Assembly (NCBI GenBank): GCA_938034385.1 | Contig: CALHLC010000063.1 | Coordinates: forward strand, 1-35,127 | Direction of reading: 5' to 3' | Source of the DNA: an uncultured Bacteriovoracaceae bacterium | GTDB lineage: Bacteria > Bdellovibrionota > Bacteriovoracia > Bacteriovoracales > Bacteriovoracaceae | Length of the DNA: 35,127 nt | Part shown: piece by piece, positions 1 through 35,127 of the stretch | Layout: the number at the start of each line of letters is the position of its first letter | Position numbering within the stretch: position 1 is the stretch's first letter | The notes under the pieces: model-generated | Database searches by the model: none | Told to the model about the DNA's origin: nothing | Seen by the model: the letters and a program-made list of their open reading frames with translations, nothing else | Program-made: the position numbers and the translations under genes

Positions 1-75
1 TAAGGATTCAATACCTCTTAAAATCTTAATAATTTGTTCTGGTTTAAAGTTTTTTCTTCCCATTTTCTTCTCCAT
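1..75 (-). CDS. IS3-type transposase OrfA, N-terminal 25 residues (partial)
   Basis: The minus-strand reading frame starts at ATG 75 (a second ATG lies at 63) and stays open to the window edge. The visible peptide begins MEKKMGRKNFKPEQIIKIL and ends RGIESL. The pattern K-x-F-x-x-E-Q-I-I-x-x-L is the classic first helix of IS3-family OrfA helix-turn-helix proteins, which bind the IS ends. The rest of OrfA and all of OrfB (the DDE catalytic part) would lie left of the window. The family call rests on this short motif only. Confidence 0.6.
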   Translation of the reverse strand, partial: MEKKMGRKNFKPEQIIKILRGIESL

Positions 76-126
76 TTGTTGCGTCCAGATAACGCAATGC
101 TTACGACATAACGACTGGACTAGTCA
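1..126 (-). mobile_element. End of an IS3-family-like insertion sequence (runs off left edge)
   Basis: Only the 5' end of the element is visible, reading leftwards on the minus strand. It consists of the transposase OrfA start (ATG at 75) plus about 50 bp of leader. A terminal TG-type end probably lies near 126, where the minus strand reads TGACTAGTCC. The exact tip cannot be fixed because the other end is outside the window and no target duplication can be checked. The sequence to its right is a truncated membrane-protein gene, which fits insertion into that gene. Confidence 0.55.
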
Positions 127-562
127 ATGGGGGAAGGTCAAATGCTCCTTTAAAGACGGGGTATGTTTGATAAACCATCTCTAAGGAGATCCAAGGGTTT
201 TCTCCAAGACTAAAAAAGCTTATGTTTAATCTTTGGGCAAGATAGCTATAATTTCCAAAGTCAGCATAATAAAGACCAATAATTCCTATACCGAATAAAA
301 ACTGTGTAACTATAAGAATACATTGAGTCAGGCGGTTCTTGGGGAGAAAGCTCAGAACAAAAAGTATACCCCCTATAAGAGCACTAACTCTTAAATCAAA
401 TTTAAATCCTAGATAAAGACTTTTTAGAATGTAATTTGTTGGGAGGGAATTAGGAGAGAATAAAAAATAAAAACTCATTCTGAAGAACAATAAAATACTT
501 AGAAATAGCAAGATAGACTTAAATATTAAATTAAACTTTGAAAACTTACTTGTTTGAGTCAT
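101..562 (-). pseudogene. Truncated LTA-synthase/sulfatase-like membrane protein (N-terminal fragment)
   Basis: An open frame of 153 codons from ATG 562 encodes a strongly hydrophobic segment with about four predicted membrane helices (residues ~10-35, 40-52, 60-75, 80-100). The loop YADFGNYSYLAQRLN that follows resembles the tail of the membrane domain in LtaS/OpgB-like sulfatases. Those enzymes are 500-700 residues, with an extracellular metal-dependent sulfatase domain that is absent here. The frame runs into the IS end near 126 and stops at 101, so the last ~8 residues are IS-derived. I infer insertional inactivation. The family assignment is moderate, because the catalytic domain cannot be seen. 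Confidence 0.55.
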
Positions 563-662
563 AAATCATGGCAATGGTACTTAATAATATTAGAATCTCA
601 TCTTAGTTGAACAGATGAATATTTAACAAGGAATATTTACTAAGTGAGATGCTTAAGATTGA

Positions 663-699
663 ACCTCTGGGTAAATAATATACATTTCCTCCCAGAGGT
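663..699. repeat. 9-bp perfect inverted repeat (hairpin) between two minus-strand genes
   Basis: Arms ACCTCTGGG (663-671) and CCCAGAGGT (691-699) enclose a 19-nt AT-rich loop. The hairpin sits just downstream of the stop codon (715) of the following minus-strand gene. It lacks a T-run on the minus strand, so it may be a weak transcript end or an RNA-stabilising hairpin rather than a canonical intrinsic terminator. On the plus strand it is followed by a short T-run (711-716). Confidence 0.45.
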
Positions 700-714
700 G
701 ATGTTAGTTCTTTT

Positions 715-1662
715 TTACTTTATGAGGAAATCCCACCAACTTTCGTTCACTTCAACATTATATGAATATTCAGGATAGCTCAGATTATCTAAGTCTACTT
801 CAGAAAAGCTTTCTTGAATTGTTTTCCATGAAGCTCCCCAGTCATATTCTCTCCAATTTTGTGGTTCATACCTAATAGAATACTTGAGCTGTACTTTAGC
901 AGTTTTAACTGGATATCCTCTTTTAGCACAAAATAGAGTTTCTAATTGTGGAGTCTGAAATGAACTGAGCTTTATATTATTGCTGATATTTGAAAATAGA
1001 TTTCCTAAGCTTTTTTCTTCATTAGTATCATAGAACTCATTTCCCCCTTCAACTTCAAGAGAAAGAAAATACCTAAGTTCATCTGCCTTATCATAATTTT
1101 TTAAAATATCTCCTCTGGCATCTGATCCATCGGTATTTAAAAATTGAACATCTTTTTTGGTAATATGAAAAATGCTTATCTCTTCTATTGCTTCCTGAAA
1201 ACGATTGAAGCTATTACGAAGTTCGCTTTTAGTGAGAAAGTTAAACGTGCTGTTTAAGTCTGCTACTTTAGTATCATCATTACGGTAATAATGATTAATA
1301 AAATCAATATGACTTGATTTCCCAGTCAAATGATCAATAGCAATTAAAGCAATTTGAAAATGTTGAAGTTTCATGAACTTCTTACGTTGAAACTTCATCT
1401 TCATGTTATCAAACGAGATCTTTGTTATTGAGTTTTTTATCAATGTCTTTTTAGATTTAATTTGATTTGTGCCGCAACTTTCTGAGCTGTCACTCATGGG
1501 TCTAGAAGTAGAACAACTAACTGAGATGATGAATTCAACATTTTCTAAGTCTTTCTGAGAGTGAGTTTTTACATTACTTTCCATCGCCGGAAATGATAAA
1601 GTAAATGCGTTTGCCATAGATGTAGTGATGAGTGAGAAAAGTAAATAATTAAGTATTTTCAT
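715..1662 (-). CDS. Secreted protein of unknown function (315 aa)
   Basis: I do not recognise the family. The start is ATG 1662, preceded by a GGAGG Shine-Dalgarno eight bases upstream; a TTG 15 nt further up would delete that spacing. Residues 1-20 (MKILNYLLFSLITTSMANA) are a textbook Sec signal peptide with an ANA-type cleavage site, so the mature protein is periplasmic or exported. The mature part is polar and lysine/serine-rich, with a few scattered cysteines (near SVSCSTS and ESCG, and one in TLFCAKRG). It has no membrane segments. The C-terminal ~60 residues are rich in Tyr/Trp (NWREYDWG, SYNVEVNESWWDF), suggesting a beta-rich domain. It is a single-gene transcript with no informative neighbour. 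Confidence 0.7.
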   Translation of the reverse strand: MKILNYLLFSLITTSMANAFTLSFPAMESNVKTHSQKDLENVEFIISVSCSTSRPMSDSSESCGTNQIKSKKTLIKNSITKISFDNMKMKFQRKKFMKLQHFQIALIAIDHLTGKSSHIDFINHYYRNDDTKVADLNSTFNFLTKSELRNSFNRFQEAIEEISIFHITKKDVQFLNTDGSDARGDILKNYDKADELRYFLSLEVEGGNEFYDTNEEKSLGNLFSNISNNIKLSSFQTPQLETLFCAKRGYPVKTAKVQLKYSIRYEPQNWREYDWGASWKTIQESFSEVDLDNLSYPEYSYNVEVNESWWDFLIK

Positions 1663-1773
1663 AAATTTATCCTCCAAAGTGAGAATAATCTAACATCAGC
1701 TCTAATGCGATGCCTTATCATTTGTTAACCTGTATATAGAATATATAAGCCTTAATTAAAGTGAATTGAAACG

Positions 1774-2811
1774 CTAATTCGAAGGGCTTTGAGCTTCATC
1801 TCTACCTAAAATATTTCCGCAATGAGGGTGAGACAAAACCCATTTTCGATAGTCTGATAATTTAGAAGTAATTATCTTATCGTTTTCTTCCTTGGAGACG
1901 TGTTCCCCCCAAGCCTGAATGACTAGAGCATCTATTTTGAAGGTTTTAACATTTGGTGCAGCTTTAAGAAAGAAGCGTATTTTAGGATCGAGTTTCTTGT
2001 CTTGAAAGTCCTCGTAAACATAGGACTGTACTGCATTCGTTGAGATGTTTTCAGAAGAGAGTAATAAAATCGCAATATTCATATCAATACAATTATTTTC
2101 AAAGTCAAAGCTATTAATTAAGTTATTTGACCATTTATGCGGCATGAATTGTATTTTTAACTTGCTCATAATTGGCATAGTTATTTTACGACAATGGGGA
2201 TTATTATGTAGGAGTTCACCCCATAATGACCAATTATTAATATGGCATTGGACATTACCAAAAGCTTGTTTTGTTTCCTCATCAAAAAATCCAGTAATAG
2301 TATTGGATTCCCTAATATCTCTATGTATATCTAGAAAAGGTGTGCCTTGAGGGAGCAATATTTCAATAAGCAAGCCTCCCATAAGTTCTTCTTTAGTGTA
2401 AGTATTTAGGCTATAATTATGTGCTGCTCTAGTCCCAAGAGCAAACTTTGAACTAGAGAATGGATCAAAGGTTGTATAAAGACCTGGGCCCATAGCTGCA
2501 TATCCTTCAAAGTCTACAATCTCTTCTCCCCAGAAATGATCTGTGGTCCACTTTATATATTCTTGTACTAATTGCTTATTTTTTTTTCTATGTTTTGAAT
2601 TTTCTTTTATGCCAGAACCTTCTTTTGTTCGCCAGTGATAAACGTACATGTCTTTATTTAATTTTTTATAAAGTTGATTTCTAATTAATGTTTGTTCGAA
2701 TAGACTTTGAGCGATTTTCAAATCGTCATTTGATGAAAGTTTTCGAAAACTTTGGGAACTAGAACAAGAATTATAGATAATTGAAAAAAATATAATGTAA
2801 AAAAAATTCAT
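1774..2811 (-). CDS. Lipoprotein of unknown function, possible ADP-ribosyltransferase-like fold
   Basis: The start chosen is ATG 2811, because it puts a clean lipoprotein signal at the N-terminus: MNFFYIIFFSIIYNSC, with lipobox YNSC and Cys16. A GTG at 2862 would prepend another hydrophobic stretch and has no visible ribosome site. The mature protein is about 330 residues. A segment around YVYHWRTKEG is followed ~60 residues later by YAAMGPGLYTTFDPFSSSKFA. The H...GLYT spacing is reminiscent of ADP-ribosyltransferase/RES-type folds, where a His and a Tyr bind NAD, but no confident catalytic Glu can be placed. Treat it as an unknown envelope lipoprotein with a weak fold hint. Confidence 0.6.
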   Translation of the reverse strand: MNFFYIIFFSIIYNSCSSSQSFRKLSSNDDLKIAQSLFEQTLIRNQLYKKLNKDMYVYHWRTKEGSGIKENSKHRKKNKQLVQEYIKWTTDHFWGEEIVDFEGYAAMGPGLYTTFDPFSSSKFALGTRAAHNYSLNTYTKEELMGGLLIEILLPQGTPFLDIHRDIRESNTITGFFDEETKQAFGNVQCHINNWSLWGELLHNNPHCRKITMPIMSKLKIQFMPHKWSNNLINSFDFENNCIDMNIAILLLSSENISTNAVQSYVYEDFQDKKLDPKIRFFLKAAPNVKTFKIDALVIQAWGEHVSKEENDKIITSKLSDYRKWVLSHPHCGNILGRDEAQSPSN

Positions 2812-2875
2812 AATTAATAGTATGACTGTTTTTATTAGTGTACAAGGCAAGAGAGGGTGCACTTAATTTAAACTT

Positions 2876-2912
2876 AAAAAAAAGAAACCATCATTCGATG
2901 GCTTCTCTTTTT
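2876..2912 (-). terminator. Intrinsic terminator (likely bidirectional)
   Basis: The stem AGAA-x-CCATC / GATGG-x-TTCT has a 4-nt loop (2893-2896) and is followed on the minus strand by eight T residues (complement of 2876-2883). It lies 33 bp beyond the stop codon of the 115-aa minus-strand gene. The plus-strand side also has a short T-run. Confidence 0.8.
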
Positions 2913-2944
2913 ATTGAAAAATGTATAATTTCCTTAGTAAGTAA

Positions 2945-3292
2945 TTATTGTATTTCAACAATATCGTTACAGCCACGCATTCTTCCTGATTGACCTTGAT
3001 ATTTTTTTACTTCACCTTCACTATCTTCAACAGTTACTACAATTGATCTATTAACACCTTCTAGACTGATTCTATGAGTTGTTTCACCTTGGCTATCTCC
3101 GATAGTGTAAGAATAAAAATCTCTTCCACGAAGATCTTCAGAGAACATAAAGTGTGTGTCAGTAGACTTTTTATAAAGTGAAAAAGCTGTAAGAACTTTA
3201 TCATCGTTAAGTTCTATTTCTTGTCCTCCAGGACAAGAAAATGCGATTGTGCTTAAAAAAAGTAGTGTAGAAATAGCAATGTTTTTCATCAT
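2945..3292 (-). CDS. Small secreted protein of unknown function (115 aa)
   Basis: The ATG-ATG start (3292/3289) follows AAAGGA. Residues 1-19 form a signal peptide (MMKNIAISTLLFLSTIAFS) ending right before Cys20-Pro-Gly-Gly. The FSC could be a lipobox, although the -3 to -1 residues (A-F-S) are not ideal. The mature domain of ~95 residues is predicted all-beta, with alternating strands (THFMFSEDL, YSYTIGDS, THRISLEG, SIVVTVED). A second Cys near the C-terminus (MRGCNDIVEI) could form a disulphide with Cys20. No family is recognised. It is monocistronic, with its own terminator downstream at 2876-2912. Confidence 0.65.
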   Translation of the reverse strand: MMKNIAISTLLFLSTIAFSCPGGQEIELNDDKVLTAFSLYKKSTDTHFMFSEDLRGRDFYSYTIGDSQGETTHRISLEGVNRSIVVTVEDSEGEVKKYQGQSGRMRGCNDIVEIQ

Positions 3293-3464
3293 TTTTCCTT
3301 TGTTATAATTAGTTTTTTAGCTTTTATGCTCTCGTTTTTTGTGCACCGTAGCATAAGAGTGCATTTTTTCCAATGCTGCTTGTAAAATATTCATGATCTA
3401 TGATTTAGAAACTACTGATATAGAATTAAGAGTAACGGACTAGGGAGAGGTTATTTATTAGGAA

Positions 3465-3511
3465 AATGGCACACCGGACAGGATTCGAACCTGTGACCTA
3501 CCGCTTAGAAG
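3465..3511. repeat. Attachment-site direct repeat distal to the tRNA (att core, left end)
   Basis: This is a 47-bp perfect copy of 11357-11403. It corresponds to the anticodon loop, 3' half of the anticodon stem, variable loop, T-arm, acceptor 3' strand and CCA of tRNA-Arg(TCT), minus strand. The identity begins at AATGGCACACCGG and ends at CGCTTAGAAG, and bases diverge abruptly on both sides. Outward (leftwards) from here is resident chromosome. Confidence 0.9.
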
Positions 3512-3543
3512 ACAGCTTCCCTATCCATTTGTACCCCATTGAT
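3512..3543 (-). pseudogene. Decayed 5' half of a tRNA-Arg joined to the att core
   Basis: Just inside the left repeat the minus strand still aligns with the 5' half of the intact tRNA. The D-loop run TGGATAG is kept at the same distance from the anticodon. The anticodon-stem 5' strand GCTGT differs from ACCGC by three transitions plus one change, and it still pairs with GCGGT through G-U wobbles. The D-stem no longer pairs and the acceptor 5' strand is not recognisable. So the mobile form's attP seems to have carried a whole, now degenerating, tRNA-like gene rather than only a 3' fragment. It is not a functional tRNA. Confidence 0.5.
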
Positions 3544-3615
3544 TGCAGATTTTGAAGTTAAATTGAAGAAAAACTCATCCTTGAGCTTGATTTCATCCTT
3601 CCGTGAGCTTTCTTA

Positions 3616-4332
3616 TTATTTTTTTGAGATTGTAAATGTTCGAGTTGAGCTACAGACACTGAGTTCCATTTGAGTGGGAGCATGTCTGCCATCAGTTTTA
3701 ACTTTTATGATGCTATTATTTTTATCTTTATTGATTGTGATGATTGAATCAGCAGCAGCTTCAAATCCAATTGAGCCAATTGCTTTGTCAGATGATTTAT
3801 TTGCGTGCGTAATGAAAACAATCGAGCACTGTGTCTCTCTGATTACCTCGGATATAGGTTCAAATAGAGCGTAAGAACTATTGTAAGAATCGAGATCTTC
3901 TATGTTGAGAAGGTTAACCATTGGGTCAATAACAATGCATTCTAGGCTGTATTTTGTGACTATGTGTTTTAGAAATTGCGCAGCTTCTTGTGGTGAAAGT
4001 GAACCCTTGAAGCTCTCTATAAAGAAATTATCTAAAGTTTCCACTTTCTTGTTCTGAAGTATTTGAAAAATATGGCTTTGCACTTCTGCTGGGTCTTCTT
4101 CTCCAATGATGTAGGCGGTATTCCTTCTCTTAATTTTTTTGCCGTTGAAATCAATACCTATGGACATAGAAATACAAATATCCCTAAGCAATGTACTTTT
4201 GTAGGATTTGGGTTTTGCTACAGCCAGTACAAGCTTGCTAGAATGAAGTAATCCAGTAAATAGTTCTTCCGATTTTGGAAACTCTTTGTTTAAGAATTCA
4301 TCTAATGTGTTTAATTTAAAATCTCGACTCAT
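3616..4332 (-). CDS. RepA/AAA_25-type ATPase (replication helicase-like)
   Basis: This 238-aa P-loop ATPase of the RecA/RepA/DnaB fold resembles plasmid RepA hexameric helicases and AAA_25 proteins. Motifs in order: a Walker A at residues 39-47 reading AKPKSYKST; a Walker B, CIVIDP, with Asp136; ITHANK at 174-179 (the family's His sensor); and GSIGFEAAADSI at 186-197, the conserved block before the last strand. Walker A is odd: the glycine before the catalytic Lys45 is Tyr44 (family pattern PKxGKS). The start is ATG 4332 with AGGAGG seven bases upstream. It is transcribed divergently from the polymerase-like gene across a 190-bp region with an inverted repeat, so the two probably form the element's replication module. 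Confidence 0.75.
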   Translation of the reverse strand: MSRDFKLNTLDEFLNKEFPKSEELFTGLLHSSKLVLAVAKPKSYKSTLLRDICISMSIGIDFNGKKIKRRNTAYIIGEEDPAEVQSHIFQILQNKKVETLDNFFIESFKGSLSPQEAAQFLKHIVTKYSLECIVIDPMVNLLNIEDLDSYNSSYALFEPISEVIRETQCSIVFITHANKSSDKAIGSIGFEAAADSIITINKDKNNSIIKVKTDGRHAPTQMELSVCSSTRTFTISKK

Positions 4333-4355
4333 CTTATACCTCCTGGGTGATAAGG

Positions 4356-4495
4356 GTTATGCAATAAGAGAAGTTCTTAATGCTTTAATGAATCATATTT
4401 ATTGTTTGTGCTCCCTTATTATTAAATGAATAAAAACGAATGCTTAGCGCCACTAAAGGTACTTAGAATTAAAAATAAATAGGATATTGCATAAC
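4356..4495. promoter_or_regulatory. Divergent promoter region with 11-bp inverted repeats; candidate operator or origin
   Basis: GTTATGCAATA at 4356-4366 is repeated as its exact reverse complement at 4485-4495. Each copy lies about 25 bp upstream of the start codon of one of the divergent replication genes (ATG 4332 and ATG 4523), and the AT-rich stretch between them holds both promoters. The symmetry suggests one DNA-binding protein that controls both genes, or initiator binding at an origin. No other exact copy was noticed in the element. Confidence 0.55.
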
Positions 4496-4522
4496 GCTCT
4501 TTTGTTGACTGGGAGGTTTTCT

Positions 4523-6052
4523 ATGAGCATGAATGTAAAATCTGAAAAATTAATTGAATTTCTGAAAAAGCGGAGCTACCGACCAAGAAAAGGCAACCTT
4601 GAGAAAATGAAATCAGAGCCTTGGTTTAAGAATGTCGTTAATGGAGTTTATGGAGAACTTTCTCCCAAAAGCCACAAAGAAAAAGCAGGAGCAATTCTTG
4701 AGTCACTCATTTCACATGTTTTAATGGCGGAGCAATCACAATGTCAGCTAATTTCACTTCGAACTTCATGTAATACAAGAGATAAGAGTGGTGAGAATGT
4801 TGAAGAGAGCGACTTTCTTCAAGTTTACTATTTCATCGAGCTTAAAGACTCGGATGGTAACAAGAGAAGTATTGGTAAAGACGGAATAAGAAGGCAAATA
4901 AAATTTTTAACAGAGAAGGGAGTTCTTCAAAAATACTACAAGCCTATCGTTGGGAAAATTTCACAGCGATATACTTTTGATATTTCATACTTTGAGCAAT
5001 TCATTTCCAAAGAACTTTTTGGAGAATATCAACTCTGGCGATGCAAAACTGTTGTAAATAGTAGAAGTGGTATTGTTTTTAAAATTAAGTCAGACTCTTC
5101 AGAATACCATAAGCTAGTTCATAGTAAATCTGAGGTTAAAACGAAATATAAAAAGAAGGGGAGAGGGAAAGTTGTTGATTACCACTACTTCTACTTAGAT
5201 TATAATAGTGTCAGAAATAGAGATGCGCTGATCAGAAATCTTAGTTTTTTAAATGACTATAATGGCTTTGTGGCTAAAAATGAGATCTATCTAAATGGGA
5301 AGCTTGTCTGCGGTTTAAAACTATGGAGGCAATTCTCAGATTCAGAATGTAAAGCATACGGAAGGTTTCATCATGGACTTCAAAATCTACCATCATCTTC
5401 GGTTTCTGTTGAGCCTCAGGAGTTACCAGTTAGCCACAGAAACCTTTTTTACCCAGGTCGAGAGTTAATCGAAATAAACGGAGAAGTTTGCGTAGAACTT
5501 GATTTTGGAGCAATGGTGCCTACCTTGTTATCATTGGAGCTTGGTTATGAACCAAGGAGTGCTGATGATATTTATTCAATTACTGGCGAGTACTCGTGTT
5601 TAAATTATTACTCAGGAGAATCGCTTGAAGAGAAGGTAAAAAATCGACGAAAATTCATTAAAACTTCTTTTAACATGCTTATAAATATTACGAATAAAAA
5701 TATTCAATGCATGACAATCGCTGTGATGAGCGAGTGCCGAAGTTATCTTGCTGAAGAAAATTACAAGAAGACTGAAAAGGTAGGGAGATCAGTAATTGAG
5801 CAAGTCATAGCTCAAAACCCACAAATCTCAGAATACAAAAATATGCTAAAAGATAAGCCATGCCTGTTTAAAGCAGAGAGTGATATTTGTATGAAAGTAT
5901 TAATTAAGATGATGAAGCAAGATATCTTGGTAATTCCAATTCATGACAGTTTTATCGTTGCAAAAAAACATAAAGGTGCCTTGAGAACGGCAATGCAGGA
6001 AGCTTTTCTGGAAAGCTATCCGCACTGGACGGGACTCCCTTCAATTAAATAG
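4523..6052 (+). CDS. Polymerase-fold replicase candidate (PolA/T7 RNAP-like motifs A, B, C)
   Basis: This 509-aa protein starts at ATG 4523, with GGGAGG seven bases upstream; a TTG at 4487 lacks a ribosome site. The N-terminal ~170 residues include a winged-helix-like block (GKDGIRRQIKFLTEKGVLQ). The C-terminal half carries the order of a family-A palm. Motif A is VELDFGAMVPTLLSLELG with Asp327. A motif B-like helix, RRKFIKTSFNMLIN, has Arg376 and Lys380 (R-x3-K). Motif C is IPIHDSFIV with His474-Asp475-Ser476. HDS rather than HDE is what single-subunit RNA polymerases carry, so DNA versus RNA polymerase (or a primase role) cannot be decided. Related unnamed plasmid and prophage proteins with an HDSFIV ending are familiar. 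The pairing with a RepA-like ATPase supports replication. Confidence 0.6.
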   Translation: MSMNVKSEKLIEFLKKRSYRPRKGNLEKMKSEPWFKNVVNGVYGELSPKSHKEKAGAILESLISHVLMAEQSQCQLISLRTSCNTRDKSGENVEESDFLQVYYFIELKDSDGNKRSIGKDGIRRQIKFLTEKGVLQKYYKPIVGKISQRYTFDISYFEQFISKELFGEYQLWRCKTVVNSRSGIVFKIKSDSSEYHKLVHSKSEVKTKYKKKGRGKVVDYHYFYLDYNSVRNRDALIRNLSFLNDYNGFVAKNEIYLNGKLVCGLKLWRQFSDSECKAYGRFHHGLQNLPSSSVSVEPQELPVSHRNLFYPGRELIEINGEVCVELDFGAMVPTLLSLELGYEPRSADDIYSITGEYSCLNYYSGESLEEKVKNRRKFIKTSFNMLINITNKNIQCMTIAVMSECRSYLAEENYKKTEKVGRSVIEQVIAQNPQISEYKNMLKDKPCLFKAESDICMKVLIKMMKQDILVIPIHDSFIVAKKHKGALRTAMQEAFLESYPHWTGLPSIK

Positions 6053-6065
6053 TTAAATAGAAGTG

Positions 6066-6093
6066 TTGACATATTTCTTCACGGTAGTAATAT
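6066..6093 (+). promoter_or_regulatory. Sigma70-type promoter
   Basis: A consensus -35 TTGACA (6066-6071), a 16-bp spacer and -10 TAATAT (6088-6093) start within 20 bp of the polymerase-like gene's stop. It would drive the 121-aa secreted protein from about 6100, leaving a ~95-nt leader. It is the best promoter match seen in the element. Confidence 0.65.
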
Positions 6094-6195
6094 CTCTTAA
6101 CATCGTGGGAGTTGCTTCTTTGCATCTGAGAGGCTCAAAAATAATTGAGCGACCACTAAACTTGATTTGGGTAATTCCAACGTAAGGAGATCTCT

Positions 6196-6561
6196 ATGAA
6201 GTATAACTTCTATGTACTTGCTGCATTTTTTTATTCATTTAACTTACTTTCAGATTGCAGAGTGAATAGCTTCGACCTTGAGCGAACCAACACTTCTGAT
6301 TTGACTAGCATTAACGATAGAGTACTTTTCCAGGAATTAGAAGGTAAAGAGCTGTGCCTTGGGTTCGAAGAGTTCTCTACTTGGAGCAAAAATAGAGGCA
6401 AATTTGTCTCTTACGATTTCAATGTCAAGAAGTATAGAATAACCTTAATTGATGCTGAAGGAGTAAAGCATAAAGGCTATTGCTCCAGGAAACTAACTGA
6501 GAGAGATTGTCCTCGGAGCTGTTCGAGCTCTTGGGTTGAATATCAGTGCTCTTTCAACTAG
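6196..6561 (+). CDS. Small secreted cysteine-rich protein (121 aa), unknown
   Basis: ATG 6196 is preceded by AAGGAG at a six-base spacing. Residues 1-19 (MKYNFYVLAAFFYSFNLLS) form a signal peptide, cutting before Asp-Cys. The mature ~100 residues hold six or more cysteines (near SDCRV, ELCLG, GYCSR, RDCPRSC, YQCSF), concentrated at the C-terminus, which is typical of a disulphide-stabilised periplasmic or exported protein. No family is recognised. It lies alone behind a strong promoter inside the mobile element, so it is cargo rather than a replication gene. A function in host envelope change or competition is possible but unsupported. Confidence 0.65.
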   Translation: MKYNFYVLAAFFYSFNLLSDCRVNSFDLERTNTSDLTSINDRVLFQELEGKELCLGFEEFSTWSKNRGKFVSYDFNVKKYRITLIDAEGVKHKGYCSRKLTERDCPRSCSSSWVEYQCSFN

Positions 6562-6599
6562 AGACCTTATTCAAGTATTAAAGAAAACCTCACAGTATA

Positions 6600-6645
6600 T
6601 GATAGAGAGATACTACGCCATCAAGGCGGGGTAATCTCGATATCA
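6600..6645. repeat. Long imperfect hairpin in the 6562-6811 intergenic region
   Basis: A 20-nt arm (6600-6619, TGATAGAGAGATACTACGCC) and a 21-nt arm (6625-6645) fold around a 5-nt loop. About 17 pairs form, interrupted by one mismatch, one bulge and a 2x2 internal loop. No T-run follows, so it is not a plain terminator. The rest of the 250-bp gap shows only a 24-codon ORF (6669-6743) that I do not support as a gene. Confidence 0.4.
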
Positions 6646-6811
6646 TTATTCTTCCTTAGGGTAAGAAAATGAATCTCAATAAGAAGCAAAGACTAAAGGC
6701 TGCATTCCCCCGACGTCTGTGGATTGTAGTGATAAAGCTTTAAAGAAAAAAGCAGTAATGGATATCATTAAAAACTGGTATTTTTCCAGACCTTAAAAGG
6801 TAACCCCAGTA

Positions 6812-7048
6812 TCAAGAAGCAGCTTTATTTCTAGACTGATAGAGCTCAGATCTGTTTTTACTCAAAGACTTTCTGTTTTCATAGTTAAATGTCTCAAGTA
6901 TAAACTCCATGACTGCAGTTCTTGTAATTCCCTCAGATTCACAGATTTTATTAAAATCATTAATAAGATCCACTGGTAATCTGAATGTGTAATTTTCTTT
7001 CTTTCCGAATGGTAAGCTTTGCTTCTTTAGATGTGCTGGTATTTTCAT
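6812..7048 (-). CDS. Ribbon-helix-helix DNA-binding regulator (78 aa)
   Basis: The call is based on the Arc/CopG-type pattern. A short basic strand, ENYTFRLP (residues 18-25), is followed by helix 1 (VDLINDFNKICESEG) and the turn plus helix 2 (ITRTAVMEFILETF), with a basic C-terminal tail. Such dimers insert the strand into the major groove at tandem half-sites and often repress their own gene. I chose ATG 7048: a TATAAT at 7060-7055 lies six bases upstream, so the transcript would start at or next to this ATG (leaderless). A GTG at 7075 has no Shine-Dalgarno and would place the start inside the operator repeats. It is divergent from the serine recombinase, which it may also control. Confidence 0.7.
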   Translation of the reverse strand: MKIPAHLKKQSLPFGKKENYTFRLPVDLINDFNKICESEGITRTAVMEFILETFNYENRKSLSKNRSELYQSRNKAAS

Positions 7049-7068
7049 AAGATTATTATAGCAACGTG

Positions 7069-7089
7069 AATGCACCCATAATGCACCCA
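7069..7089. promoter_or_regulatory. Candidate operator: two direct repeats of AATGCACCCA, 11-bp period
   Basis: AATGCACCCA occurs at 7069-7078 and again at 7080-7089, upstream of the TATAAT box of the RHH gene. An 11-bp period puts both half-sites on the same DNA face, as expected for a ribbon-helix-helix autorepressor. A related GTGCATTA appears farther right, before the serine recombinase. The binding assignment is inferred. Confidence 0.55.
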
Positions 7090-7224
7090 GGAAATATTAT
7101 CCACTGCTGATAAATGGTTATTGTAATTACTTAAGCCATTAGAAGTTGTAATCGCCATAAAAGATGGTCATAGTGCAAGTGCATTAACAAACATAAGGCT
7201 CGATATTTACATGGATACATAGCA

Positions 7225-7854
7225 ATGCCTTATGATTACATTATGAAAAATATTGCAGTTTATTTACGAACATCTACAGAAAAGACCAAGGGTTTAGATT
7301 CTCAATATCAGTCAATCTTGAATTCACTAGATTCAAGCCACAAAAGACCAGTATGCATTTACTCTGATTCAGGTATCTCTGGAGCAAAACTTAATAGAGA
7401 TGGTCTTAATGCTTTAAAGAATGATGTTGATTTGGAAAATATCTCGATGGTTATTACTTATTCATTTTCAAGAATCTCAAGATCTTTAAGAGATTTAATT
7501 AATCTTCTTGATTATTTTGATGAGAGGAAAGTGGTGGTTAAATCTATCACTGAAAATTTTGGGTTAGATACACCGAGTGGAAGGTTCGTCATTAATATAC
7601 TCGGCTCACTTGCTCAGTTTGAGAGATCGATAATCTCAGAGAGAATAAAGAGCGGAATGGCTGCAGCTAAGAAGCGTGGTTCAAGGATCGGGAAAGAGAG
7701 ATCCATTAATCATGACCTGGTTTTAAAATTAAGGTCTGAAAATCTAACATACCATCAAATTGCTACAATCGCTGGTTGCTCAAAAACATCAGCAAGGAGG
7801 ATTTGCCTCAAGTTTCATAACCCAAGCCTTATGGTCAACAAGGGTAAAGAGTAG
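7225..7854 (+). CDS. Small serine recombinase (resolvase/invertase family)
   Basis: This 209-aa enzyme makes a covalent phosphoserine link to DNA during site-specific recombination. The N-terminal catalytic domain starts with IAVYLRTSTEK, where Ser17 is the nucleophile. SFSRISRSLRDLINLL supplies the conserved arginines, and LGSLAQFERSIISERIKSGM is the start of the long dimerisation E-helix. A C-terminal helix-turn-helix (LTYHQIATIAGCSKTSARRIC) reads the DNA site. Length and architecture match resolvases and invertases, not large serine integrases. Starts at 7225 or ATG 7243 are both possible; neither has a clear Shine-Dalgarno. In an element with its own tyrosine integrase, its likely job is dimer resolution or a DNA switch. 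Confidence 0.85.
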   Translation: MPYDYIMKNIAVYLRTSTEKTKGLDSQYQSILNSLDSSHKRPVCIYSDSGISGAKLNRDGLNALKNDVDLENISMVITYSFSRISRSLRDLINLLDYFDERKVVVKSITENFGLDTPSGRFVINILGSLAQFERSIISERIKSGMAAAKKRGSRIGKERSINHDLVLKLRSENLTYHQIATIAGCSKTSARRICLKFHNPSLMVNKGKE

Positions 7855-7893
7855 TGAGGATCAGTGAGTAATGTCATGGGTACTTGTTTACAT

Positions 7894-7933
7894 GGATGAG
7901 CCAGTAGATAAGTGGATGATGAAGTAGATATCG
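7894..7933. repeat. Two imperfect 20-bp tandem repeats upstream of the XRE gene
   Basis: The pattern GGATGAnnnAGTAGATA occurs at 7894-7910 and at 7914-7930, an exact 20-bp period. It lies in the 115-bp gap between the recombinase and the XRE-type regulator. It could be the regulator's operator or iteron-like initiator sites. Confidence 0.45.
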
Positions 7934-7969
7934 ATGAATATTAAATCATAAATCACGAGAAGATATTTA

Positions 7970-8269
7970 ATGAATAATTTTAATAAAATCATTAAGGAAA
8001 AATTTGATGGCAAAGAGAACCTCTCCAGGCTTTCAAAAGAGCTCCAAATTAACCCGAAGACTCTGAATTCATGGCTCTCAGGAGTCAATCCTAAGCTCAC
8101 AGAAGCCAACTTGAGAGCATTCGAAAGAATTGCCACTTACATCGGAATGGATCTCTCAGAGCTTCTCGTAGGCGAAAAACAGAGCTCTCATGAGGTCGTA
8201 TCCAGTCTTCAATTTAAAGATCAAGGTAATACATATTTTGTAAAAATCACCAAGCAAAAAGGAGAATAG
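7970..8269 (+). CDS. XRE-like helix-turn-helix regulator (99 aa)
   Basis: The N-terminal half is a lambda-Cro/XRE-type helix-turn-helix: KENLSRLSKELQINPKTLNSWLSG (about residues 15-38), followed by a dimerisation helix (LRAFERIATYIGMDLSELL) typical of the family. The C-terminal ~30 residues form a short beta-rich tail (LQFKDQGNTYFVKITKQ). It is the first gene of an apparent three-gene operon. Its stop codon is one base before the ATG of the next gene, whose Shine-Dalgarno lies inside this gene's end, so translation should be coupled. It probably controls the cargo operon and possibly its own 20-bp repeat region upstream. Confidence 0.75.
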   Translation: MNNFNKIIKEKFDGKENLSRLSKELQINPKTLNSWLSGVNPKLTEANLRAFERIATYIGMDLSELLVGEKQSSHEVVSSLQFKDQGNTYFVKITKQKGE

Positions 8270-8270
8270 G

Positions 8271-8768
8271 ATGAAAGCATTAGGATTATTTTTAACATTA
8301 TTAACAACCAGTTGCGCAACTATGATGACTGGAGGAGAAAAAGCTGAATTGACCCAGTGGGGAGATTTTTCACTTCACCTCGATGAAAGAGGTTGGATTA
8401 CGTTTTATGGTAAAACAAATGGTTACAACGCAAGTTCAGCAAAGGTCGAAAGCTTGAAGAGTAAAATAAGCACTATTCTTAAGTGGGATCAAACTTCCAG
8501 AAGATCAAAAAGTACAATTAACAAGAAGGTGGGAGCTCTCTCTATTGGTGGACCCGTGGTTTATTTTGTAAAAACTCAAAATGGAATTGCTTACGGCAAG
8601 GTCTGTTTCAGAAATCATGAATATCAACACATTGAAGATACTAAGTGCTCAGTAGCAACAACTGATACCCTAAGGCGCATGCTCAGTAGCGACCTAAGTA
8701 ATAGCTCGGTTCAAAAAGTTAAAAATGAAATTCAGAATAAAAGAAGTCTCTCCTCTTCTCTAAACTAG
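8271..8768 (+). CDS. Element-borne lipoprotein of unknown function (165 aa)
   Basis: The N-terminus MKALGLFLTLLTTSC is a lipoprotein signal with lipobox TTSC (Cys15). The following residues A-T-M give no aspartate retention signal, so outer-membrane sorting is expected. The mature ~150 residues contain a likely beta-rich domain (DFSLHLDERGWITFYGKTNGY, VVYFVKTQNGIAYGKVCF) with two cysteines (KVCFRN and TKCSV) that may pair. No family is recognised. It lies between an XRE regulator and a VasI-like protein with 1-bp and ~10-bp gaps, so the three are one transcript. An envelope or surface role is inferred from location only. Confidence 0.65.
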   Translation: MKALGLFLTLLTTSCATMMTGGEKAELTQWGDFSLHLDERGWITFYGKTNGYNASSAKVESLKSKISTILKWDQTSRRSKSTINKKVGALSIGGPVVYFVKTQNGIAYGKVCFRNHEYQHIEDTKCSVATTDTLRRMLSSDLSNSSVQKVKNEIQNKRSLSSSLN

Positions 8769-8777
8769 GTGGTAATG

Positions 8778-9350
8778 ATGAAAAACTTATTTTTAGCACT
8801 GCTCTTCATGCTTGGCTTTAATTCTTTCTCTCAAGGTGAATGTTCAACTATCTCCAATAGAGACTCAAGGCTCAATTGTTACGATAAGCATTTTAAGAAG
8901 TCTCCACGCTCTATTGCGAGTAAAGGAAAGGGGAAATGGTTAAGCAGTGTCACAACTAATCCTGTGAATGATTCAAGGACTGTGACTCTTTACTTAACGG
9001 CTGACTCTGGAAAAAGCATCTATGGCAAAAAGGCGAGCCTTATCATTAGATGCCAGTCAAATAAAACCGAAATGTTTGTGAGTTTTCATGCATTCCTAGG
9101 GATGGATTCAGCTCAAGTAACCTCTAGAGTGGATAAAAGAAAGGCGATGGTTGAGAATTGGGGGTTATCCACAGATAAGAAAGCCGCATTTTACCCTGGT
9201 TCTCCAATACCAGAGATCAAGAGAATGTTAAATGGAAAGGCTTATGTCGCTCAGGTTACTCCTTATAGTGCTACCCCAATCACTGCAATCTTTGATATTA
9301 AAGGGATTGATGTTGCGATCAAGGAGCTAAGGAAGACTTGCTCTTGGTAA
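8778..9350 (+). CDS. VasI/TagO-like (type VI secretion accessory family) secreted protein
   Basis: ATG 8778 follows AGGTGG at five bases; ATG 8775 and GTG 8769 are alternatives. A signal peptide (about residues 1-19) is followed by ECSTISNRDSRLNCYDKHF, the C-x-x-I-x-x-x-x-x-R-L-x-C-Y-D opening of the VasI/TagO family (PF11319, TIGR03360 type). Then come the DSRTVTLYL strand, LIIRC, and the closing FDIKGIDVAIKELRKTCSW, matching the family's F-D-x-x-G-x-x-x-A-x-x-x-L-R-x-x-C-x-W end. Family members accompany type VI secretion clusters in the periplasm, but stand-alone copies also occur. No tss gene is present here, so this is an orphan and its role in the element is unknown. Confidence 0.75.
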   Translation: MKNLFLALLFMLGFNSFSQGECSTISNRDSRLNCYDKHFKKSPRSIASKGKGKWLSSVTTNPVNDSRTVTLYLTADSGKSIYGKKASLIIRCQSNKTEMFVSFHAFLGMDSAQVTSRVDKRKAMVENWGLSTDKKAAFYPGSPIPEIKRMLNGKAYVAQVTPYSATPITAIFDIKGIDVAIKELRKTCSW

Positions 9351-9360
9351 GCTCCTTCAT

Positions 9361-9828
9361 TTATGATGCTTTTTTCTTAATTTTGCTTAGTATAGCATCG
9401 GTTAGTTTTTGAAGGTTTTCCACATCTATTGTTTGTGTGTTTGCTTTACCACTTACGCTCCAGACGACTTCGTACTGTCTGTGAAAGGCTAGGTAGTCTT
9501 CGAGTGTTGCTCTCATGGCTTTACACCTCATGAATACTGTCGAGCTGACAGGTCTTTCATGCTCTCTCCAGCTTCTCGAGTTTTCTCCAATAAGGGGAAA
9601 GTGAAAATAGTCAATTATGAAATTTATAAATTCATCTTTTGATGCTACAAGTGTTGCATCTTCCTCTATCTTGTTAAGGTACTGTAGTGCTTTCCTTCCT
9701 CTTCTCTCAAAGTCTTCAATGCTTAAATTAAACTTTAATATCCCATTTCTGATCACTTTCGGGTAGGCATATCGATATGCATCCTTATTTAGGCTTTCTT
9801 CAATTGAAATTGTTTTTAGTTTATCCAT
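9361..9828 (-). CDS. Cytoplasmic protein of unknown function (155 aa)
   Basis: ATG 9828 is preceded by AGGAGG (nine to ten bases upstream), a strong site. The product has no signal peptide or membrane segment, is basic and mostly helical, and ends KIKKKAS. A Trp/Arg-rich stretch in the middle (GENSRSWREHERPVSSTVFMRCKAMRATLEDYLAFHRQYEVVW) is the most distinctive part. I do not recognise the family. It is convergent with the VasI-like gene (10 bp apart) and reads in the same direction as nothing immediately downstream, so it is an independent transcription unit of the element. Confidence 0.6.
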   Translation of the reverse strand: MDKLKTISIEESLNKDAYRYAYPKVIRNGILKFNLSIEDFERRGRKALQYLNKIEEDATLVASKDEFINFIIDYFHFPLIGENSRSWREHERPVSSTVFMRCKAMRATLEDYLAFHRQYEVVWSVSGKANTQTIDVENLQKLTDAILSKIKKKAS

Positions 9829-10020
9829 TCTTGCCTACCTCCTCACTTGAAATGTAAAAATAGATATTACGACAGAATTTAAAATCGACAAAAAGTATGC
9901 GCTAACTGCTCTTCGCTTTATTACTGAGTTTTTAATTGTTGCCAAGAATCATCAGCACATGAGCTTATTCTTGTATTGTTTCCCTCTACTCTGGTAAGCT
10001 AATCTAATGAAAGATTTTGT

Positions 10021-11220
10021 CTAAGAAACCTTCTTTGAAGGGATATAGATGCTTTCCTCGAATTTCCTGAAGTCTTTTAAGTATTTCATGGTTGTTCTTA
10101 AGTCAGAGTGACCCATTGCTAACTGAATGTCAGAGTGAGAAATTTCAAGTTTTTGCATATCTCTGAATAAATTAGAGCAAAATGAGTTCCTTAAATTGTG
10201 AAAAGTGAAGCGTAAATTCAAAATTTTCATTAAAGCTGACCATGACTTAGTAACCGTGTCTGGGTGTAGTTGAGGGATATCTTGAATATGACTATGAACT
10301 TCATCCAAGTTACCCTCTGTGTAGAAATGAGGGATTTTTCTAAACTTTTTACCCCACTTAAGTTCTTTTAGGCTCTTTGTATCTTTCACTTGTTTCTCAA
10401 TGTAGAGACAGCTATTCCGAAGATTACCTGTGCTTAGTGCGAGGCATTCGGATCTTCTCAGACCGTACTTGTAACTTAGCCATATAAGAGAGTGTATATT
10501 GATTGGCTGTTGAGCTTGAGGAATGTTTTTGTACTCTTTTGAGCATGCTGCAAGGATTGTTTGAATTTGCTCATCAGAAATATAATCCTCTCCACTCAGC
10601 CTTTTGTCTTTGTGCTTGAATGTTTCCTTTCTTTTCCTTTCATATTTACGAACTCTTTCAGTAAGTAGCAAAGGGAAAGAGAATTTGAATTTATCAATCT
10701 TCCCAAGACTTTCTTCATTTAGAAATTGAAAAAACAGATTTAAAGCGATTTTTATGGATTTCATCGTTTCAAGAGATAATTGCTTTTTTATGAATGATTC
10801 GACTAATTTATTCTGTGAGGAGATACTTTGCCACTGCAAATAATCAACAATTCCTTGAGCCTCAAAGTACTCTATAATATGCATTCTCACGTAGCTAACT
10901 GTTTCCCTGGAATATCTTTTGTTGTCTGTTCTTTTAAAAACCCAATTATAGAAATCAATATTGAAGCTTTTTGTTTTAAGGAATGCTGTTTTTATTGACC
11001 AATTTTTTTTAGCTTCTTCCTCTCTCAGTATTCTGTGGTTTACCCTTTTTAGGAATTCGTCGATTTTTTCTTTGCTAGTGCAGATATCTTTGTATTTATT
11101 ATTGGGGTATCTCTCTAGTTTCTTCCTGCCTTCAGCGGTTATAACTTCTCGGCGAATATAATACCGAGCCATGGATTTATCCCATATTCCGTACCACTTG
11201 GATTTTTTCTTGTTTTTCAT
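10021..11220 (-). CDS. Tyrosine recombinase (phage-type integrase) of the element
   Basis: This 399-aa integrase catalyses integration into and excision from the tRNA-Arg gene next door. I chose ATG 11220, with AGGGGA six bases upstream; a TTG at 11298 lacks a ribosome site. An N-terminal arm-type/core-binding region (~1-215) precedes the catalytic domain. All active-site residues are visible: Arg255 (YGLRRSE), His341 and Arg344 (HNLR), His371 (MGHSDL) and the Tyr380 nucleophile (MKYLKDF). It is complete and probably active. It lies with its start toward the tRNA, 139 bp from it, so its promoter sits between the att site and the gene, as in many tRNA-targeting islands. Confidence 0.9.
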   Translation of the reverse strand: MKNKKKSKWYGIWDKSMARYYIRREVITAEGRKKLERYPNNKYKDICTSKEKIDEFLKRVNHRILREEEAKKNWSIKTAFLKTKSFNIDFYNWVFKRTDNKRYSRETVSYVRMHIIEYFEAQGIVDYLQWQSISSQNKLVESFIKKQLSLETMKSIKIALNLFFQFLNEESLGKIDKFKFSFPLLLTERVRKYERKRKETFKHKDKRLSGEDYISDEQIQTILAACSKEYKNIPQAQQPINIHSLIWLSYKYGLRRSECLALSTGNLRNSCLYIEKQVKDTKSLKELKWGKKFRKIPHFYTEGNLDEVHSHIQDIPQLHPDTVTKSWSALMKILNLRFTFHNLRNSFCSNLFRDMQKLEISHSDIQLAMGHSDLRTTMKYLKDFRKFEESIYIPSKKVS

Positions 11221-11356
11221 AAAGCTTCCCCTTTTGAGTATCGGTTTTATGGGAAGCTCACTTGATTTAAGTTGTGAATTTGGATATTGACCATCCAAGA
11301 TAGTTAAATTTTACCATCCAAAAAAGTCTTCTAAATGTGTGTGAAATGCTTTTGTT

Positions 11357-11435
<79 letters not shown>

Positions 11436-11492
11436 ACATTTAATTAGATTAAACCTAGGTACATGAAAATATAGAAAATACTGAGGCTTGTC

Positions 11493-11524
11493 AAAAAAAA
11501 AGAGCAGGCTCAATGACCTGCTCT
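11493..11524 (-). terminator. Intrinsic terminator of the DUF481-like porin gene
   Basis: The stem AGAGCAGG/CCTGCTCT (11501-11508 with 11517-11524) has an 8-nt loop, followed on the minus strand by eight or more T residues (complement of 11493-11500). It lies 44 bp past the stop codon. Confidence 0.9.
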
Positions 11525-11568
11525 TGAAATTAGTGGCTATTAAAATAACCTCTAATTAATCTATTTTA

Positions 11569-12399
11569 TTAGTAATTAGCAGTTAAAGAAACGATATAAG
11601 CACTTGAGTAGTTCTCAAGACCAACATCTTCAAGCTTATCGTTAAAAGAGAATGTATATTCAGCAGTTAATCCAAAAAGCTTAGAAAGCTGAGACTTAAT
11701 TCCTGCAGATCCTTCTATAATACTTCTTCCGTCACCATCAAGAGTTTTAATCCAATCAGCTTTAGCAACAAATGCAAGATTAGAGCTTAAGTTTGTTCCA
11801 TATCCAAGACCAACAACAGAGTTATGTCTTGTTTTCTTATAATCTGGATCTATTGGAAGAACTACATAGTCTTCATAAGCATACTGATATGCACCTTTAA
11901 TATATAAAAAGTGATTTCCGTAAGTTAGACCAGGCTTAGTATTAGCTCCTGTTGATCCATCTCCGCCACCAGAAGTCATGTCTCCAGCTTTTGCACTTCC
12001 TGCAGCTTTTCCAAAAAAGTTATAGATTAGACCTAATTCGTTACCCCATCTAAAGTCATAGTTTTCAAATTCATTACCTTGAAATCTTTCTTGTAAATAA
12101 ACTTCAGTTTTAGGATTTAAAAATTTTCCTAATTTAAAACCAGCTCCCCAGTTATTTAAATTTTTTGATGGACTAAGGTTTCCATCTTCACCGTAATTGT
12201 AATTACCAAAAATATCAAAGCTCCAATCATGCATGCTTCCTAATCTAGTAGCAGAAGTATGAGTAGCTCCAAGAGTTGTTACCTGAGAGTTACCAGTGTT
12301 AGATAAAAAGTTAAGACCAGTTGAATGACTCCATTCATGGCTTGCCATAACTGAAACAGAGAAAAGTGCCGCACAAATTAATGAAAGTAATTTCATCAT
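11569..12399 (-). CDS. DUF481/YdiY-like outer-membrane beta-barrel protein
   Basis: This 276-aa protein has a signal peptide (MMKLLSLICAALFSVSVMAS; MMK start behind AAAGGAG). The mature chain is made of amphipathic strands. The opening HSTGLNFLSNTGNSQVTTLGATH has the TGN-x-x-x-x-x-L pattern of the DUF481 family (YdiY, salt-induced outer-membrane protein). The chain ends in aromatic Tyr (YIVSLTANY), as BAM substrates do. A glycine/serine-rich surface loop (GSAKAGDMTSGGGDGSTG, about residues 130-150) is probably extracellular and variable. It is monocistronic, with a strong terminator. It may be an abundant porin-like protein; its substrate is unknown. Confidence 0.75.
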   Translation of the reverse strand: MMKLLSLICAALFSVSVMASHEWSHSTGLNFLSNTGNSQVTTLGATHTSATRLGSMHDWSFDIFGNYNYGEDGNLSPSKNLNNWGAGFKLGKFLNPKTEVYLQERFQGNEFENYDFRWGNELGLIYNFFGKAAGSAKAGDMTSGGGDGSTGANTKPGLTYGNHFLYIKGAYQYAYEDYVVLPIDPDYKKTRHNSVVGLGYGTNLSSNLAFVAKADWIKTLDGDGRSIIEGSAGIKSQLSKLFGLTAEYTFSFNDKLEDVGLENYSSAYIVSLTANY

Positions 12400-12535
12400 T
12401 TACTCCTTTTAAAGTTAGTTAAAATTAACTGTGTTTTTGACTATGGTACTTAAAATTAATGAGAGTTCAATGGTTAAGTTTACATTCTCTTGACGATAAA
12501 TTTGATCAGCCATTAATGACACTAAATAAAATTCT

Positions 12536-12556
12536 ATGTTTTTAAATTAAAAACAT
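12536..12556. promoter_or_regulatory. Perfect 21-bp dyad (10-1-10) upstream of the aminotransferase gene
   Basis: Arms ATGTTTTTAA and TTAAAAACAT lie around a central A, 41 bp before the aminotransferase ATG, in the divergent region with the porin gene. A TTGACG at 12490-12495 lies upstream as a possible -35. The perfect symmetry fits an operator for a dimeric repressor. AT-rich composition raises the chance of coincidence. Confidence 0.4.
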
Positions 12557-12597
12557 TTTATTCTATCCACTTTGTTTCTACATGATATTATCAATTT

Positions 12598-13776
12598 ATG
12601 TTATCTGAACGTGTTCTAAATATGAATGAATCTGCAACCCTTGCTATGGCCCAAAAAGCCAGAGAACTCAAGTCTAAAGGGGTAGATATAGTTAGCATGA
12701 GCCTGGGCGAGCCTGACTTTGGAGCCCCTGAGTTTCTAAGAAATGCTGCTATTAAGGCAATAGAAGATGACTTCTCTTCCTACACTCCTGTTGTAGGTTT
12801 TAAAGATTTAAGACAAGCAATATCAAACAAATTAAAACGAGATAATGATTTAGACTATTCAGAAGATCAAATTATTGTTTCAACAGGAGCTAAACAATCT
12901 ATAGCAAATTTAATTTTATCTCTTATTAATCCTGGAGATGAAGTTATTATTCCGGCTCCTTATTGGGTAAGCTATGAAGATGTTATTAAGTTTGCAGGTG
13001 GGAAACCAGTTATTTTAAAAACTTCGATAGAAAATGATTTTAAAGTTAGTCCTGAGCAAGTAAGAAATTCAATTACTAGTAAGACCAAGCTTTTTCTTTT
13101 CAGTAATCCATGTAATCCATCAGGAACAATGTATTTTAAAGATGAATTGATTGAAATTGGCGAGGTTTTTAAAGGTAGCGATATTATTATCGCCAGTGAT
13201 GAAATTTATGAATATATAGTTTTTGAAGGAGAGCATTTTTCTATAGGTGCTTTGGACAGTTTAAAAAATCAGGTTGTTACTATTAATGGTTTATCAAAAG
13301 CTTATGCTGTTACAGGTTGGCGATTAGGATATCTTGCAGGACCTACTGAGATTGTTAAAGCATGCTCTAAAATCCAGAGTCAGTTTACTAGCGGAGCAAA
13401 CTCTGTTGCTCAAAAAGCGGCGATAGCTGCTTTAGAGTCTGGGAATTCAAAAGTTTTATATATGAGGGAAGCATTTTTCGAGAGAAGAAATTTCTTGATT
13501 GAGCAAATGAAGAAGAAGGTACCTCATGCTGTCGTGAATTCTCCTCAAGGAGCATTTTATCTCTTCCCAGATCTTAAGTATTATTTGGACAATTCTAAAT
13601 TGGAAAATGTTGAGCAACTCAGTGAATATTTACTGACTGATGCTTTAGTCGCTTGTACCCCAGGAAGTGCTTTTGGTGGAGATACTAATATCCGAATGAG
13701 TTATGCTTTATCTTTGGAAGACATAGAAAAAGCTGTAGACAGAATAGCTACTTCATTAGATAAATTAATTTCATGA
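12598..13776 (+). CDS. Class I pyridoxal-phosphate aminotransferase (aspartate aminotransferase-like)
   Basis: This 392-aa fold-type I PLP enzyme transfers amino groups between an amino acid (probably aspartate/glutamate) and 2-oxo acids. Landmarks: MSLGEPDFGAP near the N-terminus; VSTGAKQSI, the cofactor phosphate loop; SNPCNPSGTMY, the Asn that touches the PLP ring; ASDEIYEYIVF, with the Asp pairing the ring nitrogen; and GLSKAYAVTGWRLGY with the Schiff-base Lys234. The last, plus NIRMSYALS, gives the Arg for the substrate carboxylate. Length and motifs match the subgroup I-gamma aspartate aminotransferases of bacteria. The stop overlaps the trpS start (ATGA), so the two are translationally coupled. 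Confidence 0.85.
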   Translation: MLSERVLNMNESATLAMAQKARELKSKGVDIVSMSLGEPDFGAPEFLRNAAIKAIEDDFSSYTPVVGFKDLRQAISNKLKRDNDLDYSEDQIIVSTGAKQSIANLILSLINPGDEVIIPAPYWVSYEDVIKFAGGKPVILKTSIENDFKVSPEQVRNSITSKTKLFLFSNPCNPSGTMYFKDELIEIGEVFKGSDIIIASDEIYEYIVFEGEHFSIGALDSLKNQVVTINGLSKAYAVTGWRLGYLAGPTEIVKACSKIQSQFTSGANSVAQKAAIAALESGNSKVLYMREAFFERRNFLIEQMKKKVPHAVVNSPQGAFYLFPDLKYYLDNSKLENVEQLSEYLLTDALVACTPGSAFGGDTNIRMSYALSLEDIEKAVDRIATSLDKLIS

Positions 13777-14774
13777 GTAAGACGTATTTAACAGGAATTC
13801 AATCGACAGGGATGCCACATATTGGAAATTACTTGGGGGCCATTAAACCTGCTATTGATTTTTCTAATACAGCTGATGGTAAATTTTTATATTTCATTGC
13901 TGATTATCATTCTTTAACTTCGCTTAGAGATCCCAAAGCTATTTCTGAAGGTATTTATGAAGTTGCTGCTGTTTGGTTGGCCTTAGGGCTCGATACCAGT
14001 AAAGCGATTTTTTACAAACAAAGTGATGTTCCAGAAATCTTTGAACTAACTTGGATATTAAATTGTCATATTCCTAAAGGAGACTTGAATAGAGCTCATT
14101 CTTATAAAGCAGCAATTGCTGCCAATGAAGAAAATGGAAAAAAAGATTTAGACCATGGAGTGAACGTCGGACTTTTTGGTTATCCCGTTTTAATGGCCGC
14201 CGATATTTTATTGTTTGATACAAATATTGTTCCAGTTGGAAAAGATCAAGTTCAACATGTCGAAATAGCCAGAAGTATTGCTCAAAGAATAAATGGTCAA
14301 TATGGGCAATTATTAACTGAACCTCTAGAGAGTCTAAGTGAAGGTGAGTATATTGCTGGTCTTGATGGTCGAAAAATGAGTAAATCTTACGGAAATTCAA
14401 TTCCTCTTTTTGCAACAGAGAAGAGATTAAAAAAATTGATCAATAAAATAACAACAGACTCAACTGGTCCTGATGAGCCTAAAAGTACTGAAGATTCTTT
14501 GATTTTTGATCTTTATAAACTTTTTGCTAATGAAACACAGATAAATAGTTTTGCTAAAGACTTTAAGGAAGGAATTTCTTGGGGACATGCAAAGGCTGGG
14601 TTATTTGAAGTTGTAAACGATCATCTCGCTCCATTTAGACAAAGATATAATGAGTTAATGGAAAATAGAAACTTGATTGATGATGAGTTAGAAGCAGGTG
14701 CCAAGAAAGCTAGAATTATCGCAAAAGAAACGATCTCTAGATTAAGAAAAAATATCATGGGACTTAAATCTTAG
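13773..14774 (+). CDS. trpS: Tryptophanyl-tRNA synthetase
   Basis: This 333-aa class I aminoacyl-tRNA synthetase charges tRNA-Trp. The HIGH-type signature is TGMPHIGN (residues 12-19) and the KMSKS loop is KMSKS (201-205) in LDGRKMSKSYGN. The Rossmann fold and the conserved block with VPVGKDQVQHVEIAR sit in between, as in bacterial TrpRS. The C-terminal helical domain recognises the anticodon. Full length for the family. It overlaps the aminotransferase by four bases upstream. Its 3' end overlaps the convergent TsaC-like gene by 11 bp, leaving no room for a terminator. Confidence 0.95.
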   Translation: MSKTYLTGIQSTGMPHIGNYLGAIKPAIDFSNTADGKFLYFIADYHSLTSLRDPKAISEGIYEVAAVWLALGLDTSKAIFYKQSDVPEIFELTWILNCHIPKGDLNRAHSYKAAIAANEENGKKDLDHGVNVGLFGYPVLMAADILLFDTNIVPVGKDQVQHVEIARSIAQRINGQYGQLLTEPLESLSEGEYIAGLDGRKMSKSYGNSIPLFATEKRLKKLINKITTDSTGPDEPKSTEDSLIFDLYKLFANETQINSFAKDFKEGISWGHAKAGLFEVVNDHLAPFRQRYNELMENRNLIDDELEAGAKKARIIAKETISRLRKNIMGLKS

Positions 14775-15660
14775 TTGCAGCTTTAAGTAATCGATCTTTT
14801 ACTGCAAACCAATCCGGATCATCTGGAATATTTTTTTTATTAAAGTAAATATAATCAACTCCAAGGTTACTTAGATCAATTAAGTTTTTATAAAGAATTC
14901 TTGCACTAATAGCAGCAGATTTATCTAAAATTAATTCTTGTCCAGTTTTATTTTTCAAATGTTTTAAATCACTTTTCTTTTCAATTAAGTAGAAAGGAAT
15001 AGATGGTTGATAATGATCTTCTAAGGCCCCAGGTGATTTAATCTTTTTTGAAATCACTATTTTATGATCAGGGAGAGTTTCTTTAATTTGCTCTATTGAA
15101 ACTTGCCCGAGTCGATAAATATGAATTTTATTTTTTTTGATTTCTAAGACTGTCGATTCAATACCTATCTTGCAATTGCCACCATCTAAAACTTCAATGG
15201 AGTCCTTGAAATTCATTAAAACATGTTCTGGTGTTGTAGGAGAAGTTTTCTTAAACATATTAGCACTTGGAGCAGCGAGGGGAACTTTTAGTTCATTGAT
15301 TAGTCTTAAGGTTAACCCATGATTTGGCATTCTTACACCAACAGTATCTAGATCAGCAGTAATAAGGTCGGAGATAATTCTTCTCTTAGGAGCGACTATA
15401 GTTAAAGGACCTGGCCAAAATTTATCCATTAACTTTTTTTGATCATTAGTGATTTCAAAAAATATATCTTCAACTTGTTCAATGTTACCAACGTGTACAA
15501 TAAGAGGATCAAAGAAGGGACGTTTTTTGGTTTCAAAGATTCGTCTTAGAGTTAGCTCCAGGTCAATTCGACCAGCAAGACCATAAACGGTCTCCGTGGG
15601 AATAGCAACTAGGTTCCCTTTTTTTAATGAATCGAGAGCTCTCTCAAACTTTATAAGCAT
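14764..15660 (-). CDS. Threonylcarbamoyl-AMP synthase (TsaC/Sua5 type)
   Basis: Makes threonylcarbamoyl-AMP from threonine, bicarbonate and ATP, the first step of t6A at position 37 of ANN-decoding tRNAs. The YrdC-like domain (1-~195) shows PTETVYGL (21-28), KRPFFDPLIVHV (46-57), FWPGPLTIV (81-89), VGVRMPNH, APSAN (130-134) and GIESTVL. A C-terminal extension begins with SPGALEDHYQP (209-219), the linker that marks Sua5-type enzymes. At 298 aa it is between TsaC (~190) and Sua5 (~340), so the Sua5 domain is short. It pairs functionally with the TrmO-like gene at 26156, which methylates t6A. Confidence 0.9.
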   Translation of the reverse strand: MLIKFERALDSLKKGNLVAIPTETVYGLAGRIDLELTLRRIFETKKRPFFDPLIVHVGNIEQVEDIFFEITNDQKKLMDKFWPGPLTIVAPKRRIISDLITADLDTVGVRMPNHGLTLRLINELKVPLAAPSANMFKKTSPTTPEHVLMNFKDSIEVLDGGNCKIGIESTVLEIKKNKIHIYRLGQVSIEQIKETLPDHKIVISKKIKSPGALEDHYQPSIPFYLIEKKSDLKHLKNKTGQELILDKSAAISARILYKNLIDLSNLGVDYIYFNKKNIPDDPDWFAVKDRLLKAATKI

Positions 15661-15699
15661 AGATTTTTTTAAATGAGAATGACGAATTTGTAAACAGAA

Positions 15700-17613
15700 C
15701 TAAGGAGAAAAGTATCTCTCTAGTCTATTAGGTTCTTGTTTGAAGGTTTGAAAACCTAATTGTCCTGAAAGTGTTTTTGATCCTATCCTTGCTGAGTATG
15801 ATCCTGCACTTTTTATGCTAGTAGGATCAAAAAATCTCAGGAAGTAAGATGTACTCTTGGATTCTTTAAGTAATTGTTTGTAAAAGCTTAATAAGTCCTT
15901 GGCGATGTTTTTATTTTTATAAAAATTCTCCTTTAGCTTTTCAAACTTATCAATCATATGTTCGTAACACTTTGGCAACACGTTACAAAAGAGAGCAATT
16001 TTATTTTTCACTTTATTCGTTGGATCTACTAATAAGGAAGTGATTTCTTCAGACTGAATATCTATTTGATGATGTACTTTAGAATAATTATTCACAGACT
16101 GACTAAAAGGTAAGGTTCTTATCTGAGTTGAGAGATTTGTAAATGCTCTTAATTGTTCAAAAACATCTTCTAGATCTTCGCTATCTTTAATTCTTAAGTA
16201 GTTTTCTAATTCTATAGTGAGAGCGTAATAGGAACTATCATTTGAATCCATCAAGAGAGTTAGATTCTGTTTGTGGTATTTTTTATAATATTTAAATAAT
16301 TTAAATATTGGAAAGGATTGTTCGATAGCTGAAGTAAAAGTTCCAAGAAATGTTTTCTTATATTTTGACTTCGATTCGGTATACTTAGCAAAAAGATGTT
16401 TTTTATTATTTCTTGTGACTTCAACATAGTTTTGTGATGAGCTCTTTTCACCTTTCCATCCCAAAACATCAAAGAAGTATCCATTTGTTCTACTTGACTC
16501 CTTAACCTTAAAGTCTTGATAGGGTTGTAATCTTTTCTTAGACAGAAAAGAGATTGAATCAAAATTTAAAAAGTTCAATACGCTCAAAGCTCCAATGTTT
16601 TGTGCGAGTTGATCCTTTGTAAATTTATAAACTTCGGTTTTTGCCATCTCAGTTTTGGATTGATAGCCAAGGTCAATAAGAGTTAGCTTTAAAAGCTTAA
16701 ATAATTCAAGCCTGGCCTGCATCGAAAATTCAAATGAAGTATTACGAGAACTCTTATTTTCTAGAATGAATTTATTATTTAGGAATCTAAGGTTTGAATT
16801 TCTGAGAGTCTCAAGTGATACCGATAACTTTGCACTAGTACTGAAGTAGGGTTGCCAAGTCATACTTGCACTAGCTTTTGCATTAAAAACAAAATGATCA
16901 CTGACCGAAAATTCTTCCGTTGAAATGTGACTTAGGTCTTGATAATGAAGAAAAGGAATAAGAAAGTCATTTAGCTTACTCTCTATTGCAGATTCATTAT
17001 CAACGTGAAAATGAATGAAACTCATTTTTCTGTGGAATTTTAAATTAGCAAATGCCTCTAGATCAGTTTCAATAATTTCAATTAAATCTAAGTTGGCTAA
17101 TTTTTTTAAATATGTTTTCGCATCTACTTCAATAATATATGAATCTTCAACTTGCCATGGAAGCCTTGCATGCTTATTACTCTGGGTAATTGTTCTTTTG
17201 GCATATAGATGAACTAATCCCATAGGTTTTTGCCATTCAAATCCGTTTAAATTTGAAATTCCAAGGTTGAAATCAATCTTTTGATCTTCAATCAGTTGTT
17301 TTAATTTATCGATTTCATTGAAAAGATCTGGCTTTATTTTACTGGCAATGAAAGCATATAAGTTTTGAGAATTTGTCTTCTCTTGATCAGAGATTTGATT
17401 ATCAAGTTGGTCAAATAATTTAATATTTAATTTTCTATTAATTAGACTCAAGGTTCTTCTATCGTTTCCATTACCTCTGTTTATTTGGTTTGAATTATCT
17501 TGAATACGTGACTCTAGTCTAAGTTTATCTTTTAGAAGCTTAGATAATTTAAATCCTTGTGAATACAAAAGTGAGCTAAAGCCCATTAATAATAGAAAAA
17601 ATCCTTTTTTCAT
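15700..17613 (-). CDS. Large secreted protein of unknown function (637 aa)
   Basis: I do not recognise the family. ATG 17613 opens a signal peptide (MKKGFFLLLMGFSSLLYSQ, residues 1-19). The mature 618 residues have no membrane segment and only two close cysteines (LFCNVLPKC). Charged helical stretches flank the middle: N-terminally KLLKDKLRLESRIQDNSNQINR, and C-terminally DKFEKLKENFYKNKN and FYKQLLKESK. A beta-rich middle (SMTWQPYFSTSAKLSVSLETLRN, STSFEFSMQARLEL) lies between them. The C-terminal SARIGSKTLSGQLGFQ looks like a final strand pair. Divergent from the DUF493 gene with ~50 bp between. A periplasmic or surface role is likely; lineage-specific by appearance. Confidence 0.65.
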   Translation of the reverse strand: MKKGFFLLLMGFSSLLYSQGFKLSKLLKDKLRLESRIQDNSNQINRGNGNDRRTLSLINRKLNIKLFDQLDNQISDQEKTNSQNLYAFIASKIKPDLFNEIDKLKQLIEDQKIDFNLGISNLNGFEWQKPMGLVHLYAKRTITQSNKHARLPWQVEDSYIIEVDAKTYLKKLANLDLIEIIETDLEAFANLKFHRKMSFIHFHVDNESAIESKLNDFLIPFLHYQDLSHISTEEFSVSDHFVFNAKASASMTWQPYFSTSAKLSVSLETLRNSNLRFLNNKFILENKSSRNTSFEFSMQARLELFKLLKLTLIDLGYQSKTEMAKTEVYKFTKDQLAQNIGALSVLNFLNFDSISFLSKKRLQPYQDFKVKESSRTNGYFFDVLGWKGEKSSSQNYVEVTRNNKKHLFAKYTESKSKYKKTFLGTFTSAIEQSFPIFKLFKYYKKYHKQNLTLLMDSNDSSYYALTIELENYLRIKDSEDLEDVFEQLRAFTNLSTQIRTLPFSQSVNNYSKVHHQIDIQSEEITSLLVDPTNKVKNKIALFCNVLPKCYEHMIDKFEKLKENFYKNKNIAKDLLSFYKQLLKESKSTSYFLRFFDPTSIKSAGSYSARIGSKTLSGQLGFQTFKQEPNRLERYFSP

Positions 17614-17663
17614 ACTTAATTATTCGGGATTTATAGTTGCAGGGTTTATCTTGGATTAAATAG

Positions 17664-17939
17664 ATGGTAAATTTATCCCTTATGAAAGATAAAGCTCAAT
17701 ATATAGACCTTTTAAATGAGACCCATACCTGGCCGGTCGAGTATTTGTTTAAGTTTATTGCTAAGAAAGAGTTTGTAGATCAAGTATTAGAGATTTTTCC
17801 TAATGAAGAAATTTCAACTAATAAGTCAAAAAATGGAAATTATATTTCTTTTAGTATGAAAAAAATTGTTAGATCAGCCGAAGAAGTTTTAGAGATCTAC
17901 GAATTGATCCAGACTATAGAAGGCGTTATATCATTATGA
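17664..17939 (+). CDS. DUF493/YbeD-like small protein (91 aa)
   Basis: The short cytoplasmic alpha/beta protein carries the DUF493 pattern: WPVEYLFKFIAKKEFVDQVLEIF at the start, SKNGNYISFSMKKIVRSAEEVLEIYELI in the middle, and IEGVISL at the end. The family has an ACT-like fold and an uncertain regulatory role (YbeD in E. coli). The start is ambiguous: ATG 17664 or ATG 17682, and neither has a clear Shine-Dalgarno. Its stop overlaps the gpsA start by four bases (ATGA), so gpsA translation is probably coupled to it. A shared regulatory link with glycerophospholipid synthesis is inference. Confidence 0.75.
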   Translation: MVNLSLMKDKAQYIDLLNETHTWPVEYLFKFIAKKEFVDQVLEIFPNEEISTNKSKNGNYISFSMKKIVRSAEEVLEIYELIQTIEGVISL

Positions 17940-18940
17940 AATCAGCATTAGTTATTGGAGGAGGAGCTTTTGGAACATCCATGGCTTCTATCTTGGCCCA
18001 GAATTTTGATAAGGTGTATTTAAAAATACGATCTAAGGAGTTATACAATGACTTATTAGATCATGTGAATCATAAATATCTACCTGAGCTAACACTTCCG
18101 CATAATATAATTCCTTGTTTAATGTGGGAAGAGATAGATGAAGATGTATCCTTAGTGGTTTCTGGTTTACCAACGAAAGCAATTAATGACTTTTATAGAA
18201 TCAATAAGTTAGAAATTTTAAAATTTTTAGAAAAAGGTGTTTCTTTTGTTTCCTTAACAAAAGGAATAGATCCTGAAACGCTTGTTCTGGCTGATGATAT
18301 TTTATTTGATATTTTTCATCTACATAAAGAAAAGTTCGCATTTTTATCAGGTCCATCTTTTGCCAAAGAAATTGTAGAAAAACAAATTACAATGGTTTCG
18401 CTTGCTTCTACCTCTCGGGATACTTTGGAAGACGTTGTAGGGAAAATACAGACGGATTTCTTTAAAGTGCTTCCTACTTATGACATTAAGGGAGTTTTAC
18501 TTGGAGGAGCTTTAAAAAATATTTTGGCCATAGCTGGAGGCCTTGCTGAAGGACTTGGTTTTAATCATAATACAAGAGCTGCTCTAATTACTCGCGGCAT
18601 TGTAGAGATGTTAAAATTTGGTAAGGTTTATAATGCTAGACCGGAAACTTTTTATGGTTTGAGTGGAATGGGTGATTTGATTCTAACTACAACAGGAGAT
18701 CTTAGTAGAAATAAATCATTTGGTCGTGAATTGGCTAAAGGTAGAAGTGCAAAAGAGATCATTGAGGAATCAAAACATGTTGTTGAAGGGTATAAGACAA
18801 CTAAAGCCGTTCACCTTTTATCTGAAAAATATAAAATATCAGCTCGCTTGTTTGCGGGGATGTATGAGATACTGTTTAACGATGTTGCACCAGAAGAAAT
18901 GGTGAAACACTTAATGTCAGTTCCAATTGAGTTTGAATAG
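17936..18940 (+). CDS. gpsA: NAD(P)-dependent glycerol-3-phosphate dehydrogenase
   Basis: This 334-aa enzyme reduces dihydroxyacetone phosphate to sn-glycerol-3-phosphate, the backbone of phospholipids. The Rossmann fingerprint is at the N-terminus: VIGGGAFGTSMASILAQ (residues 5-21), a G-x-G-x-x-G variant. Others are SLTKGID, LSGPSFAKEI and GGALKNILAIAGGLAEGLGFNHNTRAALITRG, with the catalytic lysine in LKN. The late block TFYGLSGMGDLILT and SRNKSFG complete the family signature. Full length for GpsA. It is coupled to the upstream DUF493 gene and ends one base before the convergent small secreted-protein gene. Confidence 0.95.
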   Translation: MKSALVIGGGAFGTSMASILAQNFDKVYLKIRSKELYNDLLDHVNHKYLPELTLPHNIIPCLMWEEIDEDVSLVVSGLPTKAINDFYRINKLEILKFLEKGVSFVSLTKGIDPETLVLADDILFDIFHLHKEKFAFLSGPSFAKEIVEKQITMVSLASTSRDTLEDVVGKIQTDFFKVLPTYDIKGVLLGGALKNILAIAGGLAEGLGFNHNTRAALITRGIVEMLKFGKVYNARPETFYGLSGMGDLILTTTGDLSRNKSFGRELAKGRSAKEIIEESKHVVEGYKTTKAVHLLSEKYKISARLFAGMYEILFNDVAPEEMVKHLMSVPIEFE

Positions 18941-18941
18941 T

Positions 18942-19313
18942 CTAATGACAGCTGATTTCTTTATTAAACTTTTTTGTGTTTTTAATTAGTACTTTTACAA
19001 AGTCGCTAACAGAACAATTCACCATAAAGCAAATCTTTTTTGTAATGATTTCTTTTGATACCTTTTGATCTTCAATGATTTGAAACTTTGCATAGGCATA
19101 TTGGAAAAATCTAGCTTTTTTCTGATAATGGTTAGCTTTGATTTGAAAGTCAGCATCATTAGTAACAGCTTCGAATTTCTCGCTATCAAGTTTAACTTCT
19201 AAAATCTTCTCAACTGAAACAGGATATCCCCAAACATTTAGCTCTGGTGTTAATAACTGGTAGTCACAAGTAAAGCCGGTTGTCGCCAGTAAAATAAAAA
19301 GTAAAAATTTCAT
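18942..19313 (-). CDS. Small secreted protein coupled to mutS (123 aa), unknown
   Basis: The ATG at 19313 overlaps the mutS stop codon (TAATG), so it is translated as the second gene of a mutS operon. MKFLLFILLATTGFTC is a signal peptide; the Cys16 context (GFTC) is a possible but imperfect lipobox. The mature part has helices and three further cysteines (KKICFMVNCSVSD and the C-terminal ISCH) that could form disulphides. No family is recognised. Coupling to a cytoplasmic repair gene probably reflects position rather than function. Confidence 0.6.
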   Translation of the reverse strand: MKFLLFILLATTGFTCDYQLLTPELNVWGYPVSVEKILEVKLDSEKFEAVTNDADFQIKANHYQKKARFFQYAYAKFQIIEDQKVSKEIITKKICFMVNCSVSDFVKVLIKNTKKFNKEISCH

Positions 19314-21928
19314 TAATGTATCCTTGTTACTATTTCGTTTAGTTTATTTAATGCTTGTATAGGAGTGAGGTTATTTATATTTATCTCTTCTATGAAAGTG
19401 ATGAGCTCTTCGTTTTCTTTTTCAATGATTTGTGAATCATGTGTTCCAAATAAATCCATTTGTGAACTATCTGATTTTTCTTCTTCTAGGTTCTTGAGTA
19501 AAAATTTTGCTCGATTTAAAACTTCTTTTGGAAGTCCAGCAAGCTTAGCAACATGAATCCCAAAGCTTTGAGTCGCACCACCTTCAATGAATTCATATAA
19601 AAATCGAACTTCACCATTTTTATTAATGGTTTTAACAGTAAAGTTCTTAGCACCATCTAGGTCATCAACGACATCAATGAGTTCATGATAGTGAGTTGAA
19701 AATAAAGTCAATGACTTCACTTTTTGAACAAAGTATTCAAGCAGTGACCAAGCAATACTGAGTCCATCATAGGTAGAGGTCCCTCGTCCGATTTCATCTA
19801 AGATTACAAGAGATTTTTCAGTTGCATGTCTTAAGATTTCCGATGTTTCACTCATCTCTAGCATGAAAGTTGATTGGCCTCCTACAATATCATCATTAGC
19901 TCCAATTCTAGAGAAGATATAATCACAAATTGGAATTTTCGCAACTTGAGCAGGAACAAAAGATCCAATTTGAGCTAGAAATTGAACGATAGCGACTTCT
20001 CTCATGACAGTTGTCTTTCCTGCCATGTTTGGACCAGTGATAAGTCCTAGAAAGTTTTTCTCATCTAATAGAACATCGTGTGGAATAAAATCAGATTTTA
20101 ATACTTTTTTAACTAATGGATGCCATACTTCACTTATGCTGATTAATTTTTCTTTGTGAAAAACTGGTCGAGTGAAATTTTCTTGAATAACTAACCAGCT
20201 AAGCCCTTGAAAAACATCTATATAACTTAAATAGTTTGAAATTTTTCTAAATGTAATGAGATTTTTTTGAATTTGATCTATAAATTTATCGAAGATCTCT
20301 TTATCAACTTTGAGTAATTCAAGTTCAGCGTTTTCAAGTTTTACTTGAATTTTATCAAGCTCTGGAGAGCAAAATCTTTGAGAGTTTACTAATGTTTGTC
20401 GTCTTATAAGCGCTTCACCAATTAGGTGAGATTTGGACTTTGGAACTTCTACATAATATCCTGCGATATTATTAGATTTAATTCTTAGAGTTGTTATCCC
20501 AAATTTTTTACGATATTTCTCTTGGAGCTTTTCTATTTTGGTAACCACACTTGCTTCTATATTCTTTAATTCATCTCGCTTTGGACTATACCCGTCTAGG
20601 ATTAAGTTACCTTTAGATAAAAGAGCTCCTGGATCGTTACAGATGGCCTTTTGAATTTCTTTGGCGAATTTTTTTAGCTTTGTTGCTTCTGGCTTTGTAA
20701 GACTCATTGGGAGCAAGTCTTGATTAAAATCAAATTCTTTATTGATAGTGAAATATAAATTAATTGCTCCAGCAAGATTTAGTAAATCAAAACCTTGTAA
20801 ACGATTTGTAGAATGTTTTGCAAAGATTCTATCTAGGTCTCTTAATTGCTTTAAATCCTCTCTTAGCTTTGTAAGCTTTTCTTCATTTTCAATAAAGAAG
20901 TCTATTAAATCATGTCGTCTATTTAATTCATCTTGATCCATTGATGGATTTAAACAAATCTGTCTAAGGGCCCTTGAACCCATAGATGACTTTGTTTTAT
21001 CTATGAAATGAATTAGTGAAGATTTGTTAGATGACTTATCATTAATGATCTCAAGAGAGTTTAATGTTTGAAATGAGACCTTTAGTTTATCTGTATTATT
21101 GATGAATCGAAAGGGTTTTATATGTAATATGGTCTCTTCAGTTTGGGTCGAAATTAAGTAATAACTAAGAGCGCTAATGGAACTAACAAATTGAGGCTCA
21201 TCCATTAAGACTTTATCTTTTTGATACATTGGAATAACTGACTTTAAAAAATGGATTGTGTTTTTCTCATTATAAAAGTCTTTGCTTATATAGGTCGTAA
21301 GTATTTCTTGATTATTGAGAGCATTTTTAACTTCATTATGAATCTCTAATTGATCAAAGAATAATAAGAATTCTTTTGGATTGTACAATTTTATTTGATC
21401 AACCAAGTCTTGCTCTGTTTTACATTTTAAACCGAAGAAATCTCCAGTTGTGAAATCTATAATAGAGAGATAATAATTATCCTTCGAGTAAGTAAAAGAT
21501 GCTAGGAAGTGATGAAGGGTAGATTTATTTTTCTCTAAATCATATGGCAGAGCTGGTGAAACAATTTGAGTAACGGCCCTTTTTACTATTCCCTGAGCAA
21601 GCTTTGGATCTTCAACTTGTTCACAAATGGCAACTCTAAGGCCTGCTGTCGTAATTTTATCTATATAGGCACTAGCACTATGATGTGGTATTCCGGCCAT
21701 TGGAACAGGCTCACCAGCGATTTTCCCTCTTTTGGTGAGAGCAATATTTAAAACTTTTGAAGTTGTAACAGCATCCTCAAAAAAGACTTCATAAAAGTCA
21801 CCCATTCTAAAAAACAAGATAAGATCACGATGTTTGATTTTAATATCGTGATATTGCTCCATCATAGGAGTTAATTTTCCAATTTGCTTTTTTAAAGTAA
21901 CAATTTTTAGCTCTTTAGGTGATTCCAC
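19313..21928 (-). CDS. mutS: DNA mismatch repair ATPase MutS
   Basis: This 871-aa homodimer recognises mismatches and recruits MutL. Domain order fits full-length MutS. The N-terminal mismatch-binding domain has GDFYE in FFRMGDFYEVFFEDA, whose Phe and Glu contact the mismatch. Connector, lever and clamp domains follow. The ABC-type ATPase has a Walker A reading TGPNMAGKTT (about residues 630-640; Thr where Ser is common), the Walker B and signature block VILDEIGRGTSTYDGLSIAW (~710), and STHYHEL. A C-terminal helix-rich tail follows. The start is GTG 21928, with AAAGGA upstream. This points to a MutS1 repair protein, not MutS2. Confidence 0.97.
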   Translation of the reverse strand: MESPKELKIVTLKKQIGKLTPMMEQYHDIKIKHRDLILFFRMGDFYEVFFEDAVTTSKVLNIALTKRGKIAGEPVPMAGIPHHSASAYIDKITTAGLRVAICEQVEDPKLAQGIVKRAVTQIVSPALPYDLEKNKSTLHHFLASFTYSKDNYYLSIIDFTTGDFFGLKCKTEQDLVDQIKLYNPKEFLLFFDQLEIHNEVKNALNNQEILTTYISKDFYNEKNTIHFLKSVIPMYQKDKVLMDEPQFVSSISALSYYLISTQTEETILHIKPFRFINNTDKLKVSFQTLNSLEIINDKSSNKSSLIHFIDKTKSSMGSRALRQICLNPSMDQDELNRRHDLIDFFIENEEKLTKLREDLKQLRDLDRIFAKHSTNRLQGFDLLNLAGAINLYFTINKEFDFNQDLLPMSLTKPEATKLKKFAKEIQKAICNDPGALLSKGNLILDGYSPKRDELKNIEASVVTKIEKLQEKYRKKFGITTLRIKSNNIAGYYVEVPKSKSHLIGEALIRRQTLVNSQRFCSPELDKIQVKLENAELELLKVDKEIFDKFIDQIQKNLITFRKISNYLSYIDVFQGLSWLVIQENFTRPVFHKEKLISISEVWHPLVKKVLKSDFIPHDVLLDEKNFLGLITGPNMAGKTTVMREVAIVQFLAQIGSFVPAQVAKIPICDYIFSRIGANDDIVGGQSTFMLEMSETSEILRHATEKSLVILDEIGRGTSTYDGLSIAWSLLEYFVQKVKSLTLFSTHYHELIDVVDDLDGAKNFTVKTINKNGEVRFLYEFIEGGATQSFGIHVAKLAGLPKEVLNRAKFLLKNLEEEKSDSSQMDLFGTHDSQIIEKENEELITFIEEININNLTPIQALNKLNEIVTRIH

Positions 21929-22014
21929 AAAATCCTTTGAGTAAAATAATCAAGAATTACGAATTATTAGGTTACATAATTACGAAATTACCGTCAAAAT
22001 AGAAGGTATATATT

Positions 22015-23163
22015 ATGAAGTTTATTGTTGCAGTGTGTTTAAGTCTTTGTCTCATCATCCATGTGTTGATGATGGTTGGTGGTTTGATAGGAGAGAGTGA
22101 AGCGGGCGCAAAAATAACTAAATCAAATAGTACTAAAAAATTAGAAAAATTTTTAGGCCTCGATTTTTATCAAACTAATAATAATAAGCCTGAATATAAT
22201 ATTAAAGCTGAAGAGGTGGATCATCATAATCTTAAGACTGGAAATCTAATAAACCCTGAAGCAACTTTTTTTCAAAATGATCAAGAGATATATTTAAAAT
22301 CTAATAAAGGAAAGTTTGATATAGAAAAAGAGAAAATGGTTTACCTAGAAGATGCAGTTGAAGTTATTTCACCTGATTCTAATTTAGTCAGTGCTAAAGC
22401 AAGCTATGATTTAGATAGAGATATTTTACATGCTCGTGGTTCGGTTAGTTCAAATTATAGTGAATACGAACTTGAAAGTGATGAGCTTATTTTTGATCGA
22501 AAAAATGAAACAGTTGAAGCTAGCGGTGGAGTTCGAACAAAGTATAAGGGGTATAATTTAAATTGCGAAGAAGGAAAGTATGATCTAAAGACGAAAAAAT
22601 TTGTTGGATCCGGGCAGGTTGAAACAAATAGTAGACATAGTATTAGTGGAGATAGGGTAAAGATTAAGAGTGATGAAATCGTAGCTTACCCTGAAGAGAA
22701 GAGATCAACTGTAAAAGGAAATGTTTCTGGGAGTATTCAGAGAAAAAGAAAATATGAAGGAAAAGTTACTTTTAAAGCAGATGAGATCAGTGCTGATTTA
22801 AATAAAGAAAAAATTGAATTAAATTCTAATGTTGAACTAAAAAGAAATAATGTCACTGTGACGGCTAATCAAAGTAAGATATTTGTGCAAAATTATAACA
22901 AGAGATTAAGTTATTATGAATTAAATGGTAATGTTGTCATAAAACAAAGATTAAAAGATCCAAAGACAATGAAAAAATATAATCGTATGGCCTATGCTGA
23001 AAAATTAGAAGGTTATGCACGAGAAAAAAAGATTGTTTTAACTGGAACACCAAGAGTAGAGAGTAAAAATAATATTGTTCGAGGATCTAAGATCATTATT
23101 AAAGAAAATGCGAACTTAGTAGAAGTCCTAGATTCGAACGCATTAATTAACACAAACGAGTAA
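22015..23163 (+). CDS. LptC/LptA-like (OstA-fold) LPS transport protein
   Basis: This 382-aa protein has one N-terminal membrane anchor (residues ~4-25). A LptC-like opening follows (KLEKFLGLDFYQTNNNKPEYNIKAEEV), then a long series of OstA/LptA-type beta-jellyroll repeats. Recurring units read like YDLDRDILHARGSV, FDRKNETVEASGGV, YDLKTKKFVGSGQV and LNKEKIELNSNVEL, each strand pair separated by ~35-40 residues. LptC (~190 aa) and LptA (~185 aa) are normally separate, and this length suggests both functions in one chain. It carries LPS from the inner-membrane ABC transporter across the periplasm. It is followed two bases later by lptB. Confidence 0.75.
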   Translation: MKFIVAVCLSLCLIIHVLMMVGGLIGESEAGAKITKSNSTKKLEKFLGLDFYQTNNNKPEYNIKAEEVDHHNLKTGNLINPEATFFQNDQEIYLKSNKGKFDIEKEKMVYLEDAVEVISPDSNLVSAKASYDLDRDILHARGSVSSNYSEYELESDELIFDRKNETVEASGGVRTKYKGYNLNCEEGKYDLKTKKFVGSGQVETNSRHSISGDRVKIKSDEIVAYPEEKRSTVKGNVSGSIQRKRKYEGKVTFKADEISADLNKEKIELNSNVELKRNNVTVTANQSKIFVQNYNKRLSYYELNGNVVIKQRLKDPKTMKKYNRMAYAEKLEGYAREKKIVLTGTPRVESKNNIVRGSKIIIKENANLVEVLDSNALINTNE

Positions 23164-23165
23164 GA

Positions 23166-23909
23166 ATGGAAGCGGTAAAAGAAGAGAGATTATTATTTAA
23201 AAGCAATGGACTAAGAAAGTCTTATAGTTCTAGAGAAGTTGTTAAAGGTGTTGGCCTTGAAATCTTGCAAGGTGAGATAGTTGGTTTACTTGGACCCAAT
23301 GGTGCGGGAAAAACGACGACTTTTTATATGATGGTTGGTTTAGTTAAAGCTGATAAGGGAATGATTGAATTAGGTGGAGAGGATATAACAGCACTTCCTC
23401 TTCATAGAAGAGCTCAAAAAGGAATTGGCTATCTACCACAAGAAGCTTCTGTATTTAGAGAGATGACAGTTGAGGATAATATACTAGCAGTTTTAGAAGT
23501 TAGAAATCTTAGAAGAAAAAAGAGAATGGCAATGCTTGATAGACTGATAGCAGACTTTAGCTTAGGAAAAGTTAGAAAGTCACTTGGTCGTGAGCTCTCT
23601 GGTGGTGAACGCCGAAGGGTAGAGATTGCAAGGTGCTTGGCCTTGGAGCCTAAGTTTGTTTTATTAGATGAGCCTTTTGCTGGTGTTGATCCTATTGCAG
23701 TTGCTGATATTCAAAATGTAGTTACAAGCTTAATTGAAAAAAATATTGGAGTTTTGATTACTGATCATAGTGTGCGTGAAACCTTAGGGATAGTTGATAG
23801 AGCATATATTATGAATGAAGGTGAGCTTTTAATTTCTGGGACTCCTGAAGAAATTGCTAATAATGATCTTGCAAAGAAGCATTACCTTGGTGAAGACTTT
23901 AGTATCTAA
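23166..23909 (+). CDS. lptB: LPS export ABC transporter ATPase LptB
   Basis: This 247-aa cytoplasmic ATPase powers LPS extraction by LptFG. Walker A is GPNGAGKT (43-50); the Q-loop is in GYLPQEASVF. The signature is LSGGERRR (144-151), Walker B is FVLLDEPFAGVDP with the catalytic Glu169, and the H-loop is ITDHSVRE (His201). The FAGVDPIAV and ITDHSVRETL wording is specific for LptB among ABC ATPases. It directly follows the LptC/A-like gene, so the two are co-transcribed. LptF and LptG are not in the window. Confidence 0.93.
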   Translation: MEAVKEERLLFKSNGLRKSYSSREVVKGVGLEILQGEIVGLLGPNGAGKTTTFYMMVGLVKADKGMIELGGEDITALPLHRRAQKGIGYLPQEASVFREMTVEDNILAVLEVRNLRRKKRMAMLDRLIADFSLGKVRKSLGRELSGGERRRVEIARCLALEPKFVLLDEPFAGVDPIAVADIQNVVTSLIEKNIGVLITDHSVRETLGIVDRAYIMNEGELLISGTPEEIANNDLAKKHYLGEDFSI

Positions 23910-23971
23910 TTGTATCTATAGCATTAACAAACTTATCTAATTATGATTTACTCTCAATTATTGGAGTGAAG

Positions 23972-24481
23972 ATGAATAAACCAAATTTCATAGGAAATTA
24001 TAAAGACTTAATGGATGAAGATAATTCTCATTATCCTGGGAGTGATGAACTACTAAGTTTTGGAGCACCTGTTGGAAAGAAACTTGGATTAAAAAAAATA
24101 GGGATTCATATTGAAACTTTACCGCCTGGACGTCGAACGTCTTGGCCTCATGCTGAAAGTGAAGAAGAGGAGTTTGTATTTGTGATCAAAGGGACACCTC
24201 AGGTTTGGATAGATGGAAATATTCACGATTTAGTTGAAGGAGATTTTGTTGCCTTTCCTGCTGGAACTGGTATTGCTCATACTTTTTTAAATAACTCAAG
24301 TCAGGATGTTTTATTATTAGTGGGGGGAGAGACTCGTAAAGATACCAATAAAATTATATATCCTCTTCACCCTAAGCGTAATGAAGAAATGAGAGAGCTT
24401 GGTTGTTTGTGGGAGGATCATAGTAATAATAATATGGGATCACATGATGGTAGACCGGATAGGTTCGATAAAGAAAAGTAG
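23972..24481 (+). CDS. Cupin-domain protein (169 aa)
   Basis: The start is ATG 23972, with GGAG five bases upstream; GTG 23966 overlaps the ribosome site. A single cupin barrel spans residues ~30-125. Cupin motif 1 is G(x)5HxE-like: PPGRRTSWPHAESEEEEFVFVIKG, with His and Glu metal-ligand candidates. Motif 2 is G-D-F-V-A-F-P-A-G-x-x-x-A-H-x-x-x-N (GDFVAFPAGTGIAHTFLNN). The combination is like sugar-binding or auxin-binding cupins (PF07883 type). The C-terminal ~45 residues end in a polar tail (GRPDRFDKEK). No reaction can be named. It heads a run of six tightly packed genes. Confidence 0.8.
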   Translation: MNKPNFIGNYKDLMDEDNSHYPGSDELLSFGAPVGKKLGLKKIGIHIETLPPGRRTSWPHAESEEEEFVFVIKGTPQVWIDGNIHDLVEGDFVAFPAGTGIAHTFLNNSSQDVLLLVGGETRKDTNKIIYPLHPKRNEEMRELGCLWEDHSNNNMGSHDGRPDRFDKEK

Positions 24482-24482
24482 A

Positions 24483-25289
24483 ATGAGTACTAAAGAGAAG
24501 GTACATTTAGGAACTGAGTCTAGTTTGAATTTTCATCAAGTTGATGGCGAAGTATTTGAAAGAACTCATTATAGATTTGTAAAAACTAAGAATAGGCCCC
24601 ATTTTTTTTGGGGAAACTATATGATTTTTAATGAGCCGCCTTCGGTTGATGGATTTCAAAACTGGATAGATCATTATAATTTAGAATTTAATTCACAGGA
24701 GCAAGGTTTTATAACTATCACATGGAGTTGCTCTGACCTGGGTAATCCCCAAAAATTCTTAGATTTTGGATTTGAAATAGAGACTCAAGAAGTATTAAGA
24801 CTCAAAAACATCACTAAGCCCGATAAGTTAAATAAGCATGTAGAGGTAAGAGTTATTGAAAGTGACTTTGACTGGAATCAGGTTAAAAAGACTCAATGGA
24901 TTAAAAATTGGCCATTAAAGCAAGATCAAGAACATTTTTTAGAAAATAAAATTCATACTTATAAACGATTACAAGATCAAGGGTTTGGTTACCGCTATGG
25001 TGCTTTTTTGGGAGAGAAATTAGTAGGGGATTTAGGGATCTATATAAAAAATAGAATTGCTAGGTTTAATAACGTTTTCACTCATTGTGATTTTTACAAT
25101 CAAGGGATTTGCAGAAGCTTAGTTTATGGATCTTTAAAAGATATTCTTGCAAAGAACTTAGCTGATGAGTTTATCATGCAAGCAACTGAGTCTGAGTATG
25201 CGAAAAATATATATAAAAAAATTGGATTTGAGGTTTGTGAACAATCTCATGATATGACTTGGATGTCTGATAAATGGAAAGAAAAATGA
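24483..25289 (+). CDS. GNAT-family acetyltransferase-like protein (268 aa)
   Basis: The true start is ATG 24483, one base after the cupin stop; the frame is open further upstream but only as an overlap with the cupin gene. The C-terminal half carries a GNAT core: YGAFLGEKLVGDLGIYIKNRIARFNNVFTHCDFYNQGICRSLVYGSL. This has the V-x-x-x-x-x-Q-G/R-G-x-G/A-x-x-L-like acetyl-CoA loop (NQGICRSLV), then EYAKNIYKKIGFEVCEQ, the Y-x-x-x-G-F helix-strand end. The N-terminal ~110 residues (WGNYMIFNEPP) are a second, degenerate lobe, as in double-GNAT proteins. The acceptor is unknown. Its stop overlaps the next start (ATGA). Confidence 0.75.
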   Translation: MSTKEKVHLGTESSLNFHQVDGEVFERTHYRFVKTKNRPHFFWGNYMIFNEPPSVDGFQNWIDHYNLEFNSQEQGFITITWSCSDLGNPQKFLDFGFEIETQEVLRLKNITKPDKLNKHVEVRVIESDFDWNQVKKTQWIKNWPLKQDQEHFLENKIHTYKRLQDQGFGYRYGAFLGEKLVGDLGIYIKNRIARFNNVFTHCDFYNQGICRSLVYGSLKDILAKNLADEFIMQATESEYAKNIYKKIGFEVCEQSHDMTWMSDKWKEK

Positions 25290-26140
25290 AAAAACTCTTA
25301 GTTTTATTTACTATTACTTTATTTTCAAATTGTTCATCGATAGATCAATCTTCAGGGACTGACTTTCATGTTCATGTCGGAAAACCTCCAAAAGTGAAAG
25401 TTGATGATGTTTCATTTGATGCTCAAAGGTCTTTATTAGCTCTCAAGAGTATAGACCTCTCTAGGGCACTTATTATTTCAAGAGCTTATCAAAGGCATAG
25501 AACCCATGAACAAGTTAAGGAAGAAAACGATTATGTAAATTTGACTCAAAATAGTAAGCCCCAAATTTTTACTGGTGCTTGTGGGATTTCGGTTACCCAT
25601 AAATGGGCATTAGAAGAAACAAGGAGATGTATCTCTTTAGGCTTTAAGACCTTTAAGTTTCATTTTATGGCAGATGGATTGGATCTAACAAAAATAGAAA
25701 GTTTGAAGAAAGTGTATGTCTTATTAAATTTAATATCTCAGTCAAAACTAACTATCCTTATTCATGCGGCTTATCCTAAGTCCAAGCAAGAGCAATCTTT
25801 AGCATTATTGGAGTTGATTAATAAGTATCCAGATATTACTTGGATTATTGGACATTTTTATGGGAGAGATTTTAAATTACTTCCAAAGATTAATCATAAA
25901 AATTATTTTGTAGAAACTTCTATCTTACCTCTTTGGATGAAAAGCAAAGAGGATAAGTCAGCTCTTGTTACCTTTATGAGAAGAATAGGAATGGATAAAT
26001 TTATTTTTGGGTCAGATTGGCCAGTTATTCACCAGGCGGAGACATTAAAGTCCTTAAGAGATCTTGGATTGAGTAAGTCTGAGATTAATCAAATACTTTT
26101 TAGTAACCCGAAATCTTTGGATAGATTATTCGTGAGATAA
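25286..26140 (+). CDS. Membrane-anchored amidohydrolase-family lipoprotein
   Basis: The start chosen is ATG 25286, overlapping the GNAT stop; ATG 25274 would lengthen the signal by four charged residues. The signal peptide ends in lipobox FSNC (Cys16). The mature domain is an amidohydrolase_2-type TIM barrel: TDFHVHVG with His28 and His30 as the metal pair, ILIHAAYP and WIIGHFYGR with further His ligands, and FIFGSDWPVIHQ, with the catalytic Asp. It probably hydrolyses or decarboxylates a small cyclic or carboxylic substrate, outside the cytoplasm. A lipid anchor on this superfamily is uncommon. Substrate not predictable from sequence. Confidence 0.75.
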   Translation: MKKLLVLFTITLFSNCSSIDQSSGTDFHVHVGKPPKVKVDDVSFDAQRSLLALKSIDLSRALIISRAYQRHRTHEQVKEENDYVNLTQNSKPQIFTGACGISVTHKWALEETRRCISLGFKTFKFHFMADGLDLTKIESLKKVYVLLNLISQSKLTILIHAAYPKSKQEQSLALLELINKYPDITWIIGHFYGRDFKLLPKINHKNYFVETSILPLWMKSKEDKSALVTFMRRIGMDKFIFGSDWPVIHQAETLKSLRDLGLSKSEINQILFSNPKSLDRLFVR

Positions 26141-26155
26141 ATAAAAGATATAATT

Positions 26156-26626
26156 ATGATTGAATTAAAAAAAATTGGAATAGTGAAATCTACTCGAAGA
26201 GAAATAAGAGATGACAATTGGGATAGTGAGAATTCATATATAGAATTAGATCTTGAGCAGTTTGATTCAAGTTCTTTAGAAGGATTAACAGATTTTTCCC
26301 ATGCTGAAATTATTTTTTATATGGACCAGGTAAAAACTGAGAAAATTGTTACTAAAGCAAGACATCCAAGAAACAATAAGCAATGGCCGAAAGTCGGGAT
26401 CTTTGCTCAAAGAACTAAGAATAGGCCTAACAGAATTGGACTTTGTATATGTAAAGTTCAAAAAGTTGAGGAGAATCGATTATATCTAGAAGGGCTAGAT
26501 GCAATAGACAATACTCCTGTGTTAGACATTAAGCCGTGGGTACAAGAATTTGGTCCCAGAGGTGAAAAAAGACAACCGTCATGGATCTCAGAACTAATGT
26601 TGGGCTATTGGAGTAGTGATGAGTGA
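26156..26626 (+). CDS. trmO: tRNA (t6A37) N6-methyltransferase TrmO-like
   Basis: This 156-aa protein of the TrmO/TsaA (YaeB) family uses S-adenosylmethionine to methylate the N6 of t6A37 in threonine tRNA. The family blocks are present in order: IGIVKST at the start, LEGLTDFSHAEIIFYMD, then ARHP, GIFAQRTKNRPNRIGLCICKV (the SAM-binding RSPxRPNxIG variant), and LEGLDAIDNTPVLDIKPWV (the GTPVLDIKPY block). Shorter than E. coli TrmO (~235) because the C-terminal extension is missing, as in many bacterial members. A t6A synthase (TsaC/Sua5) is encoded at 14764. Confidence 0.85.
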   Translation: MIELKKIGIVKSTRREIRDDNWDSENSYIELDLEQFDSSSLEGLTDFSHAEIIFYMDQVKTEKIVTKARHPRNNKQWPKVGIFAQRTKNRPNRIGLCICKVQKVEENRLYLEGLDAIDNTPVLDIKPWVQEFGPRGEKRQPSWISELMLGYWSSDE

Positions 26627-26990
26627 AGTAAGAAAGGGAAGTTGTCATTGTCAGGCAGTAGAGTTTGAAGTTGAGCTTGAAAATGGTCTTGAAAATATTA
26701 GAAGATGTAATTGTTCGCTTTGTACAAGGAAGGGAGCTATTATAGCCAGTGTTCCAATTGAAAAACTTCGCGTTATTAAAGGCGAGAGTAACTTAAGTCT
26801 TTATCAATGGAATACTTTGCAAGCTAAACATTTCTTTTGTAAGACTTGTGGTATTTATACTCATCATCAAAGAAGAAGTAACCCTACTCAATTTGGTTTT
26901 AATATTGCCTGTATAAAGGGAGTTAATCCTTTTGATTATAGAGCTGAAGAGATTGGAGTAGGCGATGGAGCCTCACAAAGCTTGGAGTAA
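26619..26990 (+). CDS. GFA/Mss4-like zinc-binding protein
   Basis: The start is ATG 26619, overlapping the TrmO stop by eight bases; GTG 26616 is an alternative. This 123-aa protein of the GFA (glutathione-dependent formaldehyde-activating enzyme, Mss4-like) family shows the ligand sets GSCHCQAVEF, RRCNCSLCTRKGAI and FFCKTCGIYTHHQRRSNP. That is C-x-C, C-x-C-x-x-C and C-x-x-C, as expected for the two zinc sites. The fold is all-beta. Most members have no proven reaction. A detoxification role would be a guess. Confidence 0.85.
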   Translation: MSEVRKGSCHCQAVEFEVELENGLENIRRCNCSLCTRKGAIIASVPIEKLRVIKGESNLSLYQWNTLQAKHFFCKTCGIYTHHQRRSNPTQFGFNIACIKGVNPFDYRAEEIGVGDGASQSLE

Positions 26991-26992
26991 AA

Positions 26993-27562
26993 GTGAAGAA
27001 ACTAATCATTCTCTTTGGTCCTCCTGCAGTTGGCAAGATGACTATAGGAAGAGAACTTGAAAAATTGACGGGACTAAAACTATTTCATAATCATATGACG
27101 ATTGAAGTTGTATTACCATTTTTTACCTATGGATCAAGAGAATTTAATGAGTTAACAGGTCTTTTTAGAAGAGAAGTTTTTGAAAAAGTTGCTGGCAGTG
27201 ATCTCCCGGGATTGATTTTTACTTTTGTTTGGGCCTTAGATAAACCAAAAGAAAAGGAGTTCATAGATTCATTGACTAAGATTTTTGATGATGTTGGTGG
27301 TGAAACTTATTATGTTGAACTGCAAGCGACTCAAAGGGAAAGACTCAAGAGAAACCATGGTGCAGATCGGTTATTTGAAAAACCATCGAAGAGAAACTTA
27401 GAATGGTCTGATAGAAACTTACTTGAATGTGATCAGAACTATCGATTAAATACTAGAAGTGATGAGGTGTTTTTTTATTCAAACTATTTGAAATTAAATA
27501 CTGAAAACCTTGGAGCCCTAGAGTCTGCTAGGAGAGTTGTCGACTTTCTTGAGAAAATTTGA
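26993..27562 (+). CDS. P-loop kinase-like NTPase (AAA_33/shikimate-kinase-like)
   Basis: This 189-aa protein starts at GTG 26993, with GGAG upstream and two bases after the GFA-like stop. Walker A is GPPAVGKMT (residues 9-17; Met where Thr/Ser is usual, then Thr). FHNHMTIEVVLPFF follows as the substrate-facing segment and LQATQRERLKRNHG as a lid-like arginine block. No Walker B acid is certain. The architecture resembles adenylate-kinase-type phosphotransferases such as chloramphenicol- and nucleotide-kinase-like proteins of the AAA_33 group. The substrate is unknown. Last gene of the run that begins with the cupin. Confidence 0.75.
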   Translation: MKKLIILFGPPAVGKMTIGRELEKLTGLKLFHNHMTIEVVLPFFTYGSREFNELTGLFRREVFEKVAGSDLPGLIFTFVWALDKPKEKEFIDSLTKIFDDVGGETYYVELQATQRERLKRNHGADRLFEKPSKRNLEWSDRNLLECDQNYRLNTRSDEVFFYSNYLKLNTENLGALESARRVVDFLEKI

Positions 27563-27598
27563 CCTCTAGAAAGAGTCTCATCAAGTTATATAGAAAAA

Positions 27599-28060
27599 TT
27601 AAGTCTTTAATTTCTTAAACATTTTCTCCAATTCTTTTCTTTGAAAACCTAACTTCTTTTTCACAAGCTTTATTTTTTTACCTTTTACTTTGAATAGAGT
27701 CCAAAAAGGAGCTTGAGTGATATTAAGTTTTTTAGTTAACTTCTCATTTGAGTAATGAGGGATTTCTTTAAGCTCATACTTTTTTATAAATTTCTTTACC
27801 CTTCTTTTATCTTCATCAATATTGACTGCAATAAATGAAATATGTGGGAACTTTTTTCTAAACTTTGGGATGTCAGATTTTAATTTTTTCTTACAATTTA
27901 CACACCAAGTGGCCCAATAGAAAATCATGAGATGTTTTTTTTCTTGTGTGAGCTTACTTACACTTCTACTGGCTTCAATCTTCTTGAAGGATTTCACAGA
28001 AAAGACTTTAGAGCTTGCTCCTAATGAGAACAATGAAAAGATTAAAAAGATTTTACTCAT
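27599..28060 (-). CDS. TlpA-like periplasmic thioredoxin
   Basis: This 153-aa thioredoxin-fold protein has a signal peptide (MSKIFLIFSLFSLGASS). The active site sits after the first strand: MIFYWATWCVNCKKKL with Cys53 and Cys56 (C-V-N-C). A middle strand (ISFAAVN-like: ISFIAVNIDEDKRRV) and the cis-Pro region TQAPFWTLFKVKGKK complete the fold. The long lysine-rich tail is unusual. TlpA/ResA-type proteins reduce disulphides in the periplasm. Its ATG overlaps the stop of the gene above by four bases, so it is the last member of a five-gene operon. Confidence 0.85.
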   Translation of the reverse strand: MSKIFLIFSLFSLGASSKVFSVKSFKKIEASRSVSKLTQEKKHLMIFYWATWCVNCKKKLKSDIPKFRKKFPHISFIAVNIDEDKRRVKKFIKKYELKEIPHYSNEKLTKKLNITQAPFWTLFKVKGKKIKLVKKKLGFQRKELEKMFKKLKT

Positions 28061-28590
28061 TTTTCTTCCTTTGTCTTTGCGATATTTATTTCATTTAAAA
28101 GATTTTTTTCGCTTCCATTATATACACTGCTAATTTTCCCTTCACTAGTAACAACTAAGGTACAAGGAGTAACTTTTTTGGGACAGTGGTTTTCAAAGAA
28201 ATAAAAATCTGGGTCTACACCAATTGACCATGAACTTTCTAGAAGAGTTTTTCTCTCAGCAAGTAATTCCTCTTTTTCACTTATTTCAAATGGAATATGA
28301 ATAGTCATTAGGTCAACCTCATCGAGGTTGATATCTCCATTTGAAAGAAGTTCTCCTACGTGAAGGTGCTCTTCCTTACAAGCAGAGCATCCAATGGAAC
28401 TAAGAAGAATAACATTTATTTTTCCAGTTGAAGGCAATTCTTTGCTTTGTCTTTGGTCATTTGAGTCGAAGTATTCATATGTAAAATTAAAGTCGCTTTT
28501 GAAAACAGACTTTTCTCCTGAAAGATTGCTTTTTAGAAATTGACCACAGCTAACTAAGAATAACAAAGAAAGTAATCTTAAAATTCCCAT
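28057..28590 (-). CDS. Thioredoxin-like CxxC lipoprotein (177 aa)
   Basis: The lipoprotein signal MGILRLLSLLFLVSC ends in lipobox LVSC (Cys15). A thioredoxin-like domain follows: INVILLSSIGCSACKEEHLH with Cys68 and Cys71 (C-S-A-C), a strand MTIHIPFEISE, and a late C-P-K-K-V-T-P-C-T-L-V-V, giving an extra pair of cysteines. The C-terminal VYNGSEKNLLNEI helix ends the fold. It resembles SCO1/TlpA-type reductants. It overlaps the barrel gene upstream by 13 bp and the next thioredoxin downstream by 4 bp, so it sits centrally in the operon. Confidence 0.75.
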   Translation of the reverse strand: MGILRLLSLLFLVSCGQFLKSNLSGEKSVFKSDFNFTYEYFDSNDQRQSKELPSTGKINVILLSSIGCSACKEEHLHVGELLSNGDINLDEVDLMTIHIPFEISEKEELLAERKTLLESSWSIGVDPDFYFFENHCPKKVTPCTLVVTSEGKISSVYNGSEKNLLNEINIAKTKEEK

Positions 28591-29597
28591 TTAAGTCCTC
28601 CTATTAACTGAGTGTTATCATCGTCAGTATTGGATTTTGTGAATGATGCTTTAATATAAGGAGTGAAGTCATCAATTGTGTATTGAATGCCAAACCCAAA
28701 TTGATCAAATGATCTTAAAGTTTTAGTATTGTTTTTTTTGTTATCTTCTACTTCTAAATCAAGATCATAAGCAAGTGAGACTAATAGTTCTAAAATAGGT
28801 TCCCAGGTGTATTCAAAAGAAAAAGTATTATTTTGGAAAGTACCAAAAGGAGCATTATATTCCTGTGAAGTATTTTCTGAACCTAATTTGTACCCAACCT
28901 TAACAAAGTGTTCTCCAGATAGTGCGTAGGAGAATTTATTTGATAACCAAAAGGTTGATGGAGTAAGTTCGGACTTCGTTTTGAATTTTCCAGTCAAAAT
29001 CATTTTGAGTTTTTTCCCAAGGACTTGTTCCCAAGATGATGAAAAAGAATAGGCTACAATATCAATAGGGAATTTCTTTATTTGGAAATCAGCAGGGTCT
29101 GAGTAATATGACTCAATGTTTTTAAAAGCTGAATAGGAGCCAACAAATGTTAATAAAGTACTTCCACCGTAAAGGTAATTTGTAAGACCTAAAGAAAAGC
29201 TTTGGCTAGCTAGTTCATCTCGCCCAATGGAAGAGCTCGCATCAAGAGTGTAAGAGATTTTCTTATTGAAATATCCACTCACTCCTGCATTTACGTCTAT
29301 AAAAGTAGAAGATTTAGGAGTGTATTGAAAAAAACTTCCTGCTTTATCTCTTAGGAAATAGTTTGAGAAATCATTTTGCATGATTGTTGGGGAAATCCAA
29401 TAACTTATCTTTTTTTTAGAGGGAGCATCATGATAGTAGTTTATGGAATAAATCATCATCTTAGATTCACCAGTGAATGATTTCGTTGTAGTATAAATAG
29501 CTTCAGTTGTCTCGGACCTAATAGATAAATCAAGAGAATCACCTGCAAAGCTTATGAATGGAATCAAGAAAAATATTATTTTGCACACGTAACACAT
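28578..29597 (-). CDS. DUF3570-like outer-membrane beta-barrel protein
   Basis: This 339-aa product has a signal peptide (about residues 1-18, ending FISFAG). More than a dozen amphipathic strands of 8-12 residues alternate with short turns and polar loops, ending in KWEF with C-terminal Phe, the BAM signal. The protein opens with LDLSIRSETTEAIYTTTKSFTGES, in the style of DUF3570. DUF3570, DUF4266 and thioredoxin genes are often neighbours, usually with an ApbE flavin transferase, and this operon has the first three. The function is unknown; redox-linked export or assembly is suggested by context. It overlaps the lipoprotein gene upstream by 22 bp. Confidence 0.65.
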   Translation of the reverse strand: MCYVCKIIFFLIPFISFAGDSLDLSIRSETTEAIYTTTKSFTGESKMMIYSINYYHDAPSKKKISYWISPTIMQNDFSNYFLRDKAGSFFQYTPKSSTFIDVNAGVSGYFNKKISYTLDASSSIGRDELASQSFSLGLTNYLYGGSTLLTFVGSYSAFKNIESYYSDPADFQIKKFPIDIVAYSFSSSWEQVLGKKLKMILTGKFKTKSELTPSTFWLSNKFSYALSGEHFVKVGYKLGSENTSQEYNAPFGTFQNNTFSFEYTWEPILELLVSLAYDLDLEVEDNKKNNTKTLRSFDQFGFGIQYTIDDFTPYIKASFTKSNTDDDNTQLIGGLKWEF

Positions 29598-29776
29598 CCC
29601 CCAAGGTTTCCGATAGATTCACTTGTCAGACGATTAATATTTGAATCTATACTTGGAGTCATTCTAGATCCTACAACCATTGCTTTGTGATTAAGGTAGG
29701 ATTTATTAATGTTTTTCATGCTAGAGCAAGAAGAAATCATGAGACAAAATAACAATCTTGATACTTTGAACTGCAT
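29576..29776 (-). CDS. DUF4266-like small lipoprotein (66 aa)
   Basis: MQFKVSRLLFCLMISSC is a lipoprotein signal with lipobox ISSC (Cys17). The mature 50 residues are HKAMVVGSRMTPSID, then RLTSESIGNLGGCVTCAK. The Cys-x-x-Cys close to the C-terminus after GG resembles the GG-C-G-C end of DUF4266 proteins, which are of this size and accompany DUF3570 barrels. Too short for certainty; the context raises the odds. It overlaps the barrel gene by 22 bp and follows the thioredoxin-like lipoprotein with a 19-bp gap. Confidence 0.65.
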   Translation of the reverse strand: MQFKVSRLLFCLMISSCSSMKNINKSYLNHKAMVVGSRMTPSIDSNINRLTSESIGNLGGCVTCAK

Positions 29777-29795
29777 GACTTCTCCTTAAGAAATT

Positions 29796-30368
29796 CTATT
29801 GTGCCAACCTTCTTGCAAGGCTTGACCGATCCATTACTCTTTCCTTTTCGACATTTCCTTCACTATCTGTAGTGAATAGGTAAACTGTAGGATATCCAGT
29901 ATATGGAAGCGTACTATCGGTAATAACATTATAGTCTTTATAGTTCTCAGGGCTAGATCTTCTATCAAGTTGCATATAGATCTTAACATTAGGGTTCTTA
30001 TCTCCTTCTAAACCTTCTCTTTCAAAGTCTGCCATTAAGGTTTTACAATACCCACACCATTCTGCCGTAAACATAATAACAGTATACTTAGTATCTTTTG
30101 TTTTATTTTCACAAACTTCTTGCTCATCATGGACTGATGACTCACCAGCTCTTTTGATTAAAGTTAAAATATCTCCATCACATTCTAGCTCCTCAATAGG
30201 TGGCTGAGTAGTCGGTGGAGAGCTTTTTGGAGGTAAAACCTTGTCTATCTTACCATCTTTTACTTTTTCTTCTAGGCCTTCTTTAGTTAGGGCCAGGCTT
30301 GAACTTGTCTTTGGCATCAAGCAACTATTTAAAATTAAAATTGATAAAATTAGCGTTAGGTTTTTCAC
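29796..30368 (-). CDS. Thioredoxin-like lipoprotein heading the DUF4266/DUF3570 operon
   Basis: The start is GTG 30368, with AAAGGA upstream. The signal ends in lipobox LNSC (Cys16). A low-complexity proline-rich linker (PPKSSPPTTQPP, residues 46-57) spaces the domain from the membrane. The thioredoxin domain has TVIMFTAEWCGYCKTLMADF with Cys105 and Cys108 (C-G-Y-C, the DsbD/DsbC-like type). TGYPTVYLF contains the cis-proline. It is the first gene of the operon and would be tethered in the periplasmic face of a membrane, working as a disulphide reductase or oxidase for the other products. Confidence 0.8.
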   Translation of the reverse strand: MKNLTLILSILILNSCLMPKTSSSLALTKEGLEEKVKDGKIDKVLPPKSSPPTTQPPIEELECDGDILTLIKRAGESSVHDEQEVCENKTKDTKYTVIMFTAEWCGYCKTLMADFEREGLEGDKNPNVKIYMQLDRRSSPENYKDYNVITDSTLPYTGYPTVYLFTTDSEGNVEKERVMDRSSLARRLAQ

Positions 30369-30372
30369 TTTG

Positions 30373-30398
30373 TTTCCTTTGATAAATCTTAATCAAAG
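30373..30398 (-). promoter_or_regulatory. Leader hairpin covering the ribosome site of the thioredoxin operon
   Basis: In the minus-strand leader, CTTTGAT (complement of 30392-30398) can pair with ATCAAAG (complement of 30377-30383) around an 8-nt loop. The second arm contains the AAAGG Shine-Dalgarno of the GTG start at 30368. Such pairing could hide the ribosome site; alternatively it is an operator dyad. The rest of the gap up to 30638 shows only a weak hairpin at 30448-30469 with a short T-run. Confidence 0.4.
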
Positions 30399-30638
30399 AA
30401 TAAAGCAAGGATGAATAAATCTTCTAGTGAACGAGTTAAGTGCTTGAAATATCATGAATAAAAGATATTATTTTTGCCTACTTTAATGGTCATATCGCTT
30501 AGAGCTAGGAATAAAACTCCGAAGAATACACTTTTGGAATCCTTGTTACTTTTGAATTTCTTAAATTGGGAAGATTAGAGCTTTGGAGTGAAAAAATATG
30601 AGATTTTTTATATTATAGATCAAGAGAGCCATCAGTTT

Positions 30639-32906
30639 TCACTTTACCTTAAATTTTTGAAGTGCTGCAAAACCTGAGTTCTTCAGCTTAGGAGTAGCTT
30701 TTTTTGTCTGAGGTTTGGTATGTTTCTCACTACCTTGAGATTGAGACTTAAGAGTTAATGATATTCTTCCTCTGTCGAGATCCACTTCTCTGACTCTTGC
30801 TTTTACAACTTGTCCGACCTTTAAAACCTTAAATGGATCATCAATGAATTTATCTGCCATTTGAGAAACATGAATAAGTCCATTTTCTTTAATCCCAATA
30901 TCTACAAAAGCTCCAAACTTAGTAATATTTGTAACGATACCCGGACAAATAGCACCAATTGAAATATCTTTAATTCCTGTGATTTTATCATTAAATTCCA
31001 TTGGTTTGAATTCTTCTCTAGGGTCCTGGCGTGGAGCCTTTAGTGAGCTTACTATGTCAGCATGAGTAAAATCTCCGAGTTTAGATTTTAACTCATTATC
31101 ACTTTGAAGTTTATTGATGAAATCATTAGATTGTATAAGTTGTATGATCTCAAGTTTTTGTTTCTGGCACCATGATTGTATATCTGAGTAGCTCTCAGGG
31201 TGAATGAAAGTTGCATCTAGAGGATTTTTACCATCATAGATTCTTAAAAATCCAACAGCCTGTTCGAAAACTTTATCAGAAAATCTAGCCACTTCTAGAA
31301 GCTGGGACCTTTGTGTGAAGCCACCTTTTTTTTCTCTAAATTTCACAATGTTTTGTGCTACCTTAGGACCAATTCCAGAGATATAAGATAACAATGGAGC
31401 ACTGGCCGTATTCAGATCTACTCCTACGTAATTCACACAATTCTCTACAACTGTTTCAAGAGATTTTTTTAAGAGTGCTTGGCTTACATCATGTTGATAT
31501 TGTCCAACTCCTAAAGACTTAGGGTCAATCTTAACAAGTTCAGCAAGAGGATCTTGGAAGCGTCTAGCAATACTAATTGCTCCTCTTACAGTGGGATCTT
31601 TATCTGGAAATTCTTTTCTTGCAATTTCACTGGCCGAGTAAATAGATGCACCATCTTCGTTAACTAACATGGCCTTAACATTACCTGATTTAATATTTTC
31701 TATATTCGCTTTTAAGAGTGAGAGTGTTTCTCTTCCATAGGTTCCATTTCCAATTGCAATATATTCAACTTTAAACTTTTCAATGATTTTGGAAACGAGA
31801 TCAATAGATTTTTCTTTTTCGTTCTTAGGAGGATGAGGATAAATAACTGTATCAATTAAAAATTTTCCACTCTGATTTATAAGAGCAAGCTTACAACCAG
31901 TTCTAATGCCTGGGTCTATTCCTAAAACTGTTTTGGGACCAAGATAAGGTTGTAATAAAAGAGCTTTAAGATTGGTAGAAAAAACTCCTATAGCAGATTC
32001 ATCAGAGATAATCTTTAAATCACTCATCATCTCAAGTTCTAAAGATGCATGTAATCTTTTATTTGCGGCCTTGATTATTTCAAGACATATTTCATTACAC
32101 TTTGAAGTTTTAAGCCATGGATGAAACTTAGAAATTTCATTGATAGTACTGGCTTCATCAACTTCGACATCAACCTTTAAGACTTTTTGCAACATCCCTC
32201 GTCTCATAGCCAAGAATCGATGACTGGCCTTAGGATCTCTCAATTGTTTTATATTTTGTGAGAATTGAAAGTAATCTTTATATTTCTCATAGTCTTTTAT
32301 CTCAGCAGCTTTCTTCTTAACATTGGAGACTATTTGAGCGTGATTCTTATAGATTGTTCTCAACGACTCCTTAAGGGAAATATTTTGAACGATCTCATCG
32401 GCTAAAATCGCGACCGTTCCTGTTGAGGCATCATCTGAGTTTTTTATAGTCTCGTTGAAAAACTTAGGACATTCATTTTTAAGAAATTCCTTAGTTGAAG
32501 TTGAAGATTGCTTTATTAGTTCTGCAAGAGGAGCAAGACCTGCTTCGATGGCAATTTGGCCTTTAGTTTTTTTCTTTGTTTTATAAGGAGCATAAATATC
32601 TTCTAGTATATTGAGATCATTTGTATTTAAAATTTCTTTTTTTAGGCCAGGAGTTAATTTTCCAAGTTCTTCAATTTTCTTTAAGATAAATTCTTTTCTT
32701 TTTTCAGTTAATACAAAACGATCGTGAATTTGTTTTATTAATCCAATCTGAACTTCATCCATTCCGCCAGTCATCTCTTTTCTATATCTAGTTATAAACG
32801 GAATAGTGCAATCTTGTTCAAGTAAGAGATTGAGAACATTTCTTATCGAATTGAGAGGAAGATTTGTTTGAGCTTTGATATATTCCGGTATTAATAATTG
32901 ATTCAT
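30639..32906 (-). CDS. tex: Tex-like RNA-binding transcription accessory protein
   Basis: This 755-aa Tex (toxin expression) family protein is related to eukaryotic Spt6 and acts on transcription and RNA. Domain order: an N-terminal helix-rich Tex region (residues 1-~190, with ITRYRKEMTGGMDEVQI and the LEDIYAPYKTKKKTKG block); a middle YqgF/RNase H-like domain (GIDPGIRTGCKLALI at about 330-345); helix-hairpin-helix (LSYISGIGPKVAQNIVKFREKKGGF, ~508-530); and the RQDPREEF block. Then comes an S1 RNA-binding domain (GIVTNITKFGAFVDIGIKENGLIHVSQM, ~655-725). The start is ATG 32906. Full length for the family. No obvious operon partner. Confidence 0.93.
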   Translation of the reverse strand: MNQLLIPEYIKAQTNLPLNSIRNVLNLLLEQDCTIPFITRYRKEMTGGMDEVQIGLIKQIHDRFVLTEKRKEFILKKIEELGKLTPGLKKEILNTNDLNILEDIYAPYKTKKKTKGQIAIEAGLAPLAELIKQSSTSTKEFLKNECPKFFNETIKNSDDASTGTVAILADEIVQNISLKESLRTIYKNHAQIVSNVKKKAAEIKDYEKYKDYFQFSQNIKQLRDPKASHRFLAMRRGMLQKVLKVDVEVDEASTINEISKFHPWLKTSKCNEICLEIIKAANKRLHASLELEMMSDLKIISDESAIGVFSTNLKALLLQPYLGPKTVLGIDPGIRTGCKLALINQSGKFLIDTVIYPHPPKNEKEKSIDLVSKIIEKFKVEYIAIGNGTYGRETLSLLKANIENIKSGNVKAMLVNEDGASIYSASEIARKEFPDKDPTVRGAISIARRFQDPLAELVKIDPKSLGVGQYQHDVSQALLKKSLETVVENCVNYVGVDLNTASAPLLSYISGIGPKVAQNIVKFREKKGGFTQRSQLLEVARFSDKVFEQAVGFLRIYDGKNPLDATFIHPESYSDIQSWCQKQKLEIIQLIQSNDFINKLQSDNELKSKLGDFTHADIVSSLKAPRQDPREEFKPMEFNDKITGIKDISIGAICPGIVTNITKFGAFVDIGIKENGLIHVSQMADKFIDDPFKVLKVGQVVKARVREVDLDRGRISLTLKSQSQGSEKHTKPQTKKATPKLKNSGFAALQKFKVK

Positions 32907-32957
32907 GCTATATAAAATACATGAATATTTTATTTTCGTCTCTAAAACGAGACTTAT

Positions 32958-34145
32958 TTACCTACTTCTTTTCGCTCTCTGCTCACTAATCCTAAGATCT
33001 TTTCGCCCTTGCTTTACAAGTGTTTCATTGATTCTTTTTTGTCTTCTTCCATCTCGAGAAGTAATGAAATTAAAAACTTTTCCTGACCTTCCTGCTCGAC
33101 CAACTCTTCCACTTCTATGTAGGTAATAATCAGCATCAGATGGAATATCAAAGTTCAAGACCCATTCAAGATGCTCAATATCTATACCTCTGGCAAAAAT
33201 ATCAGTAGAGACTAAAACTCCACCAGTTTTTCTAAAGTTTGCAACAACAGCAACTCGATCTTTTATCTCAAGATCTTTATGAAGTAGATAAACATTCTTC
33301 GCATATTTTTCTGAAGCAAGAACTTCATGTACATGATGAGCTCTAGCTTTATTTCCAGTAAAAACTAGGCCATTGGTATTTTCTCTTTTTTTAGTAAACC
33401 CTTTTACGAATATAAATTTATCATCTTCTTCAACAAAAATATCAACTGTTTTTATATCATGACCAATAGTGTTTTGCTCTTTTTGACCAATAGATTTAAA
33501 TCTTCTTCTTGGGAAGAAATCAAGCATAATATCTTCAAAATTTGTAGGTCTAGTTGCACCCATTAAAAATACTTGCATATTATCATTAGTGATTTCTTGA
33601 GCTATTACACTGACCGTTCTTTTAAAAGATGGCTCAAGTAATTGATCTGCTTCATCATAGACGAAGTATTTTAAAGATTCACTATGGAGTTCTTGATTCT
33701 TAAAAGCTCGTAAACATCTATCAGGAGTAGTAACAAGTATATCCATCTTGGATTGATAAAGACTTTGAAGAGATTTCCCTTTATCTCCACCAACTAGTTT
33801 TCTAATTCTGAGCTTTGCAAAATGAGAGATTTCTTTAGCTACAGAAAATACCTGCATCGCAAGCTCTCTTGTAGGCAGCATAATTATAACTTTAGGATGA
33901 GCAACCTTATCTTCTATAGATCTATCTTCCAACTCTTTTAGCTTTTGAATAATTGGCAAAAGATAAGTAAGAGTTTTCCCACTACCTGTCCTTCCTTGTA
34001 CGGAATAATCTCCATCAGATAGGAACTTTGGGATGGCATTGTTTTGAACTGGTGTTGGTTTGTAAATTGATGCTGATTTTAAATAGGACAATAAATCAGT
34101 ATTAGTGATTAATGTCTTGAATCCAGATACTTTCTTTGAACTCAT
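32958..34145 (-). CDS. DEAD-box RNA helicase
   Basis: This 395-aa ATP-dependent RNA helicase shows all core motifs: Q-motif PTPVQNNAIP, motif I GRTGSGKT, Ia PTRELAMQ, Ib TPDRCL, II DEAD in VYDEADQLLE, III GAT (Gly replaces the usual Ser of SAT), IV-V in DIFARGIDIEHL, and VI HRSGRVGRAGRSG. The C-terminal tail is short and basic (RISEQRAKRSR), an RNA-binding extension. The size is near the minimal DEAD-box core, so RhlE/SrmB-like subtypes cannot be separated by eye. Role inferred: ribosome assembly or mRNA turnover. It is transcribed away from the ABC-F gene. Confidence 0.9.
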   Translation of the reverse strand: MSSKKVSGFKTLITNTDLLSYLKSASIYKPTPVQNNAIPKFLSDGDYSVQGRTGSGKTLTYLLPIIQKLKELEDRSIEDKVAHPKVIIMLPTRELAMQVFSVAKEISHFAKLRIRKLVGGDKGKSLQSLYQSKMDILVTTPDRCLRAFKNQELHSESLKYFVYDEADQLLEPSFKRTVSVIAQEITNDNMQVFLMGATRPTNFEDIMLDFFPRRRFKSIGQKEQNTIGHDIKTVDIFVEEDDKFIFVKGFTKKRENTNGLVFTGNKARAHHVHEVLASEKYAKNVYLLHKDLEIKDRVAVVANFRKTGGVLVSTDIFARGIDIEHLEWVLNFDIPSDADYYLHRSGRVGRAGRSGKVFNFITSRDGRRQKRINETLVKQGRKDLRISEQRAKRSR

Positions 34146-34278
34146 GGCGACTCCTTGATCGGTTTTATCTATCTATAGCATTAAAAATTATGGATTTGCC
34201 AATAAATGAATCTTGAAATGAGTAAAATATTCATATTTTTCAATGGCTTAGATGAGAAAATCAATCTAATCTAAGCAA

Positions 34279-35127
34279 GTGATTAAGTTAAATGATCTAT
34301 CTAAAGAATATGGTGGGAGAATCCTCTTTCATGAGGTGAACTTCTCTATAAATGCTGGGGAGCGTATAGGACTCATTGGTCGAAATGGATCTGGAAAATC
34401 AACTCTATTAAAATTACTAGTTAATGAGATTCTTGCAGATTCAGGTTCGATTCAAACACCCAATAATTATAAAGTTTCTATGCTGAGTCAGTATATTAAA
34501 TTTACTGAAAAGTCGGTCTTAGCTGAATGTTGTCTCTCTTTAAGTGAAGAGGAAAAATATGATGACTATAAGGCCCAAAAGATTTTAAGTGGTCTCGGGT
34601 TTTCTGAAGAGGATATGGGGAAATCACCCAATGAATTCTCAGGTGGATATCAAATTAGAATTAATCTTGCTAAATGTTTACTAGAGCGACCTGATCTTTT
34701 GTTACTAGATGAGCCGACAAACTACCTTGATATTGTTTCTATGAGGTGGCTTAAGAATTTTTTAATTTCTTATCCATCAGAGCTTATCTTAATCACCCAT
34801 GATCGATTATTTATGAATGAAGTTTGTACTCACACAGTAGGAATACATAGACAAAAACTCAAAAAAATTAAAGGGTCTACTGATACTTATAAAGAAAAAG
34901 TTGCTGAAGAAGAACTTGTTCATGAAAAATCGAGATTAAATCAAGAAAAGAAAGTTAAAGAGATTGATGCTTTTGTAAATCGATTTCGAGCAAAGGCATC
35001 CAAGGCATCTATGGTTAGTTCAAGAGTTAAAATGCTAGAGCGGATGAAAGAGTATGAGCAGTTAGCCGATAGTGCTTCAATGAATTTTAAATTTAATTAT
35101 AAACCATTTAGTGCAAAGAAGATCTTA
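34279..35127 (+). CDS. ABC-F family ATPase, N-terminal part (runs off the right edge)
   Basis: An open frame from GTG 34279 continues to the window end (283 codons seen). The first ABC domain has Walker A GRNGSGKST, signature FSGGYQIRINLA, Walker B LLLDEPTNYLDI, and the H-switch ITHDR. An interdomain linker rich in Lys/Glu (EKSRLNQEKKVKEID) follows, then SKASMVSSRVKMLERM, the typical start of the ABC-F linker helices. There are no membrane segments. ABC-F proteins act on the ribosome (translation factors or antibiotic resistance). The second ABC domain is beyond the window. No strong Shine-Dalgarno precedes GTG, so a start nearby cannot be excluded. Confidence 0.85.
   Translation, partial: MIKLNDLSKEYGGRILFHEVNFSINAGERIGLIGRNGSGKSTLLKLLVNEILADSGSIQTPNNYKVSMLSQYIKFTEKSVLAECCLSLSEEEKYDDYKAQKILSGLGFSEEDMGKSPNEFSGGYQIRINLAKCLLERPDLLLLDEPTNYLDIVSMRWLKNFLISYPSELILITHDRLFMNEVCTHTVGIHRQKLKKIKGSTDTYKEKVAEEELVHEKSRLNQEKKVKEIDAFVNRFRAKASKASMVSSRVKMLERMKEYEQLADSASMNFKFNYKPFSAKKIL

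Follow-up and report, generated by a model that had tools for sequence, protein, structure and literature searches.

A real polymerase-fold gene, of an enzyme kind already known, lies in a new host setting, the DNA of a Bdellovibrionota bacterium, at positions 4523 to 6052 of the window, the whole 35,127-nucleotide stretch of DNA analysed here. The likeliest reading of the locus is that this gene, carried on an element integrated at tRNA-Arg, encodes a minimal TV-Pol/divPolA2-type polymerase of family A, which would act as a primase-polymerase to replicate the excised element, with the neighbouring ATPase as a possible helicase. We are practically certain of the family-A polymerase fold and have little doubt that the protein is a divPolA2/TV-Pol family member. 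An earlier note, made from the DNA letters alone, had pointed to an unnamed two-gene module. The family already bears two names, TV-Pol (PMC2579912) and divPolA2 (PMC11348598), and the real unit exceeds two genes: it is the whole 7.9-kb element. Such minimal polymerases are carried by many mobile elements and phages and are mostly annotated as hypothetical. The present analysis ties phage divPolA2, integrase-linked chromosomal copies and the window element into one family with near-invariant residues.

The polymerase gene and its fold

The polymerase ORF (4523-6052, +) opens with an ATG preceded by a good Shine-Dalgarno sequence (GGGAGG) and encodes 509 residues; the TTG at 4487 that the ORF finder proposed is a less probable start. 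It is divergent from the ORF of a 238-residue ATPase (3616-4332, -), 190 bp away, in the arrangement that the earlier note had described. The residues which that note assigned to the palm were also read correctly: D327 in motif A, R376xxxK380 in motif B and H474-D475-S476-F477 in motif C. Beside these motifs the protein has a hairpin arginine (R281) and, in the fingers, D349xY351. The protein has no Pfam match (DNA_pol_A PF00476 and PF00940 included) and no NCBIfam match, and a sequence search of the PDB with the single sequence or with a profile gave no polymerase match. Its PHROGs match is phrog_4756, function unknown (E 1e-26), a profile that also matches ordinary PolA genes with an HDE motif C in the relatives (E ~1e-3 to 1e-5). 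The N-terminus, which the earlier note had described as winged-helix-like, yields weak matches to PadR profiles (E 0.009-0.02), in a part where model confidence is low. No plasmid homologue was found, and a search of viral contigs with the single polymerase sequence found nothing. A defence role was considered and rejected, PADLOC giving no match.

The earlier note had proposed a palm of family A on the strength of motifs A, B and C, and profile comparison places this likeness beyond chance. Aligned with hhalign, the family matched DNA Pol I (25 PolA sequences) at E 1.7e-5 over 212 columns, against E 0.54-0.94 for column-shuffled controls and 0.34 for a reversed one. R281, D327, D349, R376/K380 and HDSF each fall opposite their Pol I counterparts with the order kept, R281 being aligned with the TGR...NLQNIP hairpin. 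Against nine T7-like RNA polymerases the family scored E 2.1e-4, in an alignment limited to 51 columns at and around motif C. Since PolA scores only E 0.03 against the same nine sequences, the family lies between Pol I and the T7-like RNA polymerases, where Iyer et al. placed the TV-Pols in 2008 (PMC2579912). When the 113-member family HMM was run over 6709 ORFs, the non-family matches at E<0.1 were PolA only, plus a single companion fragment from a locus that is represented twice (L040/L097).

The earlier note had called for structure prediction and a fold search. For each of the two models built, every one of the 50 top-ranked PDB matches is a family-A DNA polymerase (enzymes such as Taq, Bst, Aquifex, apicoplast, theta and nu; E down to 9e-5). 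In the full-length model (90 sequences) confidence is high over most of the C-terminal 280 residues and low in the first 220; the model of the core (102 sequences) reaches a pLDDT of 86 and a pTM of 0.86. The TM-scores of the core are modest (0.35-0.54), and the likeness is therefore one of palm and fingers, not of a whole polymerase. In the models D327 is found where strand 321-328 ends, and the hairpin strands 470-473 and 476-480 enclose D475, a placement that is palm topology as predicted. For comparison with the two-helix coiled-coil thumb of TV-Pols, the models show one confident long helix (233-251) ahead of the R281 hairpin. The best BFVD matches were mostly uncharacterised phage proteins of equal size, with a 'DNA polymerase' of Rheinheimera phage Barba31A at rank 6.

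The catalytic core is close to invariant across the family alignment (n=113). R281 and K380 are present in all 113 sequences, D327 and Y351 in 112, R376 in 111 and D349 in 101; D475 also stands in 112, a count to be read with the fact that most relatives were retrieved by an HDSFI peptide pattern, so that conservation of motif C was partly selected for. This pattern was derived from a six-sequence subset, the widest alignment being too diverse for a pattern search. Relatives retrieved without it show motif C as well, the exceptions being YDSF in locus L008 and FDEV in the phage protein AUR84708. Homologues with the HDSFIV ending are annotated as hypothetical, just as the earlier note said. At several loci polymerase copies lie side by side or nearby: two adjacent in L106 (7197-10117), two in L103 and three in L063.

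Two positions of the window protein stand out. At the position of the Pol I steric gate (Glu710; D+5) the family has His (87/113) or Gln (14/113), and the window protein alone among the 113 has Val (V332). At K+8 in motif B, the position of Tyr766 in Pol I and Tyr639 in T7 RNA polymerase, 104 of the 113 have Asn, the window protein among them (N388). At positions 332 and 388 the protein resembles neither DNA Pol I nor T7 RNA polymerase, and these two positions may, judging from the residues, decide the choice of sugar. The unique Val, where 101 of 113 sequences have His or Gln, could also be taken as a mark of decay, as could the long branch on which the window protein lies: its identity to all relatives is ~20-33%, and the family tree gave it no supported sister group. 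A decayed or inactive relative retained as a DNA-binding initiator is nevertheless very improbable, as the metal-binding and fingers residues are all intact, and so is the ORF.

The same features bear on a rival reading in which the enzyme uses NTPs and either is an RNA polymerase or makes RNA primers, a possibility raised for divPolA2, for which secondary structural matches to RNA polymerases were reported (PMC11348598). The earlier note had likened HDS to single-subunit RNA polymerases and set it apart from the HDE of DNA polymerase I. This is right for the letters HDSF, which with the preceding D/E-S are common to T7-like RNA polymerases, and for the 51-column stretch around motif C; it does not extend to the whole core, which is nearest to DNA polymerases by profile and fold. 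The occupants of the steric-gate position (V332 here, His or Gln in most relatives) also favour NTP use. Asn388 is unlike either enzyme, no promoter-recognition domain was found, and no RNA polymerase is among the top 50 PDB fold matches of either model. The mobile context is tied to recombinases, and CCPol, the staphylococcal TV-Pol, requires dNTPs for priming (PMC7581432). On balance we consider an RNA polymerase improbable, and a primase-polymerase of the TV-Pol/divPolA2 type, which may use dNTPs or NTPs, remains the preferred reading.

The 7.9-kb element at tRNA-Arg

The polymerase gene belongs to an integrative element of 7.9 kb (3465-11419) at tRNA-Arg(TCT), delimited by att repeats and carrying a tyrosine integrase and a serine recombinase. 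attL (3465-3527, -) is a displaced 3' part of tRNA-Arg and a direct repeat of 11357-11419 (63 nt, 92%, the first 47 nt identical); it overlaps a tRNA remnant at 3470-3542 that scores 30 bits in Rfam. attR, identified from the tRNA call and the repeat, lies inside the intact tRNA-Arg (TCT) gene (11357-11435, -). Three congeners (G001-G003) have the tRNA-Arg without the element, followed directly by another conserved gene, and DNA similarity on the right side starts at the tRNA. On the left, positions 1-3465 gave no DNA match to the stretches of the congeners used for comparison, so that the match is exact at the right junction only. The conserved gene that follows the congener tRNA is on contig C40 in the window genome. 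The contig break has the look of an insertion: the left end of the window (1-565) holds the start of an IS3-like orfA and the end of C40 a transposase-like end, and, read by eye, these adjoin two pieces that seem to belong to one sulfatase/LTA-synthase-like gene interrupted by an IS. With the two contigs joined through this gene, ~3.4 kb of further DNA would separate the element from the conserved gene. No second copy of the element was found in the genome.

The tyrosine integrase (10021-11223, -; PF00589 E 3e-14) adjoins the tRNA, and the small serine recombinase of resolvase/invertase type (7243-7854, +; PF00239 E 3e-36) is also encoded in the element. Regulatory genes encode an RHH/Arc-like small regulator (6812-7051, -; PHROG transcriptional repressor, E 1e-4), a Cro/CI-type HTH regulator with a homologue in the element of genome G122 (7970-8269, +) and, more weakly, an HTH-like ORF (9361-9828). 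Two exported-protein-like ORFs of 165 and 193 aa occupy 8271-9350 (+); the second (8769-9350, +) belongs to the VasI family (PF11319 E 1e-12), known elsewhere for its association with type VI secretion.

Behind the polymerase gene stands a full-length TPP riboswitch aptamer (6095-6205, +; RF00059, 62 bits, E 1.2e-10), the 3' strand of which covers the Shine-Dalgarno sequence and start codon of a 121-aa ORF (6196-6561, +) with a signal-peptide-like N-terminus and no family. It is the sole TPP riboswitch found in the genome, an unexpected thing for a mobile element to carry; the genome gave no ThiC match, and no TPP riboswitch was found in ten related loci.

The ATPase (3616-4332, -) is, as the earlier note proposed, a replication-type RepA-like AAA_25 protein of RecA fold. 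Its AAA_25 domain scores 66.5 bits against a cut-off of 27 (E 3e-18), and it matches phage primase/helicase PHROGs and phage RepA/RecA-like ATPases (E down to 2e-12), one of them annotated as a RepA-like helicase. In its Walker A motif, AKPKSYKST, Tyr replaces the usual final Gly of the P-loop. The AAA_25 homologue in genome G246 has the usual GKS in its P-loop. Between the two genes, the arms of a perfect inverted repeat of 11 bp, GTTATGCAATA, occupy 4356-4366 and 4485-4495, one near each start codon of the divergent pair, which makes 4356-4495 a candidate operator. By rough estimate an exact 11-bp inverted repeat would be expected ~0.01 times in 190 bp of such AT-rich DNA. A promoter scan found fewer promoter-like sites than in shuffles.

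Recurrent neighbours and the proposed role

The partner that recurs beside the polymerase is a recombinase. Of the 124 loci that hold a relative, 61 have a tyrosine recombinase close to the polymerase and 26 have a serine recombinase there; the recombinase clusters were made by BLAST, and the larger was named tyrosine recombinase through a G122 protein that matches the window integrase (E 1e-31). When neighbour proteins other than recombinases were scanned, AAA_25 was found in 1 of 108, and many of the neighbours are cargo: methylases, GmrSD, HipA and IrrE peptidases. The ATPase was therefore rejected as a conserved partner, although very distant ATPases could escape these searches. AAA_25 stands near the polymerase in two cases only, the window and G246. 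The latter is a comparable element, with an AAA_25 ATPase, a small serine recombinase, the polymerase, a large serine integrase and a tRNA. G122 has the polymerase, an SF2-helicase-like protein (weak, E 0.005), a Cro-type regulator and a tyrosine integrase beside a tRNA; the helicase-like partner thus varies. No att repeats of at least 14 nt were found in the G122 and G246 stretches examined. The suggestion that ATPase and polymerase form a minimal module did not hold, as recombinase and polymerase recur together whereas the two-gene pair is not conserved.

We propose that the tyrosine integrase would excise the element as a circle, on which the polymerase would make its own primer and extend it from an origin within the element, by analogy with CCPol and its partner MP in SCCmec. 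The divergent AAA_25 ATPase might load onto or unwind the DNA, and the serine recombinase could resolve multimers or invert DNA. One regulator may control both divergent genes through the inverted repeat. Priming and replication of the element by the polymerase are probable in our judgement. This role is favoured because CCPol with MP is a proven primase-polymerase in a mobile element and because the ATPase is related to phage helicase/primase ATPases. No replication origin was identified in the element, which counts against a replication role, and no SSB-like partner, which counts against CCPol-like priming. The lack of conservation of the ATPase and the Tyr in its P-loop count against its being a helicase for the polymerase, a part that we assign to it tentatively. 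In a bolder version the locus would be self-contained for replication: the TV-Pol-type polymerase would have a RepA-family ATPase as its partner, in place of a D5 helicase or an OB-fold protein, and, having neither the steric-gate Glu nor the motif B Tyr, would begin new strands with ribonucleotides or accept either sugar; we think this unlikely.

The recurrent pairing with an integrase or serine recombinase, amid otherwise variable cargo, is also what would be expected if the enzyme were not an origin primase and served instead in repair and gap filling, or were coupled to recombination or replicative transposition. Replicative transposition was proposed for TV-Pols by Iyer et al. (PMC2579912); the divPolA2 authors favour repair or RNA synthesis, as the phages carry another replicative polymerase (PMC11348598). 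Against this, the att repeats at the tRNA point to conservative integration by the tyrosine recombinase, and the element is present in the one copy found. A repair or transposition enzyme accordingly seems rather improbable, and a primase-polymerase of the excised element is the reading that we retain. The choice between primase, repair enzyme and RNA polymerase is directly testable on so compact an element.

Comparison with known systems

The functional precedent is CCPol, the staphylococcal TV-Pol of SCCmec, a proven DNA primase-polymerase that primes only with MP, a small OB-fold partner (PMC7581432); pairs of A-family polymerases with SSB are a related case (PMC10061031). No assays of such a minimal polymerase were found outside SCCmec. 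The window system can be likened to CCPol-MP by description, both having a small family-A polymerase without active exonuclease on a mobile element beside an ATPase/helicase; it differs in that CCPol needs MP, and no OB-fold partner was identified in the window element. With Pol I and the T7-like RNA polymerases the protein shares palm and fingers motifs, the profile match being to Pol I and the motif C match to RNA polymerases, but it is without exonuclease domains and seemingly without a standard thumb, and has Asn for the motif B Tyr and, as a family, His, Gln or Val for the steric-gate Glu. The ATPase shares the AAA_25 domain with the RecA-fold RepA/AAA_25 ATPases of phages and plasmids and is related to those of phages; it is short, has a variant P-loop and is no more than a candidate for hexameric 5'-3' helicase activity.

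The phage proteins named divPolA2 (Virol J 2024, 21:200, PMC11348598) are tied to the window protein by a direct sequence match. The family HMM, built with the window protein included, matches their representative AUR84708, from Vibrio phage 1.063.O, with E 7e-55 across nearly all of that protein, and HMM and tree together show that divPolA2 and the integrase-linked chromosomal copies are one family. divPolA2 and the window protein both have the palm core, no exonuclease and a non-homologous N-terminal globular domain. They differ in motif C (FDEV in AUR84708, HDSF in the window protein) and in setting: divPolA2 comes from large tailed phages, beside another polymerase, and the window polymerase from the chromosome, on a 7.9-kb element that also encodes an integrase, a resolvase and an ATPase.

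We equate this family with TV-Pol from the features that the two share, in place of a direct match with one of the 2008 sequences. Ma-LMM01 gp030, guessed as a TV-Pol yardstick, scored 2.5 bits and is either the wrong gene or too distant. TV-Pols are stand-alone proteins of 400-600 aa without a nuclease, and Iyer et al. listed the same conserved residues and described resolvase or integrase neighbours (PMC2579912). The window protein has the hairpin Arg (R281), the two palm Asp (D327, D475) and the fingers Asp (D349) with RxxxK, and both a gamma-delta-type resolvase and a lambda-type integrase are present in the window. No D5 domain was found among the window proteins scanned with Pfam, and an AAA_25 ATPase stands in place of the D5 helicase, which is linked or fused in a subset and does not define stand-alone TV-Pols. 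To these known systems the window adds a new host setting, the borders of the element, the ATPase next to the polymerase and two unusual residues, at 332 and 388.
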